Shown one piece after another: positions 1 through 64,000 of a stretch of 64,000 nucleotides of DNA (positions within the stretch are counted from its first letter, which is position 1; the number at the start of each line of letters is the position of its first letter). Below the pieces are notes generated by a model, which saw only the letters and a list, made by a program, of their open reading frames with translations, searched no databases and had not been told where the DNA came from. This DNA comes from Halobacillus kuroshimensis DSM 18393 (GTDB lineage Bacteria > Bacillota > Bacilli > Bacillales > Halobacillaceae), in NCBI RefSeq assembly GCF_000425705.1, contig NZ_AUDY01000014.1:124001-188000 (forward strand). The letters run 5' to 3'. The position numbers were made by a program, and so were the translations under genes.

Positions 1-11
1 CTCAGTATAGT

Positions 12-26
12 TGATAATGATTATCA
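12..26. promoter_or_regulatory. Fur box (perfect 7-1-7)
   Basis: TGATAAT-G-ATTATCA is an exact match to the 7-1-7 inverted repeat bound by Bacillus Fur. It lies about 90 bp upstream of the kinase-like gene at 118, with a TATAAT at 75-80 between them. It could serve that gene or a leftward gene outside the window. The match is seen directly; binding is inferred. Confidence 0.75.
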
Positions 27-117
27 CAGTCAAATAATAAGAGTTATTTTTACTTTAATTTTAAAAAAATTTGATATAATTATAAAAACAAAGGTTTTCG
101 CAAAGGAGAATCTTTCT

Positions 118-711
118 ATGAATGTCCAAACCCTTGTGAAGGAAGTTGTGTTCCATGACTCCCAGATTATCAACATCCCTCCATCCTTCGAGTTGATCGG
201 AAAGGGAAGGAGTGCTTCTGTTTTCCGCATAAGAGAAACAGGAATCGCTGTGAAAGTGTTTTATCCCGGTTATGAGAAGCTCGCCGAAGTGGAGTCCGGA
301 GTGTATGAGAAGCTGGATAATCATGAATTTTTCCCAGCCTTTTATGGAAAAGGCGACGATTTCATCGTTATGGAATATGTGGAAGGGATCACATTTTATG
401 ATTGTCTTGTGAAAGGTATTCCGATTACGGAAGACATGATCAACCGGGTGGATGCAGCTCTTGCTTTCGCCTGTCAAATCGGATTGAATCCTTCAGATAC
501 TCATTTGAAGAATATTATGCTGACACCTGATGGGCAGGTCAAAGTTATAGATGTCGTAAGGTTCACACAGGATTTTGAATGTCCACAGTGGCAGGATTTG
601 AAAAAAGCCTACCGTACGCTGTACCGGCGGAAGTTTGCTCCGAAAAAGTATCCGGTTTTCTTCATTGAATTCATTATCCGGCTGTACCGGAGGAAACTGC
701 TGCCGATTTAA
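118..711 (+). CDS. Small protein-kinase-like protein (YrzF-type)
   Basis: A 197-residue protein with a minimal kinase fold. It has a glycine-rich loop (GKGRSASVF, about residues 28-36), the ATP-anchoring lysine in AVKVF (about 43), a catalytic-loop equivalent DTHLKNIML (about 127-135) and a metal-binding DFG equivalent VIDVV (about 143-147). It lacks the large C-terminal lobe of eukaryotic-type kinases, as in the short YrzF/RIO-like proteins of bacilli. The substrate is unknown. The start follows GGAGAA by about 8 bases. A perfect Fur box lies about 90 bp upstream, so iron regulation is possible. The gene stands alone. The kinase-like family assignment is fairly secure; the role is not. Confidence 0.75.
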   Translation: MNVQTLVKEVVFHDSQIINIPPSFELIGKGRSASVFRIRETGIAVKVFYPGYEKLAEVESGVYEKLDNHEFFPAFYGKGDDFIVMEYVEGITFYDCLVKGIPITEDMINRVDAALAFACQIGLNPSDTHLKNIMLTPDGQVKVIDVVRFTQDFECPQWQDLKKAYRTLYRRKFAPKKYPVFFIEFIIRLYRRKLLPI

Positions 712-807
712 ATGGAGGAAAGGGTTTTGTCCACCCAGGTTCTGGGAAACGCTCTATAAATACCAGGAAAGGTGGAATGAATCGTGACAGAATATTGATT
801 AAGTGAT

Positions 808-1023
808 GTGGAAGTAGGAAAAAACTACAAGGCGAAAGAACTGGACAGTTTTGTTTCAACAACAGACGTCGTCGTTCTATCGAATAACGAATCCCAGCTT
901 TTCACAGAACCTGAGCGGGAATACAAAGTGGTCGATGCCTTTGAAGGCTTCTTTGAGCATTCATCCAATGATGGGGAGAAGTATTTCCGTAATAAGAAAA
1001 CATACATTGTAGAAAAAGTATAA
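808..1023 (+). CDS. Small conserved-looking protein, 5' end interrupted by an in-frame stop
   Basis: The readable part encodes 71 acidic residues beginning at GTG 808, which has no good ribosome binding site. A better start is GTG 784, preceded by AAAGGTGG at a normal distance and in the same frame, but codon 5 there is TGA (796-798). The product therefore appears to have lost its first eight or so residues to a nonsense mutation or a sequencing error. I do not recognise a family. A clean terminator follows at 1026-1058, which suggests the unit is or recently was expressed. No membrane segment or signal peptide is visible. Confidence 0.5.
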   Translation: MEVGKNYKAKELDSFVSTTDVVVLSNNESQLFTEPEREYKVVDAFEGFFEHSSNDGEKYFRNKKTYIVEKV

Positions 1024-1025
1024 AC

Positions 1026-1058
1026 GAAAAGACTGTCGATTGACCGACAGTCTTTTTT
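1026..1058 (+). terminator. Rho-independent terminator
   Basis: AGACTGTCG pairs with CGACAGTCT across a 6-base loop and runs into TTTTTTT, just after the stop codon of the small gene at 808-1023. Confidence 0.85.
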
Positions 1059-1111
1059 TGCGGACGAATGGCAGAAGCCATCCAATGTGAGCTGCACGTG
1101 GCAGAATTTCT

Positions 1112-1870
1112 TTAATAGCGGAGTTTCATCAATATGGAAGTGATGTCATCATCTTTTTTTAATGTTTCATGGTGTTTTTTAGTAATTTCTAAAAGGGCGA
1201 CATCGTGATAGAAGAATTCAGTGAAAAATTTCACGAGAGGTTTGGAGAACGTATGCACCCCCTGGAATTGATCCCTTTCCATTCCAGCAAACAAAACTTC
1301 CCTTCCATCGATGATCAGGAGTTTATGCCGTTCTAGTCCTTGGTGTCTCTCGTCCGGGACGAGGGTGTGGGGATCCAGTTCTCCGACAGGAATTTCCCCG
1401 ACAGATAACAATTCCACATGAATGCCTTCTGCCTGCTTTCTTTCAAGGAGGTCCACAAACGGAGTCAGTTCATCGTTCCAGCCTGTCAGCAGTATTTCAT
1501 TGGCAGCCTTCTCAATCAAATTTTCCATAAGAACGTGAATGCTGTGATTATTTTTCAAGGTCCAGACGCGTTCATCAGCGTCAGGAATCTCTGATTTGTG
1601 ATTTCGCAGCTGTTCAATGTGATCTTCAAATTCAGCCGTCAGTTTTTTGATCGTCATTTCAATAGGAAGGGCTGTGTACAGCTTCTTTTTTTCATGAAAA
1701 GATGTTAGAATCAATCCTTTTTCTTCCAGGCGCTGCAGGACTTCATACACTTTGGATTTAGGAACATGGGAATATTTAACGACCGTTGCGGCATCCAGCG
1801 CTTGATCACTGGAGGACAGGACTTCATAGACTTGACTTTCATACTGGGTAAAACCGAAATTCTGTAACAT
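1112..1870 (-). CDS. TrmB-family transcriptional regulator
   Basis: A 252-residue regulator. The N-terminal TrmB winged helix covers about residues 1-70, with the usual layout in which a helix-turn-helix (VPKSKVYEVLQRLEEKGLI) decides promoter choice. A coiled stretch follows, then a C-terminal PLD-like/TrmB effector domain (LLTGWNDEL, RHKLLIIDGREVLFAG). Bacterial TrmB proteins often sense sugars or other small molecules. The start follows AAAGAGGAAG. It is divergent from an MFS exporter at 2003, and the 132-bp gap holds a perfect inverted repeat, so it probably controls that gene and itself. The ligand cannot be read from the sequence. Confidence 0.85.
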   Translation of the reverse strand: MLQNFGFTQYESQVYEVLSSSDQALDAATVVKYSHVPKSKVYEVLQRLEEKGLILTSFHEKKKLYTALPIEMTIKKLTAEFEDHIEQLRNHKSEIPDADERVWTLKNNHSIHVLMENLIEKAANEILLTGWNDELTPFVDLLERKQAEGIHVELLSVGEIPVGELDPHTLVPDERHQGLERHKLLIIDGREVLFAGMERDQFQGVHTFSKPLVKFFTEFFYHDVALLEITKKHHETLKKDDDITSILMKLRY

Positions 1871-1959
1871 GGGCTTCCTCTTTTCTTCTTGTTGTCCTCA
1901 GGATACACGATGTTCCCTTCACGCGTAAATATTCCCTCTTGTTTTTCTATGTCTATATA

Positions 1960-1979
1960 GTTACCATTGTAGTGGTAAC
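1960..1979. promoter_or_regulatory. Candidate operator of the TrmB-type regulator
   Basis: GTTACCA and TGGTAAC form a perfect 7-bp inverted repeat with a 6-base spacer. It lies in the divergent region between the regulator and the MFS gene, about 24 bp before the MFS start. Spacing of about one helical turn fits a winged-helix dimer. Binding is inferred. Confidence 0.6.
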
Positions 1980-2002
1980 CAAAAGAAGAGAGGGTTCATG
2001 TG

Positions 2003-3166
2003 ATGAATAAAAAAGTATACCTGCTGGCGCTCGTCGCTTTTGTCGTCGGAACTGTTGAGTTGATTATTGGTGGGATTCTGGACCTGGTCGCGGAAGATCT
2101 CAATGTGTCCCTTGGAAAAGCGGGACTTCTCATTTCTGTTTTTTCCTTAGTCTTTGCCGTGGCGTCCCCCGTCCTCTTAACGGTGACGGCCCGTGTAGAA
2201 CGTAAAAAATTGATGATGACCACCTTGGTCATATTCTTTATCGGTAACCTGCTTGCCTACTGGAGTCCTACTTATTCCATCATCATGGCAGCAAGAGTCC
2301 TGACTGCAGCAACAGGGTCACTTCTAGTAGTGCTGGCTGTAACAATGGCGTCTTCAGTTGTTGACAAGAAGTACAGAGGTCGAGCGATCGGTACTATTTT
2401 CATGGGCATCTCCGGGTCGCTCGTGCTCGGTGTTCCCATCGGTCTGACGATAGGAAACGCGTTCGGATGGCGCGCTCCATTTCTACTCATCAGCATCCTG
2501 ACACTCTTATCTATGGCAGCAGTCATGCTTTTACTTGAGAAAGTGGCCCCTAAACCTGTCTTATCCGTGAGAAGACAGCTTCAGACGTTAAAAAATAAGA
2601 AAATATGGAGTGCTCAGATGACTTCCTTTTTATTTTTAACCGGTCATTTGACCCTCTATGCTTATTTAACGCCTTATTTGAAAACGGTCATGGGAATGAA
2701 TGGCACATGGGTCAGTGTGATTTATTTCGTATTTGGAACGGCAGCGGTGATCGGAGGCGGAATCGGAGGTGTGCTCTCTGATAAATTCGGCTCGGAAAAG
2801 AGTATCATCGGAATTATCCTTGTGTTTGCAGCGGCTATTTTTACGATTCCCTTCACGACATCTGTGCTACCGGTTTTCCTTGTCGTTCTTGTCGTTTGGA
2901 GTGCGCTCAGCTGGGCCGTAACCCCTGCGCAGCAGAATTACTTGATTTCATCAGCACCAGAATCGGCAGACATACAGCAGAGTTTAAATAATTCAGCCCT
3001 TCATTTCGGAATCGCTTTTGGATCATTGATTGGCGGTTTCGTCATTGAACAGGGGGCGGTTTCTCTTAACCCGACAGTAGGTGGATTCTTTATTCTTGCA
3101 GCACTGGTGACGGCTGGCTTCTCTATCACACGTAAAACCGAATCGAAGAAAGAAAAAGCTGCCTGA
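2003..3166 (+). CDS. MFS transporter (drug/metabolite exporter type)
   Basis: A 387-residue integral membrane protein with about 12 hydrophobic helices and the major-facilitator loop pattern DKKYRGRAIG between helices 4 and 5. It resembles the AraJ/YbcL-type exporters of bacilli, so proton-coupled efflux of a drug or metabolite is the likely role. The exact substrate cannot be named. ATG 2003 was chosen over GTG 2000 because AGAGAGGG then sits at the better distance. It is divergent from the TrmB-type regulator, with a palindromic operator candidate between them. A strong bidirectional terminator follows. Confidence 0.85.
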   Translation: MNKKVYLLALVAFVVGTVELIIGGILDLVAEDLNVSLGKAGLLISVFSLVFAVASPVLLTVTARVERKKLMMTTLVIFFIGNLLAYWSPTYSIIMAARVLTAATGSLLVVLAVTMASSVVDKKYRGRAIGTIFMGISGSLVLGVPIGLTIGNAFGWRAPFLLISILTLLSMAAVMLLLEKVAPKPVLSVRRQLQTLKNKKIWSAQMTSFLFLTGHLTLYAYLTPYLKTVMGMNGTWVSVIYFVFGTAAVIGGGIGGVLSDKFGSEKSIIGIILVFAAAIFTIPFTTSVLPVFLVVLVVWSALSWAVTPAQQNYLISSAPESADIQQSLNNSALHFGIAFGSLIGGFVIEQGAVSLNPTVGGFFILAALVTAGFSITRKTESKKEKAA

Positions 3167-3167
3167 C

Positions 3168-3205
3168 AAAAAACAGGACATCTGAATTTAGATGTCCTGT
3201 TTTTC
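3168..3205. terminator. Bidirectional terminator between MFS and WrbA-type genes
   Basis: AAAACAGGACATCT (3170-3183) pairs with AGATGTCCTGTTTT (3190-3203). T-rich ends on both strands serve both converging genes. Confidence 0.9.
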
Positions 3206-3218
3206 TATTCGTCGCTTG

Positions 3219-3830
3219 TTATTGCTGTCCTTTTTTCATGGTTTGAGCGATTTGAACCGTCCGGGCGGCCTGATGCTTGGCGGCAGCTTCTACATCCTCG
3301 ACCATGTTCCCTTCCTGATCGACAGAAACACTCGTTCCATATGGGTTCCCGCCGGCACCGAAAATCACCGGATCCGTGTAGCCGGGAGCCGCAATGATTG
3401 CTCCCCAGTGCATCATGGATGTGTAGAGGGAAAGAAGAGTCGCTTCCTGACCGCCATGAGGGTTCTGGGCAGAAGTCATGCCGCTGACCACTTTATTAAT
3501 CGTTCTGCCGTTTGCCCACAGCCCTCCCTGCATATCGATGAACTGCTTCATTTGAGAAGGAAGGTTTCCGAAGCGCGTCGGCATACTGAAGATGATGACA
3601 TCGGCCCATTCAATATCTTCAGATGTGGCGGCAGGGATATCCTTGATTTTTTCTACGGTCGCTTTCCATCCTTCATTCGCTTCAATCACGGATTGAGGAG
3701 CGAGTTCATCCACCTTCAGCAATTTAACCTCAGCCCCGGCTTCTTCTGCTCCTTTCGCCGCCCATTGAGCCATTGTATAGTTTGTTCCACCCATTGTATA
3801 AAAAATTACAGCTGCTTTTACGTTCGACAT
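3219..3830 (-). CDS. WrbA-type flavodoxin-like NAD(P)H:quinone oxidoreductase
   Basis: A 203-residue flavodoxin-fold enzyme. The N-terminal strand-loop FYTMGGTNYTMAQ corresponds to the FMN phosphate loop. MPTRFGNLPSQMKQFID (about residues 78-94) and the TSAQNPHGGQE loop are typical of WrbA, which reduces quinones by two electrons. The length matches the family. An upstream in-frame ATG exists at 3890, but ATG 3830 has the clear site AAAGGAGAT. Two palindromes resembling MhqR boxes lie 95-153 bp upstream, so induction by quinones or aldehydes through a MarR-type repressor is likely. The gene is monocistronic and shares a terminator with the converging MFS gene. Confidence 0.85.
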   Translation of the reverse strand: MSNVKAAVIFYTMGGTNYTMAQWAAKGAEEAGAEVKLLKVDELAPQSVIEANEGWKATVEKIKDIPAATSEDIEWADVIIFSMPTRFGNLPSQMKQFIDMQGGLWANGRTINKVVSGMTSAQNPHGGQEATLLSLYTSMMHWGAIIAAPGYTDPVIFGAGGNPYGTSVSVDQEGNMVEDVEAAAKHQAARTVQIAQTMKKGQQ

Positions 3831-3924
3831 ATGCTCCATCTCCTTTGGTTGATTATTGAATAACTTTTTCATAAATCCCATTTTGTTCACCTTCCTGCTG
3901 AATCACTTGTCTTTTTATCTATAT

Positions 3925-3938
3925 TCTCGAATTCGAGA
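3925..3938. promoter_or_regulatory. MhqR-like operator 1
   Basis: TCTCGAATTCGAGA is a perfect palindrome matching the core of the MhqR/MarR-type box known from B. subtilis quinone-stress genes (ATCTCGAATTCGAGAT). It lies upstream of the WrbA-type reductase. Confidence 0.7.
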
Positions 3939-3967
3939 TATTTAGGTAAAAAAATGTGCAGTCATTT

Positions 3968-3983
3968 ATCTTGAATTCGAGAT
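3968..3983. promoter_or_regulatory. MhqR-like operator 2
   Basis: ATCTTGAATTCGAGAT is a second copy with one mismatch from perfect symmetry, centred about 44 bp from the first. The pair suggests cooperative binding. Confidence 0.65.
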
Positions 3984-4126
3984 TAATTATATATCCAGTC
4001 TTCCGGGTTGTCAACACAAAACAAATGATTTTGGAAAAAGGGAAAAATTTTGGCTGGCATCCTTAAGAATAGGTGCCTTGGAGCGGCACATAATAAGATT
4101 GTTCCACATGTGAGGAGGCGATTGAG

Positions 4127-4309
4127 ATGGGCAGAGATGAACATCACAAAGGAAAAGGGAAGCAGAAACGAAAACTTCCGCAGACTCCTAAAAGTCAAAA
4201 ACATGCGAACATCGATGTTGAGTTTTCTGAAGAACTGGCTGACAGGGAAGATAAGATTGCTCAAGAACGAGCGAAAGCGGCCGACCGCAGAGCTCACAAA
4301 CGTATGTAA
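4127..4309 (+). CDS. YfhD-like small basic protein
   Basis: A 60-residue, very hydrophilic protein beginning MGRDEHHKGKGKQKRKLPQ, followed by an acidic segment with FSEELAD and a basic tail. The arrangement (MGR start, LPQTPK, the EFSEELAD block, repeated alanine/arginine) matches YfhD-like proteins of Bacillus from memory. The function is unknown; expression in late growth or sporulation has been suggested for the family. The start follows GAGGAGGCG. It is a single gene with its own terminator at 4317. Confidence 0.7.
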   Translation: MGRDEHHKGKGKQKRKLPQTPKSQKHANIDVEFSEELADREDKIAQERAKAADRRAHKRM

Positions 4310-4316
4310 AAAAACA

Positions 4317-4351
4317 ACAGCCTTCAGGTTTCATCCTGAAGGCTGTTTTTG
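4317..4351 (+). terminator. Rho-independent terminator
   Basis: ACAGCCTTCAGG pairs with CCTGAAGGCTGT across a 6-base loop, followed by TTTTTG. It ends the YfhD-like gene. Confidence 0.9.
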
Positions 4352-4379
4352 TATATATTATTTATACAGAATAAATTGT

Positions 4380-4407
4380 TTGAACTTAATTATGTTTATG
4401 GTATAAT
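4380..4407 (+). promoter_or_regulatory. Sigma-A promoter for the betaine-binding protein
   Basis: TTGAAC (4380-4385), a 16-base spacer and TATAAT (4402-4407) lie about 60 bp before the start at 4466. Confidence 0.65.
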
Positions 4408-4465
4408 TCAAAATTGTGAGTGAAATTCATAAGGAATGAATGAATGTTTTAAAGGAGGCGTTCGT

Positions 4466-5353
4466 ATGAAACAGTGGAAAAAGTGGCTGCCCGTTTTTCT
4501 AATGGCCGGTTTGATCGTATTGACGGCCTGTGGAGAATCCACAGAGGAAAGCGTCACAGAAGCAGGCAGTGATGATGATAAAGGTACAATACATATTGGA
4601 ATGAATAACTGGGCTGAGAATGTGGCTGTATCAAACATGTGGAAGCTTATTCTTGAAGATAAAGGATATACGGTGGAACTGGAACAGGTTGAAAAAGGCT
4701 TTTTATATGAAGCACTAGCAAGTGGTGACCTCGACATTGGAACAGAAATCTGGCTTCCGAATACAGACCAGCCTTTTTATGAAAAATATGAAGATGAGAT
4801 CGATTGGCGCGAGACATGGTATGAGGGAACGGAACTTGGTTTGGCTGTCCCGGCTTATATGGAAGATATCAATACTATAGAGGATCTGAAAAGCACAGAT
4901 CAGTTTTCCGACAATCAGATTGTAGGGATTTCTGCCGGAGCAAGCATTATGAATTTGACGGAGGAAGCCATTAAAGAATACGACTTGGACTATTCCCTGC
5001 TTTCTTCTGGAGAGCCGACAATGATTACAGAACTGAAAAATGCCATGGCTGATGAAGAGCCGATTGTAGCGACACTTTGGAAGCCGCACTGGGTCTTTGC
5101 AGAAATGGATGTGAAGATTCTGGAAGATACGAAAAATGTTTATGGGGACTCTGAAAATATTTCCTATGCTGCAAGACTTGGGTTGAAAGAGGACCATCCA
5201 GAAGTGGTGAAATGGTGGGACAGCTTCAAGCTTGATGACAATCAGCTTGGAAGTCTCATGGCTTCCATAAATGAAGCGGATTCTGAGGAAGAAGGTGCCC
5301 GTCAATGGTTGGATGAGCATCAGGATCTCGTAAATGAATGGACAGAAGAATAA
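4466..5353 (+). CDS. Glycine betaine/proline-type ABC substrate-binding lipoprotein
   Basis: A 295-residue exported lipoprotein. The signal peptide ends in the lipobox LTAC (Cys about residue 22), followed by an acidic linker. The mature part is an OpuAC/ProX-type binding domain: INWGMNNWAEN-like N-terminus (here IGMNNWAENVAVSNMW), IWLPNTDQPFY, TLWKPHWVFAEMD. Aromatic residues in these motifs form the cage that binds quaternary amines. It normally works with an ATPase and permease of an Opu system, but neither is adjacent. The start follows AAAGGAGG; an ATG 30 bases earlier is ignored. It may supply a distant transporter or be an osmosensing orphan. Its own promoter and terminator make it a single-gene unit. 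Confidence 0.85.
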   Translation: MKQWKKWLPVFLMAGLIVLTACGESTEESVTEAGSDDDKGTIHIGMNNWAENVAVSNMWKLILEDKGYTVELEQVEKGFLYEALASGDLDIGTEIWLPNTDQPFYEKYEDEIDWRETWYEGTELGLAVPAYMEDINTIEDLKSTDQFSDNQIVGISAGASIMNLTEEAIKEYDLDYSLLSSGEPTMITELKNAMADEEPIVATLWKPHWVFAEMDVKILEDTKNVYGDSENISYAARLGLKEDHPEVVKWWDSFKLDDNQLGSLMASINEADSEEEGARQWLDEHQDLVNEWTEE

Positions 5354-5388
5354 ATAGGAATAGAACTGCCCCTCGGGCGGATCTCCCG

Positions 5389-5420
5389 GCTGCCGATTAT
5401 CCTATCGGCAGCTTTTTTTT
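5389..5420 (+). terminator. Rho-independent terminator
   Basis: GCTGCCGAT pairs with ATCGGCAGC across TATCCT and is followed by eight T residues. It ends the betaine-binding gene. Confidence 0.9.
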
Positions 5421-5469
5421 AGGGGACTTTTCCGCTGCCGGAAGCTCAGCTGGATCGTTTCTTGTTTAA

Positions 5470-5646
5470 AATAGATATGGGTTACCCGTCGGAACCACGC
5501 TCCTGCGGATTCGTAGGTATGGCTGGGGAATCCAAGCCTTCCTGCTTCCTTACGGAGGGATAGACCTCACCGAACAGGAGACAAAACAGTTCGCAGACCA
5601 GCTGGATGGATTGAAGAAGCAGCTTGCATGCAGAAAAGAAGTTTAA
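5470..5646 (+). pseudogene. Possible decayed gene fragment (C-terminal piece)
   Basis: In the 290-bp space before the VLRF1 gene one frame stays open for 58 codons and reads like protein ([14 protein letters not shown], then LTEQETKQFADQLDGLKKQL) up to TAA 5644-5646. It has no ATG, GTG or TTG before its middle and no ribosome binding site. It begins straight after an in-frame TAA at 5467. The most economical reading is the tail of a gene whose 5' part has been lost. I cannot name the family. It could also be chance. Confidence 0.35.
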
Positions 5647-5711
5647 GCGCTCATCTTTCAGGAAACATAGACAATATAGCTAGTTGAACTATTGAAAGGA
5701 GTCGCTGAATT

Positions 5712-6518
5712 ATGGATTTAAACAAAGAATTAGAGAAATTAGAGCATATTCACTTAGAAAAGCCACAAAAAGTATTTACGATGTACTTGAATACAGATCC
5801 ATCCGACCCTGATCAACAAGGCGGCGAATGGAAAATTCATTTGAAGAATGGACTGAACAACTTTGAATCCTATCTGCAGGAAGATGGGGACTCAGATGAA
5901 AAAAGAAACTACTGGGCAGTCAAAGAAAAGGTTGAAACCTTCATAGAAGAAAACGAGCAGCATTTTGCAAAAAGTGTCGTATTGTTTGCTACAGGTGATG
6001 ATACGGTCTGGTTTGCTGAAAGGTTCCAGATGCCGGTTAAGACTGAATTCTACTGGGAGGAAGCTCCAGTGTTGGATCAGCTGAAGGAAATGCAGCAGAA
6101 ATTCCCGAAAACGGGTGTCGTCCTGACTCAGAAAAACCAGATTAAACTGCTGGATGCTGAACTGGGAACGTTGAAGGATACACAATTGTTTGAGCTTGAC
6201 CTGAATACAGAGGATTGGCGCATGCATCAAGGGCCTGACAGAGCCCAGGCGTCCATGGGTTCAGGAGGAGCGAAGAATTCGAAGCAGGATCAGTTTGAAG
6301 AGCGCTTCGAAGCCAATCGTTACCGTTGGTATAAGAGCGTAGCTCCAAAAATTGACCGCGCCGCTAAACAATACGGCTGGGAGCGCTTCTACCTCGTTGG
6401 TGACAAGGAAGAATTGAAAGACCTTCAGGACCATATGAACAAGGAAGCTGAAGACATGATTAACAAAAACCTTCTGGACCATGAAGAAATGCATGTGCTC
6501 GATGAGGTTGTCCAATAA
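5712..6518 (+). CDS. VLRF1-family aeRF1-like protein
   Basis: A 268-residue soluble protein of the bacterial archaeo-eukaryotic release-factor-like group (baeRF/VLRF1). It shows the N-terminal FTMYLNTDPSD block, a central acidic helix region, and a C-terminal domain with RYRWYKSVAPKIDR and RFYLVGDKEEL, which resembles the eL30/aeRF1 middle region. Members are thought to act on stalled ribosomes or peptidyl-tRNA, but the role in bacilli is not settled. The start follows GAAAGGAG. It stands alone and ends in a clear terminator. The family assignment is from motif memory. Confidence 0.75.
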   Translation: MDLNKELEKLEHIHLEKPQKVFTMYLNTDPSDPDQQGGEWKIHLKNGLNNFESYLQEDGDSDEKRNYWAVKEKVETFIEENEQHFAKSVVLFATGDDTVWFAERFQMPVKTEFYWEEAPVLDQLKEMQQKFPKTGVVLTQKNQIKLLDAELGTLKDTQLFELDLNTEDWRMHQGPDRAQASMGSGGAKNSKQDQFEERFEANRYRWYKSVAPKIDRAAKQYGWERFYLVGDKEELKDLQDHMNKEAEDMINKNLLDHEEMHVLDEVVQ

Positions 6519-6527
6519 TTTCTTACA

Positions 6528-6554
6528 AAAGCACCGGGGAGACCGGTGCTTTTT
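6528..6554 (+). terminator. Rho-independent terminator
   Basis: AGCACCGG pairs with CCGGTGCT across GGAGA and is followed by TTTT, after the VLRF1 gene. Confidence 0.85.
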
Positions 6555-6690
6555 CATGTGTCATTTTATACATACCATCCAAACTGAATATGGGCCGGCA
6601 CAGGCACGTTTAATCTTACCATTATACAGATTTTCAAAGGCTATGGTAAAATAGTATACAGCGAAAATAAATGAGATTGGGGAAATGAAC

Positions 6691-6996
6691 ATGTTTGTTG
6701 TAGACTCCACTGTAGTGGTGCCGGAACACAAAGCTGATGATCTCATTCAGATTTATCGGAATCGCTCTCGCCTCGTAGATGAAGCAGAGGGATTTTTATC
6801 TTTTCAGCTTCTCCAAAACGATCGGAAGCCGGGAGAGTTGACGGTTCACTTGGAGTGGGAATCTAAACAAGCTTATTTGAATTGGGCAAGAAGTGAGCAG
6901 TTCAAGAAAATTCATGAGCTTGAAAAACAGTACCCTGACGAAGATTTGAAGGGAATTGTTCCAATAGTGAAGAAGTATGAGGTGGTGGCAACATGA
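6691..6996 (+). CDS. ABM-fold (antibiotic biosynthesis monooxygenase-like) protein, first gene of the B12/STAS operon
   Basis: A 101-residue single-domain protein with the ferredoxin-like ABM layout: strand FVVDSTVVVP, helix ADDLIQIYRNRSRLV, then EGFLSFQLLQN, ELTVHLEWESKQAYLNW and SEQFKKIHEL. The Trp in LNWARS and the His in KKIHE sit where IsdG-type haem oxygenases have two of their three catalytic residues. The N-terminal Asn of that triad is not evident. A haem-degrading or small-molecule-sensing role is therefore possible but unproven. ATG 6691 is preferred over ATG 6685, because GGGG at 6679-6682 is then 8 bases away. It overlaps the next gene by four bases (ATGA) and heads a four-gene operon. 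Confidence 0.75.
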   Translation: MFVVDSTVVVPEHKADDLIQIYRNRSRLVDEAEGFLSFQLLQNDRKPGELTVHLEWESKQAYLNWARSEQFKKIHELEKQYPDEDLKGIVPIVKKYEVVAT

Positions 6997-7361
6997 ATCA
7001 CACGGAGCAGGCCCACCTTGTCCGGACCGTAACAGAAGAAATCTATGAAGCCTATCCTTACCTTTGGGAAAAATTCGGCCAAAACGGGAGAGACCGGACC
7101 GAAGAAGACAATCATCATCATTTGGACCATCTGGCTGCGGCTTACGAGATGAGAAGTGTAGACTTTTTTATGGACTATACGGACTGGCTCAACAATGTAT
7201 TGACATCCAGAAACGTGCCGACCGGACTGATTATTGATAATTTTCAGCGGCTCGTCCGACTGCTCGATGGACAGTCTCTTGTGGATGAGGACGAGAAGCG
7301 GATGTTCATCGTCTATTTAGAACAGGCTCTCAAACGACTTCATACTCTGAACGAGAGGTGA
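6993..7361 (+). CDS. Unknown helical protein, second gene of the B12/STAS operon
   Basis: A 122-residue, probably all-helical soluble protein. It has an amphipathic N-terminus (VRTVTEEIYEAYPYLWEKF), a histidine-rich stretch EDNHHHLDHLAAAYE (about residues 39-53), DFFMDYTDWLNNVL and a leucine-rich C-terminal helix (FIVYLEQALKRLHTL). I do not recognise a named family. The layout recalls small helical sensor modules found next to or fused with B12 or STAS domains, but that is memory only. The start is within the overlap ATGA and has an excellent site (GAGGTGG). Tight coupling to both neighbours suggests that it works with them, perhaps as a scaffold or second sensor. Confidence 0.8.
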   Translation: MNHTEQAHLVRTVTEEIYEAYPYLWEKFGQNGRDRTEEDNHHHLDHLAAAYEMRSVDFFMDYTDWLNNVLTSRNVPTGLIIDNFQRLVRLLDGQSLVDEDEKRMFIVYLEQALKRLHTLNER

Positions 7362-7366
7362 CTATT

Positions 7367-8026
7367 TTGGATCTGCATCATGAACAACTCGCTCAAGTTT
7401 TTTTGAGTGGAGATGAAGAGAAGGCATTGAACTACACGTATCGTCTCCTGGAGAATCATCCAAGAGCCTACGTGTTTGAAAACCTGATCACTCCGGCAAT
7501 GTACCACGTGGGGAAGCTGTGGGAGAATAATGAAATATCGGTTGCGGATGAGCATCTGGCTACAGCCATATGTGATTTTGTTCTTTCAAAAATCGAGTCT
7601 GATCACGAGGTTCCTAAACGCCGGCAGCAGCAAAGTTATAAGGTCCTTCTCTTCGGAGTGGAAGAGGAGCAGCATTATATCGGGCTGAAAATGGTCGCCG
7701 ACACTTTTAAAGAACATGGCTGGCGGGTCCGTTATTTAGGGCCGGATCTTCCAATGGAACATTCCATGTTACAAATTAGAAAATTCCAGCCCGATGTAAT
7801 AGGAATATCAGCGGCTTTGTCCTACCGTATTCCTGCCATAAAGAAATCCATCGAGGCCTTCACCCAGCTGGAGTGGAAGCCGACCATCATGATCGGGGGC
7901 CGTCTTGCTTATAAATTTGACTTGTCGGAGTTTGAATCCGACCAGGTTATGGTGATTAAAAATATCGGACATCTGACGCATTGGTTTAAAGAAGGAAGGG
8001 AAGAATCCATCAATGAAACGAGTTGA
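7367..8026 (+). CDS. Free-standing CarH-like cobalamin-binding protein
   Basis: A 219-residue protein with the two-part cobalamin module and nothing else. The N-terminal four-helix bundle (about 1-75) contains Wx9EH (W52, E62, H63), the signature by which CarH/LitR photoreceptors cap adenosylcobalamin. The C-terminal Rossmann-like domain (about 90-215) has ExxHxxG (E100, H103, G106), whose His takes the lower axial position in CarH, plus the later GG at 177-178. CarH also carries a MerR-type DNA-binding domain, absent here. TTG 7367 is preferred over GTG 7358, because GAGAGGTGA lies just before it. It overlaps the downstream STAS gene by 14 bases. Light or cobalamin sensing through a partner protein is inferred. 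Confidence 0.85.
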   Translation: MDLHHEQLAQVFLSGDEEKALNYTYRLLENHPRAYVFENLITPAMYHVGKLWENNEISVADEHLATAICDFVLSKIESDHEVPKRRQQQSYKVLLFGVEEEQHYIGLKMVADTFKEHGWRVRYLGPDLPMEHSMLQIRKFQPDVIGISAALSYRIPAIKKSIEAFTQLEWKPTIMIGGRLAYKFDLSEFESDQVMVIKNIGHLTHWFKEGREESINETS

Positions 8027-8777
8027 CCATTCTTTTCCTCTGCCCGTTTTTACAATCAACAAAAATTTCATGCTGCAATCTTATTCCAAGGAAGCAGAAG
8101 ACAGCTTTGTCATCCCGCAGAACTTCCTGGACTTATTTGATGAAGGCAGTCTTTCCAAACTGAAAAAATGGATCCATCCGGAAGTGAAAAAGGTAACACT
8201 GGAAGCCCAGCTGAAGCCTTTTGGAAAAGCAAGTAACCCCGTAACGTGTGATCTGCACGTCAAATGGAGTAATGACCTTTATGCAGAAGTTCTGCTCATA
8301 TTGAAGGATGACCAGATGGAGCGTGTCACAACGATGATGAATCAACTGCGCGCCCGCCTGAATGATACGAACTTTCAACTCCTTGAGGAAAAAGAAAAAC
8401 TGGAGGAAGCGTTGGAGCTGAACAACCGTCTTTCGGCTCCTTTTATTACTCTTACAGAGGAAACGGCGTTGATCCCTTTGTTCGGTGATTTATCCCTGGA
8501 TAAAATGGATGTCGTCGAAGAACCGCTGCTTCAAAGGATCAATCAAGGTGGTATTGAACGGGTGCTGCTGGATTTTACTGCCGTTGGAGATATTCCGAAA
8601 GACGGAGCCCAGGCTTTGAAAAGTTTGACCGCTTCCTTATTTTATATGGGAGCCTCCGTTGTCATTACAGGAGTACGGCCTGAACAGGTTCCAAAACTCC
8701 AGAATATCCGTTTTCCTATTGAAGTTTCTTATCTTCATTCCCTTCAACAGGCCATTTACAAATACTGTGTGCAGTAA
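8013..8777 (+). CDS. PAS-like/STAS-domain protein (RsbR-type)
   Basis: A 254-residue protein in three parts. An N-terminal PAS-like region covers about residues 8-110 (FPLPVFTINKNF, ILKDDQMERV). A coiled coil follows (about 110-140, rich in E, L and N), then a C-terminal STAS domain (about 143-254: APFITLTEETALIPLFGDL, VLLDFTAVGDIPKDGAQAL, GASVVITGVRPEQV). This is the layout of RsbR-type stressosome proteins and of YtvA. By eye alignment, the position of the RsbR phospho-threonine in VDTAVA is occupied by PK, so RsbT-type phosphorylation there seems unlikely. The start is well supported by AAGGAAGGGAAG. It is translationally coupled to the cobalamin protein, which suggests it is the output. 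Confidence 0.82.
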   Translation: MKRVDHSFPLPVFTINKNFMLQSYSKEAEDSFVIPQNFLDLFDEGSLSKLKKWIHPEVKKVTLEAQLKPFGKASNPVTCDLHVKWSNDLYAEVLLILKDDQMERVTTMMNQLRARLNDTNFQLLEEKEKLEEALELNNRLSAPFITLTEETALIPLFGDLSLDKMDVVEEPLLQRINQGGIERVLLDFTAVGDIPKDGAQALKSLTASLFYMGASVVITGVRPEQVPKLQNIRFPIEVSYLHSLQQAIYKYCVQ

Positions 8778-8866
8778 AACGCTGCTTTCTGCTGATTTCC
8801 GGTTTATTCCCCTTTTCCAATGTGGAATAGATAAAGTAAACGAGAAAATAGAAAGGGTGTTTTGTA

Positions 8867-9073
8867 ATGGAAATGACGCTTGAAGTGAACGGTATGACAT
8901 GTGGGCACTGCCAGAAAACGGTTAAAGATACAGTTGAAAATCTTGAAGGTGTGCACGGAGCAGAGGTTCATCTCGACAGTGGTAAGGTCAATGTGGTGTA
9001 CGACGAAGCCTATGTCGGTAAAAATCTAATTAAAGAATCCATCCATGCCCAAGGGTATGAGGTAGTTGGATAA
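8867..9073 (+). CDS. copZ: Copper chaperone CopZ-like (HMA domain)
   Basis: A 68-residue heavy-metal-associated domain with the metal loop MTCGHCQKTV (Cys 13 and Cys 16), which binds Cu(I), and the usual tail HAQGYEVV. Such chaperones hand copper to a P-type ATPase and to the CsoR repressor. Neither copA nor csoR is adjacent here, so it is a solo copy. The start follows GAAAGGGTG at a normal distance. A strong terminator follows. Confidence 0.88.
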   Translation: MEMTLEVNGMTCGHCQKTVKDTVENLEGVHGAEVHLDSGKVNVVYDEAYVGKNLIKESIHAQGYEVVG

Positions 9074-9104
9074 CGATAAAGGTCCTGGCTTTCCAGGCCT
9101 ATTC

Positions 9105-9137
9105 AAGCTGTCGAGAAGGTTCTCGACAGCTTTTTTT
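9105..9137 (+). terminator. Rho-independent terminator
   Basis: AAGCTGTCGAGA pairs with TCTCGACAGCTT across AGGT and is followed by TTTTTT, after copZ. Confidence 0.9.
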
Positions 9138-9202
9138 ATGGATTCAGAGCAGGATAGGGAGACGGGATGATGGACGTAAGCCACCTTACTCACGGACTCA
9201 AC

Positions 9203-9238
9203 AGTAAGAAAAGCCCGGGGTCCCGGGCTTTTCTTACT
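9203..9238 (-). terminator. Terminator of the spore-coat gene pair
   Basis: A 17-bp perfect stem (9203-9219 with 9222-9238), GC-rich at the tip and A/T-rich at the base, contains the stop codon of the minus-strand CotF-like gene. The T-rich arm on the minus strand (TTTTCTTACT) fits termination of that transcript. Confidence 0.75.
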
Positions 9239-9569
9239 GCACTGTATAGGGAAGCTGTGTTTGATAACCGGAAAATTTCTGGTAGGCCTGGTCAAGCTTT
9301 TGGTTCTCTTCCTGCTCCAGAGCATACCATCCATGTTTGAACATGAGGTTATACAGGTTTCTCTGACAGTCCTGTGTTTCCTTGAAGATGGTTGCCAGAT
9401 CCTGATAAATTGCTTGGTTACTCGCCTCATTCAATGCTGTGCTGTACGACGATGTCATGTACTTCTCCGTAGCCAGAAGATCGTTAACGAAATCCCGCTC
9501 ATTCATCTGCGGTGTCTGTGGTACAGTCGTTTCAGGGTTTTGAATTTTTTGTGGTTGGTTCGGATTCAT
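9234..9569 (-). CDS. Spore coat protein CotF-family
   Basis: A 111-residue protein with a proline- and glutamine-rich N-terminus and a helical CotF domain: NERDFVNDLLATEKYMTSSYSTAL, ATIFKETQDCQRNLYNLMF, GWYALEQ. The pattern of a ferritin-like two-helix coat protein (DLLATEK, QRNLYNLM, GWY) is diagnostic of CotF/YraG-type proteins deposited on the spore. The start chosen is ATG 9569, which has GAGGAGG; an in-frame upstream ATG is ignored. It lies 11 bases downstream of the second coat-like gene and is probably cotranscribed with it in the mother cell late in sporulation. Confidence 0.85.
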   Translation of the reverse strand: MNPNQPQKIQNPETTVPQTPQMNERDFVNDLLATEKYMTSSYSTALNEASNQAIYQDLATIFKETQDCQRNLYNLMFKHGWYALEQEENQKLDQAYQKFSGYQTQLPYTVQ

Positions 9570-9580
9570 AACGGACCTCC

Positions 9581-9844
9581 TCAATTCGGTTTATTGGCTT
9601 GTGTATTCAAGTGCTCCAGGATTTTATTGTAGTGACGCTGGTGCATTTGGCCGGCTTCGTCCAGCGCCGCCTGGATTTCGGGGGTTTGACAATTTTGAGC
9701 GAAAAAATGAGCTTTTTTACAAGCATTTAAATTCCAGGAAAGCATGTCTGCAAGGTATAGTTGATCTTTTATGGTCACAACATCAGGGGCCTGAGCCATC
9801 GGCTGTGCGCCCTGCATGGACCCGGTTGCTGGGTTCTGCTGCAT
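9581..9844 (-). CDS. Small spore-coat-associated protein (CotF-operon partner)
   Basis: An 87-residue protein with a low-complexity N-terminus (MQ, GA and PA repeats) and one helical region (TIKDQLYLADMLSWNLNAC, HFFAQNCQTPEIQAAL, HYNKILEHL). The helices resemble the first half of CotF-like proteins and the YraD/YraF small coat proteins. The start follows AAGGGAGGG. It is the first gene of a two-gene unit with the CotF-like gene 11 bases downstream. A spore-coat role is inferred from the pairing. Confidence 0.75.
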   Translation of the reverse strand: MQQNPATGSMQGAQPMAQAPDVVTIKDQLYLADMLSWNLNACKKAHFFAQNCQTPEIQAALDEAGQMHQRHYNKILEHLNTQANKPN

Positions 9845-10041
9845 GGAACTCCCTCCTTTATGTTTTCCCTGTTAGTATGGCTGTTTGAGGATGAAGTATA
9901 AACGAAAGATGGGGTTTATTTGTCGAATATGAGATGAAAATATTCACCCTTTTTTAAGAAAAATGATAAAATAGAATCACAAACGTTTACATTTCTAAAA
10001 ATTATAAATGTTCTACTCACCATCAGTCAGGGGGCTTAATG

Positions 10042-10959
10042 ATGGAAAAGGTGATGCGCAATTTCTTTCTTTTTTTATCGAAAAACCGTTTCTTTACAAA
10101 GCTTGCGAAAAAATATGGACTCCGTTTTGGTGCCGGTAAGTTTGTCGCTGGTGTTTCTGTACCTGATGCTGTGAGAACCATCCGGATTTTGAATGACCAG
10201 GGTATGGCAGTCACGATTGACCACCTTGGCGAGTTCATTGACAGTGAGGCAGAAGCCAGAGAAGCAGCGGAGGGGTGTATCGCTGCGATTGAAGCCATAG
10301 CAGAATATCATTTGGATTCACAACTTTCCCTTAAACTGACGTCCATGGGGCTGGATATTTCCGAATCGCTTGTGATGGAGAACATGAGGAAGATCCTTGG
10401 TGCGGCAGAAAAAAATGATGTGTTTGTGACCATTGATATGGAAGATTACGAACGCTGCGGCAGAACTCTGAAGATTTTCAAGCAGTTGAGGGAGGAGTAT
10501 GACCATATTGGAACCGTCCTCCAGTCGTATTTATACCGGACGGTCGAAGATATAGAATCACTGGATGAGTATTCCCCGAATCTGAGACTTGTGAAAGGAG
10601 CCTATAAGGAATCCGCCAAAGTGGCTTTCCCCGATAAGAAAGACGTGGATGACAACTTAAAGAAAATTATCCGGATCCACTTGATGAATGGCCATTATAC
10701 AGCAGTAGCTACCCATGATGATGAAATGATCGAGTATACAAAGAAATTGGTGGAGGATGGAGGCATATCAAAGGATCAGTTCGAATTTCAAATGCTGTAC
10801 GGAATTCGAGTGGAACGTCAGAAAGAACTGGTGGAGGAAGGTTATAAAATGCGTGTGTATGTACCTTATGGGAATGATTGGTATGGATACTTCATGCGCC
10901 GTCTCGCAGAACGGCCGGCAAACGTCGCTTTCGTGCTAAAAGGAGTATTTGGCAGATGA
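10042..10959 (+). CDS. Proline dehydrogenase (FadM/PutB type)
   Basis: A 305-residue FAD-dependent proline dehydrogenase, the monofunctional Gram-positive form that oxidises proline to pyrroline-5-carboxylate. Barrel motifs visible are TIDHLGEF, LSLKLTSMGLDIS, VTIDMEDYERC, LRLVKGAYKE, VATHDDEMI and EFQMLYGIR, then RVYVPYG and the C-terminal YFMRRLAERPANV. No pyrroline-5-carboxylate dehydrogenase is adjacent. ATG 10042 has AGGGGG at the right distance. As in B. subtilis (yusM/fadM), it sits beside fadN-fadA-fadE, although a 225-bp gap with its own FadR operator separates them. A weak hairpin with a T-run follows the stop. Confidence 0.9.
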   Translation: MEKVMRNFFLFLSKNRFFTKLAKKYGLRFGAGKFVAGVSVPDAVRTIRILNDQGMAVTIDHLGEFIDSEAEAREAAEGCIAAIEAIAEYHLDSQLSLKLTSMGLDISESLVMENMRKILGAAEKNDVFVTIDMEDYERCGRTLKIFKQLREEYDHIGTVLQSYLYRTVEDIESLDEYSPNLRLVKGAYKESAKVAFPDKKDVDDNLKKIIRIHLMNGHYTAVATHDDEMIEYTKKLVEDGGISKDQFEFQMLYGIRVERQKELVEEGYKMRVYVPYGNDWYGYFMRRLAERPANVAFVLKGVFGR

Positions 10960-11146
10960 GGAAGGGCTGTCCCCCACCGTCTTTCCTTTTTTTAATCAAA
11001 ACCGGCCGAACGCTCATACACTAACATAACGAAATGGACTTGGAAGAATTTTTAAGATTTATGGAGAAAAGGATTGCGAAATGTCTGAATATATTTTATA
11101 TTAGACATAGATACCGGATCAGCACTATATTTTTTTGACCGTAAAA

Positions 11147-11164
11147 TGAATGAGTATTCATTCA
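11147..11164 (+). promoter_or_regulatory. FadR operator
   Basis: TGAATGAGTATTCATTCA matches the B. subtilis FadR box TGAATGAnTAnTCATTCA at every defined position. It ends 20 bp before the fadN start at 11185, where it would block elongation or initiation until long-chain acyl-CoA is present. Confidence 0.9.
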
Positions 11165-11184
11165 AAGAGATAGGGGGAGAAATG

Positions 11185-13587
11185 ATGAATCAAAAAATTA
11201 AACGGGCTGCAGTTTTAGGCTCAGGGGTGATGGGGGCCGGCATTGCTGCCCACCTGGCCAACACAGGAATCCCTGTGCTGATGATGGACATCGCACCCCG
11301 GGAATTATCCGAACAGGAAAAGAGTAAAGGGTTGACGATCGAACATCCAGCGGTACGAAATCGTATAGCCGCTGAGAATAAGAGAGCGCTTCTAAAGCAG
11401 AAGCCGTCCCCGCTGACAAGTAAAAAAAATCTCGATTTGATCGAAACGGGCAACTTTACCGATGATATGAGCCGTCTGGGCGAGGTCGACTGGATCATCG
11501 AAGTCGTTGTCGAAAACCTGGATATCAAAAAGAAAGTGCTCGCAGAAGTAGATCAATACCGTAAGCCCGGTTCGATTGTAAGCTCCAATACATCAGGCAT
11601 TTCCATTGAGGCCATGTCTGCAGACTGCAGCGATGATTTTAAGAAGCATTTTCTCGGGACGCATTTCTTCAACCCGCCGCGTTACTTGAAGCTGCTGGAG
11701 GTTATTCCGACAGCTTCGACGGACCCGGGCGTCCTTTCGTTTATGAAGACGTTTGGTGAGGATGTGCTTGGTAAAGGTGTGGTGGAAGCCAAGGATACAC
11801 CGAACTTTATTGCCAATCGTATCGGTACGTACGGCCTCCTCATCACCGTTCAGAAAATGCTTGAAAAAGGGTACTCGGTCGGAGAAGTGGATTCGGTTAC
11901 TGGTCCATTGATCGGCCGGCCGAAAAGCGCAACCTTCCGTACGCTTGATGTTGTAGGTCTGGATACCTTTATCCATGTCGCCAACAATGTTTATGAACAG
12001 GTGGAAGGTAAAGAGAAGAAAGCCTTTGAAGTTCCTGGATTCATGACAGCGATGCTTGAAAAAGGATGGCTCGGATCAAAAAGCGGTCAAGGATTCTTCC
12101 TGAAGAATAAAACAGCAGAAGGCAGCGAGATTCTTCAGTTGAATCCTGAAACGCTTGATTATGAGCCGCGTGGAAAATTAAAAACAAAAGCAACAGAAGC
12201 AGCCAAACAAGAGAAAGGCCTGCACCGCAAGCTCAAAACCCTTGTTCAGGCAGAAGGAGATCGTGCCGGTGACTTGATCTGGTCCATCATCAAACCGGTG
12301 CTTCTGTATTCAGGAGAATTGGCAGGAGAAATAGCTGATGATATTTCTGCTATTGACGATGCCATGAAGTGGGGTTTCGGCTGGGAAGCAGGTCCATTCG
12401 AAATATGGGACGCTGTTGGTGTTGAATCCTCCGTTGAACGGATGAAGGCCGAAGGGGAAACGGTTCCTTCATGGGTGGAGCAACTGGTCGATCATAAGAA
12501 TCCTTCCTTTTATAAACATGAAAATGGAAACGTTTACTACTACCACAATGGGGAGTACAAAGAGAAGGTCTTTAATAAAAAACAAATCAATTTGAAGCGT
12601 CTGAAAGAGAAAACAGATGTGATTAAGAAAAATGCGGGTGCGAGCCTCATTGACTTAGGTGATGGAGTCGCTGCTCTCGAATTCCATTCCCGAAGCAATG
12701 CGATAGGGCTGGATATTGTACAGATGATGAACTTCGCTGTGGATTACGTAGATGAGAATGACTGGCACGGCCTCGTCGTCGGCAACCAGGCGAAGAACTT
12801 CTGTGTTGGTGCCAACCTCGGCATGATGCTGATGGAGGCTCAGGATTACAATTTCTTTGAGATTGAAATGGTCGTAAAGAACTTCCAGGACAGCATGATG
12901 AAACTGAAGTATTCTGATAAGCCGGTCGTTGCAGCACCATTTGGAATGACGCTTGGCGGAGGAGCGGAAGTCTGCCTTCCGTCTGCTGCGATTCAAGCCT
13001 CTCCAGAGACGTACATGGGTCTTGTGGAAACAGGAGTCGGGCTGATCCCCGGCGGTGGTGGTAACAAGGAGCTGTATATCAAACACCTGCGGAATATCCC
13101 TGAGGGTGTGGAGGTTGACCTTCAAAAGGCGGCCGTCAGTGTCTTTGAAAAAATTGCGATGGCTAAAGTATCTACTTCTGGAGAAGAAGCTCTTGAAAAC
13201 GGATTTTTAGATCAAAGAGATGCAGTAAGTACGAACGGAGATCATTTGCTGCATGATGCTAAGCAGAAGGTTCTTGGTCTGGCCGGTTCTGGATACAAAG
13301 CACCAAAGCGGACGAAGGTCCCCGTCACAGGAGAACAAGGGCTGGCTACAATGATTCTTGGGGCGAAGTCTCTCGTTTTAAGCGGATACGCAAGTGAGCA
13401 TGACATGAAAATTGCTGAAAAGCTGGCCTTTGTACTGGCTGGCGGACGATTGAAACAGGGGACACTCGTTGATGAGCAGTATTTGCTTGACTTGGAGAGA
13501 GAGGCGTTCCTCAGCCTGATTGGTGAGCCGAAGTCACAGGCTCGTATGCAGCACATGCTTATGAAAGGAAAACCGCTCCGTAACTAA
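11185..13587 (+). CDS. fadN: 3-hydroxyacyl-CoA dehydrogenase / enoyl-CoA hydratase
   Basis: An 800-residue bifunctional beta-oxidation enzyme. The N-terminal NAD-binding domain starts with VLGSGVMGAGIAAHLAN. The dehydrogenase active-site region carries HFFNPPRYLKLLE, followed by the C-terminal 3HCDH helices. The last third is a crotonase domain (about residues 495-720) with the oxyanion-hole segments NFCVGANLGMMLM and GMTLGGGAEVCLPS. It hydrates enoyl-CoA and oxidises the hydroxyacyl-CoA. ATG 11185 (or 11182) follows AGGGGGAG; an upstream ATG at 11146 falls inside the FadR box and is rejected. First gene of fadN-fadA-fadE, repressed by FadR. Confidence 0.93.
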   Translation: MNQKIKRAAVLGSGVMGAGIAAHLANTGIPVLMMDIAPRELSEQEKSKGLTIEHPAVRNRIAAENKRALLKQKPSPLTSKKNLDLIETGNFTDDMSRLGEVDWIIEVVVENLDIKKKVLAEVDQYRKPGSIVSSNTSGISIEAMSADCSDDFKKHFLGTHFFNPPRYLKLLEVIPTASTDPGVLSFMKTFGEDVLGKGVVEAKDTPNFIANRIGTYGLLITVQKMLEKGYSVGEVDSVTGPLIGRPKSATFRTLDVVGLDTFIHVANNVYEQVEGKEKKAFEVPGFMTAMLEKGWLGSKSGQGFFLKNKTAEGSEILQLNPETLDYEPRGKLKTKATEAAKQEKGLHRKLKTLVQAEGDRAGDLIWSIIKPVLLYSGELAGEIADDISAIDDAMKWGFGWEAGPFEIWDAVGVESSVERMKAEGETVPSWVEQLVDHKNPSFYKHENGNVYYYHNGEYKEKVFNKKQINLKRLKEKTDVIKKNAGASLIDLGDGVAALEFHSRSNAIGLDIVQMMNFAVDYVDENDWHGLVVGNQAKNFCVGANLGMMLMEAQDYNFFEIEMVVKNFQDSMMKLKYSDKPVVAAPFGMTLGGGAEVCLPSAAIQASPETYMGLVETGVGLIPGGGGNKELYIKHLRNIPEGVEVDLQKAAVSVFEKIAMAKVSTSGEEALENGFLDQRDAVSTNGDHLLHDAKQKVLGLAGSGYKAPKRTKVPVTGEQGLATMILGAKSLVLSGYASEHDMKIAEKLAFVLAGGRLKQGTLVDEQYLLDLEREAFLSLIGEPKSQARMQHMLMKGKPLRN

Positions 13588-13617
13588 AAGGAGAGGACAT
13601 AGAGGAGGGGACATACA

Positions 13618-14793
13618 TTGAAAGAAGCAGTGATTGTAGCGGGAGCAAGAACACCGGTGGGCCGCGCTAAAAAAGGCGCACTCGCTCATACGAGACCGGA
13701 TGATCTGGCCGCTTTAACGATAAAAGAAACTTTAAAAAGAGCCGGAGGATATGAAGGGAATATTGATGATGTCATTATCGGATGCGCCATGCCTGAAGCT
13801 GAGCAGGGGATGAACATGGCCCGCAATATTTCAGGTCTGGCAGGACTGCATCATAAAGTTCCTGCGATTACGATAAACCGATACTGTTCTTCAGGTCTTC
13901 AGAGTATCGCCTACGCCGCTGAAAAAATTATGCTCGGACAAAGTGACACCGCACTTGCGGGAGGAGCCGAATCGATGAGTCTGATTCCTATGGGTGGGCA
14001 CGTGATCAAGCCGAATATTGAATTGGTGGAGCAGGCTCCTGAATATTACATGTCCATGGGTCATACCGCTGAAGAGGTAGCCGGCCGCTTCGGAATCTCA
14101 AGAGAAGACCAGGATGCTTTTGCTGTTCAGAGTCATGAACGTGCGGCACGGGCGATTCAGGAAGGGAAATTCGAGGACGAAATCGTACCGGTGGAAGTGA
14201 CAAACCGAGAACTTGGTGCTGATCACAAAGTGAAGGAAACGAAAACGATGTTTGCAGTCGACGAAGGAGTCCGTCCCGGCACGAGACAGGAAATACTCGC
14301 AAAGCTGAAGCCGGCATTTTCTACCAGAGGTTCCGTGACAGCAGGAAACTCTTCACAGATGAGCGACGGCGCTGCATCCGTTCTGGTAATGGATCATGAG
14401 AAGGCGAAGTCGGAGGGCCTCCAGCCACTCGTGAAATTCCGATCTTTTGCTGTCGCAGGTGTAGAACCGGAAATTATGGGGGTCGGCCCTATTGAAGCGG
14501 TGCCTAAAGCATTGAGAATGGCAGGGTTGTCCATCCAGGATATTGGTTTATTTGAACTGAATGAAGCGTTTGCTTCACAGTCGCTGCGCGTCATCCGTGA
14601 GCTGGGTCTGGATCCTGAAAAAGTCAATGTCAATGGAGGAGCGATTGCCCTTGGTCATCCGCTGGGCTGTACGGGGACGAAATTGACGCTGAGTCTTATT
14701 CATGAAATGAAGAGAAGAAACGAGCAATTTGGTGTCGTAACGATGTGTATCGGCGGCGGTATGGGTGCTGCCGGGGTATTTGAATTAATCTAA
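13618..14793 (+). CDS. fadA: Acetyl-CoA C-acyltransferase (3-ketoacyl-CoA thiolase)
   Basis: A 391-residue degradative thiolase that cleaves 3-ketoacyl-CoA with CoA to release acetyl-CoA. It shows the acyl-accepting Cys in NRYCSSGLQS (about residue 88), FELNEAFASQ, the His motif GGAIALGHPLGCTG and the second catalytic Cys in TMCIGGGMGA. The start is TTG, with GAGGAGGGGA nine bases ahead; no ATG or GTG fits. It is 30 bases after fadN and 16 before fadE, in one operon. Confidence 0.95.
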   Translation: MKEAVIVAGARTPVGRAKKGALAHTRPDDLAALTIKETLKRAGGYEGNIDDVIIGCAMPEAEQGMNMARNISGLAGLHHKVPAITINRYCSSGLQSIAYAAEKIMLGQSDTALAGGAESMSLIPMGGHVIKPNIELVEQAPEYYMSMGHTAEEVAGRFGISREDQDAFAVQSHERAARAIQEGKFEDEIVPVEVTNRELGADHKVKETKTMFAVDEGVRPGTRQEILAKLKPAFSTRGSVTAGNSSQMSDGAASVLVMDHEKAKSEGLQPLVKFRSFAVAGVEPEIMGVGPIEAVPKALRMAGLSIQDIGLFELNEAFASQSLRVIRELGLDPEKVNVNGGAIALGHPLGCTGTKLTLSLIHEMKRRNEQFGVVTMCIGGGMGAAGVFELI

Positions 14794-14809
14794 TGGGGAG
14801 GCACAACCA

Positions 14810-16591
14810 ATGAGTGAATTAAAAGAGATGATTAAAGGTGGCGGATTTATTGTCGAGGATGTAACGGCCGATCAGGTCATTACCCCGGAGGATTTTACGG
14901 ATGAACATTTGATGATTGCCAAGACGGCTGAAGATTTTGTTCTTGGTGAAGTTGTTCCAAAGATTGAGAACCTGGAAAACCATGAGTTTGAACATTCTGT
15001 CGCTCTTTTGAAGAAAGCGGGCGATCTCGGACTGCTCGGCGCCGATGTGCCTGAAGAATATGGCGGCCTCCAGCTGGATAAAATCAGTTCATCCTTAATT
15101 ACAGAGAAGTTCTCCCGTGCCGGTGGGTTTTCTGTCACTCATGGTGCGCACGTTGGAATCGGGTCTCTTCCTATTGTATTCTTCGGGAACCATGATCAGA
15201 AAAATAAATACCTTCCTGTACTCGCTACAGGTGAAAAGATTGCCGCTTATGCCCTGACAGAGCCGGGATCAGGGTCTGATGCTCTTGGAGCTAAAACAAC
15301 GGCTAAGCTTAATGAAGCGGGCACCCATTATATTTTGAACGGGGAAAAACAGTGGATTACCAACTCTGCCTTTGCTGATGTATTTGTTGTGTATGCCAAG
15401 ATTGATGGAGACAAATTCACAGCATTTATTGTAGAAAGAGAGTATCCAGGTGTATCTACAGGTCCGGAAGAAAAGAAAATGGGAATTAAGAGTTCTTCCA
15501 CCCGTACATTGATTCTTGAAGATGCTGAAGTTCCAGTGGAAAACGTCCTTGGGGATATTGGAAAAGGCCATGTCATTGCCTTTAACATTCTGAATGTTGG
15601 TCGTTACAAGCTGGCCATCGGTGGTGTTGGCGGAGCGAAACGGGCGATTGAACTGTCTGTAAAATACGCCAAAGAAAGAAAACAGTTTAAAACTCCGATT
15701 GCACAGTTCCCATTGATCCAGGAGAAAATTGGTTCGGTTGCCGCAAATACGTATGCCAATGAAAGTTCCGTTTACCGGACCGTCGGGCTGTTTGAACAGA
15801 GCATGGGCAAACTAACTGATGAAGAGCTGAAAGACGGGGCTGCTGTTGCGAAGGTTATCGCTGAATATGCGATTGAATGCTCCTTGAATAAAGTGTTCGG
15901 TACCGAACTGCTCGACTTTGCTTCCGATGAAGCCGTACAAATCCACGGGGGTTACGGTTTCATGGCGGAATACGAAGTGGAAAGAATGTATCGCGATTCC
16001 CGGATCAACCGTATTTTTGAAGGAACGAATGAAATCAACCGGATGATTGTCCCGGGTACACTGCTTAAAAAAGCGATGAAAGGGGAACTTCCTCTCCTTC
16101 AAAAAGCCCAGACGCTCCAGGAGGAAATCATGATGATGATGCCGGAAGAACCTGGTTTGGAGCCATTGGAGCAGGAGAAGTATCTAGTTAAAAATGCTAA
16201 GAAAATCGGACTTCTTGCCGCCGGCCTTGCCGCACAGAAGTACGGAGAAAAGCTGGATAAAGAACAGGAAGTGCTCGTCAATATCGCTGATATGGTCGGT
16301 GAAATCTATAACATGGAATCAGCCCTCCTTCGAACGGAGAAAGCCATCAATCGTTCTGGTGAAGAGAAGAATAAGCAGAAGCTCCTCTACACGCAGGTGT
16401 ATGTACAGGAAGCCTTTAACAGAATCGAGGCCCATGCGAAAGAAACGTTGATTGCGTCTGAAACCGGCGACTCTCTGCGTATGATGCTTGGTGCCCTTCG
16501 CAAACTGACACGTCATACACCGACGAATGTCATTCCGAAGAAGCGGGAAATTGCCCAGGGGTTAATTGAGTCAGAAAAGTATTACGTATAA
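14810..16591 (+). CDS. fadE: Acyl-CoA dehydrogenase
   Basis: A 593-residue FAD-dependent acyl-CoA dehydrogenase, the long form with a C-terminal helical extension of about 190 residues, as in B. subtilis FadE. Signatures are YALTEPGSGSDALG and GEKQWITNSAFADVF (FAD and substrate binding), VQIHGGYGF and FEGTNEINRMIVPGTLL. It starts each beta-oxidation cycle by forming trans-2-enoyl-CoA. The start follows GGGGAGG. It is the last gene of the FadR-controlled operon; a strong terminator follows at 16602. Confidence 0.95.
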   Translation: MSELKEMIKGGGFIVEDVTADQVITPEDFTDEHLMIAKTAEDFVLGEVVPKIENLENHEFEHSVALLKKAGDLGLLGADVPEEYGGLQLDKISSSLITEKFSRAGGFSVTHGAHVGIGSLPIVFFGNHDQKNKYLPVLATGEKIAAYALTEPGSGSDALGAKTTAKLNEAGTHYILNGEKQWITNSAFADVFVVYAKIDGDKFTAFIVEREYPGVSTGPEEKKMGIKSSSTRTLILEDAEVPVENVLGDIGKGHVIAFNILNVGRYKLAIGGVGGAKRAIELSVKYAKERKQFKTPIAQFPLIQEKIGSVAANTYANESSVYRTVGLFEQSMGKLTDEELKDGAAVAKVIAEYAIECSLNKVFGTELLDFASDEAVQIHGGYGFMAEYEVERMYRDSRINRIFEGTNEINRMIVPGTLLKKAMKGELPLLQKAQTLQEEIMMMMPEEPGLEPLEQEKYLVKNAKKIGLLAAGLAAQKYGEKLDKEQEVLVNIADMVGEIYNMESALLRTEKAINRSGEEKNKQKLLYTQVYVQEAFNRIEAHAKETLIASETGDSLRMMLGALRKLTRHTPTNVIPKKREIAQGLIESEKYYV

Positions 16592-16601
16592 ATCATTGAT
16601 C

Positions 16602-16629
16602 AGCCCGCACTTTCAAGTGCGGGCTTTTG
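16602..16629 (+). terminator. Terminator of the fadNAE operon
   Basis: AGCCCGCACTT pairs with AAGTGCGGGCT across a 2-base gap (real loop about 4), followed by TTTT. Confidence 0.88.
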
Positions 16630-16838
16630 GCATGTAGAGAGGAAGGAATCCGGCAGTTTTTTTCCCACGGGGACATCCAAGTTTCCAGGTGAAAGGGTGC
16701 TCTTGGAGGCTTTTGAATAAAAAGAAGAAAGGCTGTAAAAGAATGAAAAAGGAATTGGAGGGAAAAGTAATTTTCAATGAAAAGATTGTCTCCATTGTGA
16801 TAAAATAAGACATAACAAGTTGGAAGGAGGAGGAGCAT

Positions 16839-17198
16839 ATGCCTGTTACCTTCTACTGGTACCCAAACTGTGGTACTTGTAAAAAAGCAAAAAAATGGTT
16901 GGATGATGAAGGGGTTCCTTACGAATCTGTACATATTGTTGAACATCCCCCTTCACAGGAAGAGTTGAAGGACCTCACGGCCAGGAGTGAACGACCGCTT
17001 AAGAAATTTTTCAACACCAGTGGGAAGAAGTATAGGGAGTTAAACCTGAAGGAAAAGCTGAAAGATGCAGATGAAGAGGAAATGCTGCGCCTGCTCGCTT
17101 CGGACGGGATGCTCATCAAACGGCCCATCGTCACGGATGGAACGAAGGTCACTGTTGGTTTCAAAGCCGATGAATTTGAAAACGTCTGGGGCCGGTGA
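16839..17198 (+). CDS. yusI: Spx/MgsR/ArsC-family protein (YusI-like)
   Basis: A 119-residue thioredoxin-fold protein of the arsenate reductase family, with the CxxC YPNCGTCKKAKKWL near the N-terminus (Cys 11 and 14), HIVEHPPSQEEL, and RPIVTDGTKVTVGFK near the end. Spx and MgsR of this family bind RNA polymerase under thiol stress. YusI has the same fold, but its role is not established. The start follows GGAAGGAGG. It lies just before gcvH, as in B. subtilis yusI-gcvH. Confidence 0.85.
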   Translation: MPVTFYWYPNCGTCKKAKKWLDDEGVPYESVHIVEHPPSQEELKDLTARSERPLKKFFNTSGKKYRELNLKEKLKDADEEEMLRLLASDGMLIKRPIVTDGTKVTVGFKADEFENVWGR

Positions 17199-17282
17199 GC
17201 AGAACATTGGAAATAAAAGCAGAAGGCTTTTATGTTTATAACTGTCATTAAACTAAAACAAGAACTGTGGAGGTAATCGAAT

Positions 17283-17666
17283 ATGAGCTTACCAAAAGAT
17301 CTACGTTATTCTCAGGAACACGAATGGGTGAAAGAAGAAGGAGAAAAAGTCAGAGTCGGAATCACGGACTTTGCTCAATCTGAACTTGGGGACATCGTGT
17401 TTGTAGAGCTTCCTGAAGTGGGAGAAGAACTAAAAACAGACGAGCCTTTCGGAAGTGTGGAATCTGTAAAAACTGTTTCCGAATTGTATGCACCAATCAG
17501 CGGTAAAGTTGTGGAAGTGAATGAAGATTTGGAAGACAGCCCTGAATTTGTGAATGAGTCTCCTTATGACAAAGCCTGGATGGTTGTCGTTGAACCAAGC
17601 GATTCTTCAGAAGTTGAGCAGCTGATGTCTTCTGAAGAATATGAAGCGATGATTGATGAAGATTAA
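17283..17666 (+). CDS. gcvH: Glycine cleavage system H protein
   Basis: A 127-residue lipoyl carrier. The lipoylated Lys lies in [15 protein letters not shown] (about residue 63), and the domain begins with SQEHEWVK. H protein shuttles the aminomethyl group in glycine cleavage and, in bacilli, is the obligatory starting point of protein lipoylation by LipM/LipL. The start follows GGAGG. It is separate from the P and T protein genes, as is normal in this family. Confidence 0.95.
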
Positions 17667-17745
17667 TCAAAACAAGTAAGCCCGTTGTACAGGCAGGACC
17701 GATGATTCCTTGTCTGACATGATCGTGCTTGATCTTAATCATGTT

Positions 17746-17775
17746 CAGACCATGCCCTATGGCATGGTCTGTTTC
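17746..17775 (+). terminator. Hairpin, probable terminator after gcvH
   Basis: CAGACCATGCC pairs with GGCATGGTCTG across CTAT. The T-run is short (TTTCT), so termination may be partial and allow read-through to the downstream Toprim gene. Confidence 0.55.
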
Positions 17776-17794
17776 TATATAGTAGGTGATGAAG

Positions 17795-18142
17795 ATGGAT
17801 GGAGAACGGATTTTGATTGTTGAAGGGATTACAGATAAGAAGAAATTGAACAAAGTGCTGGATGAGAAAATCGAAATCATCTGTACTCATGGAACGCTCG
17901 GTATTGAGCGGATGGAAGAAATGATCTTTGAACATAACCTGGATGAACGATCGGTCTATATCCTTGTGGATGAAGATGATTCCGGTTTTAAACTACGGAA
18001 GATGCTGACAGAGGAACTTCCGCACGCTGAACATATTTATATTGATAAAGCCTTTCGGGAAGTAGCGGCAACGCCTGAGCCTGAACTTGCACGTGCATTG
18101 TTGAGCCGTCATTTCAGCGTGAAGTCTATGTATTTAATTTAG
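17795..18142 (+). CDS. yusF: Toprim-domain protein (YusF-like)
   Basis: A 115-residue stand-alone Toprim domain. The acidic start VEGITDKKKL gives the catalytic Glu, and LVDEDDSGFKLRKML gives the DxD-type motif of DnaG, topoisomerases and RNase M5. A small nuclease or nucleotidyl-transfer role is likely but unproven. ATG 17795 follows AGGTGATG; ATG 17789 lies within that site and is less likely. Nine bases separate it from the next gene, with which it is probably cotranscribed. Confidence 0.85.
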   Translation: MDGERILIVEGITDKKKLNKVLDEKIEIICTHGTLGIERMEEMIFEHNLDERSVYILVDEDDSGFKLRKMLTEELPHAEHIYIDKAFREVAATPEPELARALLSRHFSVKSMYLI

Positions 18143-18151
18143 GAGGAAGTT

Positions 18152-18460
18152 TTGCAGAATTTAGAACAAAAAGAGGCAGCACAAGCGCTGTCCTCAGATG
18201 AAAAAACAATGACATTTATTCACAGTCCTTTTTGTGGGACGTGCCACCTTGCCCGCAAAATGCTGGTAACGTTGGAAGAGATGTATAAAAAACCACTATT
18301 CTCAGAAATGAATGCCTCTCTGCATCCTGCATTGATGGAACAATATCGAGTGGAAAGTGTTCCATGCCTCTTGATCACCCATAAAGGAGAAGTTCTTGAA
18401 AAGGTCTATGCTTTTCAATCCGTCCCACACATGTATGAAAAGATTATTCCCTATCTATAA
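18152..18460 (+). CDS. yusE: Thioredoxin-like protein (YusE-like)
   Basis: A 102-residue thioredoxin-fold protein with the redox motif PFCGTCHLARKML (Cys about 27 and 30) and the cis-proline region VESVPCLLITHKGEV. The extra Cys beside the cis-proline is unusual for a plain thioredoxin. The start is TTG after AGGAGGAAG. It follows the Toprim gene by nine bases, as in B. subtilis yusF-yusE. Its partners are unknown. Confidence 0.85.
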   Translation: MQNLEQKEAAQALSSDEKTMTFIHSPFCGTCHLARKMLVTLEEMYKKPLFSEMNASLHPALMEQYRVESVPCLLITHKGEVLEKVYAFQSVPHMYEKIIPYL

Positions 18461-18504
18461 CCCGCCTTTATTCCCCGGGAAATGACAAGATGAAAAAATG
18501 ATAT

Positions 18505-18538
18505 AAAACCCGTTCTGCAATAAAAGAACGGGTTTTAT
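18505..18538. terminator. Terminator after the thioredoxin-like gene
   Basis: AAAACCCGTTCT pairs with AGAACGGGTTTT across an 8-base loop. It is T-rich on the plus strand and can also serve the converging minus-strand gene. Confidence 0.85.
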
Positions 18539-18594
18539 TCATCGGCTGTATGACCAGTTATAAGTGGGTGGGAGGCCTTCCGTTGTTTTGATGA

Positions 18595-19014
18595 TTAAAC
18601 AATTTCCCCCAGGGACTTGACAATATCCAGAAAGGAAGCTTTATCACCGAACGATTGGTGGACCCTGCCTTCCTGATCTATGATAATTGTGGAAGGGACG
18701 CCCTGGCAGCCAAACGTATCGTATAAGCTTCGGCCATCATCAATCAATGTAGGCTGGTTAAGAAATTTCTCAGCATATTCCTTTCCGGCATCGGGGCTGC
18801 GTTCACGGCCCGGGACGTTTATCGTAACCAGCTCCACTTTTTCTTTGTCCATCGTTTCAAAGAGCTGCTCTTTTTTAGGTAAGTCTCTCCCGCAGTCAGG
18901 ACACCAGGATGCCCAGAAAGTCAGGACGATCACTTTTCCGAGATGGTCGCTCAGACGATAGGTGGAGGGCTGATTTATATAAGAAAGCTCAAATTGAGGA
19001 GCACGTTCCTTCAT
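18595..19014 (-). CDS. TlpA/ResA-like thioredoxin-fold protein
   Basis: A 139-residue redoxin with the TlpA-type active site TFWASWCPDCGRDLPK (Cys about 39 and 42) and cis-proline CQGVPSTIIIDQEG. The N-terminus has no evident signal peptide or membrane anchor, so it is probably cytoplasmic or its anchor is atypical. The family includes thiol reductants for cytochrome maturation and peroxide-handling redoxins. A good site is present before ATG 19014 (GGAGATG). It is divergent from the metNPQ leader. Confidence 0.82.
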   Translation of the reverse strand: MKERAPQFELSYINQPSTYRLSDHLGKVIVLTFWASWCPDCGRDLPKKEQLFETMDKEKVELVTINVPGRERSPDAGKEYAEKFLNQPTLIDDGRSLYDTFGCQGVPSTIIIDQEGRVHQSFGDKASFLDIVKSLGEIV

Positions 19015-19057
19015 GACTTCATCTCCTTGCTGTAAAAATATACCGGCGCAATAATCT

Positions 19058-19087
19058 TTGACGTCCGTATAGACTCCATGCTAACAT
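19058..19087 (+). promoter_or_regulatory. Sigma-A promoter of S-box 1
   Basis: TTGACG (19058-19063), an 18-base spacer and TAACAT (19082-19087), about 25 bp before the first SAM aptamer. Confidence 0.6.
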
Positions 19088-19112
19088 AACATATAATTTC
19101 ACAGCGACATCA

Positions 19113-19253
19113 TAACTTATCCAGAGTGGTGGAGGGACTGGCCCTTTGAAACCCGGCAACCGGCGTAAAAGCACGGTGCTAAATCCTGCAGAGCACAAAG
19201 CTTTGATAGATGAGATTCCATGCAGTCTCTTCTATTTTAGAAGAGATTTTTTT
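19113..19253 (+). promoter_or_regulatory. S-box (SAM-I) riboswitch 1
   Basis: The aptamer (about 19113-19217) has the invariant S-box blocks ACTTATCCAGAG, GGAGGGACTGGCCC, CCCGGCAACC, GGTGCTAAATCCTGCAGAG and GATAGATGAGA. It ends in a terminator: TCTCTTCTA (19226-19234) pairs with TAGAAGAGA (19238-19246), followed by seven T. No gene follows directly; 127 bp later a second S-box begins. Confidence 0.93.
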
Positions 19254-19297
19254 GCATATACAGATGTTTTTCTTTTCTGAAAAGTGGCTCATTTATG

Positions 19298-19326
19298 TTG
19301 ACACGCTGGTGGCAGAGTGCTAAAAT
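19298..19326 (+). promoter_or_regulatory. Sigma-A promoter of S-box 2
   Basis: TTGACA, a 17-base spacer and TAAAAT lie between the terminator of S-box 1 and the aptamer of S-box 2, giving the second riboswitch its own start. Confidence 0.75.
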
Positions 19327-19380
19327 CCACTTTGTGGTTATGAATTGAATTAAAGCACTAATAATTTAATAGATTAAAAT

Positions 19381-19554
19381 CTCTTATCCAGAGTGGCGGA
19401 GGGACTGGCCCGACGATGCCCGGCAACCAGCAGGAGTAACCAACCTGTCAAGGTGCCAAATCCTGCAGAGTGTAACAGCTCTGACAGATGAGAGAACAGA
19501 AGATACAATGCTATTGAAACGCCATTCTGTTCTCGAACAGAATGGCGTTTTTTG
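19381..19554 (+). promoter_or_regulatory. S-box (SAM-I) riboswitch 2, directly upstream of metN
   Basis: The aptamer (about 19381-19495) has CTTATCCAGAG, GGAGGGACTGGCCC, CCCGGCAACC, AAGGTGCCAAATCCTGCAGAG and GACAGATGAGAG. The terminator (19518-19549) has a 15-bp stem (AACGCCATTCTGTTC with its complement) and a T-run. High SAM stops transcription of metNPQ. Confidence 0.95.
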
Positions 19555-19572
19555 AATGGGAGGGAACACATC

Positions 19573-20598
19573 ATGATTACAATCAAGGATCTTTCTAAAG
19601 TTTTTCAAACGAAGGATCGGGAAGTAAAGGCTGTTGATGGTTTAAGCCTTACGATAAATAAAGGGGAAATCTACGGTGTTATTGGTTACAGTGGAGCAGG
19701 TAAAAGTACGTTTATCCGGCTGTTGAACCGACTGGAAGATCCAACAGAGGGGAGCATCCACGTAGGCGATCAGGATTTGACGGGCCTCAGTAAGAATAAA
19801 CTGCGCATCGCCCGGCAGGATATCGGAATGATTTTTCAGCACTTCAATCTGCTTTGGTCCAGAACGGTTTACGATAACATCGCTTTTCCTCTGGAAATTG
19901 CCGGTGTACCAAAGGAAGAGCGGAGCAGAAGGGTGAACGAATTGATCGACTTGGTCGGTTTATCAGGCAGAGGAAACTCTTATCCATCCCAACTGAGTGG
20001 TGGTCAGAAACAGCGTGTAGGAATTGCCAGGGCGCTGGCCAACAACCCGAAAGTCCTCCTTTGTGACGAAGCCACATCTGCTCTGGATCCGGAAACGACG
20101 GACTCCATCTTGGATCTTCTAGTAGACATCAATGAAAAACTCGGACTGACCATCGTTTTGATTACGCACGAAATGCATGTCATCCGTAAGATCTGTCATC
20201 AGGTGGCAGTCATGGAGCAGGGGAGAATTGTTGAAAAGGGAGATGTTCTGGACGTATTCCTTCATCCTGAACAGCCAGTGACGAAGAAATTCGTTGATCA
20301 GGTGATGGGTGACCAGGAAAAAGAGCACTCTCTGAAATTGATCAAAGATAAGTATCAGTCCGGCAAAATCGTCCGGCTGCATTTTGTAGGAGAAAGTACC
20401 AACCAGGCGCTGATCAGTGAGGTCTCCAGGAAATTCGTCCTGGATGTCAATATTCTTCACGGCAAGATCACGCAGACGCAAAAAGGAGCTTACGGAACGA
20501 TGTTTGTTCAGTTTGAAGGAGACAATGAGGAAGTGGCCCGGGCGATCGAATATATACGCTCTACTTCTGTTGAAGTGGAGGTGAACCCGGATGCTTAA
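19573..20598 (+). CDS. metN: Methionine ABC transporter ATP-binding protein
   Basis: A 341-residue ABC ATPase. Walker A GYSGAGKSTF, the signature LSGGQKQRVGIARAL, Walker B VLLCDEATSALD, then the C-terminal NIL/ACT-like domain (about 265-341) by which methionine inhibits uptake in this family. ATG 19573 follows GGGAGGGA; ATG 19552 lies inside the riboswitch terminator and is rejected. It overlaps metP by eight bases. Controlled by two S-box riboswitches, so made when SAM is low. Confidence 0.95.
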   Translation: MITIKDLSKVFQTKDREVKAVDGLSLTINKGEIYGVIGYSGAGKSTFIRLLNRLEDPTEGSIHVGDQDLTGLSKNKLRIARQDIGMIFQHFNLLWSRTVYDNIAFPLEIAGVPKEERSRRVNELIDLVGLSGRGNSYPSQLSGGQKQRVGIARALANNPKVLLCDEATSALDPETTDSILDLLVDINEKLGLTIVLITHEMHVIRKICHQVAVMEQGRIVEKGDVLDVFLHPEQPVTKKFVDQVMGDQEKEHSLKLIKDKYQSGKIVRLHFVGESTNQALISEVSRKFVLDVNILHGKITQTQKGAYGTMFVQFEGDNEEVARAIEYIRSTSVEVEVNPDA

Positions 20599-21259
20599 TG
20601 ATTTTTTTCCAAACGTACGCATGGAGGATATGATTACGGCGACGAATGAAACGTTATACATGACGCTCATTTCCGTGGCCGGGACGTTTATTCTGGGAAT
20701 CCTTCTGGGGCTGCTGCTTTATCTGTCAGGGCCCGGGGGTCTGTGGCAGAACAAAGTGGTCAATACGATTACGGCTTCTGTCGTAAACATATTCCGTGCC
20801 ATTCCTTTCATTATTTTGATTCTACTGTTATTCCCATTCACTGATTTCCTGGTCGGGACGATACGTGGACCTAACGCGGCGCTTCCTGCGTTGATTATCG
20901 GAGGGGCTCCGTTTTACGCCAGACTCGTTGAGATTGCATTGAAGGAAGTGGAAAAAGGTGTGGTAGAAGCGGCTAAGGCAATGGGGGCTAAATCATCCAC
21001 TATTATCTTTAAAGTTCTTCTGCCGGAATCGATGCCTGCGCTTATCTCAGGCATTACGGTTACCGCCATTGCGTTGATCGGGTACACCGCTGTAGCAGGT
21101 GCGATTGGTTCCGGCGGTCTTGGAGACTTTGCGTATTTCTACGGTTTTCAGCGTAGTAATTTTGATGTGGTCTTCATCTGTACCGTGCTTATCATTATCA
21201 TTGTGTTTATTTTCCAATTCATCGGTGATTATGCTTCCCGTAAATTGGACAAAAGATAA
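20591..21259 (+). CDS. metP: Methionine ABC transporter permease
   Basis: A 222-residue permease with five or six membrane helices and the BPD-type loop ALKEVEKGVVEAAKAMGAKSS that contacts MetN (EAA motif). It forms the channel for D/L-methionine uptake. The start overlaps metN by eight bases with GGAGGTG just ahead, giving translational coupling. The length is normal for MetI/MetP. Confidence 0.95.
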   Translation: MLNDFFPNVRMEDMITATNETLYMTLISVAGTFILGILLGLLLYLSGPGGLWQNKVVNTITASVVNIFRAIPFIILILLLFPFTDFLVGTIRGPNAALPALIIGGAPFYARLVEIALKEVEKGVVEAAKAMGAKSSTIIFKVLLPESMPALISGITVTAIALIGYTAVAGAIGSGGLGDFAYFYGFQRSNFDVVFICTVLIIIIVFIFQFIGDYASRKLDKR

Positions 21260-21282
21260 AAATAAAAAGGGAGAGATTTTTC

Positions 21283-22140
21283 ATGAAAAAAATCTGGACA
21301 TCAGCGATTGCGCTTTTATTCGTTCTCGTTCTTGCCGCCTGCGGTTCTTCTGAAGAAGATTCCTCCAGCGGAGAAGGAAGCAGTGAAGAAGGAAGTAAAG
21401 AAATTACAGTAGGAGCGACAAGTGTTCCTCACGCCGAAGTTCTTGAGGAAGCGAAGCCGCTTCTTGAAGAGGAAGGCATCACGTTGAACATCGAGGAGTA
21501 CCAGGATTACATCCTTCCAAACCAGGATCTTGCTGAAGGACGTATCGATGCAAACTATTTCCAGACGATTCCTTACATGGAACTTCAGGAAAAGGATAAT
21601 GATGATTATGACTTTGCCAATCTTGGCGGCATTCACATTGAGCCGATCGGTGTGTACTCCCAAAAGTATGAAAACCTTGAGGATATCGAAGATGGTACAG
21701 AGTTTGTTATGAGTCGTTCTGTATCCACTCACGGCCGTGTACTGACACTTCTTGAGAAAGAAGGGTTGATCAAACTGGACGAGAGTGTGGAAAAAGTGGA
21801 TGCCACCGTCAATGATATCGTTGAAAACCCTAAAAATCTTCAGTTTGATACCGGTGTGGATGCTGCCAACCTTCCTGAAGTGTATAAAAAAGAGGAAGAA
21901 GTCCTTGTAGCGATCAATACCAACTACGCGATTGAAGCTGATCTTGTACCAAAAGAAGATGCAATCATCCTTGAAGGCACAAACTCTCCTTATGTGAACG
22001 TCATCGCTGCTCAAAGCAAAGATGAGGGCAGTGAGGCACTGAACACGCTTGTGGAGGTTCTTCGTTCTGAAGACATCCAAACCTTCATTGAAGAGGAATA
22101 TGATGGAGCGGTTATCCCGGTCTCCGGAGATTCTGAATAA
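21283..22140 (+). CDS. metQ: Methionine-binding lipoprotein
   Basis: A 285-residue NlpA-family lipoprotein. The lipobox LAAC (Cys 20) is followed by a Ser/Glu/Gly-rich linker, then the binding domain ITVGATSVPHAEVLE, QDYILPNQDLAEGRIDANYF and the closing VIAAQSKDEGS. It delivers methionine to MetNP at the membrane surface. The start follows GGGAGAG. Last gene of metNPQ; a very strong terminator follows. Confidence 0.95.
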   Translation: MKKIWTSAIALLFVLVLAACGSSEEDSSSGEGSSEEGSKEITVGATSVPHAEVLEEAKPLLEEEGITLNIEEYQDYILPNQDLAEGRIDANYFQTIPYMELQEKDNDDYDFANLGGIHIEPIGVYSQKYENLEDIEDGTEFVMSRSVSTHGRVLTLLEKEGLIKLDESVEKVDATVNDIVENPKNLQFDTGVDAANLPEVYKKEEEVLVAINTNYAIEADLVPKEDAIILEGTNSPYVNVIAAQSKDEGSEALNTLVEVLRSEDIQTFIEEEYDGAVIPVSGDSE

Positions 22141-22146
22141 CGGATA

Positions 22147-22190
22147 AAATAAGTGACTGCGGTTTATACTAACCGCAGTCACTTATTTTT
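22147..22190 (+). terminator. Terminator of metNPQ
   Basis: An 18-bp perfect stem (22147-22164 with 22171-22188) across TATACT, followed by TT. It ends 17 bp before the next gene. Confidence 0.92.
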
Positions 22191-22206
22191 TATGGGAGGT
22201 TTTAAC

Positions 22207-22572
22207 ATGCAGGATCAGAATATGACGTGGACGCAGACCTATCTACATGATTATAAAGAAGGAATGGGTGTCTTTGCGGAACACATGCCTGAAGTCGCCC
22301 GCCAGTTCAGTCAGTTTTCCCAGGAGTGTTTCAAGGCCGGGGAACTTTCTCAAAAAGACAAACAGCTGATGGCTCTCGGAATCAGTATTGTTGCCCAGGA
22401 TGAATACTGTATGATCTACCACACAAAAGGCTGTGTCGATCAAGGGGCTTCTGAAAAGGAGATCTTGGAAGCCTGTGGAGTAGCAGCAGCTTTCGGAGGA
22501 GGGGCAGCTCTCAGTCAGGCTGTCACTCTCGTCCAGGACGCCTACAGTGATTTAACGAACAACATCAACTGA
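22207..22572 (+). CDS. yurZ: Carboxymuconolactone decarboxylase/AhpD-like protein (YurZ)
   Basis: A 121-residue helical protein of the CMD family. The active-site-like segment is AQDEYCMIYHTKGCVDQGAS, where CxxxH-type residues replace the CxxC of AhpD. EILEACGVAAAFGGGAAL is the conserved end of the family. Redox or decarboxylase activity is not established. ATG 22207 follows GGGAGG; the earlier in-frame ATG lies in the metQ terminator and is rejected. Its place between metQ and suf matches B. subtilis yurZ. Confidence 0.85.
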   Translation: MQDQNMTWTQTYLHDYKEGMGVFAEHMPEVARQFSQFSQECFKAGELSQKDKQLMALGISIVAQDEYCMIYHTKGCVDQGASEKEILEACGVAAAFGGGAALSQAVTLVQDAYSDLTNNIN

Positions 22573-22750
22573 TTGAATTATTAGAAAATTAAAGAAAAAC
22601 AAATGTATTAAATGAAAATGCAATTATTAAACGCTTACATCGGCCCGCGGGTCCACACATGAATGAAAATGCGGTTTCAGAAGATTTTATACAGGGTAGA
22701 GGTTTGTGGTAACCTAAATTGTGTAAATAATCTGAAAGGGTTGATTCGTT

Positions 22751-22939
22751 ATTAATGACCATCTGCAGTTGAATTACACCGCTGAAATGGAAAAGGCTAT
22801 GCATCAGGCTCACAATACGAGTTATGCGGAGTACAGCCGGAGACTGGACACCCGGTTGGAAGTAGAACAAAAGCGTCAGCGTGAATTCGAACAAACTCAG
22901 AAAATGCATGCCCAGGTGGACCGTCAATTGCATAGATAA
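22751..22939 (+). CDS. Small hydrophilic protein with a non-standard start
   Basis: An open frame of about 62 codons encodes a charged helical peptide (NYTAEMEKAMHQAH, YSRRLDTRLEVEQKRQREFE, MHAQVDRQLH). No ATG or GTG precedes the coherent part. Candidates are ATT 22751, with GAAAGGG ten bases ahead, or TTG 22769, with no site. The preceding in-frame codon is TGA at 22742. A clean terminator follows the stop codon, arguing for a real transcript. The family is unknown; it may be a coiled-coil or sporulation small protein. Confidence 0.5.
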   Translation: MNDHLQLNYTAEMEKAMHQAHNTSYAEYSRRLDTRLEVEQKRQREFEQTQKMHAQVDRQLHR

Positions 22940-22956
22940 TGTTTAGGAACGAATCG

Positions 22957-22985
22957 ATCAGGTGGCTTTAGTCACCTGATTTTTT
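22957..22985 (+). terminator. Rho-independent terminator
   Basis: ATCAGGTG pairs with CACCTGAT across an 8-base loop, followed by TTTTTT, just after the small gene ending at 22939. Confidence 0.85.
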
Positions 22986-23178
22986 CATGTTATACTATTG
23001 GAGGAAAGTGAGATTGAACATGTATCAATGTCCAGTTTTCCCTCTCCTTTTACCAGTGGGAAAAAGTTGATTACAAATAAAAAATGATTTAAGATTATAA
23101 TGAGAATAAATTGAGAATGAATGTTTGTTTTCAGTCTGACTGGACATTCGATAATAATAGATACTGGAGGTATACATT

Positions 23179-23958
23179 ATGGCAGGATCAACATTAGAAA
23201 TTAAAGATCTTCACGTAGAGATTGAAGGTCAGGAAATCCTTAAAGGTGTAAACTTAACAATCAACGGCGGTGAATTCCACGCAGTTATGGGACCAAACGG
23301 AACAGGTAAGTCCACATTGTCCTCTGCAATTATGGGGCATCCGAAGTATGAAGTAACCAAAGGTGAAATCATCCTTGATGGTGAAAACGTACTGGAGATG
23401 GAAGTAGACGAGCGTGCGAAAGCCGGCTTGTTCCTGGCCATGCAGTACCCGAGTGAAATCAGCGGTGTAACCAACTCCGACTTCCTGCGTTCTTCCATTA
23501 ACGCTCACCGTGAAGAAGGTGATGAAATATCTCTTATGAAATTCATCAAAGAGATGGACAACACAATGGATACGCTTGAAATGGACAAGAACATGGCTCA
23601 GCGTTACTTGAACGAAGGTTTCTCCGGTGGTGAGAAAAAACGTAACGAAATTCTGCAGCTTATGATGATTCAGCCGGCGATTGCCATCCTGGATGAGATT
23701 GATTCCGGTCTGGATATCGATGCTCTTAAAGTCGTTTCCAAAGGGATCAACGAAATGCGCAACGACTCCTTCGGCTGCCTGATCATCACTCACTACCAGC
23801 GTCTATTGAACTACATCACTCCTGATAAAGTACACGTGATGATGCAGGGTCGTATTGTGAAGTCCGGTGGTCCGGAACTTTCCCAGCGCCTTGAAGAAGA
23901 AGGATACGACTGGATCAAGCAGGAGCTTGGCATCGAAGACGAAACGGTCAACGCGTAA
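23179..23958 (+). CDS. sufC: Fe-S cluster assembly ATPase
   Basis: A 259-residue ABC-type ATPase. Walker A GPNGTGKST, signature FSGGEKKRNEI, Walker B AIAILDEIDSGLDID, and the His switch ITHYQRLL. It drives the SufBCD scaffold that builds Fe-S clusters. The start follows GGAGG. First gene of sufC-D-S-U-B, the sole house-keeping Fe-S machinery of bacilli. Confidence 0.96.
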   Translation: MAGSTLEIKDLHVEIEGQEILKGVNLTINGGEFHAVMGPNGTGKSTLSSAIMGHPKYEVTKGEIILDGENVLEMEVDERAKAGLFLAMQYPSEISGVTNSDFLRSSINAHREEGDEISLMKFIKEMDNTMDTLEMDKNMAQRYLNEGFSGGEKKRNEILQLMMIQPAIAILDEIDSGLDIDALKVVSKGINEMRNDSFGCLIITHYQRLLNYITPDKVHVMMQGRIVKSGGPELSQRLEEEGYDWIKQELGIEDETVNA

Positions 23959-23976
23959 TAAGATAGGAGGGTAACC

Positions 23977-26937
<2,961 letters not shown>

Positions 26938-26970
26938 AGCTTTTGCCAATACCAAAAGGAGGTATGTACC

Positions 26971-28368
26971 ATGGCCAAAAAAGCGCCAGAAGTGGGAGAG
27001 TACCAATATGGTTTCCACGAAAAAGACGTATCCATTTTCCGTACACAGAAAGGTTTGACGAAGGAAGTCGTTGAACAAATTTCTAATTATAAAGAAGAGC
27101 CGAAGTGGATGCTTGATTTCCGCCTGAAGTCTCTTGAGCAGTTCTATAAAATGCCGATGCCACAGTGGGGCGGCGACCTCCAGGAACTGAACTTTGATGA
27201 TATTACGTATTACGTAAAACCATCTGAGCGTTCCGAGCGTTCGTGGGATGAAGTTCCGGAAGAAATCAAGAATACGTTCGACCGTCTTGGAATTCCGGAA
27301 GCGGAGCAGAAATACCTTGCCGGTGTATCTGCCCAGTATGAATCCGAAGTGGTTTATCACAACATGGAGAAAGACCTGGAAGATATGGGTGTAATCTTTA
27401 AGGATACCGATTCAGCTCTTAAAGAAAACGAGGACCTTTTCAAAGAATATTTCGGAAAAGTCATTCCTCCATCCGACAACAAATTCTCAGCGTTGAACTC
27501 TGCGGTTTGGTCCGGTGGATCCTTCATCTATGTTCCGAAAAATACGAAGGTGGAAACGCCGCTTCAGGCCTACTTCCGTATCAACTCTGAAAATATGGGA
27601 CAGTTCGAGCGTACGCTGATCATTGCTGACGAAGGTTCTTCCGTCCACTATGTAGAAGGTTGTACAGCTCCTACGTATTCGTCCAGCTCGCTGCACAGTG
27701 CGGTCGTTGAAATTTTCGTTAAGGATAATGCGTACTGCCGTTATACAACGATCCAGAACTGGGCCAACAACGTCTACAACCTTGTTACGAAGCGTGCGGT
27801 TGCTGAGTCCAATGCAACGATGGAATGGGTCGACGGTAACCTCGGTTCCAAGTTGACGATGAAATATCCAGCTGTCCTTCTTAAAGGAGAAGGGGCTCGC
27901 GGTATGACGTTGTCCATCGCCCTTGCTGGTAAAGGCCAGCACCAGGATGCCGGTGCGAAAATGCACCACCTGGCGCCGAACACGTCTTCTACTATCGTAT
28001 CCAAATCCATCTCCAAGCATGGTGGTAAAGTAACCTACCGCGGAATCGTCCAGTTCGGCCGGAAAGCTGAAGGCGCACGTTCCAACGTTGAGTGCGATAC
28101 GCTCATTATGGATAACGAATCTACGTCAGATACGATTCCATACAACGAAATCATGAACGAGAACATCTCTCTCGAGCACGAAGCGAAAGTTTCCAAAGTG
28201 TCTGAAGAGCAGTTGTTCTACTTGATGAGCCGTGGTATTTCTGAAGAGGAAGCAACAGAAATGATCGTGATGGGCTTCATCGAGCCATTCACGAAAGAAC
28301 TTCCAATGGAATATGCCGTTGAAATGAACCGCCTGATCAAATTTGAAATGGAAGGTTCCATCGGTTAA
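26971..28368 (+). CDS. sufB: Fe-S cluster assembly protein SufB
   Basis: A 465-residue scaffold. Conserved segments are [42 protein letters not shown] (the cluster-region Cys), [22 protein letters not shown] and [20 protein letters not shown]. It binds the nascent cluster with SufD and SufC. The start follows AAAGGAGG. Last gene of the operon, followed by a strong terminator. Confidence 0.96.
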
Positions 28369-28379
28369 TTGAATACAGA

Positions 28380-28412
28380 AACCGCACAGATTCCGATCTG
28401 TGCGGTTTTTTT
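28380..28412 (+). terminator. Terminator of the suf operon
   Basis: AACCGCACAGA pairs with TCTGTGCGGTT across TTCCGA and is followed by a T-run. Confidence 0.92.
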
Positions 28413-28514
28413 GTGGGCAGACACAGAAAGGAGAGGCAGAAGCGGCCAGGATGTTTTATGAATAGAAAACATGATACTATAATATTATCTATAATGAGTT
28501 GAGGAAGGTCCCTT

Positions 28515-29327
28515 ATGTTTCTTTTAATGTTTTTGATTGGTGTTGTGACGGCTTTAGTGGGGAGCATCGCCGGCCTCGGCGGCGGTGTTATTTTAGTTCC
28601 TGTGCTCCTCTTTTTAGCCGATCATCTTCCATCCTTTGACTGGGTGAGTCCCCAGTCCATCGTTGGAGTTTCACTGGTCGTTATGATTTTCACCGGTATG
28701 TCGTCGACGATCTCGTATATCCGGCATAACCGTGTGGATAAAAAAATCGGCTTTATCTTTTTATATGGAAGTATTCCTGGAGGCATCTTCGGTTCCTGGC
28801 TGAATCAATTTTTTAAGACAGACGGGTTCTCTTTGTTTTTTGGAATTGTGATGATACTTGTTTCTCTATTGTTTTTTATTCCGAGGAGACCACCGGGCAC
28901 ACCGTTGTTCACAAGCGGGATAAAAAGAGAGAGAACCATAAATGGACAAACGTATACCTATCAAATGCCTCTATGGCTGGGGCTTTCCTTGTCATTTGCT
29001 GTTGGCATGCTCTCCGGTCTGCTCGGCATCGGCGGCGGTTCTTTGATGGTGCCTGCGATGATTCTGCTGCTGAATATTCCTCCGCATATCGCGACGGCTA
29101 CATCGATGTTTATGATTTTCTTTGCCAGCATCACGAGTTCAGCCACCCATATTGCAATGGGGCATGTGGACTGGGCCGTCACGCTCTGGTTTATTCCGGG
29201 AGCCTATGCAGGAGGGATGCTTGGAGCTAAAATCAACCGTCACCTGAACGGGAAAGCAGTGGAATGGTTCTTAAGGATTCTGCTGATTATGATAGGGATA
29301 CGCTTAATCTGGCAAGGGTTAGGGTGA
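28515..29327 (+). CDS. TSUP/TauE-SafE family permease
   Basis: A 270-residue membrane protein with about eight helices and the internal repeat typical of TSUP proteins: SIAGLGGGVILVPVLLF and GLLGIGGGSLMVPAMILL. Members move sulfite, sulfoacetate, thiosulfate or similar anions. Its place just after suf suggests a sulfur compound, but this is weak evidence. The start follows GAGGAAGG. It is nine bases ahead of the 5'-nucleotidase gene, with which it may share a transcript. Confidence 0.85.
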   Translation: MFLLMFLIGVVTALVGSIAGLGGGVILVPVLLFLADHLPSFDWVSPQSIVGVSLVVMIFTGMSSTISYIRHNRVDKKIGFIFLYGSIPGGIFGSWLNQFFKTDGFSLFFGIVMILVSLLFFIPRRPPGTPLFTSGIKRERTINGQTYTYQMPLWLGLSLSFAVGMLSGLLGIGGGSLMVPAMILLLNIPPHIATATSMFMIFFASITSSATHIAMGHVDWAVTLWFIPGAYAGGMLGAKINRHLNGKAVEWFLRILLIMIGIRLIWQGLG

Positions 29328-29335
29328 GGAGACTG

Positions 29336-30724
29336 ATGATGAAGGAAAAACTGCACGTATACTATACAAGTGATCTTCATAGTCACTTTGAGAATTGGCC
29401 CCAGATTGTCGGCTATTTTCGAGAGAAGAAAAAAATCCATGATCAAAAAGGGGAAGACTACTGGCTGTTGGATAACGGCGATCACGTCGACCGTTTTCAT
29501 CCTATAACCGAAGGATTGATGGGCAAGGGAAACGTTGACCTATTGAATCAGGCTGGTTATTCCGTAGCGACCCTAGGAAATAACGAAGGGATTACACTTG
29601 CCAAAGAGGACCTTCATAAACTCTATGACGAAGCGGACTTTCAAGTGGTCTGTGCCAATCTGGAGTGCTTGGAATCTCCTGCACCGGAATGGCTCAAACC
29701 GTATCATATCCTCCACTCCAGCAAAGGCACGAGGGTAGCCGTCATTGGTTTGACTGCTCCTTTCCAAGCCTTTTATCAGAAACTTGGATGGGATGTCCAT
29801 TCACCATATGACTGGCTGGATAAGCTGCTGCCGGAAGTGAAGGAGAAAGCAGACATCGTCGTTCTATTATCCCACCTTGGGATTAATGAAGATGAAGAAA
29901 TCGCACGAAGGTACAATGGAATTGATCTCATTATCGGAGGCCACACGCATCACCTTTTTCAAAACGGCGAGCTTGTAGAAGGTACGCTGCTGACAGCCGC
30001 TGGGAAGCACGGTACCCATCTTGGGGAGGTGCTGTTGGAATGGGACCACAAGGCCGGTGAAATCACGAGGAAGGAAGCTTATGCGGTTCCTACAGAGCAG
30101 ATGAGAAAAGACGATCAGGTGACCGAATACTTAAGGCAGATCCGTGGGGAGGCTGTCCGCCGTCTGGAAACCCCTGTAGCCTATTTGGAAGAGGCGATGC
30201 ATATTGCCTGGTTCCAGGACAGTCCGCTTATGTCCAGACTTACAGAGCAGCTCCGCACATGGACTTCATCTGATATAGCCATGTTGAATGCAGGCGTTCT
30301 TCTGGACCATCTGCCGGCAGGGGATATTACGTATGAGGACGTTCACCGGATCTGTCCGCATCCGATGAATCCATGCAAGGTGGAGTTAAGAGGAGATGAA
30401 CTTCTTGAAGTCATCCGCGCTGCTCATACGAAGAAGTTGACAGAAATCCGCCTGAAAGGATTCGGATTCAGAGGAGAAGTCATAGGCAGAATGGTTTTTG
30501 CCGGCATTGATATTGAACGACGGCAGGATGAGGACGGAGAAGAGCGTGTGGTTCAAGTGCTGTACAACGGCAGGCCTGTGGAATACGATCAGACGTACAC
30601 CTTTGCTACAGCGGATACATTTACGTTCGGTCGTTTCTTCCCTGAAATTGCTTATGCAGAAACGAAGCAATATTTTATGCCGGAACTCTTACGTGATTTA
30701 CTGAAAAAAGAACTGACACAATAA
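29336..30724 (+). CDS. yunD: 5'-nucleotidase/2',3'-cyclic phosphodiesterase family (YunD)
   Basis: A 462-residue two-domain metallophosphatase. The N-terminal domain has the metal-binding motifs YTSDLHSHFENW, DNGDHVDR, TLGNNEG, LSHLGINEDE and GGHTHH. The C-terminal 5'-nucleotidase domain has TFGRFFPEI near its end. There is no signal peptide, so it acts in the cytoplasm, unlike UshA. ATG 29336 or 29339 follows GTGAGGAG; the in-frame start at 29264 lies in the permease gene. Confidence 0.88.
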   Translation: MMKEKLHVYYTSDLHSHFENWPQIVGYFREKKKIHDQKGEDYWLLDNGDHVDRFHPITEGLMGKGNVDLLNQAGYSVATLGNNEGITLAKEDLHKLYDEADFQVVCANLECLESPAPEWLKPYHILHSSKGTRVAVIGLTAPFQAFYQKLGWDVHSPYDWLDKLLPEVKEKADIVVLLSHLGINEDEEIARRYNGIDLIIGGHTHHLFQNGELVEGTLLTAAGKHGTHLGEVLLEWDHKAGEITRKEAYAVPTEQMRKDDQVTEYLRQIRGEAVRRLETPVAYLEEAMHIAWFQDSPLMSRLTEQLRTWTSSDIAMLNAGVLLDHLPAGDITYEDVHRICPHPMNPCKVELRGDELLEVIRAAHTKKLTEIRLKGFGFRGEVIGRMVFAGIDIERRQDEDGEERVVQVLYNGRPVEYDQTYTFATADTFTFGRFFPEIAYAETKQYFMPELLRDLLKKELTQ

Positions 30725-30728
30725 AGCG

Positions 30729-30768
30729 TTCACCCCCTTGCCATGAATAAAAGCTGCAAGGGGGTGAA
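30729..30768. terminator. Inverted repeat after yunD
   Basis: TTCACCCCCTTGC (30729-30741) pairs with GCAAGGGGGTGAA (30756-30768) across a 14-base loop. No T-run follows, so it may be a terminator of low efficiency or an mRNA 3'-end stabiliser. Confidence 0.5.
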
Positions 30769-30889
30769 TTGATATCAGTTACCTATGCAGCAGGCATATA
30801 AAGAAACTCTCTATTTTCTGAAGCAGGGACTATCTTTTGTGATTAGAGAAAGGGCGCTCCTCATATATATAGAAGGGGAGGGTGCCTGT

Positions 30890-31666
30890 ATGCCTAAAAA
30901 CCGAGTGACCAAACGATCGACCATCGGCAGGCGGATTGTCATCAGCCTGTTGTTTTTCGCCCTTTTCACGGTGCTGAGTCTCTGGTATATCAACAGAGGG
31001 GTTACGCCAGCGCTGGTCGAGATTGCTGAAACGAAAGCCCAGCAGCTGGCAAGAGATGCCATTAATGAAGCGGTAAGCAAACAGATTGCAGAGGATCTGC
31101 AATTTAATGATTTGGTGAAAATGGAAAAGGATGATCAGGGAAATGTTGTTTATATGGGTTGGAATTCTGTGCTTGTCAACAGAGCTCTGCGGGATACCAC
31201 CATCAGGGTTCAAAATTTCCTGAAGCGGATGGAACTAGGGGAACTACCGATGGAGGATACGACACTGGAACCGGATCTCGATCCAGACCGTACTCCGGAA
31301 GAGCAGGGGGAGCAGCCGGCAACACTCATTGAACTTCCGATTGGGATGGCTACCAACAACAGTCTGCTTGCCAACCTTGGACCCAAGGTACCTGTACAGC
31401 TGCGTGTCATCGGAGATGTTCAGTCTGAAGTAGATATTGAAATGACGGAATACGGGATCAATGCCGCCTTGTTTGAATTGACCATCCACTTTGAGGTGAA
31501 TGTCAGAATCGTCATCCCCTTTTCCACAGAAACGACGGTCGTCACCAACAATATTCCAATTGACCAGGCTACCATTCTCGGGGAAGTGCCGGAATATTTC
31601 GGAGGCATGTCCGGAGGCGACGGTGGGAATCCTTCGTTCTCCCTTCCGATGGAACCCTTGCAATAA
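30890..31666 (+). CDS. yunB: Sporulation protein YunB
   Basis: A 258-residue protein with one N-terminal membrane helix (about 16-38) after a basic head. A conserved segment follows that begins RGVTPALVEIAETKAQQLARD, has a central acidic/proline-rich linker, and ends in a domain with GPKVPVQLRVIGDV and VPEYFGG. YunB is a mother-cell sporulation protein in B. subtilis of unclear function. ATG 30890 follows GGGGAGGG; the earlier in-frame ATG at 30785 has no site. lytH, the usual neighbour, is 4.5 kb away here. Confidence 0.88.
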   Translation: MPKNRVTKRSTIGRRIVISLLFFALFTVLSLWYINRGVTPALVEIAETKAQQLARDAINEAVSKQIAEDLQFNDLVKMEKDDQGNVVYMGWNSVLVNRALRDTTIRVQNFLKRMELGELPMEDTTLEPDLDPDRTPEEQGEQPATLIELPIGMATNNSLLANLGPKVPVQLRVIGDVQSEVDIEMTEYGINAALFELTIHFEVNVRIVIPFSTETTVVTNNIPIDQATILGEVPEYFGGMSGGDGGNPSFSLPMEPLQ

Positions 31667-31717
31667 TGGCCGGTCACTGGTACAATACCAAAGAACTGAA
31701 TATGCGTGACCTTATCA

Positions 31718-31902
31718 GATCGGTGAGGTAGAGGCGCAGGCATCATGAGTAGCTGATGGGAGTTTGACAAGCCGGGATCATTAGTGAAAGGGAGGGCCTG
31801 CCGAAGTGTGGCTTAACACGTCAAGTTTTGACACGCTGGTGTATACCTGAAGAAGGCATACACTGTCATGCATGCTTTTGGGTGCATGGGGCGCTACTGA
31901 TC
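31718..31902 (+). promoter_or_regulatory. Lysine riboswitch (L-box) aptamer
   Basis: The lysine-aptamer blocks are present in order: GGTGAGGTAGAGGCGC, ATCATGAGTAGCTGATGGGA, GTGAAAGGGAGGGCCTGCCGAAG, the P4 loop region AAGTTTTGACACGC, GCATGCATGC-like P5 and the closing GGGCGCTACTGATC. P1 pairs GATC...GGT with ACTGATC. It precedes the NhaC-family gene. Confidence 0.88.
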
Positions 31903-31932
31903 GAAATGGAGGATAATCAAGTTGTCTGCAGA

Positions 31933-31965
31933 CAGTGATGGATTATTTTCTGTCATTGTTTTTTT
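31933..31965 (+). terminator. Lysine-riboswitch expression-platform terminator
   Basis: CAGTGATGG pairs, with three G-T wobbles, with CTGTCATTG across ATTATTTT and is followed by TTTTTTT. It would form when lysine is bound. Confidence 0.6.
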
Positions 31966-32038
31966 ATTTTATTCCTCATTTTATACCCACCAGTAGCCTT
32001 CCATTCCCGTAACATCAAGATATACGGAGGGGAAACAC

Positions 32039-33589
32039 ATGGAAGGAACCATCTTTTCTTTAGTTCCAGCAATACTTATGCTTATCCTTGTCTTAGTCAC
32101 AAGGCGCGTCATCTTGTCCCTTGGGATAGGGATTATCGTCGGAGCATTCATGCTCACACAAATGGATATTGGAGCAGGTCTGGGCTTGATCTGGTCTATA
32201 TTTGCCGGTATTTTCGTCAGCGAAGGGGCATTAAACACAGGGAATCTATATCTCTTGTCCTTTTTATTTCTGCTCGGAGTCGCCACAGCCTTTATGACGG
32301 CCTCCGGAGGCAGCCGTGCTTTCGGTAAGTGGGCCGTTGAAAGGATCCGGACGAGAAAAGGGGCCAAGCTTGTTCCGTCCATTCTAGGTATCATCATTTT
32401 TATTGATGACTACTTTAATGCTCTTGCAGTCGGACAGGTCGCACGTCCTGTAACAGATCGCTATAAAGTATCCAGAGCAAAACTGGCCTACTATATTGAC
32501 TCCACTTCAGCGCCGATTACGGTCATATCACCGATATCCAGCTGGGGGGCTTATATTATCGGGACGATTGGCAGTATTCTTGCGGCCAATGAGATTTCGA
32601 ACTATCAGGCTTTTGAAGCTTTCGTTCTTATGATCCCGGCAAACTTCTATGTATTTGCTGCACTGCTTCTCGTATTTTTGACGATTTATCTTCGTCTGGA
32701 TATTGGTCCGATGAAAGCGCATGAAAACAGAGCCAAGGATACAGGCGAGCTTCACAACCCGGATAGGGGGGATGTGCCCGGCGACTTGAATAATGAATTC
32801 AAGGAGCATGATAACGGGAAGATTTCTCACTTAATCTGGCCGATTGTAACTTTGATCATCGGTACAGTCGGAATGATGGTATATACAGGAATTCAAAGTT
32901 CAGAAGGAACCGCGGATATCCTTTCCATCTTTGCTAATACGAACGTAAACATTTCCTTGTTTGCCGGAGGAATCATTAGTGTGGTCACAGCCCTGGTTTT
33001 ATATGTCGGGCAGCCGTCACCGAAATCCGGTTTGCTGCACGTATTTCTTCAAGGGTTAAAAGCAATGCTGCCGGCGATCTACATTCTGATTGCTGCCTGG
33101 ATGATCGGCGACATTATCAGCCGCCTGCAGACAGGTGAATATCTCGCCCAGCAGTTCAGCCAGGCGGATATTAACATTTCCTATCTGCCTTTAATAATCT
33201 TCCTGTTATCTGGTTTTATGGCCTTGTCTACAGGAACGTCGTGGGGAACCTTTGGAATTATGCTTCCGATTGCAGGTGAGATCGCTGCCGTAACGGACCC
33301 ATCCTTCCTTTTGCCTGCACTATCCGCCGTGCTTGCGGGTTCTGTATTCGGAGATCACTGCTCACCGATTTCTGATACGACAATTCTTTCGTCCACAGGG
33401 GCGGGAGCCAATCACATTGATCACGTATTGACGCAGCTTCCATATGCCATCATTGCAGCGGTGGCTGCTTCAGTCGGCTATGTTGTACTGGGCCTTACAG
33501 GGCAGGTTTGGGTGCCGCTGCTGCTGTCCCTTATCATTGTTCTCATAACAGCACTGATCATTCATAAACTGAATCCTGAAAAAGGATAG
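32039..33589 (+). CDS. NhaC-family transporter under lysine-riboswitch control (LysW-like)
   Basis: A 516-residue membrane protein with 11 or 12 helices. Conserved NhaC-like segments are IIIFIDDYFNALAVGQ, YYIDSTSAPITVISPISSWG and GSVFGDHCSPISDTTILSS. The superfamily is annotated as Na+/H+ antiporter, but members with a lysine riboswitch have been proposed to be lysine transporters (LysW). Here the aptamer 137 bp upstream makes lysine movement, rather than sodium export, the better guess. The start follows GGAGGGG. Two terminators in tandem end the unit. Confidence 0.85.
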   Translation: MEGTIFSLVPAILMLILVLVTRRVILSLGIGIIVGAFMLTQMDIGAGLGLIWSIFAGIFVSEGALNTGNLYLLSFLFLLGVATAFMTASGGSRAFGKWAVERIRTRKGAKLVPSILGIIIFIDDYFNALAVGQVARPVTDRYKVSRAKLAYYIDSTSAPITVISPISSWGAYIIGTIGSILAANEISNYQAFEAFVLMIPANFYVFAALLLVFLTIYLRLDIGPMKAHENRAKDTGELHNPDRGDVPGDLNNEFKEHDNGKISHLIWPIVTLIIGTVGMMVYTGIQSSEGTADILSIFANTNVNISLFAGGIISVVTALVLYVGQPSPKSGLLHVFLQGLKAMLPAIYILIAAWMIGDIISRLQTGEYLAQQFSQADINISYLPLIIFLLSGFMALSTGTSWGTFGIMLPIAGEIAAVTDPSFLLPALSAVLAGSVFGDHCSPISDTTILSSTGAGANHIDHVLTQLPYAIIAAVAASVGYVVLGLTGQVWVPLLLSLIIVLITALIIHKLNPEKG

Positions 33590-33606
33590 AAAAAATGATG
33601 AGTTGA

Positions 33607-33651
33607 AAAGAGGAGGAACTTCTATTTATTAGAAGTTCCTCCTCTTTATTC
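33607..33651 (+). terminator. Terminator 1 after the lysine-regulated transporter
   Basis: AAAGAGGAGGAACTTCT pairs with its exact complement across ATTTATT. The T-run is short. Confidence 0.85.
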
Positions 33652-33670
33652 TCCAACACTTTACAAGTTG

Positions 33671-33703
33671 AAAGGCAGAGGAAGCATCCCTCTGCCTTTT
33701 TCA
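33671..33703 (+). terminator. Terminator 2 after the lysine-regulated transporter
   Basis: AAAGGCAGAGG pairs with CCTCTGCCTTT across AAGCATC, followed by TTTT. Confidence 0.82.
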
Positions 33704-33732
33704 TTCCTAAGTCCTAAGACTTCCTAATCTGG

Positions 33733-33747
33733 TATTTTCTGAAAATT
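33733..33747. promoter_or_regulatory. CodY box 1 upstream of the NSS symporter
   Basis: TATTTTCTGAAAATT differs from the CodY consensus AATTTTCWGAAAATT at one position. It lies just upstream of the -35 element at 33759. Confidence 0.75.
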
Positions 33748-33758
33748 GAAAAATTCTT

Positions 33759-33787
33759 TTGACAAGCCACTGCGCTGTCGTTATAAT
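33759..33787 (+). promoter_or_regulatory. Sigma-A promoter of the NSS symporter
   Basis: TTGACA, exactly 17 bases, TATAAT: a consensus promoter about 70 bp before the start codon, flanked by CodY-like boxes. Confidence 0.88.
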
Positions 33788-33795
33788 TTAAACAG

Positions 33796-33810
33796 AATTA
33801 TCAGAAAAAT
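33796..33810. promoter_or_regulatory. CodY-like box 2 downstream of the promoter
   Basis: AATTATCAGAAAAAT matches the CodY consensus at 13 of 15 positions and lies over the expected transcription start. Confidence 0.6.
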
Positions 33811-33858
33811 AAAAATTGAGGGACATTAACCGACGTTCCTCTCAGGGAGGTCTTTCAC

Positions 33859-35385
33859 ATGGAAAATCGCGCACAATGGGGTACACGTGCCGGATTTATC
33901 CTGGCAGCCGTAGGTTCTGCCATTGGTTTGGGGAACATTTGGCGTTTTCCGGCTGTAGCTTATGAAAACGGAGGCGGAGCATTTTTTATTCCTTATTTGT
34001 TTGCTCTTCTAACCGCAGGTATTCCACTATTGATCATGGAGTTCACCATCGGTCATAAGTACCGTGGATCTGCACCGTTGTCCTTTTTCCGGATGAGCAG
34101 AAAAACAGAGTGGATCGGCTGGTGGGGTGTGCTGGTTGCGTTTGTTATATCCACTTATTATGCGGTCATTATCGGATGGGCAATTTCCTACAGTGTATTT
34201 TCTTTCAATCTATCATGGGGTGATGATACCGAAGGCTTTTTATTCAGTGACTATCTGCAATTATCTGTTAATCCCGGCGAGACCGGAAGCCTTGTCCCAG
34301 GTGTCCTGATTCCTCTGCTCATTGTATGGGTGATTACACTTGGGGTCCTGTTCAAGGGAGTCAAAAAGGGAATTGAGACAGCGAACAAAATCTTCATTCC
34401 TACGCTTGTCGTCCTTTTCATGATTATCGTGATACGTGCCCTTACACTTCCTGGAGCTGCGCAGGGTCTTCAGGCCTTTTTCGAACCGAATTTCTCAGCG
34501 ATCATGGATAGTTCGGTATGGGTGGCTGCCTATGGGCAGATTTTCTTCAGTCTTTCCATTGCCTTTGCTATTATGATTACTTATTCCAGTTATCTTCCGA
34601 AAAAATCGGATATTACTAATAACGCGTTTATTGCTGGTTTCAGTAATTCAGGCTTTGAATTACTTGCTGGTATTGGAGTATTCGCCGCCCTTGGCTTCAT
34701 GGCCTCCCAGAGTGGAGTTCCTGTAAACGAAGTCGTAAGCGGCGGAGTGGGACTGGCCTTTGTCGTTTTCCCGCAGATCATTAATGAATTTCCTGCTTTG
34801 AATGGGTTGTTCGGATTTTTATTCTTCCTCTCCCTTGTACTTGCAGGGCTGTCTTCACTGATTTCCATCTCTGAAACGTATGTCGCAGGGATCAGCGAGA
34901 AGTTTGGTATTTCCAGAACGAAAGCTGTAGCCTTTGGAGGCGGAACAGCAGCCGTTATCTCACTGTTGTTTGCTACGCAGGGTGGGTTGTTCTTCCTGGA
35001 TGCTGCCGACTACTTCATCAACCAGTTTGGTGTCGCCTTCGTCGGGCTTGTCGAAGTCGTAGTCATTGCCTGGTTCCTTCGTAAGCTCAATGATTTTCAG
35101 TCGCACGCCAATGAAATATCCGATATCCGTCTCGGAACATGGTGGAAAGTGTCCCTTGGACTTATTACACCACTCGTACTTGGATATATGATGTTCGACC
35201 TGTTTAAAACGAACCTGGCGAAAGAGTTCGACACAGATACAGGAAACTACGAAGGATATGCAGATGGGTTCATTCTTTTCGGTGGCTGGTTTGTGGCAGC
35301 GTTCGCCCTCATCGTCGGAGTGTTGATGATGTTTAAACGCTGGAACGCCAAAGCTTTCGAAGAGGAAAAAAAGGAGGTAAGCTGA
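33859..35385 (+). CDS. Neurotransmitter:sodium symporter family (amino acid uptake)
   Basis: A 508-residue membrane protein of the NSS/SNF family with 11 or 12 helices. The N-terminal sodium/substrate motif GSAIGLGNIWRFP is intact, followed by NGGGAFFIPYL, and the Na1/Na2 helix appears at SSLISISETYVAG. Bacterial members import amino acids with sodium. The downstream 32-residue protein resembles MetS, the small subunit of the MetPS methionine transporter. CodY boxes around a consensus promoter suggest repression in rich medium. The start follows GGGAGG. Confidence 0.9.
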   Translation: MENRAQWGTRAGFILAAVGSAIGLGNIWRFPAVAYENGGGAFFIPYLFALLTAGIPLLIMEFTIGHKYRGSAPLSFFRMSRKTEWIGWWGVLVAFVISTYYAVIIGWAISYSVFSFNLSWGDDTEGFLFSDYLQLSVNPGETGSLVPGVLIPLLIVWVITLGVLFKGVKKGIETANKIFIPTLVVLFMIIVIRALTLPGAAQGLQAFFEPNFSAIMDSSVWVAAYGQIFFSLSIAFAIMITYSSYLPKKSDITNNAFIAGFSNSGFELLAGIGVFAALGFMASQSGVPVNEVVSGGVGLAFVVFPQIINEFPALNGLFGFLFFLSLVLAGLSSLISISETYVAGISEKFGISRTKAVAFGGGTAAVISLLFATQGGLFFLDAADYFINQFGVAFVGLVEVVVIAWFLRKLNDFQSHANEISDIRLGTWWKVSLGLITPLVLGYMMFDLFKTNLAKEFDTDTGNYEGYADGFILFGGWFVAAFALIVGVLMMFKRWNAKAFEEEKKEVS

Positions 35386-35386
35386 C

Positions 35387-35485
35387 ATGACAGCAGGTGC
35401 AGTAATTACCATGGTTATCGGAATGGTTGTCATCTGGGGAGGTCTGGCAGCGAGCATTACGAACGCTGTGAAAAAAGCTAAATAA
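35387..35485 (+). CDS. MetS-family small subunit of the NSS transporter
   Basis: A 32-residue membrane peptide, one base after the stop of the symporter. A single hydrophobic helix (AVITMVIGMVVIWGGLAASI) is followed by a basic tail (TNAVKKAK), which is the form of MetS needed by MetP in Corynebacterium. The site AAGGAGG lies at the end of the symporter gene, so the two are coupled. It is too short for most gene finders. The terminator at 35488 ends the operon. Confidence 0.88.
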   Translation: MTAGAVITMVIGMVVIWGGLAASITNAVKKAK

Positions 35486-35487
35486 TC

Positions 35488-35515
35488 AAAGGCGCCGCAT
35501 CAGCGGCGCCTTTTA
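35488..35515 (+). terminator. Terminator of the NSS-MetS operon
   Basis: AAAGGCGCCGC pairs with GCGGCGCCTTT across ATCA, followed by TT. Confidence 0.9.
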
Positions 35516-35720
35516 GTTTGTGTCATGATCGAGCGTTTCACTTGCCCTTTCAAGAAGTGTGATCAATTTCTTTCCGCAGATGAAGGTATCCAAGGAAAAA
35601 TCATATTAAACCGCCACACGCGTGCGAAGTCTGTCTCCCTATTAACTAATGTTTGTACTTTTCTGATTTTTCTTTTAAAATTATATCGAATTTGATTATA
35701 TATTTTGTAGGGGGTTCAGT

Positions 35721-35966
35721 TTGAATAAGATTGAGCGAATAATGAAGCCCATTCATATAGGGTTCACAACATTATGTTTGATTTATTTACTTTTAATATT
35801 TATCACTGATATAGTTTTATCTCCACCAATTCTTTTTGCCTTTTTCATTGTCATTCCGTTGGGTAGGGCAAGTTTCCGACAAAGTGAAGGCCATAAAATT
35901 GATGCTATTGCCTCTCTTGGTTTGAGTTTGTTTTCCTTGGCAGCACTCGTTATTTCTTTAATTTAA
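35721..35966 (+). CDS. Small two- or three-helix membrane protein
   Basis: An 81-residue hydrophobic protein with helices at about 14-33, 37-50 and 64-81 and a short basic loop (GRASFRQSEGHKID). The start is TTG after AGGGGG. The surrounding DNA is clearly more A/T-rich than its neighbours, and no family is recognised, so it may be a recent arrival. The 235 bp before it show no other gene. A terminator follows directly. Confidence 0.6.
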   Translation: MNKIERIMKPIHIGFTTLCLIYLLLIFITDIVLSPPILFAFFIVIPLGRASFRQSEGHKIDAIASLGLSLFSLAALVISLI

Positions 35967-35967
35967 A

Positions 35968-36005
35968 AAGGACGCCTTTCCATTGAATGAAGGGCGTCCT
36001 TCTTT
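35968..36005 (+). terminator. Rho-independent terminator
   Basis: AAGGACGCC pairs, with one G-T, with GGGCGTCCTT across about 13 bases, followed by CTTTT. Confidence 0.75.
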
Positions 36006-36030
36006 TCATCTCATCATTTGAACAGATCAA

Positions 36031-36151
36031 GTGGAGTGTTCGGTGGTGACGCCTGCGGGAAAAGCGCGAGACGAAGATCCACTTGGACAGATGGTCTTCC
36101 TGTCCAAGTTAGCTGAGGCCGTGCCCGCGGCAAGCATCCACCGATAAACGG
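36031..36151 (+). repeat. Mosaic intergenic repeat, copy A
   Basis: The longest of three related copies in the window. The left part reads GTGTTCGGTGGTGACGCCTG, the right part AGCTGAGGCCGTGCCCGCGG then AAGCATCCACCGAT. Between them lies a hairpin, ACTTGGACAG (36081-36090) with CTGTCCAAGT (36100-36109). It lies between a small membrane gene and lytH. The pattern resembles dispersed non-coding repeats common in this family. Confidence 0.8.
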
Positions 36152-36180
36152 AACATGGTCATCCACAAGAGGTGCTTTTT

Positions 36181-37125
36181 TTATTCTGCCATCCGTTCCC
36201 ATCGTCTTAAAAATGGATAGGGATCGAAGGACCATTCATTCTTCCCATTATCCTGGTACATCCCGTAGTGCAGGTGCGGTGGAAACTTACCGGACGTTCC
36301 CGGCGGCCCGTAACCCGAGGCACCAACGGCTCCGATAACATCGCCAGGTTGAACGACATCGCCCACTTTAATCTCTTTGGAAAAGTTCTGCAGATGGGCG
36401 TAATAGTGATAGATGTTGTAAATATCGCGGATGCCGATACGCCAGCCTCCATACGTATTCCATCCCTTCATTTCGACGACGCCGTACGTCGTGGATTTGA
36501 CAGGAACTCCGTAGCCGGCAAAGATATCGGTCCCTTCATGAATCCTCCGTCCTCCAAATCCCCGCGCATCTCCCCATGTGCTCCGGTAACTGTAGTTGTA
36601 CTGTTTAGGAAGAGGGAAATCCCGGTTCGTTAAATGCACCGTTTTGAACTTACGGAAAACTTCAGCGGAATGCATAATCGTCTGAACCGTCAAATCCCGC
36701 TTATAGTATTGAAATAATGCAATTTTGATATCATCTTCTGTGGTTCCGAACGATTTTATATACCGGCCGAGCGACCATAGTACGTCCTCATCGTTATGGA
36801 TGTCTGCTTTATCATCACCATTGCCGTCTGACCCCCATCCATTGGGAGAGACTGCAGAAGGGAAAGCGTCAGAGGAGCCTGACCAGAACACCGGATCAAA
36901 TTCGATAGCTGTAACCCGGCCTTCATCAGGATCATCGTGTACCTGACGCTCATACTGGTCGACAGCCGCAAGATATTCCCATGGGATATCGGTAACGGCT
37001 GAAGTTTTTTTATAGAGCGCCATCCGCTCTTGGCTTTCCTTTTCATCCGGGGCTGCATGGATGGTGCCTGTGGAAAAGGAGAGCGCGGCAATTAAGATTC
37101 CTGTAACGAGTGCTGTACCTTTCAT
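36181..37125 (-). CDS. lytH: Sporulation-specific M23 endopeptidase (LytH-like)
   Basis: A 314-residue exported protein. The signal peptide ends near AAP (about residue 25). A helical domain follows, in which PWEYLAAVDQYER recalls lysozyme-like folds. The C-terminal peptidase M23 domain has the zinc ligands in GRRIHEGTDIF (HxxxD) and PPHLHYGMY (HxH). In B. subtilis LytH cuts L-Ala-D-Glu links to leave single L-Ala side chains in the spore cortex. The start follows AGGTGAG. It sits next to yutC, as in B. subtilis, but is separated from yunB by the transporter block. Confidence 0.87.
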   Translation of the reverse strand: MKGTALVTGILIAALSFSTGTIHAAPDEKESQERMALYKKTSAVTDIPWEYLAAVDQYERQVHDDPDEGRVTAIEFDPVFWSGSSDAFPSAVSPNGWGSDGNGDDKADIHNDEDVLWSLGRYIKSFGTTEDDIKIALFQYYKRDLTVQTIMHSAEVFRKFKTVHLTNRDFPLPKQYNYSYRSTWGDARGFGGRRIHEGTDIFAGYGVPVKSTTYGVVEMKGWNTYGGWRIGIRDIYNIYHYYAHLQNFSKEIKVGDVVQPGDVIGAVGASGYGPPGTSGKFPPHLHYGMYQDNGKNEWSFDPYPFLRRWERMAE

Positions 37126-37199
37126 ATTCTCACCTACAACAAATTGATACTCTTAGGATGAACAAAGGATCATCAGGTATGAATGGTAAATTCATGAGG

Positions 37200-37823
37200 C
37201 TAATTTTCCATCCCGGTTTCTGCTTCTGTATTCGTATTCGGCCCTACATTCGGCTGATTTGGATTGGTTTCATCCACTTTTCCTTGAGGGGACTGCTTCA
37301 TTTTTTTAATGATGCTGCTGATGGTACTGTTGTATCCTTCATCATAGACGGTGGAGTTGCTCAGGCTTTGGATATCTCCAAAGGAAGCGGGATTATCGGA
37401 CACATAGACATGGTAAAAACTCGGGACAAGAGAATAGGCGGTCTTTTGAACCATGTCTGCGGCTGTTTGGCGGTCAGTGTCATCCGCGCGCTTATAGGCA
37501 ACAAGCACTTCGTTGTCCGTTACAGCTGTTGCTACGTCATCAAACTGATCGTATCGTAAAATCATGCGGGAAATCATGTCCGCCATCTGCTCTCTGTTCA
37601 CTTTAATCTGACGGTTTCTTTCCTCGTCCTGGTCCAGTTGGTTTTTCTCGAAGCGCACATAGCCGACCTGGCCGTCTTTCGGTTCGGTATTGTATCCGTC
37701 CATAGCATTTCCGCTGAGTGTATCACCGTCCATTAATTGTTGAGCTTCTTCTTCCTTCGTCTCCTGGCATCCGGCTAGAAGACCGCAGAGGAGAAGAGTG
37801 GTAGCAATTTGTTTGAGCTTCAT
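37200..37823 (-). CDS. yutC: YhcN/YlaJ-family sporulation lipoprotein (YutC)
   Basis: A 207-residue lipoprotein with lipobox LLAGC (Cys about 14) and the YhcN/YlaJ domain: REQMADMISRMILRYDQFDDVATAVTDNEVLVAYK, then AADMVQKTAYSLVPSFYHVYVSDNP (both given by position and partial motif: about 80-115 and 122-146). An Asn/Pro-rich tail follows. Family members coat forespores or germination machinery. ATG 37823 follows AAGGAGG; an in-frame ATG 111 bases upstream is rejected. It shares the minus strand with lytH but probably has its own promoter. Confidence 0.85.
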   Translation of the reverse strand: MKLKQIATTLLLCGLLAGCQETKEEEAQQLMDGDTLSGNAMDGYNTEPKDGQVGYVRFEKNQLDQDEERNRQIKVNREQMADMISRMILRYDQFDDVATAVTDNEVLVAYKRADDTDRQTAADMVQKTAYSLVPSFYHVYVSDNPASFGDIQSLSNSTVYDEGYNSTISSIIKKMKQSPQGKVDETNPNQPNVGPNTNTEAETGMEN

Positions 37824-37959
37824 GATAGATCCTCCTTGGCATATGGGTGTATTTTTATGGTGGGCACTTTTATTGGAAACATACCTGTTCATTTTTTCAG
37901 GACGTTTCCTTCCTGTTGGAAAAATGTGATACACTAATGGGTAGATAGAGGTGATGGAT

Positions 37960-38235
37960 GTGATTGAAATTTCAGGTAAAACGTTTGATATTCTGGAGAA
38001 TCACCAGGAGGGCTTTCAACAGGAAGAAGTGGAAGGCCGCTTCAGCGACATATTGAATAAATACGATTTTATCGTAGGGGACTGGGGATATGGTCAGCTC
38101 CGTCTGAAGGGATTTTACGATGATCAGAATTCCAAGGCGACCTTCGATACAAAAATCAGCACTTTGGAAGATTACTTATATGAATACTGCAATTTTGGCT
38201 GTGCTTATTTTGTTCTTAAGCGGATCCGACAGTAA
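37960..38235 (+). CDS. yutD: YutD family protein
   Basis: A 91-residue acidic cytoplasmic protein (DUF1027). The core is FSDILNKYDFIVGDWGYGQL, followed by RLKGFY and YLYEYCNFGCAYFVLK. The start is set at GTG 37960, because GAGGTGAT at 37948-37955 is then at the right distance, while ATG 37954 would overlap its own site. The function is unknown. Terminator at 38239. Confidence 0.82.
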   Translation: MIEISGKTFDILENHQEGFQQEEVEGRFSDILNKYDFIVGDWGYGQLRLKGFYDDQNSKATFDTKISTLEDYLYEYCNFGCAYFVLKRIRQ

Positions 38236-38238
38236 AAC

Positions 38239-38272
38239 CGGCGTGTTTCCAAAACACACGCCGTTTTTTTTA
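38239..38272 (+). terminator. Terminator after yutD
   Basis: CGGCGTGT pairs with ACACGCCG across a 9-base loop, followed by eight T. Confidence 0.85.
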
Positions 38273-38563
38273 ATGATCTTCCTGAGAGGGTTTTATATCA
38301 GCGTTTGATTCGTCGTGCAGGGGATGGGCTCCATCCTCCTGACGGGGCAGATCCTCATGGAGGGACTTGTATTCGTAATTAAACGCACTGTAATACCTCT
38401 GTTTATTTGTCCAGGGGGAACTTTTCTCATTGGAAACAGGCTCATGCTTATTCCGTGGGGATCCATAGGCTCCTTCCGGAAGCTGTTCCGGGACCAGATA
38501 GTTCCGCTGGGCTTCTACGTTGGCAAAATCGGAATAGTCTTTCTTTTTCTTGTCGCTCATCAT
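38270..38563 (-). CDS. Small hydrophilic cytosolic protein of Bacillaceae
   Basis: A 97-residue very polar protein. Notable blocks are DFANVEAQRNYLVPEQLPEG, AYGSPRNKHEPV, SSPWTNKQRYYSAFNYEY and KSLHEDLPRQEDGAHP. This pattern recalls the short proteins annotated only as cytosolic protein in bacilli. The start follows AAGGAGGTC (ATG 38563). It is 46 bases downstream of the DUF3055 gene on the same strand, so the two probably form an operon. Function unknown. Confidence 0.72.
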   Translation of the reverse strand: MMSDKKKKDYSDFANVEAQRNYLVPEQLPEGAYGSPRNKHEPVSNEKSSPWTNKQRYYSAFNYEYKSLHEDLPRQEDGAHPLHDESNADIKPSQEDH

Positions 38564-38609
38564 ATTTGACCTCCTTATGCTTAGAGTGAGCGTAAGGAAC
38601 GGATTTATG

Positions 38610-38876
38610 CTACAGGAGATATGGAAGATAGTTTCTGAGCTCTTCAGCTTCCATCGCACTCAGCTGGAATAAATGCTCCAGGTATCCGTCCCTGTTGATG
38701 TTTTCTTCATCCAGAAGCCCCTGTCTGTTTTTAGGCAGGTTGATGACGAGAGATTGGTTTTGGAAATACTCTGCTTTCATAATAGCAAGTTCGAACCGAT
38801 GACTGCCTGCGGTAAACGAAACGAACCGTGTGCTTGTATCCTGGGTAACATCTTCTAATAGTGGACGTTGGGACAT
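38610..38876 (-). CDS. DUF3055 (SAV0927-type) family protein
   Basis: An 88-residue protein with the family's order of blocks: TSTRFVSFTAGSHRFELAIM, SLVINLPKNRQGLL, GYLEHLF and EAEELRNYLPYLL. Function unknown; it is widespread in Firmicutes. The start follows AAAGGAG. First gene of a likely two-gene unit with the small cytosolic protein. Confidence 0.8.
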   Translation of the reverse strand: MSQRPLLEDVTQDTSTRFVSFTAGSHRFELAIMKAEYFQNQSLVINLPKNRQGLLDEENINRDGYLEHLFQLSAMEAEELRNYLPYLL

Positions 38877-39010
38877 CCTTTACACTCCTTTTGTTCGTGC
38901 TCTTCTGCATAGTTATCAGGTAGTATATCCAATACGCTGGAATTTATCGACCGAAAATAGTTGTGGTATGATAACGGTAGCATGGACTTTATCAGTCAGG
39001 AGGGTTTTAC

Positions 39011-39466
39011 ATGTATTTTGTGGATCGGGAAAAAATTGAAAAGATCTTATCTTATATGGAAACGATACAAGCAGAAGTGAGAAAGCAGGGGTTTTCCACA
39101 TTCCGGGAGAAGCTTGTACTGGAGCGTTTGACACACCTTATTGTCGAGGCTGTATTAGATGTCGGCAATATGATGATTGATGGTTTTATTATGCGCGATC
39201 CGGGCAGTTATGATGATATTATCGATATCTTACTTGATGAAAAGGTTCTTCCTGCTGAACATGAGGAAGCATTTAAACAGTTCATTCAATTAAGGAAGAT
39301 GATCGTCCACGAATATACGGAGGTGGATCATGAGTCTGTCGAACGTGCATGGACGACGTATCAACAGGCACTGGAAGCTTTCCCTGAGCGGATCCGCATG
39401 TACCTCGATCACGAACTGGGTCCTGTATCCGCTTTTTCAAAAACCACTACGAAAGGGGAAGACTGA
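39011..39466 (+). CDS. yutE: HepT-like DUF86 protein (YutE)
   Basis: A 151-residue helical protein of the DUF86/HepT fold. The Rx4HxY motif RKMIVHEY (about residues 96-103) marks the HEPN ribonuclease centre of HepT toxins. The usual partner, an MntA nucleotidyltransferase antitoxin, is absent, and the gene is fused in an operon with a HAD phosphatase, as in B. subtilis yutE-yutF. It may therefore be a domesticated HEPN protein. The start follows GGAGGG. Overlaps yutF by one base. Confidence 0.82.
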   Translation: MYFVDREKIEKILSYMETIQAEVRKQGFSTFREKLVLERLTHLIVEAVLDVGNMMIDGFIMRDPGSYDDIIDILLDEKVLPAEHEEAFKQFIQLRKMIVHEYTEVDHESVERAWTTYQQALEAFPERIRMYLDHELGPVSAFSKTTTKGED

Positions 39467-40242
39467 TGAAACATTATCAGGGGTACCTGGTGGATTTGGA
39501 TGGGACGATGTATAAAGGGGAAGCGGCCGTGGACGGGGCTTCTCACTTTATTGACCATCTCATCGGTCTTCAGGTCCCTTTTTTATTTTTGACTAATAAT
39601 TCCTCCCGTACGCAGGATCAGATTGCAGCGAAATTGAACAAGCTTGGTGTGAAAGCCCGGCCTGATCAAGTGTATACAAGCAGTTTAGCAACGGCTGACT
39701 TCATTAAGGAGAAGAAGGAGCAGGCACGAGTGTATGTAATTGGGGAGGAAGGTCTTCATAAGGCTCTTACAGACCGGGGGCATACCCTTGTGGAGGAGGG
39801 TGCAGATTTTGTAGTCATCGGCATCGACCGGGAAATTTCCTATACCAAGCTTGCCCGCGCCTGCCTCGAAGTGAGGAAGGGAGCCGGTTTTGTGAGTACG
39901 AACAGCGACACAGCCATTCCGACAGATAAGGGGATGCTTCCTGGAAACGGAGCCCTGACAAGTGTTATTGCTGTCAGTACGGGGGTGGATCCCACCTTTG
40001 TCGGTAAGCCGGAGCCGATCATTATGGAGCGGGCTTTGAAGGAGCTGCAGCTTCAGGCGGACCACGTATTGATGGTGGGCGACAACTATCACACCGATAT
40101 CCTCGCCGGCATGAAAGCAGGGGTGGACACATTGATGGTGGAAACCGGATTGAGCTCATTTCATGAGATAGAAGCTCATACCCATCAGCCTACCTATAAA
40201 AAGCTGAACCTACACGAGTGGTTAAACGGCCATAAAGGGTAA
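39466..40242 (+). CDS. yutF: HAD-type hydrolase, TIGR01457 (YutF)
   Basis: A 258-residue phosphatase of the NagD/p-nitrophenylphosphatase group. Motif I is VDLDGTMYKG, motif II LFLTNNSSRT, motif III with Lys FVGKPEPIIM, motif IV MVGDNYHTDILAGMKAG. Its likely substrates are nucleotide or sugar phosphates; the true one is unknown. It starts within the stop codon of yutE (TGATG), so the two are coupled. A bidirectional terminator follows. Confidence 0.88.
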   Translation: MKHYQGYLVDLDGTMYKGEAAVDGASHFIDHLIGLQVPFLFLTNNSSRTQDQIAAKLNKLGVKARPDQVYTSSLATADFIKEKKEQARVYVIGEEGLHKALTDRGHTLVEEGADFVVIGIDREISYTKLARACLEVRKGAGFVSTNSDTAIPTDKGMLPGNGALTSVIAVSTGVDPTFVGKPEPIIMERALKELQLQADHVLMVGDNYHTDILAGMKAGVDTLMVETGLSSFHEIEAHTHQPTYKKLNLHEWLNGHKG

Positions 40243-40244
40243 AT

Positions 40245-40286
40245 AAAAATCACCACCTGCTTCATGAAGCAGGTGGTGATTTTTTT
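40245..40286. terminator. Bidirectional terminator between yutF and the membrane-protein gene
   Basis: A 20-bp-scale palindrome, AAAAATCACCACCTGCTTCA with its exact complement, has T-runs in both directions. Confidence 0.92.
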
Positions 40287-41844
40287 ATAAAACGTAAGGG
40301 CCGAAGAAGATGGTGATCAAAGCGACGTGAACGCTGATGAAGTAGGTGATCTGAACAGGGATTGACCAATCTCTTCGTTTTGCACCGGTTTTCAGAATTC
40401 CAAAGGAGATCAGGGCAAAACCAAGGATGAAAATGATCGGACTTCCGGGGAAGCTTAAATAATCAGGTGCCCTGGCGAGGAGCTTTTCTGAGAATAAGGG
40501 ACTGCGCACAAGAATGGCGGCTGCCAGATAAATGGCGATACCCGTGAGCAGAATCCATGTACGGTCCTGGTCCAGCGCGTCTCTTTTAACAAACATTAGA
40601 ATCACAAGGAACAAAAGCGGCCATATATACCAGAACGTCATAATGAGGAGTCCGAAAAAGCTGTAGGAAAGCATCCCCATTGTTTTTCCCAGTGCTCCTA
40701 AAAGGACACGGGAGTTCCATGTGTCAGCCTTCTCAATGATTTCAGGGTTCTGGGATGATAAGAGGAGTTTGTGACTGTCCCCGCCTTTATCAACCCAGAT
40801 TACACTGTTATCTTGAATTTGAACCGGGTGGGTGGACAGATCTGGTGTGTTGCTTATCCGTGTGATTTCTCCAACCCCGGAAGCACCGAGCGGGGCTTTA
40901 TAAATGTTAAACTGGCTGTTTTCACCGAATCTTGTATTGGTGGCCCCCACCGCTTTAAACAGCAGGGAGGTACCCTCTTTCTGAGGATGCAGACTCATAT
41001 CCGATATTTCTCTGAGAGGCTGCGAAGAAACGGGATCAATAAAGGAAAGGCTGGTGGTCTGTAAAGGTTCTTGAAAGGAAGTGGTTCCGAAATAATAATG
41101 GTTTTCCATCTGACCAGAAGCAGATTGTTTCTGAACTGTTGATATAAGCACAGCGGCTTCCTTGTTCTGCACTGTAAACTGGATGTCCTTAATACTTTCA
41201 GAACCGGACGGTACAAAAGCGGCTTCTCCGATCTTTTTCACTTCATTGTCCACGTGTTCAAAGAAGTGCAAGTGACGGCCTTTCTCATCTGTGTACTCTT
41301 CCATAAGGTAAGTTCCTTCATCCGTCTCTGCCGTTCCCACCTTGGAATCATTGGAGGTGAGTGTCATCAGCTTGCTGCTTTCATAATTGGTTGGATCTAT
41401 GGCGTAAAGGGCGGGCCCTTTTTGAAAAAACGCAGCTGAGGATGTGGGAATAAAGCCGTCAATATCCGTCAGTTTTTCTTCTGTATCTCCGCGGTATAAG
41501 CTGTAGTAATCAGAATAGAGGAGTTTGTCATCTTCTATGTAAAAGCTTGTAAACTTATCCACGGGAATCGAGTAGTGCTGCTCATCCGTTTCTGTGTAGT
41601 TGTCATCATAGGTATGTTGGGTAATCCCACTGTCGGTAAGATAGGAAATCCGCACGCCATCTTTTGATTTCTGAATACGAGGCTGTTTAACCGCGGCGGT
41701 TTCCCCAACCTCCCAATCTCTGCTCCAATCCTGATCGGCAGGTTCCGTAACTTCCTGGTAATTTTCAAAAAATAAAAGCATAATACCTGCTGCAATGATG
41801 ATCAGCGGCAGGATCCATACAAGTTTTAAATGCAGCGTCTTCAC
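40285..41844 (-). CDS. Large unknown membrane protein with an extracytoplasmic repeat domain
   Basis: A 519-residue protein. One N-terminal helix (about 7-27) is followed by about 360 residues of mainly beta-type, polar sequence outside the cell, with recurring Y-x-D and strand-turn patterns (FTSFYIEDDKLLYSDYYSLY, FFQKGPALYAIDP, NSVIWVDKGGDSHKLLL). This could be a beta-propeller. Then come about five C-terminal helices (395-519), one with VKRD in a cytoplasmic loop. I do not recognise the family. The start is GTG with AAGGGGG ahead. It is downstream of yutG on the same strand, though a terminator lies between them. Confidence 0.75.
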   Translation of the reverse strand: MKTLHLKLVWILPLIIIAAGIMLLFFENYQEVTEPADQDWSRDWEVGETAAVKQPRIQKSKDGVRISYLTDSGITQHTYDDNYTETDEQHYSIPVDKFTSFYIEDDKLLYSDYYSLYRGDTEEKLTDIDGFIPTSSAAFFQKGPALYAIDPTNYESSKLMTLTSNDSKVGTAETDEGTYLMEEYTDEKGRHLHFFEHVDNEVKKIGEAAFVPSGSESIKDIQFTVQNKEAAVLISTVQKQSASGQMENHYYFGTTSFQEPLQTTSLSFIDPVSSQPLREISDMSLHPQKEGTSLLFKAVGATNTRFGENSQFNIYKAPLGASGVGEITRISNTPDLSTHPVQIQDNSVIWVDKGGDSHKLLLSSQNPEIIEKADTWNSRVLLGALGKTMGMLSYSFFGLLIMTFWYIWPLLFLVILMFVKRDALDQDRTWILLTGIAIYLAAAILVRSPLFSEKLLARAPDYLSFPGSPIIFILGFALISFGILKTGAKRRDWSIPVQITYFISVHVALITIFFGPYVL

Positions 41845-41903
41845 GTTATCCGCCCCCTTTTCTATGTATACGTAGTGGAGAGCGGTGAAGTTTCATTGGA
41901 TTA

Positions 41904-41931
41904 CAAAAAACACCAGGCAGCTGCCTGGTGT
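41904..41931 (-). terminator. Terminator of yutG (minus strand)
   Basis: ACACCAGGCAG pairs with CTGCCTGGTGT. Read on the minus strand it is followed by TTTTTT. Confidence 0.85.
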
Positions 41932-41940
41932 GGGTACGTT

Positions 41941-42453
41941 CTATTCGTCATCTTCGTCGTCGCCTACAATGCTGTGGGCCAGCCGGCTGGAAGCAGCTGC
42001 TGCAATGGCTCCTACAATATCATCGAGGAATGTATGGCATTCGCCGGAAGATTTATCATTCAGTTTCTGGAGAATTCCAGGTTTCTGCTTATCAATATAG
42101 CCGTAGTTGGTAAATCCGATCGATCCGTACACATTGACGATGGAAAAAGCAATGATTTCATCGATTCCATACAGGCTTTCGTCCACTTCGATGGTGGACT
42201 GAAGCGGCTCTGTAAGCATTTTCTTTTCGGCCAGGCGGTCCATCTCGATTCCTGTGATCACAGCGTTCTGGACTTCCCGTTTGGTGAGGACCTTGTTTAC
42301 ATTGAACCGGCACTCATCCATCGATAGGTCATCATGGTATTTCGACTGCAGATAATAAACAAGATCGGCGATATCGTCGATGGTGACGCCTCTTTCTGTC
42401 AGCCATTCCCGTGCGGTTTTTTCAAGACTGGATACTTTCTTCTCATTTGCCAT
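41941..42453 (-). CDS. yutG: Phosphatidylglycerophosphatase A-like protein (YutG)
   Basis: A 170-residue PgpA-family protein. Conserved blocks are GVTIDDIADLVYYLQSKYH, YGIDEIIAFSIVNVYGSIG, FTNYGYIDKQKPGI and the acidic FLDDIVGAIAAA. The acidic residues bind the metal in PgpA, which dephosphorylates phosphatidylglycerophosphate. It lacks the long hydrophobic helices of E. coli PgpA, so it is a soluble or peripheral form. The start follows GGGAGG. Confidence 0.85.
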   Translation of the reverse strand: MANEKKVSSLEKTAREWLTERGVTIDDIADLVYYLQSKYHDDLSMDECRFNVNKVLTKREVQNAVITGIEMDRLAEKKMLTEPLQSTIEVDESLYGIDEIIAFSIVNVYGSIGFTNYGYIDKQKPGILQKLNDKSSGECHTFLDDIVGAIAAAASSRLAHSIVGDDEDDE

Positions 42454-42625
42454 AGCGAACTACCTCCCTGCTCTCTCTTTGGTCGCGATGTTACTATACC
42501 CGCGTTTATTGTTTCACAAACGACTGGTGTTATGTTCATTATATCAAAAGTCCGGGTTCTCCGTGAAAAAACGTGCCCTTTTTCTTATGTGTTACACTGG
42601 AAGAAAAAGGAGTGGAGATGCTGTT

Positions 42626-43594
42626 ATGGGGAAACCGTCAATTTTTATTACCCGCCGTCTGCCGGCAGAAGTTGTTGAACCTTATCAGGAGCAGTTGGAT
42701 ATCGAGATGTGGCCGGAAGAGGATGAAGCCGTCGACAGGGAGACGCTTTTAGCTGAGGCAGGTCGCGTGGACGGGCTGGTAACGATGCTGACCGACCAGG
42801 TGGACGAGGAGCTTCTGGCCGCTGGGAACTCTCTTGGGATTGTTGCCAATATGGCGGTTGGCTACGATAATGTGGATGTGAAAGCTGCAGAGAACATGGG
42901 GACGGCCATCACGAACACCCCGGATGTTTTGACGGAAACGACGGCCGACCTTACGTTCAGTCTGCTCATGGCCGCTGCCCGCCGGATTGTGGAGGCAGGA
43001 AACTATATTAAGGAAGACGCCTGGAACCACTGGTCTCCTTTACTGCTTGCCGGAACAGATGTGCATCATAAAACGATCGGAATCGTAGGTATGGGGCGGA
43101 TAGGAGAAGCCGTGGCGCGGAGAGCCAAAGGTTTTCAAATGGACATTCTTTATCACAACCGCTCCAGAAAAGAGGATGTGGAAGATGAAATCGGCGCGAG
43201 GTATACCTCATTTGATGAGCTCTTGGAGAACGCGGATTATGTGGTCAGCCTGGCTCCATTGACGGATGAAACCCGGCATATGTTCAATGCTGAGGCTTTT
43301 CGAAAGATGAAGGACACCGCAATATTTATCAATGCATCCCGGGGGGCTTTGATGGATGAAAAAGCACTCGAAAAAGCGCTCAGAGACGAGCAGATCGCCG
43401 GTGCCGGTCTTGATGTGTTTGAGGAAGAACCGATCAGAGCGGGCCATCCGCTCGTTTCCATGCCCGGCGTTGTCTGTCTTCCCCATATCGGATCGGCAAC
43501 GAAAGAGACCCGGTATAAGATGATGCGTCTCTGTCTGGATAATGTTGTCCGTTACTTCGAGGAGAAGCCGCTGCTCAGTCCGGTTTCCAGGTAA
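42626..43594 (+). CDS. D-isomer 2-hydroxyacid dehydrogenase (glyoxylate/hydroxypyruvate reductase type)
   Basis: A 322-residue NAD(P)-dependent dehydrogenase. The nucleotide fold is GIVGMGRIGEAVARRAKG; the catalytic Arg is in INASRGALMDEKAL, the Glu in GLDVFEEEP and the His in LPHIGSAT. It reduces glyoxylate, hydroxypyruvate or a related acid. ATG 42626 fits GGAG at eight bases; the much longer in-frame reading from 42380 runs over yutG and lacks a site. Terminator follows. Confidence 0.88.
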   Translation: MGKPSIFITRRLPAEVVEPYQEQLDIEMWPEEDEAVDRETLLAEAGRVDGLVTMLTDQVDEELLAAGNSLGIVANMAVGYDNVDVKAAENMGTAITNTPDVLTETTADLTFSLLMAAARRIVEAGNYIKEDAWNHWSPLLLAGTDVHHKTIGIVGMGRIGEAVARRAKGFQMDILYHNRSRKEDVEDEIGARYTSFDELLENADYVVSLAPLTDETRHMFNAEAFRKMKDTAIFINASRGALMDEKALEKALRDEQIAGAGLDVFEEEPIRAGHPLVSMPGVVCLPHIGSATKETRYKMMRLCLDNVVRYFEEKPLLSPVSR

Positions 43595-43595
43595 A

Positions 43596-43629
43596 AGAAG
43601 CCCGTACACGACAACGTGTACGGGCTTCT
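43596..43629. terminator. Bidirectional terminator
   Basis: AGAAGCCCGTACAC pairs with GTGTACGGGCTTCT across GACAAC, between converging genes. Confidence 0.88.
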
Positions 43630-43640
43630 GATTATCTGAT

Positions 43641-43862
43641 TTAGAAAACCTGCTCCACTTCATAAATGCCAGGGATCTCCTGAGAAAGCGCACGCTCAAT
43701 ACCTGCTTTCAAAGTGATGGTTGAACTTGGGCAGTTCCCGCAGGCACCCATAAGACGCAGACGTACAATACCATCCTCTACATCTACCAGCTCAACGTCT
43801 CCACCGTCACGAAGTAAAAATGGGCGAAGTTTGTTTAGTACTTCTTGAACCTGTTCATGCAT
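43641..43862 (-). CDS. yutI: NifU-domain Fe-S carrier (YutI/NfuA-like)
   Basis: A 73-residue NifU C-terminal domain. [20 protein letters not shown] and the cluster ligands [18 protein letters not shown] (CxxC) are intact. It carries a [4Fe-4S] cluster from Suf to target enzymes. ATG 43862 follows GGGGAAG; the in-frame TTG two codons earlier is possible but less likely. Matches B. subtilis yutI in context. Confidence 0.92.
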
Positions 43863-44022
43863 GTTCAATCTTCCCCTTTCTTATAGTATCATTATAAAAC
43901 GAAGTGACGAAAAAATCTATGGTCTCTGCTGATGTTCCTTTGGATTGAGAACTATTATCATTTTATCTTTTTCCGCTTCTTTTGTAAAATGGAAGTACGT
44001 ATAAAAAAGGGGAGAGGGCCTC

Positions 44023-44358
44023 ATGAATCAACCGGTTATTCGTGTATATGTATACGGGGCGGAAGTGAAGTGTGCAAGCTGTGTGAACGCTCCCGGCTCA
44101 AAAGAGACCTATGAGTGGCTGGAGGCCGCTTTAACAAGGAAGTACGGGGAGAAGAGCCTGCAGTTTCACTATTTTGATATCCATACAGAAAACCAGGAAG
44201 GCGTGGATATGGAAATCGTCCAGCAGCTGTTGAATGATGACCTGTTTTACCCGCTCGTCCTGGTGGAAGACCGAATCGTGGCGGAAGGAAATCCAAGGTT
44301 GAAGACGATATACAAATCTCTGGAAGAACATGGTCTTCAACAGGTAAGTAATTCCTAA
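44023..44358 (+). CDS. yuzD: YuzD family protein (DUF1462)
   Basis: A 111-residue thioredoxin-like small protein with the N-terminal CxxC VKCASCVNAPGSKETYEWL (Cys about 17 and 20), FHYFDIH and FYPLVLVEDRIVAEGNP near the end. A redox or metal role is likely. The start follows GGGGAGAG. It is 66 bases ahead of yuzB, in the same direction. Confidence 0.85.
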   Translation: MNQPVIRVYVYGAEVKCASCVNAPGSKETYEWLEAALTRKYGEKSLQFHYFDIHTENQEGVDMEIVQQLLNDDLFYPLVLVEDRIVAEGNPRLKTIYKSLEEHGLQQVSNS

Positions 44359-44424
44359 CGCAGAACCACCAGCGTATGATAAAATCATAAGGCGCAGGGT
44401 TCTTCCGAAAAAGAGGTGACGTGG

Positions 44425-44655
44425 ATGAATCCATTGATTGAATTTTGTATCAATAATTTAGCTGAAGGTTCCCAAAAAGCTAAGGATGAACTGGAAAAGG
44501 ATCCGGATCTTGATGTGATGGATTACGGCTGCTTGAGAAACTGCGGTCTTTGTTCGCAAAGCAATTATGCCCTTGTTGAAGGAGAACGTGTCATTGCCGA
44601 TTCACCTGAAGAATTAGTCGATAAAATTTATCAACACTTGGACGAAACCCTGTAA
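44425..44655 (+). CDS. yuzB: YuzB family protein (DUF1450)
   Basis: A 76-residue protein beginning MNPLIEFCINNLAEGSQ, with DVMDYGCLRNCGLCSQSNYA, whose Cys cluster (CxxxCGxC) could hold iron or zinc. B. subtilis YuzB is close in length. ATG 44425 is preferred over GTG 44416, because AGAGGTGACG lies just before it. Terminator at 44691. Confidence 0.87.
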   Translation: MNPLIEFCINNLAEGSQKAKDELEKDPDLDVMDYGCLRNCGLCSQSNYALVEGERVIADSPEELVDKIYQHLDETL

Positions 44656-44690
44656 CAAGTGGAAAGGCATGACTTTTTCAATACAATGAG

Positions 44691-44716
44691 AGGCACCCGG
44701 TAAAGGGTGTCTTTTT
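44691..44716 (+). terminator. Terminator after yuzB
   Basis: AGGCACCC pairs with GGGTGTCT (one G-T) and is followed by TTTT. Confidence 0.75.
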
Positions 44717-44800
44717 ACTTGGCTGAGCAGGTGCTGCTGTTTGATAAAAAGCAGGCCGGTTTAGTATACTGAAAAGAAGAAGAGAAAGGAGAGGCTTGGT

Positions 44801-45160
44801 ATGATCCTGAACATTACAGAAGCTGCGGGTCATCAGATCAAAGAGATGATGAAGGAAGAAGAAGGAGATGTCCGTCTCCGCTTTGGCGTGAAAGGCGGCG
44901 GCTGCAGTGGATTGTCATATGCGATGGGCTTCGAGGATGAGATTAATGAAGAACTTGATCTTCTTGAAGATTCCAGCGGTATTCCTGTTGTCATCAACCG
45001 TCAGGATGCGGCGATTGTAGAAGGTACGACCATTGATTTTAAACAAAATATGATGGGCGGAGGCTTCACGATCGATAATCCGAATGCCATCGTTTCCTGT
45101 GGCTGCGGGTCTTCCTTTAAAACGGCGACGAACGCTGGAACACCAGACCCCAACTGCTGA
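44801..45160 (+). CDS. erpA: A-type Fe-S carrier, HesB/IscA family (YutM)
   Basis: A 119-residue A-type carrier. The three Cys ligands are in KGGGCSGLSYAM and in SCGCGSSF. It passes iron or clusters between the Suf scaffold and apoproteins, and works with the NifU protein 1 kb to the left. The start follows GAAAGGAGAGG. Terminator follows directly. Confidence 0.92.
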   Translation: MILNITEAAGHQIKEMMKEEEGDVRLRFGVKGGGCSGLSYAMGFEDEINEELDLLEDSSGIPVVINRQDAAIVEGTTIDFKQNMMGGGFTIDNPNAIVSCGCGSSFKTATNAGTPDPNC

Positions 45161-45168
45161 TAGATTCC

Positions 45169-45197
45169 AACCTTCCGGCTCACGGAAGGTTTTTTTT
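45169..45197 (+). terminator. Terminator after the A-type carrier gene
   Basis: AACCTTCCG pairs with CGGAAGGTT across GCTCA, followed by eight T. Confidence 0.92.
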
Positions 45198-45271
45198 ATG
45201 GGAACCACCACTCTCCTATCACAACCGGATAGGGGGAAGGAAGCAGAGCTTTATTAAGCTCCGGCTGCATG

Positions 45272-45313
45272 AAAAAAAGCCTGCAGAAAAACACAGGTTT
45301 CTCTGCAGGCTTT
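45272..45313 (-). terminator. Terminator of yumC (minus strand)
   Basis: AAGCCTGCAG pairs with CTGCAGGCTT. On the minus strand it is followed by a run of T. Confidence 0.8.
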
Positions 45314-45318
45314 GTTCT

Positions 45319-46305
45319 TTAGGAGAACATACTCGTCGAGTGTTTCGGCTGTACACGCGCTCCTGGATCGATATAGGCTTTCGCATTGTTGACCGCTGTC
45401 GGACCTTCACCAAAACCCGATGCAATCAGTTTGACTTTACCCGGATAGGTACAGATATCGCCGGCGGCGTAAATGCCTTTGATATTCGTTTCCATTTTGG
45501 AGTTGACGACAATGCTGTTTTTGTCGATTTCAAGCTCCCAGTCCTTGATTGGACCAAGGGAGGAAATGAACCCGTAGTTGACGATGACATCATCAACGTC
45601 AATCGTCTCTGTACGATCGCCTTTAACTTCCTGAAGCTCGACTTTTTCAATGCGCTCCTCCCCGATAAACTGCTCAGGAGTGAAGGGTGTCATGACGTTG
45701 ACGTTGGATTCGTTCAACTGGGACACACTGTGTTCGTGAGCTCTGAATTTATCTCTTCTATGGACAAGAGTGACCTGTTTGGCAATCGGCTCCAGCATTA
45801 ATGCCCAGTCGACAGCAGAATCACCGCCGCCGGCAATCATCACGTTCTTATCACGGAAGTTGTCCATGTTACTGACGTGATAATGCAGGTTGGTATCTTC
45901 AAACCGTTCGGAGTCGGCCACTTTGAGTTTCCGTGGCTGGAATGCTCCGTTACCAGCTGTGACAATCACGGTTTTCGTGTAGTGGACATCTTTGTTCGTG
46001 GTCAGTTTTAAAGACTCATCTTCCATCCGCTCTACATGGATGACTTCCTCCTCAAGCGCAATGGTCGGGTTGAAAGCCATCGCCTGCTCCTCCAGGTTGT
46101 CAATCAGCTCCTGTGCACGGACTTTAGGAAAGCCGGCCACGTCAAAAATGTATTTTTCCGGATAAAGGGCAGTCAGCTGCCCTCCAAGGTGCGGGAGGCT
46201 TTCGATGATTTTGACACTCGCTTCACGCATTCCACCGTAAAAAGCTGTGAACAGACCGACGGGGCCGCCGCCGATGACTGTAATATCGTATATTTTATCG
46301 CTCAT
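45319..46305 (-). CDS. yumC: Ferredoxin/flavodoxin-NADP+ reductase (YumC, thioredoxin-reductase-like)
   Basis: A 328-residue FAD/NADPH enzyme. The FAD fold is [18 protein letters not shown], the NADPH fold [13 protein letters not shown], and [14 protein letters not shown] closes the FAD site. It lacks the CxxC of thioredoxin reductase, the hallmark of the YumC-type FNR. It reduces ferredoxin or flavodoxin (and Fur-linked oxidases). ATG 46305 follows CAGGAGG; the longer in-frame reading is rejected. Divergent from ndh. Confidence 0.93.
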
Positions 46306-46489
46306 AATAAACCTCCTGAAAAAAATTTCACTAAAATTTATTCTATCATAAAAAAATTTACAATGGGAACACTGAACATATGTAAACCTTTCCAAAGGCA
46401 CTAATTGTTCAATAATTTTGATAACTTGATTTTGGGTTGAAAATCAAGGGGAAAAGGTCTAAGATGATGATAGACCATATAGTTATGAT

Positions 46490-46507
46490 TTGTGACATTT
46501 TTCACCT
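46490..46507. promoter_or_regulatory. Rex-like site 1 upstream of ndh
   Basis: TTGTGACATTTTTCACCT carries TGTGA-N6-TCAC, close to the Rex consensus TTGTGAAnnnnTTCACAA. Confidence 0.6.
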
Positions 46508-46537
46508 GATTTCAACAGGTTTTTTTAATGTCTTTTT

Positions 46538-46555
46538 GTGTGAAACAGGTCACAA
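46538..46555. promoter_or_regulatory. Rex-like site 2 upstream of ndh
   Basis: GTGTGAAACAGGTCACAA carries TGTGA-N6-TCACA. It lies 48 bp (about 4.5 helical turns) from site 1 and ends 48 bp before the ndh start. Confidence 0.7.
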
Positions 46556-46603
46556 TGATATAGGTGACGGATGGAAAAAAATACGAGATGGAAGTGATTA
46601 TTC

Positions 46604-47827
46604 ATGAAGAATCCGAACATTGTCATTATCGGTGCCGGTTACGGGGGCATCATGACAGCTGTCAAACTTCAGAAGAGTCTTGGGGCGAACGATGCCAACA
46701 TAACACTTGTGAACAAGCACAGCTACCACTATCAAACAACTTGGCTGCATGAGAACGCAGCAGGTACGCTTCACCATGACCGCACACGTATCGCAATCAA
46801 AGATGTTGTGGATACAAGCAAAGTCAACTTCATTCAGGATACAGTGACTGATATTAAAGCCGCCGATAAAAAGGTAATCCTTGAAGACGGCGAACTTTCT
46901 TATGACTACCTTGTCATTGGTCTTGGATTCGAAGCGGCTACGTTCGGTATCCCTGGACTTAAAGAGCATGCGTACACAATCAACAGCATTAACAGCTCTC
47001 GTTTGATCCGCCAGCATATTGAATACAACTTTGCGAAGTACAACAACGAGCCTGAAAAACAGCAGAAGCGTTTGAACATTGTTGTCGGCGGTGCCGGGTT
47101 TACAGGGATTGAATTTGTTGGTGAACTTGCGAACCGTATCCCTGAACTATGCAAGGAATACGATGTTCCACGTGACAAAGTGCGTATTATCAACGTCGAA
47201 GCTGCCCCGACAGCTCTTCCAGGATTTGATCCTGAACTTGTTGAATATGCGATGAACTCTTTGGAAGCGCGCGGTGTCGAGTTCAAAATCGGTGCGATGA
47301 TCAAAGAAGTAACCGAAAACAGATTGGTTTTCGAAAAAGACGAACAGCGTGAAGAAATCGATACGAACACCGTCGTATGGGCGGCGGGTGTACGCGGGAA
47401 CTCACTGGTTGAAGAAGCCGGTTTCGAAGCGAACCGCGGACGTATCCCGGTTCGTGATGATCTTCGTCCAGAAGGATACGATGATGTATTCATCGTAGGG
47501 GACTGTGCTCTCATTATGAATGAGAAAACAGAGCGCCCTTATCCTCCGACAGCGCAGATTGCCATCCAGGAAGCGGAGCATACAGCGAAAAACCTTACCC
47601 GTCTCGTGAAAGGTGACGATCACCTTGAGCCATTCAAGCCTAATATTCAAGGTACGGTTGCTTCCCTTGGGCACAATGATGCCATCGGTGTTGTCTTTGA
47701 TGATAAGAAACTCTTCGGCTGGTCAGCGACTGCCATGAAGAAAGTTATCGACAACCGTTATCTTCTAAAGTTAGGCGGTCTTCCGCTCGTTCTAAAGAAA
47801 GGGAAGTTGAACTTCTTTAACTTCTAA
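46604..47827 (+). CDS. ndh: Type II NADH:quinone dehydrogenase (NDH-2)
   Basis: A 407-residue single-subunit NADH dehydrogenase. The FAD fold is [18 protein letters not shown], the NADH fold [16 protein letters not shown], with WAAGVRGN and FIVGDCA. It passes electrons from NADH to menaquinone without pumping protons. The C-terminus is amphipathic, for membrane binding. Two Rex-like boxes upstream suggest derepression when NADH rises, closing a loop known in B. subtilis. The site ahead of the start is weak (GGAAGTG). Strong terminator follows. Confidence 0.93.
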
Positions 47828-47837
47828 AAGATATAGG

Positions 47838-47873
47838 AAACGCGAAAGCAGTTCATGCTTTCGCGTTTTTCGT
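47838..47873 (+). terminator. Terminator of ndh
   Basis: AAACGCGAAAGCA pairs with TGCTTTCGCGTTT across GTTCA, followed by TT. Confidence 0.92.
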
Positions 47874-47965
47874 ACGTCCGGATATGCTTGCGCTTTCATA
47901 GGAAGCGGTTTAGAATGAATAATGGATTTGTACGTCCCTTTTAAGGGGAGTAGGGGGAAGCGACG

Positions 47966-48283
47966 TTGAATATTGTCCAATTTGCTGTATCCATTCTTTT
48001 GTTTTTTGTACTGTTTTTCGGGATATCCTTTCTATTAAATATGATTCTGCGCTCATCCTGGATCATGTCCATCGTGTATCCTGTCATCGTGTTGTTTATC
48101 GTGGATAACTTTCCGTGGACGGAATATTTCTCGCAGCCGGGCACAGCCTTCCCGGCTGTGTTTAAACAGCTCGGCCGTCTAGGTGTCGTGGACGTTGTGA
48201 TCCTGACCAGCGGTTTTGTCGGCACTATTGCAGCTGGCATTGTTATTAAGAAATTAAGGAAGAGCGGATATCAAATGTTCTGA
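47966..48283 (+). CDS. yuiB: Membrane protein YuiB
   Basis: A 105-residue protein with three membrane helices (about 5-27, 34-48, 75-95) and a central aromatic loop FPWTEYFSQPGTAFP. TTG start with GGGGAAGCG ahead. Conserved in bacilli beside ndh and yuiC, as here. Function unknown; a link to respiration or envelope is only positional. Confidence 0.85.
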   Translation: MNIVQFAVSILLFFVLFFGISFLLNMILRSSWIMSIVYPVIVLFIVDNFPWTEYFSQPGTAFPAVFKQLGRLGVVDVVILTSGFVGTIAAGIVIKKLRKSGYQMF

Positions 48284-48288
48284 GAAGA

Positions 48289-48328
48289 GAAGAAGGGGCA
48301 TCGATCTAAGGATCGATGCCCCTTCTTC
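48289..48328. terminator. Strong hairpin after yuiB, without a T-run
   Basis: GAAGAAGGGGCATCGATC pairs with its exact complement (48311-48328) across TAAG. No T-run follows on the plus strand, so it is terminator-like only by its stem. Confidence 0.55.
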
Positions 48329-48389
48329 TGGTTCAATTATTTGAATAAAATGATCGGTCTTGGACATGCTTACATCTAGAGGTGATGAC

Positions 48390-49016
48390 ATGTTTGCAGG
48401 ACGTACGAAAAGGCTGTTTCTTCCTTTCTTATTCGCAGGGGCTGTGGTGAGCACGGCTTCCTATGTAACAAATCTATCTCTATCTGATCTGGGAGAATGG
48501 GTGATCGGTGAAATAAAAGACAGGAACAACACGACGGCTGATCCAGACCCACAAGTGAAAAGCGCAGTTGTTGAGGCGGTTCAGACGCTGGAACAGTCGA
48601 TTGATTTGTCCCAGTATCAAAGCCGTCAGGTTACCGCTACGGGCTATACAGCCGGGTTTGAATCAACGGGAAAAACGCCTGAGCACCAGGCCTACGGCAT
48701 TACGTTCTCCGGAGTGAATGTAACGAGGGACCTGTATTCCACAATCGCTGCTGATTTGAACGTGTTTCCTTTAGGGACCATCCTTTTTATTCCCGGATAT
48801 GGGTATGGAGTGGTGGCTGATATTGGAGGGGCTATTGAAGGGGAGGAGCTGGATCTTTATTTCTCCAGCGTGGAGGATGTGTATGACCAATGGGGAAAGA
48901 AAACGTTGGACGTGTATGTGATCAAAGAAGGAGAAGGTCAGCTGACGGAAGAAGAACTGGACACTCTGAATGAAAATGAAGCCCAGCAGGTATTCCGTTC
49001 TGCAATCAAACCATAA
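48390..49016 (+). CDS. yuiC: 3D-domain protein YuiC (cell-wall lytic type)
   Basis: A 208-residue protein with a basic head, one N-terminal membrane/signal helix (about 7-30), and a C-terminal 3D domain (named after its three aspartates). Motifs are [50 protein letters not shown] and LDLYF. YuiC is a stationary-phase lytic transglycosylase that trims stem-less glycan. The start follows AGAGGTGATG (ATG 48390). Confidence 0.88.
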
Positions 49017-49053
49017 AAAAACACTTCCGTTAAGAATGGCGGAAGTGTTTTTG
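49017..49053. terminator. Bidirectional terminator between yuiC and yuiD
   Basis: AAAACACTTCCG pairs with CGGAAGTGTTTT across about 10 bases, T-rich both ways. Confidence 0.85.
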
Positions 49054-49057
49054 TCCT

Positions 49058-49540
49058 TTAATAGATCAGAGAATGAAGCAGGAATGTAAGCAGGATGCCG
49101 GTCAGGCCCCCGAAAAACACTTCAATGGGCTGGTGTCCGAGCAGCTCTTTCAATTCCTCTTTTTTTTGATACCCTTCTTTCTGCTGCCAGCTTTTCGCTT
49201 CACTGACGAAGCGGTTAAAATCATTCAATAAGATGTTTAACATGATGGCCTGCTCCCCTGTCTGCCGTCGGACACCTGTACTGTCGAACATGACGATGAT
49301 AGAGAAAACGCAGGCGACAGCGAAAATGGATGAACCGAAGCCCTGCTCAATCCCTACGCCTGTAGCCAGGGCTGTTACAGCGGCAGAGTGGCTGCTCGGC
49401 ATGCCTCCTGTACTGAAGGCAAGGGTGGCATTAAACTGTCTGGAAGCAATGAATTGTATGGGGACTTTTACCGCCTGGGCAAAAACGATTGCAGCGATGG
49501 AGGCCCAGAGGGGGAAGTTTTGCAGTAAATCTAACAGCAT
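49058..49540 (-). CDS. yuiD: DUF212 membrane protein (YuiD, PAP2-related)
   Basis: A 160-residue protein with four helices. The acid-phosphatase-like motif TGGMPSSHSAAVTAL and FDSTGVRRQTGEQA mark DUF212. They resemble two of the three motifs of PAP2 lipid phosphatases. Substrate unknown. ATG 49540 follows AAAGGATG; an in-frame ATG six codons earlier is less likely. Converges on yuiC. Confidence 0.87.
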   Translation of the reverse strand: MLLDLLQNFPLWASIAAIVFAQAVKVPIQFIASRQFNATLAFSTGGMPSSHSAAVTALATGVGIEQGFGSSIFAVACVFSIIVMFDSTGVRRQTGEQAIMLNILLNDFNRFVSEAKSWQQKEGYQKKEELKELLGHQPIEVFFGGLTGILLTFLLHSLIY

Positions 49541-49702
49541 TGTAACATCCTTTCTCATCCGGCAGGGTATCGAGATGGTTGATCTTTATGTAAGTCGTTT
49601 GTTGCTTATAAACAAAGACATTATATCATACATTCCGATAAAACGTCCCTTCATAAGGAAGGAGGGATGCGTATCTTGTATACTGGAGAAGGAGGTGGCG
49701 TT

Positions 49703-51178
49703 ATGTTGACAATAACACAGAAGTGGAAACCCGAAGATCCCCTTGTCGTCGGGGTGTCTGCGGATGAGAATCAAAGCATTCTGATAGAGAAGATAAAAGA
49801 TGCAGCAGGATTACATACAGCGGATTATTTAAAGAGTGGTCTCATTCAGCCCCCGCCGGGCCGAGTGGAAAATGTGATTGTTCCGTATGAGAATCAAATG
49901 GTCCGGGTCTTATGTATCGGTCTTGGGTCCAGGCAGATGATGACAAAAACTGATAGGAGAAACCTGTGGGGACAGGCTTTTCAGCAGATTGAGGCTCAAG
50001 GTGTGGAGCGGTGTTCCCTTTTGCTGGAGACTCTAATTCCTGATGGTCAGCAATATAAAGAGTGGACGGCGTTGTTAGCGGAAACGATCGGTTTATCAAC
50101 CTATAAGCAGGAAAATTATAAAACCGGATCGGATGAAGTCAAACGGCTGAAGAGCCTGTCCATTTTTTCTGCTCAGTTCGATCAAGCTGCGATGGAAACA
50201 GCCGTTGCGGAAGGGATGGCTTATGCAGAAGGGGCCAATACAGCAAGGAAACTGGTTCACCTTCCCTCCAACATTCTTACTGCATCCGAACTCGCCGCAC
50301 AATCCCTGAAAATGGCGGAGCGGTTTGGGTTCGATGCCCAAATCCTTGAGAAAGAAGATATGGAAAACCTGGGCATGGGAGCGCTCCTCGCTGTAAATCA
50401 GGGTTCTGTAGAGCCGCCGAAGCTGATTGTTCTGAAGTATCAAGGACTGGAGGAGTGGGAGGATGTCACTGCTCTTGTAGGGAAAGGCATAACGTATGAT
50501 ACGGGGGGCTATTCCATTAAACCGAAAACAGGCATGCCTGGTATGAAAGGGGATATGGGAGGCGCTGCTGCCGTTCTCGGAGCTATGGAAACCATAGGGC
50601 GCATCAAGCCTGAGAAGAACGTCATGGCTGTGATTCCGTCTACGGATAATATGATATCCGGTGGAGCATTTAAACCTGATGATGTGATTACTTCCATGAG
50701 TGGTCAAACCATTGAAGTACTGAATACAGATGCCGAGGGGCGTCTGGCACTGGGCGATGCAGTAACGTATGCCCGCTCAGAAGGGGCTGACAGGGTTATT
50801 GATGTGGCTACACTTACCGGAGGAGTAGTCACGGCCCTGGGATCGTGGATGACAGGGGCGATGACGAATGACGAGTCCTTTTATAAACAAATCGAAAAGG
50901 CAGGTCAGGAGACTGGAGAAGGGATCTGGCTTCTTCCGTATAACGATGATTATAAAGCTCAGGTAAGGAAAAGCAGCATTGCTGACTTGAATAATTCTCC
51001 AACACGCAAAGCTCATGCGATCATGGGTGGAGCGTTTGTCGGGGCTTTTGCGGAGGGGGTTCCGTGGGTGCATCTCGATATTGCCGGAACGTCTGTAGCA
51101 GAATCCGGGCACGCCCTTGGCCCTGAAGGACCTACAGGAGTCATGGCGAGGACACTTGCCTATTATGTGAACCATTAA
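49703..51178 (+). CDS. pepA: Leucyl aminopeptidase (M17)
   Basis: A 491-residue M17 metallo-aminopeptidase. The N-terminal macro-like domain is followed by the catalytic domain with VGKGITYDTGGYSIKP, DMGGAAAVLGAME, and NTDAEGRLALGDA, which carries the metal ligands, then TLTGG near the C-terminal part. It forms hexamers and removes N-terminal leucine and other residues from peptides. ATG 49703 follows GAAGGAGGTGG, near-perfect; the in-frame ATG 36 bases earlier is rejected. Context yuiD-yuiE as in B. subtilis. Confidence 0.94.
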   Translation: MLTITQKWKPEDPLVVGVSADENQSILIEKIKDAAGLHTADYLKSGLIQPPPGRVENVIVPYENQMVRVLCIGLGSRQMMTKTDRRNLWGQAFQQIEAQGVERCSLLLETLIPDGQQYKEWTALLAETIGLSTYKQENYKTGSDEVKRLKSLSIFSAQFDQAAMETAVAEGMAYAEGANTARKLVHLPSNILTASELAAQSLKMAERFGFDAQILEKEDMENLGMGALLAVNQGSVEPPKLIVLKYQGLEEWEDVTALVGKGITYDTGGYSIKPKTGMPGMKGDMGGAAAVLGAMETIGRIKPEKNVMAVIPSTDNMISGGAFKPDDVITSMSGQTIEVLNTDAEGRLALGDAVTYARSEGADRVIDVATLTGGVVTALGSWMTGAMTNDESFYKQIEKAGQETGEGIWLLPYNDDYKAQVRKSSIADLNNSPTRKAHAIMGGAFVGAFAEGVPWVHLDIAGTSVAESGHALGPEGPTGVMARTLAYYVNH

Positions 51179-51189
51179 AAAAACATAAG

Positions 51190-51247
51190 TTCCTGTCCAA
51201 GTGAGCTGACGCCGTGCCGCGGCAGGCATCCACCAATATGCGCGGCG
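51190..51247 (+). repeat. Mosaic intergenic repeat, copy B (right part only)
   Basis: TTCCTGTCCAAGTGAGCTGA, then CGCCGTGCCGCGGCA and GGCATCCACCAAT, match the right half of copy A, including one arm of its hairpin. It begins 12 bp after the pepA stop codon. Confidence 0.8.
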
Positions 51248-51298
51248 GGATTGTATAAACGAAATGCGGGGCAGCCATTCTATATCGATTATTTACGT

Positions 51299-51323
51299 CT
51301 GGGCTTCAGCCCAGGCTTTTTTT
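51299..51323 (+). terminator. Terminator after the repeat (serves pepA)
   Basis: CTGGGCT pairs with AGCCCAG, followed by GGCTTTTTTT. Confidence 0.75.
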
Positions 51324-51413
51324 GTGTGGATGGATATTGTATAGGAAGCGGTTTTTCAAGGAGGGCTTCCTATCTCTATTGCTGTTTCAATAAGAAACAA
51401 GACCCGGCAGCTG

Positions 51414-51608
51414 ATGCAGATCGTCCGAACGCCTCTGCTGCTATCCAAAGTGGATAAGCATATAGGTACGATGCTGCTGCTTTATACAGCCTCCCAAGTA
51501 TACTTCGGGAAGGTGGACATGGTGCAGGGGCGGGAAATCTATATGACCATCGGTGACCGTGTCCTGATCATCGACGGCAGAACCCTTGTTCATGTTTGCC
51601 CCGTGTGA
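51414..51608 (+). CDS. Doubtful small gene
   Basis: A 64-codon frame from ATG 51414 has no site for ribosomes, but the same frame is open back to 51372, seven bases after a strong AAGGAGGG (51358-51365), where only ATC 51372 or ATT 51378 could serve as start. The product has a coherent end (YFGKVDMVQGREIYMTIGD, RVLIIDGRTLVHVC). I do not recognise it. It may be a small gene with an unusual start, or a remnant. The rest of the 500-bp gap between pepA and deoD holds repeat copy B and terminators only. Confidence 0.3.
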   Translation: MQIVRTPLLLSKVDKHIGTMLLLYTASQVYFGKVDMVQGREIYMTIGDRVLIIDGRTLVHVCPV

Positions 51609-51641
51609 AGGGTTTCTCGTCAACATCTCAACTGTGGATAT

Positions 51642-51678
51642 AAAAAAGCACATACGCTTGTAAGCGTATGTGCTTTTG
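51642..51678. terminator. Bidirectional terminator next to deoD
   Basis: AAAAGCACATACGCTT pairs with AAGCGTATGTGCTTTT across GT. T-runs on both strands end deoD and any rightward transcript. Confidence 0.88.
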
Positions 51679-51682
51679 ATTG

Positions 51683-52393
51683 TTAATCCTGGATGGCTGC
51701 TTCAAGAGCCACTTCAATCATTTCGTTAAAGGTGGTCTGACGTTCTTCGGCCGTCGTTTCTTCTCCGGTAAGGATATGATCACTTACAGTAAGAACGGAC
51801 AGCGCCTGGCGGTTGTATTTCGCTGCAAGCGTATAAAGAGCGGTTGTTTCCATCTCTACAGCCAGCACGTTGTACTCAGCAAGCAGGTTGAATAGATCCA
51901 TTGCATTGTCACGGTAGAAACTGTCACTTGTAAAGACGTTTCCGACTTTCAAGTCCAACCCTTTTGCTGTTCCTGCATCGTAGGCGTTCTTCAACAAATT
52001 GAAGTCCGCTGTCGGTGCATAGTCGATGCCGCCGAATACCATGCGGTTCATCTGGGAATCCGTTGTCGATGTGGAAGCAAGAATCACGTCACGTACGTTT
52101 ACATCGTTCTGCAGTGCTCCGCATGAGCCGACGCGGATCAACTTTTGCACGCCGTAGCTGTCCATCAGTTCATTGACGTAGATGGAGATGGAAGGTACCC
52201 CCATCCCTGTTCCCTGAACAGAAATGCGCTCTCCTTTATATGTACCTGTGTATCCGTACATGCCACGTACTTCGTTATAGCAGACGGCATCCTCCAGGAA
52301 GTTTTCAGCAATATATTTGGCGCGGAGCGGGTCTCCTGGAAGCAGGATCTTATCCGCGATATCTCCTTGTTGTGCTCCAATATGTGTTGTCAT
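51683..52393 (-). CDS. deoD: Purine-nucleoside phosphorylase
   Basis: A 236-residue hexameric purine-nucleoside phosphorylase. Motifs are [51 protein letters not shown] and the catalytic Asp in TVSDHIL. It releases purine bases and ribose 1-phosphate. ATG 52393 follows GAAGGAGG; the in-frame ATG 21 codons earlier is rejected. Confidence 0.95.
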
Positions 52394-52468
52394 GGGTTTT
52401 TCCTCCTTCATTTCTTTCAACATTTTAAAATTACCACACCACGAAAGCGAATACAAATGTCGTTGGTT

Positions 52469-52852
52469 TCAACCGAAATATTGTTTTTCCAGATCATTCA
52501 GCTGCTCTGCCGCATGGCTGTTGAAATCGGTGTCCCGGCGGTTTAATTTTTCTTTCAGTTTTTCAACAGACAGCTTGAGAGATTCCTGGTATTCGGGGAT
52601 TTCTGTCCCTTCATAAGGATGAACGGCTTCTTTTTGGACGTTGGCTTTTTCAAGATAACTCAGCGCTTTCCGTTGATGAAAAAAAACATTCTCTGTTTTA
52701 CCTGGGTTGTGAAGGTCGCCCTGCATCGGATGTTTATCAACGGCGAGCACCTGAACGAGGTAAAACTTCCCGCGGTCCTCTTTCACTTCTCCCATATATA
52801 TCCCTGTTTTATAGTGTGCTTTTACTTTAGAACCGACCTGGATCTCAGACAT
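52469..52852 (-). CDS. kapB: Kinase-associated protein KapB
   Basis: A 127-residue soluble protein with the KapB signature VKAHYKTGIYMGEVKEDRGK, LAVDKHPMQGDLHNPGKT and FFHQRKALSYLEKANV. In B. subtilis KapB supports sporulation kinase KinB and is encoded beside it. Here kinB and kapD are absent. There is no lipobox, despite the historical name lipoprotein. ATG 52852 follows GGAGGG. Confidence 0.9.
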   Translation of the reverse strand: MSEIQVGSKVKAHYKTGIYMGEVKEDRGKFYLVQVLAVDKHPMQGDLHNPGKTENVFFHQRKALSYLEKANVQKEAVHPYEGTEIPEYQESLKLSVEKLKEKLNRRDTDFNSHAAEQLNDLEKQYFG

Positions 52853-52971
52853 TTTATTCCCTCCTAAATTCATCTCTTGTTTCATTGTAACAAAAAATAT
52901 GTAGATCTTATGAAAACGGATGCGGAATTCCAGATGTTTGATATACTTGGGGAAGAAGGGTGGGGTTCACC

Positions 52972-53166
52972 ATGATGGAATTTCTGTACTTCCCAGAAGA
53001 TAAGTCTGAGTATATTCCTGCTGTCCTGATGCTTCTGCTGTTCATTGTGGCTGCAGCGGTGACCATGATCTGGATTATTAAAGCCTCTCAAAAAGAAGAG
53101 CATACATTTGATCAGAATTACTCCATAAATGAACAGGAAGATCGCGAACCGAAAAAGCCGCATTAG
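52972..53166 (+). CDS. Small single-helix membrane protein
   Basis: A 64-residue protein. An acidic N-terminus (EFLYFPEDKSEYIP) is followed by one helix (about 15-37, AVLMLLLFIVAAAVTMIWII) and a charged tail ending EPKKPH. Divergent from kapB. The start, ATG 52972, follows AGGGTGGGG. No family recognised. Confidence 0.65.
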   Translation: MMEFLYFPEDKSEYIPAVLMLLLFIVAAAVTMIWIIKASQKEEHTFDQNYSINEQEDREPKKPH

Positions 53167-53188
53167 GTGCCTGCCTAATGCGGCTTTA
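53154..53188 (+). terminator. Rho-independent terminator
   Basis: AAAGCCGCATTAGG pairs with CCTAATGCGGCTTT across TGCCTG. It overlaps the end of the small membrane gene. Confidence 0.85.
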
Positions 53189-53254
53189 TTATATTTTCAG
53201 CAGCATGGGGGACACTAGAAAAAGCAGATTTCATCAAATGGAGGTTTTGAACCC

Positions 53255-53824
53255 ATGAAGCGTGCCTTTATGTGTGCCGGTACGATCGCTGTTGTTTTGA
53301 CGGCGTGCTCCGGAGAGGAAAGATCGCCGTTGGAAACATCTATCTATAACAAAGATAATGACAAAATCGGAACAGCCGTATTGACCGAACAGCCTGAAGG
53401 CGTTCAGGTGAAATTGAAAGTAGAAGGGCTTGAACCGGGGATGCACGGGATAGCTGTTCATGAATTTCCAAAATGTGATGCGCCTGAGTTCAAGAGTGCC
53501 GGGAACCATTTCAATCCTATGTCCAAAGAGCATGGTCTCATGAATCCCAAAGGGGCGCATGTGGGGGATATGCCGAACGTGGAGGCTGATCAGAGCGGTA
53601 TGATTGATGTTGAGGTCATGCTTTCGGAGGCGAAGCTGAAAGAAGACCAGAAGTCGCTTCTGAGGGATGAAGGGACTTCCTTGATCATCCAGAGCGGACC
53701 AGATGATGGAATGACCCAGCCGGCAGGAGATGCAGGGGAACGTGCAGCCTGTGGAGTAATTACCATGGACGCAGACAAGGATGAAACGAGTGATCCCACG
53801 GAACCGGATAAACAGCAGGAATAA
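53255..53824 (+). CDS. Cu/Zn superoxide dismutase-like lipoprotein lacking two copper ligands
   Basis: A 189-residue lipoprotein with lipobox LTAC (Cys 18) and a SOD1-like beta-barrel. All zinc positions are present (H85, H93, H102, D105). Of the copper ligands, H69 and the bridging H85 remain, but the first HxH histidine is Ala 67 (in HGIAVHEF) and the last is Gln 146 (in SLIIQSGPDDG). The B. subtilis homologue YojM/BsSOD is known to lack two copper ligands too, though I cannot check that the positions are the same. It is therefore unlikely to be a normal dismutase; a structural or copper-handling role is possible. The C-terminal tail is acidic and low in complexity. The start follows ATGGAGG. 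Confidence 0.85.
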   Translation: MKRAFMCAGTIAVVLTACSGEERSPLETSIYNKDNDKIGTAVLTEQPEGVQVKLKVEGLEPGMHGIAVHEFPKCDAPEFKSAGNHFNPMSKEHGLMNPKGAHVGDMPNVEADQSGMIDVEVMLSEAKLKEDQKSLLRDEGTSLIIQSGPDDGMTQPAGDAGERAACGVITMDADKDETSDPTEPDKQQE

Positions 53825-53901
53825 CACGCCCTTTGCCAACTAGACGGACGGCCATCCTGGCGTTTACGGATACCTCTATGCAGACAGAAGGAATAATAAA
53901 A

Positions 53902-53940
53902 AAATAAGGCTGCCGTTTTTTCCCGGCAGCCTTATTTTTT
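53902..53940. terminator. Bidirectional terminator between the SOD-like gene and patB
   Basis: AAATAAGGCTGCCG pairs with CGGCAGCCTTATTT across about 8 bases, T-rich both ways. Confidence 0.88.
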
Positions 53941-53948
53941 ATTCTATA

Positions 53949-55130
53949 TTAAGATTGTTCAAAGGTCTGGACAGCTTTAATGATGCGTGTGACACCTTCC
54001 TCAAGTGTAGACATCGGAGCAGCCAGGTTGAGGCGCATAAAGCCGCGGCCTTCTTCTCCGAAGGACGCACCGTCGTTTAAGCCGACACGGGCCTCTTTCT
54101 GCATGAACTTCTTCAATTCCGTCTGGGAAAGTCCCATTTGTGAACAGTCCAGCCATAACAGATACGTCCCTTCGATCGGAAGCGCACGCACAGATCCTGT
54201 TTCATTCTCCAGCCGCTGAATCACATAGTCGCGATGCTCCTTCAGCACTTCTGTCAATGCGTCAACCCAGTCGGATCCATGCGTATACGCGGCTTCCATC
54301 GCCGTAATACCGAGGGTGTTCAGCATCATCATGCCTTGATTTTTAAAGTGTTTATCCAGCTTTTTCTTATCTTCCTTGTTTGCAGTAATGACATAAGATG
54401 CCTGCAGACCGGCAAGATTGAATGTTTTCGTAGGGGAAAGGCATGTGACCGTCTGCTGGTTCGTTTCTTCAGAAAGAGAAGCGATGGGTATATGCTTGTT
54501 CGGTGGGAGAATCAAGTCGGCATGAATTTCATCCGCTGCGATTTTCACACCGTGCTTCCGGCAGATCCGACTCATTTCCTCCAGTTCCTGCTTCGTCCAT
54601 ACCCTCCCGACAGGATTGTGAGGGTTACATAGGATAAACATGGTTACCTGATTATCTTTGATTTTGTTCTCGAAATCTTCAAAGTCTATTTCATACCTGT
54701 CCTCTTTATGAAGGAGTGGGTTTTTAACGATATGTCGGCCATGGTCTTTGACAACACTGTAGAACGGAGGATAGACCGGCGTCTGAATGAGAACGTTGTC
54801 GCCGATTTCCGTCAACGATTGAATAATCATGTGCAGAGATGGAATGACACCCGGGCTGAAAGTAATCCAGTCCGTTTCTGTTTCCCATCCGTGACGATTG
54901 CGAAGCCATCCCGTAATGGAATCCTTCACATCCTGGTCGGGAATGGTATATCCGAAAATGCCGTGTTCGACTCTAGATGTCAGTGCGTCTGTAACCGCTT
55001 GCGGCGTCTTGAAATCCATATCGGCCACCCACATCGGTAAAACATCTTTATCCTGATAAAAGTCTTCAATGAGATCCCATTTGACCGAGCGGGTCCCGGT
55101 TCTTGGGGTATATTGTTGAAATTCTTCCAA
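53949..55130 (-). CDS. patB: PatB/MalY-type cystathionine beta-lyase
   Basis: A 393-residue PLP-dependent C-S lyase. Motifs are LPMWVADMDFKTPQAV, HGIFGYT, FILCNPHNPVGRVWT, the Lys in LSPTKTFNLAGLQASY and FMRLNLA. It cleaves cystathionine or cysteine conjugates. The ATG at 55145 has only a weak site, while the GGAGG inside its first codons stands eight bases ahead of TTG 55130, which is therefore the likely start. Its place near kapB and yugI matches B. subtilis. Confidence 0.9.
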   Translation of the reverse strand: MEEFQQYTPRTGTRSVKWDLIEDFYQDKDVLPMWVADMDFKTPQAVTDALTSRVEHGIFGYTIPDQDVKDSITGWLRNRHGWETETDWITFSPGVIPSLHMIIQSLTEIGDNVLIQTPVYPPFYSVVKDHGRHIVKNPLLHKEDRYEIDFEDFENKIKDNQVTMFILCNPHNPVGRVWTKQELEEMSRICRKHGVKIAADEIHADLILPPNKHIPIASLSEETNQQTVTCLSPTKTFNLAGLQASYVITANKEDKKKLDKHFKNQGMMMLNTLGITAMEAAYTHGSDWVDALTEVLKEHRDYVIQRLENETGSVRALPIEGTYLLWLDCSQMGLSQTELKKFMQKEARVGLNDGASFGEEGRGFMRLNLAAPMSTLEEGVTRIIKAVQTFEQS

Positions 55131-55216
55131 AGTTCTCGCCTCCATCAGCCATTTTTCCTTATCATAACCGAAACCGGGTCCTTCATGAAACTAACTTGTT
55201 CGGGAAGGGATTTTGG

Positions 55217-55251
55217 CCAAAAAAAAAGCAAAGCGAACGCTCGCTTTGCTT
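55217..55251 (-). terminator. Terminator of the XRE-regulator gene (minus strand)
   Basis: AAGCAAAGCGA pairs with TCGCTTTGCTT across ACGC. On the minus strand a run of nine T follows. It separates the regulator from patB. Confidence 0.88.
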
Positions 55252-55322
55252 ACACAGGGGGAATACGAGAAAGTCTTACGTTATTTAATATAACCCTGTT
55301 TCATAGTTTATAAACCTCTTTT

Positions 55323-55679
55323 TTAATTTTTCTGCTGATTCAGGTCATAAAGCAGATTCATAGCCCGAAGTACGTCCTGTTCTGAAAAGTCACGGGCTTT
55401 CCTTAAGATCAGTTTAGAGCTTTTGACGCCGATGTCCTGGACCAGCTGTGTAAGTTCTTCGTCAAAAGGAGATTCATCTTCATCGTGGAATTCCATCAGT
55501 TCGGAGGCGGGAATATCCAGAACCGTCGAGATCTTTAAGACGGTATCAAGTTCTGGTGTGCGCTCATTAGATTCATAACTTTCCAATGTGTGGACGCCCA
55601 TCCGGGCTTTGAGAGCCAGTTCCTCTTTCGTGAATTTCTTCATTTCCCGGTACTTTCGGATATTGTTTCCTACGGACAT
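55323..55679 (-). CDS. XRE-type HTH regulator
   Basis: A 118-residue protein with an N-terminal Cro/CI helix-turn-helix (about 1-62: IRKYREMKKFTKEELALKA, VHTLESYESNERTPELDTV, ISTVLDIPASELM) and an acidic helical C-terminus (PFDEELTQLVQDIG, ARDFSEQDVLRAMNLLYDL). The C-terminal helix could form dimers or bind a partner. The target is unknown. The start follows AAAGGAGG. It is divergent from yugI, with the yugI promoter in the gap. Confidence 0.85.
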   Translation of the reverse strand: MSVGNNIRKYREMKKFTKEELALKARMGVHTLESYESNERTPELDTVLKISTVLDIPASELMEFHDEDESPFDEELTQLVQDIGVKSSKLILRKARDFSEQDVLRAMNLLYDLNQQKN

Positions 55680-55765
55680 ACGCTGAATCCTCCTTTATTC
55701 TTTTTTCTAGTATATCACGATGCGAACAAATGATGTCTGAACGATTCGTGAACATAGACGGGATA

Positions 55766-55794
55766 TTGCTTATTTCGCGCCTTTGTGGTAAAAT
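55766..55794 (+). promoter_or_regulatory. Sigma-A promoter of yugI
   Basis: TTGCTT, 17 bases, TAAAAT, about 53 bp before the yugI start, in the divergent region next to the XRE gene. Confidence 0.7.
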
Positions 55795-55846
55795 CATTTA
55801 TTGCGTGAAAAGAAGCGAATATTTAATGAATCAGGAGTTGTATAGC

Positions 55847-56230
55847 ATGTCAGAGAAGTTCCAAGAAGGTCAAGTATTAGAAGGTAAAGTCACAGGCATT
55901 CAGCCTTACGGCGCGTTTGTAGCATTGGATGAGCAGGTTCAAGGTCTTGTACACATTTCCGAGGTTACTCACGGTTATGTAAAAGATATTAATGAACACC
56001 TTTCTGAAGGAGATGAAGTTCAGGTTAAAATTCTGAACATCGATGAGAAGAGCAACAAGTATTCTCTATCCATCCGTGCGACTCAGGAAGCACCTAAACA
56101 GCAGGAGCGTCGTCCACGTAAACAGGCGGCTCCAAAACAGCAGGAAGAAGCTGCAGGCTTCAACACGCTGAAAGACAAGCTTGAAGACTGGATCAAACAG
56201 TCTGATGACCGCGAAAAATTCCGCAAATAA
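55847..56230 (+). CDS. yugI: S1-domain general stress protein 13 (YugI)
   Basis: A 127-residue RNA-binding protein with one S1 domain (about 5-75: QVLEGKVTGIQPYGAFVAL, GLVHISEVTHGYVKDINEHL, GDEVQVKILNID) and a basic, Gln/Pro-rich tail ending GFNTLKDKLEDWIKQS. It resembles polynucleotide phosphorylase S1 domains and associates with ribosomes in bacilli. ATG 55847 follows CAGGAG; upstream in-frame ATGs lack sites. Confidence 0.92.
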   Translation: MSEKFQEGQVLEGKVTGIQPYGAFVALDEQVQGLVHISEVTHGYVKDINEHLSEGDEVQVKILNIDEKSNKYSLSIRATQEAPKQQERRPRKQAAPKQQEEAAGFNTLKDKLEDWIKQSDDREKFRK

Positions 56231-56240
56231 GGAATGAAGA

Positions 56241-56272
56241 AGAGACCAGGGCCTGCCCTGGTCTCTTTTTTT
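56241..56272. terminator. Bidirectional terminator
   Basis: AGAGACCAGGGC pairs with GCCCTGGTCTCT across CT, with a T-run; it ends yugI and probably the converging gene. Confidence 0.88.
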
Positions 56273-56516
56273 ATTCGTGTTCAACAGCTGTGTCGGCCGG
56301 TACATCACTGTTTTGTGCTGCGGGGATGAAATAAAGGGAAATCGCAATAAGTCCGCTGATCCCTACAGCCGTATAGATGATACGCGCAAGGAATGCACGC
56401 TGCTCACCACCGCCAAACAGCCCGGCAACAAGATCATACTGGAAAAGTCCGATAAGTCCCCAGTTGATGGCGCCGATGATGATCAGCAGGAGAGCCGTCC
56501 GTTGTATCCAGCTCAT
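56271..56516 (-). CDS. yuzA: DUF378 membrane protein (YuzA-like)
   Basis: An 81-residue protein with two membrane helices. The DUF378 signature LLIIIGAINWGLIGLFQYDL is followed by ARIIYTAVGISGLIAISLYF and an acidic tail. Function unknown. ATG 56516 follows AAAAGGAGG; the in-frame ATG 69 bases earlier is rejected. Beside yugI as in B. subtilis. Confidence 0.88.
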   Translation of the reverse strand: MSWIQRTALLLIIIGAINWGLIGLFQYDLVAGLFGGGEQRAFLARIIYTAVGISGLIAISLYFIPAAQNSDVPADTAVEHE

Positions 56517-56657
56517 ATTCAGACCTCCTTTTCTTCTCTTGTATTTAGTATGGATCTCGAAGCCGATGTTCATTCCAGACAGCATTTCTTTTGAGATTCT
56601 TGAAATTATCGGGGATAATAGGAAAGCACGTTAAGAAAAGAAAGGAGCTTCCAATCC

Positions 56658-57824
56658 ATGGATACATTTACATTTCATAACCCAACCAAACTGATCTTTG
56701 GTAAAGATCAAATTGAACAACTGCCCGGCCAGCTGCCGGAAGGGGCGAAAAAAGTCCTTGTTGTATACGGCGGAGGCAGTATTAAGAAAAACGGCGTTTA
56801 TGACCAGGTCATGGACCAGCTGAAAAAAGCTGAGGTTGAAGTTCTTGAGCTTTCCGGAGTTGAACCAAACCCTAAATTGACAACGGTCGAAAAAGGGGTG
56901 GAGATTTCCAAACAGGAAAATGTTGATTTTCTTCTTGCTGTCGGTGGCGGTAGTGTCATTGATGCTACGAAAACCATCGCTGCAGGTGCTAAATATGAGG
57001 GTGCCCCTTGGGATCTCGTAACCCGTCAGGCGACACCTGAAGATGCTCTTCCATTCGGTACAGTGCTGACGCTTGCAGCGACAGGCTCTGAAATGAATGC
57101 GGGCGCTGTTATTACCAATTGGGAAACGAATGAGAAATACGGATGGGGTGCGGCTCCATTGACCAACCCGGCCTTCTCTATTCTTGATCCGGCCTACACA
57201 GCAACAGTTCCTGAAGATCAGACGGTATATGGCATTGTCGATATGATGACACACCTATTCGAACAGTATTTCCACAATCCGACACAGTCTCCTGTGCAGG
57301 ATGAGATGATTGAAGGTGTCCTCCGCTCTGTCATTGAAACAGCTCCGAAGCTGCTTCAAGACCTTGAATCCCTGGAGCATCGTGAAACGATCCTTTATGC
57401 AGGTACGCTTGCATTGAACGGGATGATGCAGATGGGTTACCGCGGAGACTGGGCAAGCCATAACATCGAGCACGCGGTTTCAGCGGTTTATGACATTCCG
57501 CATGCCGGTGGACTGGCGATTCTATTCCCGAACTGGATGAAGCATAACCTTGAGGTTAATGTTTCACGCTTTGCCCGTCTTGGTGAAAAAGTGTTTGGTG
57601 TAGAAACTGAAGGGAAATCAGAGCGTGAAGTGGCTGAAGAAGGTATCCAGGAACTTCGTAAATTCTGGACATCCCTTGGTGCACCCCAAACGCTTGCTGA
57701 CTATGACATCGGCGATGATAAGTTTGACGTAATCGTTGACCGTGCGATGAAACGCGGACCATTCGGTAACTTTAACAAGCTGCACGAAGAAGACGTTCAA
57801 GAAATCCTGGAAATGTCTAAATAA
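56658..57824 (+). CDS. Iron-containing alcohol (butanol) dehydrogenase, YugJ/YugK type
   Basis: A 388-residue iron-activated alcohol dehydrogenase of the BdhA group. Nucleotide loop [12 protein letters not shown] and [13 protein letters not shown], then [12 protein letters not shown]. Metal ligands lie in [14 protein letters not shown] and [20 protein letters not shown]. It reduces aldehydes with NADH or NADPH. The start follows AAAGGAG. B. subtilis has two paralogues, yugJ and yugK, here one. Confidence 0.9.
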
Positions 57825-57833
57825 GGTTTATCG

Positions 57834-57866
57834 AAAAAGGCGCGGGGATCCGTGCCTTTTTCTTTT
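57834..57866 (+). terminator. Terminator after the alcohol dehydrogenase
   Basis: AAAAAGGC-GCGG and CCGT-GCCTTTTT form an imperfect hairpin with a T-run. Confidence 0.75.
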
Positions 57867-57910
57867 ACAAAACATTTTGCCGATGTATCCGTTTACAAGT
57901 GGAGCTTTGC

Positions 57911-57939
57911 TTGATTTGCTATGGAGGTTTCGATAAAGT
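57911..57939 (+). promoter_or_regulatory. Sigma-A promoter of pgi
   Basis: TTGATT, 17 bases, TAAAGT, about 43 bp before the pgi start. Confidence 0.6.
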
Positions 57940-57981
57940 GAAATTGGTCAGGTATAAAATTGACGATTTGGAGGGTATGAC

Positions 57982-59328
57982 ATGACACATATTCGTTTTG
58001 ATTATGAAAAAGCGCTGCCATTCTTTGGCGAACATGAATTGGAATATATGCAGGGTGCTGTATCAACAGCCCACAAAGCGCTCCATGAAAAGACAGGAGC
58101 AGGTAACGACTTTCTAGGGTGGGTCGATCTTCCCGAGGACTATGATAAGGAAGAATTCGCCCGCATTAAAAAATCCGCAGAAAAAATTAAATCCGACTCG
58201 GACGTCCTTCTTGTCATCGGTATCGGCGGTTCATACTTAGGGGCAAGAGCAGCCTTGGAAATGCTCAACCACAGTTTCTACAACACGCTGGCGAAGGAAG
58301 ACCGTGACACACCACAGGTCTTCTTCGTAGGAAACAGCATCAGCGCTCCATACATGAATGAGCTGTTTGATGTCCTTAAAAATAAAGATGTTTCCATTAA
58401 CGTCATTTCTAAAAGCGGAACGACGACAGAGCCGGCGATTGCATTCCGTGTCTTCCGTAAGTTCCTGGAGGACAAATATGGGCAGGAAGAAGCGCAGAAA
58501 CGCATTTATGCTACAACAGATGCCAACAAAGGTGCATTGAAGACACTTGCTGATGAGCAGGGATACGAATCCTTTGTGGTCCCTGATGATGTGGGCGGTC
58601 GTTATTCTGTCCTTACTGCTGTTGGACTGCTTCCAATTGCAGCGAGCGGCATTGATATTGATGCCATGATGGAAGGGGCGCAGAAGGCCCGCCAGGAGCT
58701 GAGTGCCGAAAAGCTTTCTGAAAACCCGGCCTATCAATATGCAGCGGTTCGTAACGTCCTTTACAACAAAGGCAAAACGATTGAAATGCTGATCAACTAT
58801 GAACCATCCCTTCAGTACTTCTCTGAATGGTGGAAGCAGTTGTTTGGCGAAAGTGAAGGAAAAGACCAGAAGGGGATCTTCCCGGCTTCTGCCAACTTCT
58901 CTACAGATCTTCACTCTCTTGGACAATATGTTCAGGAAGGGCGCAGAGACTTGTTTGAGACGGTTCTTCACGTGGAAACGCCAAGCTCTGACATGACCAT
59001 TGAAGAAGATGATCAGAACCTTGACGGGTTGAACTACCTGGCTGGAAGCACTGTGGACAAGGTCAACGAAAAAGCATACCTTGGTACAATGCTGGCGCAT
59101 ACAGATGGGGATGTTCCGAACTTGATTGTTCACCTTCCGAAGCGTGACGCCTACACGTTTGGTTATCTTGTATACTTCTTCGAGAAAGCCTGTGCCATCA
59201 GTGGCTATCTTCTCGGGGTCAACCCGTTTGATCAGCCTGGAGTGGAAGCGTATAAGAAGAATATGTTCGCCCTTCTTGGCAAGCCTGGATTTGAAGAAGA
59301 AAAAGAAAAACTCGAAAAACGCCTGTAA
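57982..59328 (+). CDS. pgi: Glucose-6-phosphate isomerase
   Basis: A 448-residue isomerase, the short Gram-positive form. Signatures are [53 protein letters not shown] (catalytic Glu region) and the later [13 protein letters not shown] with the catalytic Lys. It interconverts glucose 6-phosphate and fructose 6-phosphate. The start follows TTGGAGGG. Terminator follows. Confidence 0.96.
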
Positions 59329-59333
59329 AGCGC

Positions 59334-59377
59334 AAAAGCGTGGCTCATCCATGAATTGGATGAGCCGCGCTTTTTTT
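59334..59377 (+). terminator. Terminator of pgi
   Basis: AAGCG-GGCTCATCCA pairs with TGGATGAGCC-CGCTT across TGAAT (bulged T and G), followed by TTTTTT. Confidence 0.85.
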
Positions 59378-59412
59378 ATTGGGGCATAGTAAAACATAAA
59401 GGAGGAATGACA

Positions 59413-59829
59413 ATGATACCTTTAACCTCTTCATTGACGGGACAGGTCTTTTCTTTTCAGGATGCAGAAGCAGCTTTGAAAACGATCGGATTTAAACTGG
59501 CGGACAACTGGGATTATGAACACGGCTATTTTGATTATAAAATTGATGACCGCGTTGGCTATCAATTTATCCGCCTGCCTTTTGTAGTGACGTCCGGATC
59601 CCTTGATGCACCATCAGATTACGCCATGATTGAAATGACGGAGCCGTTTCTGCTTTCTCATAAATACAATCCCGGCCTTGATGACAATGTCAAAGAAGGG
59701 AACATCCGGGCCATTTTTGACCAGTTCCAGGAGCCTGTGGACAAAGATGCCTCTTTTCCGGAAGAACACATCCAATCAGGTCAAGAGCTCCTTCAGGCGG
59801 CAGAAGAAGTGCTACTTCCTCAGAGGTGA
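59413..59829 (+). CDS. yugN: YugN family protein
   Basis: A 138-residue soluble acidic protein (YugN/DUF family). Core motifs are NWDYEHGYFDYKIDD, GYQFIRLPF and PFLLSHKYNPGLDDNV. Function unknown. ATG 59413 follows AAAGGAGG; ATG 59407 is too close to it. Its last 18 bases overlap the end of the converging yugO gene, as a tail-to-tail pair. Confidence 0.87.
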   Translation: MIPLTSSLTGQVFSFQDAEAALKTIGFKLADNWDYEHGYFDYKIDDRVGYQFIRLPFVVTSGSLDAPSDYAMIEMTEPFLLSHKYNPGLDDNVKEGNIRAIFDQFQEPVDKDASFPEEHIQSGQELLQAAEEVLLPQR

Positions 59830-60810
59830 GAACAATATGAGCTCATCTCCCTTTTCCAATTCGATGTTTTCGTCAAGGTGAAAGGACAGCTCTCCATTTT
59901 TTCGGATGCCGATAATCTGGCATCCTTTTTTCAAGAAAAATTCATAAGCCGTTAAGATCGGGTGACCTGCGAGTGTTTCGGTAACTTTCTCTTCGTGAAA
60001 CTGACGCTCGGTCAACAGGGAAAGGAGGAGCTCGAATGGTTTGACAGGATCATTGCGGTAAAGCTCCTGGTAAAACAGGCTGCTCATAAAGTCATTGGAA
60101 CGGATGATTGTACTGGCGCCGGCACGCTGCGCATTAATTTTCTGGCGGTCTGTCAGCACCTCCGCGATAATGAACAATTCCGGGTGGTGCCCTTTCAAGG
60201 CAACAATCTGATGGATCACAGCCTGGTCCGACTGCTGTTCCTCCATGGATGGATCCGCCGTGATGATTGCCATCCGGGCTTCTTTAATATTGGCATGCTC
60301 CAGCGTGTCTTCATTTGTCGCACTGCCGCTGATAAAGTGGACGCTTGGCAAGCGCTGATAAAACTGGTTCATGGTCTGATCAATCATAACAATCCGTTCG
60401 TGAAGGTTCTGATCCTGCAGCATATCAATTAAGTGGCGGGTCCGCTCGTTCCAGCCGATCAGGACAATGTGATCGGCTCCCTTATACGGAACACGACCTT
60501 CGGACAAACTGGTTTCATGCTTCACCGTAGAAGCTGATAACGTGGCCATATAAAAGGTGACGAGCCCTCCTCCCGAGAGAATTAATAGAATAGCCACAGC
60601 TTTCCCCGCAGGACTTAAAGGCACATAGTCCCCGTATCCTACAGTGGCACCTGTTACGAAAGCCCACCATAAGCCGTCAAAAAAGGTAGGGAAATTCTCA
60701 GGTTCGATGATATGGATAATGATGCCGAATAAGGTCATCGTGAAGAATACCGTACTTAGAAGGCGGACAAATAAAGGCAGTTGAAAGTAAAGGCGGATGA
60801 GGTGCTGCAT
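59812..60810 (-). CDS. yugO: Potassium channel with RCK domain (YugO-like)
   Basis: A 332-residue two-helix potassium channel. Helices lie at about 15-35 and 75-98, with the selectivity filter TVGYGDY in between (about 60-66). A RCK/TrkA-N domain follows (VLIGWNERTRHLIDML, ISGSATNEDTLEHANI, IIAEVLTDRQKINAQRAGA), then a TrkA-C-like end (ELEKGDELILFS). YugO in B. subtilis carries electrical signals in biofilms. ATG 60810 follows AGGGGGCC; the in-frame ATG 17 codons earlier is rejected. Confidence 0.92.
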   Translation of the reverse strand: MQHLIRLYFQLPLFVRLLSTVFFTMTLFGIIIHIIEPENFPTFFDGLWWAFVTGATVGYGDYVPLSPAGKAVAILLILSGGGLVTFYMATLSASTVKHETSLSEGRVPYKGADHIVLIGWNERTRHLIDMLQDQNLHERIVMIDQTMNQFYQRLPSVHFISGSATNEDTLEHANIKEARMAIITADPSMEEQQSDQAVIHQIVALKGHHPELFIIAEVLTDRQKINAQRAGASTIIRSNDFMSSLFYQELYRNDPVKPFELLLSLLTERQFHEEKVTETLAGHPILTAYEFFLKKGCQIIGIRKNGELSFHLDENIELEKGDELILFSPLRK

Positions 60811-60863
60811 AACCCGGCCCCCTTTTTTACCTACAGTATGGCTTGAATCCAGGCAAAACAAAC

Positions 60864-60899
60864 GTAAAAAGAACCTGCTTCATGGAGAAAGCAGGTTTT
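60864..60899 (-). terminator. Terminator of the thioredoxin-like gene (minus strand)
   Basis: AACCTGCTT pairs with AAGCAGGTT across an 8-base loop. On the minus strand it is followed by CTTTTTA. Confidence 0.82.
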
Positions 60900-60905
60900 G
60901 GTGTG

Positions 60906-61460
60906 TCAGGATTGAAGGGTCTGTTTCATATCTTCATAGACGTACTTCCATAGATCCTGGTTATCACGGAAGGCTTTTGTAACGAAAAGCAGGACTTCCC
61001 TGCGCTTTTCTTCGTAATCCGGTGCTTCTTTATCTGGGAGGTTTGTAAGAGAGTCGGTTACGTACTGTTCCAGTTCCGGTGCCCGAGGCCCCCAGACAGC
61101 TGCTTCTTTCCCTTCTGGATCGATCAGAATGATTTTTGGAATGGAACGGGAGGTGCCATTTGTTAAATAGCGGTCCATCAGCTCCGGGTTATCATTCCGG
61201 AGGAAAAAGCGCGTATCGATTTGTCCGGCTTCTGAAATCCTGAGGAAAATAGGCAGGTTCAGCATTGCATCGCCGCACCAGTCTTCGGTCAGCACCAAAG
61301 CTCTCCACTGTTTGTTCTGTACGTTTTCAAAAAGAGGTACATCCTCCACTTGTGTAGAGAAATGTTCATATATGTACAAAAAATCATTTTGATGGGACTG
61401 CATCTGATCCACATATTCCTGAGGCTGCATTCCTTCGTAAAACTGCTGGTTCAAGTCCAT
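60906..61460 (-). CDS. Thioredoxin-family protein with a single active-site Cys
   Basis: A 184-residue protein of the larger thioredoxin-like type found in bacilli. The active site is TEDWCGDAMLNLPIF, with only one Cys (the second is Ala). Cis-proline is in SRSIPKIILIDPEG. The C-terminal third is helical and acidic. A monothiol centre suggests bacillithiol or mixed-disulfide chemistry. The start follows GAAAGGAGAA. Upstream of the yugO gene on the same strand, with a terminator between them. Confidence 0.82.
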   Translation of the reverse strand: MDLNQQFYEGMQPQEYVDQMQSHQNDFLYIYEHFSTQVEDVPLFENVQNKQWRALVLTEDWCGDAMLNLPIFLRISEAGQIDTRFFLRNDNPELMDRYLTNGTSRSIPKIILIDPEGKEAAVWGPRAPELEQYVTDSLTNLPDKEAPDYEEKRREVLLFVTKAFRDNQDLWKYVYEDMKQTLQS

Positions 61461-61579
61461 AAGAAATTCTCCTTTCTAATTCCTACCTATTCCTTTTCCC
61501 TAAAAAGAACAGAAGTATGCATCCATATGAAGTCCGTCTGTTTTTTTGTTAAGATAATTACGAAGGAGGGTGTTTACCT

Positions 61580-62638
61580 GTGGAAAAAGAACGTCTGGAC
61601 TTTCTAATGGAATTGTTAAATACCCCGTCTCCGTCGAGTATGGAGATGGAAATACAAAAACGCTGGATCGAAGAAATGCGTCCTTACGCAGATGTGATTC
61701 AGACCGATCATGCCGGCAATGCGATTGCTGTGCTCAACCCGGAAGCGGATTTCAAAATCATGCTGGCGGGTCATTGTGATGAAATTGCTCTTGTCGTCAA
61801 TCGGATCGATGAGAACGGGTATGTGTATGTCGATAAGATGGGGGGCATTAACCCTAAAGCGGCCGTAGGGATGAAAGTGAGCATTCAAGGTCACGGCGGG
61901 ACACTAACCGGCGTCATTGGTGTCAATGCCCAGCACCACGGTGGACTGAAGGGAGACTTCGGACTTGAAGAACTGTTTATCGACTGCGGAGCCAAATCCA
62001 AGGAGGAAGTCGAAAAGTTCGTACAGATTGGCGATCTGGCCGTTTATAAAAGGGAGCCGGAAGTGCTGATGGACCGATACATAGCCGGCCGTGGTCTTGA
62101 TAACCGGACCGGTCAGTTCGTTGTCGGGGAAGTGCTGCGCCGCTTATCTGAGAAAAAATTGAATGTCGGTGTGTATGCAGCGAGCACGGTGAATGAAGAA
62201 ACGAATATGGGCGGTGCCTATTTTGCAGCAGCAGGCATAGAACCTACGATGGCCATTGCCTGTGACGTGACGTTCGCTACGGATTATCCGGGTGTAGACA
62301 AACGGAAACACGGGGACGTCCGTCTTGAGAAGGGTCCGGTACTTGCCAAAGGGGCTCCGATCAACCGCAAAATTAATCAACTGCTGGAAAAGACAGCCTC
62401 CTCTCTCGATATGGATGTTCAATATGAACTGACTCCCAGAGCGACAGGTACGGATGCTGATAAGATGCGGTTGACAGGGAAAGGTGTGCCGGTCAGTCTT
62501 GTCTCGCTGCCGCTTCGGTATATGCATTCCCCTGTAGAAACAGCGAGCATTCAGGATATGGAAGAGGAAATCACCCTTCTTGTCGAATTGATCGCCGGCA
62601 TGACTGGAAAAGAAAGTCTAAATCCACTGGATGATTAA
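61580..62638 (+). CDS. M42-family aminopeptidase (FrvX/YtoP-like)
   Basis: A 352-residue M42 metallopeptidase. Metal ligands lie in LAGHCDEIALVVNRID, RGLDNRTGQF and STVNEETNMGGAY; the last His is in the end region of RYMHSPVETASIQDMEE. It forms large tetrahedral complexes that shorten peptides from the N-terminus. The start is GTG after GAAGGAGGG. It is followed by repeat copy C and a gene-poor 425 bp. Confidence 0.9.
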   Translation: MEKERLDFLMELLNTPSPSSMEMEIQKRWIEEMRPYADVIQTDHAGNAIAVLNPEADFKIMLAGHCDEIALVVNRIDENGYVYVDKMGGINPKAAVGMKVSIQGHGGTLTGVIGVNAQHHGGLKGDFGLEELFIDCGAKSKEEVEKFVQIGDLAVYKREPEVLMDRYIAGRGLDNRTGQFVVGEVLRRLSEKKLNVGVYAASTVNEETNMGGAYFAAAGIEPTMAIACDVTFATDYPGVDKRKHGDVRLEKGPVLAKGAPINRKINQLLEKTASSLDMDVQYELTPRATGTDADKMRLTGKGVPVSLVSLPLRYMHSPVETASIQDMEEEITLLVELIAGMTGKESLNPLDD

Positions 62639-62680
62639 AATGACTGAGAATATGCTGTTCCTTCAATAAGTCAGAGGTTT

Positions 62681-62758
62681 CCCGAACCGCGTATCGGTGG
62701 ATGCTTATCGTGGGCACGGCCTCAGCTGTTCCTGGAGGCGTCACCACCGAGCACTCCT
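62681..62758 (-). repeat. Mosaic intergenic repeat, copy C (opposite orientation)
   Basis: Read on the minus strand it has GTGCTCGGTGGTGACGCCT and then AGCTGAGGCCGTGCCCACGA and TAAGCATCCACCGATACGCG, matching both ends of copy A but without its central hairpin segment. It lies 43 bp after the M42 peptidase. Confidence 0.8.
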
Positions 62759-62856
62759 CGTGAAATCACCTGAGGTGAAAGGGAATAGAGTGGGATGATA
62801 GACGCTTGATAATCTTCTTTTTGTTCAAACCATCATGTCCAGGGCTCGTATATTCC

Positions 62857-62889
62857 TTCAGCTGTTGAGATTCATTTTCAACAGCTGAA
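62857..62889. other. Perfect 12-bp inverted repeat in a gene-poor gap
   Basis: TTCAGCTGTTGA (62857-62868) pairs with TCAACAGCTGAA (62878-62889) across 9 bases. No T-run flanks it on either strand, so it is not a classical terminator. The gap 62639-63063 holds this and repeat copy C; no gene was seen. Confidence 0.7.
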
Positions 62890-63063
62890 CTTATGATTAC
62901 ATGAAAAACACATGCTCTCGCAAAGTCCGGTATCATCAACCATCTGTGTGTAATCATTTTATACCAGCCACTCCCTCAACGTTCTATAGTATTTTGTTTA
63001 TTTTCATGCATATTTGGGGACACTAGCCGATATAATCTTCTATAGTGTTAAGGAGTGATCGGC

Positions 63064-63276
63064 ATGGACCGTGAAGCACTGCATCAGCAGATTGTAATGT
63101 TGAAAGGAAGAATCAATGCCGGCCAGGTTCACGTTCAGGGGTATGATGACTACATTATGCTTCAGTTAGGAAAAGTGAAAGACAGTGAAGACGGCCTCGT
63201 AGACGTCTCAACGGTTTCTGCAACACTGAGGCTTCTGCTGGACGCGACGGATAAAGTGGATGGTCCTGCTCATTAG
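63064..63276 (+). CDS. Small unknown soluble protein
   Basis: A 70-residue protein: a helix MDREALHQQIVMLKGRINAG, then HVQGYDDYIMLQLGKVKDSE and a helical end VSATLRLLLDATDKVDG. No family recognised. The start follows AAGGAGTGA (ATG 63064); an in-frame ATG nine bases earlier is less likely. The stop codon lies in a terminator hairpin. Confidence 0.7.
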   Translation: MDREALHQQIVMLKGRINAGQVHVQGYDDYIMLQLGKVKDSEDGLVDVSTVSATLRLLLDATDKVDGPAH

Positions 63277-63292
63277 GAGCGGGATTTTTTTA
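63264..63292 (+). terminator. Rho-independent terminator
   Basis: TCCTGCTC pairs with GAGCGGGA (one G-T) across about 5 bases, followed by seven T. It contains the stop codon of the preceding gene. Confidence 0.8.
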
Positions 63293-63407
63293 TGTATTTT
63301 TTTACATAATTACGGCTCATTTTCAAGACTGTTCAGGAACCGCCTCTGTTATACTGAAATCAAGACGATTGGATTTAAAACTTTGCAATTTCTGGAGGCG
63401 GAGAAAT

Positions 63408-64000
63408 TTGGATTGGGATGTCGTAGAAAAAGAAACGACCCATGTCGAATTGTTTAAAGCGGTTGAGGATCATCTGGCCCTCATATTTTTTGGGAAGGAC
63501 CGCAGGGTATCCTATGCGAACGATATCTTTGCACAGACGATGAACTATCGGAAGAGCCAGGATTTGATTGGCAGGCATCACAAGGAATTCTGCTTCAGCG
63601 ATTTCACGCAAAGCAACGCATATGAACAATTCTGGCGTGCGTTGTGGAATGGGAAAAGCTTTCAGGATAAGATCAAGCGCAAAGATGCTTCAGGTCATGA
63701 GGTGTGGCTGGAAGCTACTTACATGCCTGTATATAAGAACGGCAGCATTATCGGGATAATGAAGGTGGCTTCTGACATCACACCGAGGCAGAATGAATTG
63801 ACCGGAACGGTGGAAGAGCTTCAGAATGTATCCTTGAACTTGAACAACCGAGCTGAGGAAGGGATGAAGGAGCATAAGGCTTTGAACAGTCAGATCGCTC
63901 TCATTAATGAGACTTCCAAAGAGAACACGAAAACACTGGCAGGTTTGAAAATACAGGCGCAGAATATCCAGGGGGTTGTGAAAACCATCAAGGAAATCGC
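63408..64000 (+). CDS. PAS-containing cytoplasmic chemoreceptor (5' part; cut by the window edge)
   Basis: The frame runs off the window after 197 codons. A PAS domain (about 12-130: LIFFGKDRRVSYANDIFAQT, EFCFSDFTQS, VWLEATYMPVYKNG, IIGIMKVASDIT) is followed by a long helix with heptads (ELTGTVEELQNVSLNL, NTKTLAGLKIQAQNI, VVKTIKEIA) that begins a methyl-accepting signalling domain. No membrane helix precedes it, so it is a soluble sensor, perhaps for redox or oxygen. The start is TTG 63408 after GGAGGCGGAG. Confidence 0.8.
   Translation, partial: MDWDVVEKETTHVELFKAVEDHLALIFFGKDRRVSYANDIFAQTMNYRKSQDLIGRHHKEFCFSDFTQSNAYEQFWRALWNGKSFQDKIKRKDASGHEVWLEATYMPVYKNGSIIGIMKVASDITPRQNELTGTVEELQNVSLNLNNRAEEGMKEHKALNSQIALINETSKENTKTLAGLKIQAQNIQGVVKTIKEI

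Follow-up and report, generated by a model that had tools for sequence, protein, structure and literature searches.

Photoglobins were reportedly proposed as bilin/B12 sensors by Schneider et al. in 2022. A 2024 study of two proteins characterised the photocobilins and showed them to be bilin/B12 sensors (PMC10979010, in part). In SasPcob, Asp270 and Trp296 are the key biliverdin contacts, links to STAS and PP2C proteins were predicted, and regulation by protein–protein contact was shown (PMC10979010, in part). In the BBAG-2 clusters a globin and a B12-binding protein are encoded by different genes, in association with a heme oxygenase, and BBAG-2 binds biliverdin; the attachment motif of phycobiliproteins is C-x-R-D (both PMC10151467, in part). 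As for outputs, YtvA acts in the stressosome (PMC8508746, in part), and red light activates SigB in B. subtilis and Listeria through a receptor that is not settled (PMC3019169, in part).

The window analysed here is a stretch of 64,000 nucleotides from Halobacillus kuroshimensis, a salt-loving relative of Bacillus. At 6685-8777 it carries four same-strand open reading frames, which encode an ABM-fold protein, a helical protein of globin type, a B12 protein and a STAS protein (Table 1). We met no description of this four-gene operon in the parts of the literature covered; Schneider et al. 2022 may already list photoglobin-B12-STAS neighbourhoods. Judged against the parts covered, what appears to be new is a photocobilin in split form that has an ABM-fold partner and a PAS-STAS output and is conserved widely in Bacillales.

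Organization and conservation of the operon

The four genes adjoin, as a sequence-only reading of the window had claimed, with the correction that genes 2 and 3 nearly touch instead of overlapping. For gene 3, a start at TTG 7367 is more likely than one at GTG 7358. This TTG lies 5 nt past the end of gene 2, downstream of GAGAGGTGA, so the two genes come close without overlap. The orthologues of gene 1 begin at its second ATG, 6691.

Table 1 Features of the operon in window coordinates.
Feature	Position	Strand	Description	Basis
Candidate promoter	6623..6652	+	likely extended -10, sigma-A type	consensus match
Gene 1	6685..6996	+	ABM-fold protein, IsdG/HmoB-like candidate heme monooxygenase or bilin handler	PF03992, 1.9e-16
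Gene 2	6993..7361	+	predicted photoglobin, bilin-binding-type globin, 122 aa	profile A1, AlphaFold2, Foldseek
Asp39 codon of gene 2	7107..7109	+	equivalent of SasPcob Asp270, which contacts the bilin pyrroles	D in 122/122
Trp65 codon of gene 2	7185..7187	+	equivalent of SasPcob Trp296, which packs on bilin ring D	W in 122/122
Gene 3	7367..8026	+	CarH/photocobilin-type B12 protein, 219 aa, TTG start	PF02607, PF02310
Gene 3/4 overlap	8013..8026	+	14 nt	equal length in 30/30 family loci
Gene 4	8013..8777	+	PAS-like ~1-100, long helix 102-140, STAS 149-234	PF01740, fold

The overlap between the B12 and STAS genes, to which the same reading had drawn attention, is present and constant in length (Table 1). 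Genes 1 and 2 overlap by 4 nt in all 30 same-family loci (the window counted in), and across these loci the gap between genes 2 and 3 runs from 2 to 21 nt. The order of the four genes is identical in 30/30 of them, the window among them, and it is conserved beyond the strain: 69 of the 70 named-genome loci that the gene 2 profile picked out show the order ABM-globin-B12-STAS, and the other one has the globin alone. These 70 loci, which partly overlap with the genomes of the 30 same-family loci, come from Halobacillus, Pontibacillus, Thalassobacillus, Sporosarcina, Planococcus, Virgibacillus, Evansella, Alkalihalobacillus and others.

The candidate promoter sits on the best-conserved block of 23 aligned Halobacillus upstream regions; matches to the promoter consensus are no more numerous in the region than in shuffles. 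No sigma-B-type box was seen by eye in the 23 aligned regions, and no B12 riboswitch or other known RNA reached the gathering threshold in window positions 4000-12000. A mobile origin was rejected as far as plasmids go, the B12 protein giving no match at 1e-20 in a tblastn search of a plasmid collection.

Predicted bilin and B12 halves of the sensor

Gene 2 had been described from the letters as an unknown helical protein. Its AlphaFold2 model is indeed all-helical (pLDDT 95.9), while the profile, fold and residue evidence that follows gives it a likely identity as a photoglobin. No Pfam family matches the protein above chance. Profile A1, built from 29 orthologues, was compared with PDB sequences and gave a modest match to the globin domain of SasPcob (8j2x, E 0.0043; 8j2w, E 0.0045), the only protein with E < 0.01; the next matches, at 0.22 or higher, are chance-like. 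In a Foldseek search with the model, ranks 1-17 are phycobiliproteins, the photocobilin SasPcob or an entry titled bacterial fluorescent protein, and heme globins rank below these. The TM-score by query reaches 0.77, and the best E value is 4.5e-3, none being < 0.001.

Both biliverdin contacts of SasPcob have invariant equivalents in the gene 2 family (Table 1), with a numbering offset that was confirmed on Trp61, His72 and His108 of SasPcob. Motif counts for genes 1-3 refer to distinct sequences from loci L012-L041, L072-L118, L121 and L129-L201, with L119 left out. The residue three positions before Asp39 is Thr in 85, Cys in 36 and Ala in 1 of the 122 sequences, and SasPcob also has Thr three positions before Asp270. 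As the spacing in the Cys type is that of the phycobiliprotein C-x-x-D, covalent binding is possible, and the Cys-type photoglobins of some genera may hold their bilin in this way. Taken together, sequence and model predict that gene 2 is a photoglobin of the biliverdin-binding type, that is, the globin of photocobilins.

The description of gene 3 as a CarH-like B12 protein without a DNA-binding domain stands. The Pfam scan returned the B12 domains alone (PF02607, 5.1e-15; PF02310, 8.1e-16) and no MerR DNA-binding domain, and a CarH-type repressor was therefore rejected for this gene. The NCBIfam CarH model matches only from its position 85, with 55 bits against a cut-off of 400, and the best PDB matches are SasPcob 8j2w/8j2x (5.5e-18). 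Of 109 distinct sequences, 107 have Trp52, 108 have Glu62-His63 and 108 have His103, with gaps in the others; these residues correspond to Trp61, Glu71-His72 and His108 of SasPcob. They mark gene 3 as a predicted stand-alone B12 module of the CarH/photocobilin type with its light signature. The host genome encodes two PduO-type adenosyltransferases, so AdoCbl can in principle be made, and it also carries a separate MerR-B12 gene. With the bilin contacts of the globin and the light signature of the B12 protein, genes 2 and 3 resemble a photocobilin whose two domains are encoded apart. We hold with high confidence that this is the most likely nature of the sensor, as judged from the sequences.

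Gene 1 encodes an ABM-fold protein, in agreement with the earlier assignment, and its profile A4 matches chains of the IsdG, IsdI, HmoB and MhuD type (E 3e-7 to 5e-4). The catalytic triad of IsdG/HmoB is Asn-Trp-His. In the gene 1 family Trp67 (111/116 distinct sequences) and His77 (115/116) are kept, and Ser8 (113/116) stands at the position that we take, by IsdG numbering, to be that of IsdG Asn7; the triad is therefore incomplete, with Asn replaced by Ser. The score of gene 1 against the NCBIfam heme-oxygenase models is far below the cut-off (45.1 against 130). The ABM gene precedes the globin gene in 49 of the 52 sampled loci, with one of the 49 degenerate. While the kinship to IsdG and the linkage to the globin make an enzymatic role plausible, the replaced Asn and the scores below the cut-offs leave it putative. 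No PF01126 heme oxygenase (HO-1 family) was found in the host genome, which has five ABM-family matches, one of them HmoB-like by inspection. The ABM protein is a candidate bilin supplier, with a chance that we put somewhat under even; another protein could be the source instead.

The STAS output and the distribution of the modules

The STAS partner proved to be of the RsbR/YtvA type, as had been claimed. The domain is matched by PF01740 (1.2e-5) and by NCBIfam YtvA_fam (1.6e-13, under its cut-off), and profile A3 matches RsbR and YtvA chains with E values of 1e-9 to 6e-12. The structural model (pLDDT 79, pTM 0.46) shows a PAS-like domain at the N terminus, followed by a long helix; its top Foldseek match is full-length YtvA (2mwg, E 1.8e-9), with PAS domains lower in the list. 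As Pfam finds PAS in 1 of 29 family members (E 0.015), the assignment of this domain comes mainly from predicted structure. A search for NCRF showed that the LOV flavin motif NCRFLQ with its cysteine is absent from gene 4.

Gene 4 has Leu and Lys where RsbR has Thr171 and Thr205, and Ser or Thr occupies these positions in just 16 and 5 of 130 family rows, duplicates included. Going by sequence, the missing phospho-acceptors count against a simple RsbR/stressosome role. The host also has a true YtvA elsewhere (L126; YtvA_fam 348.9 bits), with D and E at the same sites and thus likewise without phospho-acceptors.

The sigB module of the host (L123) comprises RsbR, RsbS, RsbT, RsbU, RsbV, RsbW, SigB and an RsbX-like protein; RsbV, RsbU and SigB were identified with Pfam, RsbR and RsbS with the STAS profile and the others by inspection. 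RsbT was searched for in genomes with PAS-STAS, helical-tail and kinase outputs. It was found in 37/37 PAS-STAS genomes and, strongly, in 5/5 helical-tail genomes; of the three kinase-output genomes one has a strong match, one a weak match and one none. This distribution fits a predicted stressosome output, the presence of RsbT not being specific to PAS-STAS. One genus has a second RsbT-like gene about 6 kb from the operon; in the single genome inspected, this gene adjoins an RsbS-like one.

Within the window's order, 160 of the 397 genomes sampled, in 50 of 135 genera, match the photoglobin profile; 52 loci from this sample, mostly one per genus, were examined. A B12 gene and a full-length PAS-STAS gene adjoin the globin in 30 of them (28 with the ABM gene, 2 without). 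In three loci B12 and PAS-histidine kinase genes stand ahead of ABM-globin, four have a B12 gene without a full-length PAS-STAS gene, 14 have ABM-globin with no B12 gene nearby, and one has the globin alone. Profile A3 also matches the PAS-coil alone, and for this reason not all STAS matches next to B12 genes stand for STAS proteins: the kinases L087, L090 and L105 and the short helical-tail proteins L211, L213, L218, L220, L221 and L222 have a PAS-coil without STAS.

Among the 15 globin genomes without an adjacent B12 gene, 13 have a B12 gene of the split type at another place in the genome (E of 5e-46 or better); among the 20 globin-free genomes listed, one does (Fisher p 9e-7, ignoring relatedness). 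The exceptions are G312 and G130, with a globin and no split-type B12 gene, and G060, with the reverse. All 13 unlinked B12 genes adjoin a PAS-coil gene, of which eight are PAS-STAS (one in two pieces) and five have PAS with a helical tail, as does the B12 partner in G060. Beside the B12 gene the PAS-coil is what stays constant, and the output domain varies. ABM-globin and B12-PAS therefore act like two modules that form a single system.

Phylum-wide, the photoglobin profile matches eight of 398 sampled genomes: the window's own genome, two of its order and five from a single other family in the class. In the loci of the latter (L236-L240), which we guess from sequence to be Paenibacillaceae on the Paenibacillales side, globin and B12 domains are fused in 5/5 cases into proteins of 359-363 aa with the globin first, the same order as that of the split genes. 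One of the five has an ABM gene directly upstream. In four the next gene encodes 561-571 aa, and the one that was Pfam-scanned is a hybrid histidine kinase.

Proposed mechanism and comparison with known systems

We infer the functional steps from the parts described above. The ABM protein would degrade heme to a bilin or pass a bilin on. The photoglobin, with its conserved contact residues, would hold the bilin non-covalently, like SasPcob, and dock on the B12 protein, bringing bilin and AdoCbl edge to edge. Red or green light might then break the Co-C bond, as suggested by SasPcob and the presumed Paenibacillales-side fusions, and by analogy the loss of the adenosyl group would rearrange or dissociate the B12 dimer. 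In view of the gene coupling and the constancy of the PAS-coil beside the B12 gene, the PAS-coil of gene 4 would be altered by direct contact, and the STAS domain might signal to the stressosome/RsbT and hence to sigma-B. As a whole, this route from a split photocobilin light sensor through STAS to sigma-B has somewhat better than even chances in our judgement; for the sigma-B output of the operon we see the chances as about balanced. The sequence-only reading had proposed a light- or cobalamin-dependent pathway to STAS in two proteins. Its B12 module, STAS partner, gene coupling and conserved gene order, the last a check that this reading had set itself, together with the sigB module, partly support that outline, which missed the bilin half. 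The number of proteins would rather be three or four, with the photoglobin and the ABM protein counted to the sensor.

The rival readings differ in which part of this route they give up. A B12-only, CarH-like green-light sensor with STAS, its globin and ABM protein being structural or heme-related with no bilin, would agree with the host's want of an HO-1 family enzyme and with the replaced ABM Asn. In its favour too, AbPcob, which has His for Asp270, is regulated by light via AdoCbl although its bilin binding is weak (PMC10979010, in part). We nevertheless consider this reading unlikely, since Asp39 and Trp65 never vary among the photoglobins and Cys, at the phycobiliprotein C-x-x-D position in 36 of 122, is sensible only with a bilin in the pocket. 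That the proteins report cobalamin or redox status (AdoCbl sufficiency or its oxidative loss) in place of light would suit organisms many of which are non-phototrophic; cobalamin proteins can report the AdoCbl level, and the genome already has a true LOV-STAS YtvA. The complete set of CarH light residues (Trp, Glu-His and axial His) and a constant partner that is a light-pigment-type globin make this less probable still. A corrinoid methyltransferase module of the MtaC/MtbC kind with unrelated neighbours could explain the weak matches of gene 3 to MtbC, MtaC and MtgC (E 1e-10 to 1e-7). We rejected it as extremely improbable, given that those scores are far under the cut-offs, no methyltransferase gene adjoins, the CarH signature is present and the nearest PDB chains are photocobilins.

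The strongest competitor, which falls short of even chances by a clear margin, keeps the photoreceptor and gives STAS a partner other than the stressosome, RsbT and sigma-B. The gene 4 STAS has no conserved phospho-acceptor, and outputs vary: histidine kinases in three sampled loci, a kinase-like helical tail in five unlinked cases and G060, and a hybrid kinase next to the fused Paenibacillales-side versions in 4/5 loci (one of the four Pfam-scanned). Set against this, the sites are missing from STAS domains of the YtvA type as well, yet YtvA is stressosomal (PMC8508746, in part), and RsbT accompanies PAS-STAS in every genome tested, whereas of the three kinase-output genomes one is without it and one has it weakly.

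We return to the split photocobilin. A broader joint reading, which we offer as possible though doubtful, is that of a self-sufficient, broad-spectrum light input to the general stress response of Bacillales. In it the IsdG-like enzyme would make a dedicated, perhaps non-canonical bilin. The photoglobin would serve as an antenna for AdoCbl, covalent in Cys-type genera and non-covalent in Halobacillus, and the complex would switch a PAS receiver with an interchangeable STAS or kinase output. The operon could then be a red/green-light receptor for sigma-B in these genera. Should the split-photocobilin reading hold, bilin/B12 light sensing would be common in non-photosynthetic Bacillales, with its own candidate bilin-making enzyme, and would feed stress or kinase pathways via a modular PAS protein. 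The separate polypeptides would also give a naturally two-part red/green optogenetic pair.

Among known systems, the photocobilins SasPcob and AbDPcob share with gene 3 the B12 domain with its W, EH and axial His, and with gene 2 the bilin-type globin with equivalents of Asp270 and Trp296. They are single polypeptides, whereas here globin and B12 protein are two separate genes in that order, preceded by an ABM gene and followed by a PAS-STAS gene. The BBAG-2 clusters resemble the window in having separate globin and B12-binding genes, but carry a heme oxygenase and a pre-PcyA reductase where this operon has an ABM-fold protein and a STAS output. The likeness to CarH/LitR lies in the B12 domain and light signature of gene 3, which differs from them in having no MerR DNA-binding domain. 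Gene 1 shares with the IsdG/HmoB heme monooxygenases the ABM fold and the equivalents of Trp67 and His77, and differs in Ser for Asn7 and in scores under the NCBIfam cut-offs. Gene 4 is built like YtvA, with an N-terminal PAS-type domain, a helical linker and STAS, but without NCRFLQ; sensing would be via its partner proteins.

Neighbours of the operon and other candidate photoreceptors

The photocobilin operon (ABM gene, photoglobin, B12 protein and PAS-STAS protein) is preceded by a gene for a baeRF-family protein, which bears a weak likeness to a ribosome hibernation factor, and followed by one for a CopZ-like copper chaperone, whose score against NCBIfam chaper_CopZ_Bs (84 bits) falls under the cut-off of 91. 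Elsewhere in the H. kuroshimensis genome, the gene for the LOV-STAS protein YtvA adjoins another ABM-fold gene. As a CarH-like MerR-B12 gene is also present, the genome holds at least three candidate photoreceptors.

In one genus, an additional RsbS-like and RsbT-like gene pair, together with a gene for a 154-aa STAS-only protein, lies about 3-7 kb from the photocobilin operon.

Features and their coordinates (L-numbers, fetched loci; coordinates within the locus)
Feature	Location	Basis
baeRF-family protein	window 5712-6518	PF18846, 1.4e-49
CopZ-like chaperone	window 8867-9073	PF00403
YtvA	L126:2453-3777 (H. kuroshimensis genome, C10)	YtvA_fam, 348.9 bits
MerR-B12, CarH-like	L122:3941-4840 (H. 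kuroshimensis genome, C1)	score under CarH cut-off
RsbS-like/RsbT-like pair, STAS-only	L241:8371-12509	
PAS-coil kinase	L087:4671-5774	Pfam (HisKA-HATPase)
PAS-coil kinase	L090:2568-3674	similarity
PAS-coil kinase	L105:2568-3674	similarity
PAS-coil, helical tail	L211:823-1464	
PAS-coil, helical tail	L213:805-1467	
PAS-coil, helical tail	L218:2167-2811	
PAS-coil, helical tail	L220:2262-2759	
PAS-coil, helical tail	L221:2181-2723	
PAS-coil, helical tail	L222:833-1459	

Variants of the PAS-coil protein

At three loci, with the gene order B12, PAS-kinase, ABM and globin, the PAS-coil receiver is joined in one protein to a histidine kinase in place of its usual STAS domain. At six others, the PAS-coil protein encoded beside the B12 gene ends in a short helical tail similar to the phosphotransfer helices of the PAS-kinases, and the ATPase domain is absent. 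The B12 gene is interrupted at L083 and L121 and the PAS-STAS gene is split into two pieces at L210, through either decay or sequencing error.

Residue 36 of the photoglobin

A Cys occupies photoglobin residue 36, three residues ahead of the bilin-contact Asp, in 36 of the 122 distinct sequences. This suggests that the photoglobins of these genera may bind bilin covalently, because phycobiliproteins likewise place a Cys three residues ahead of an Asp.
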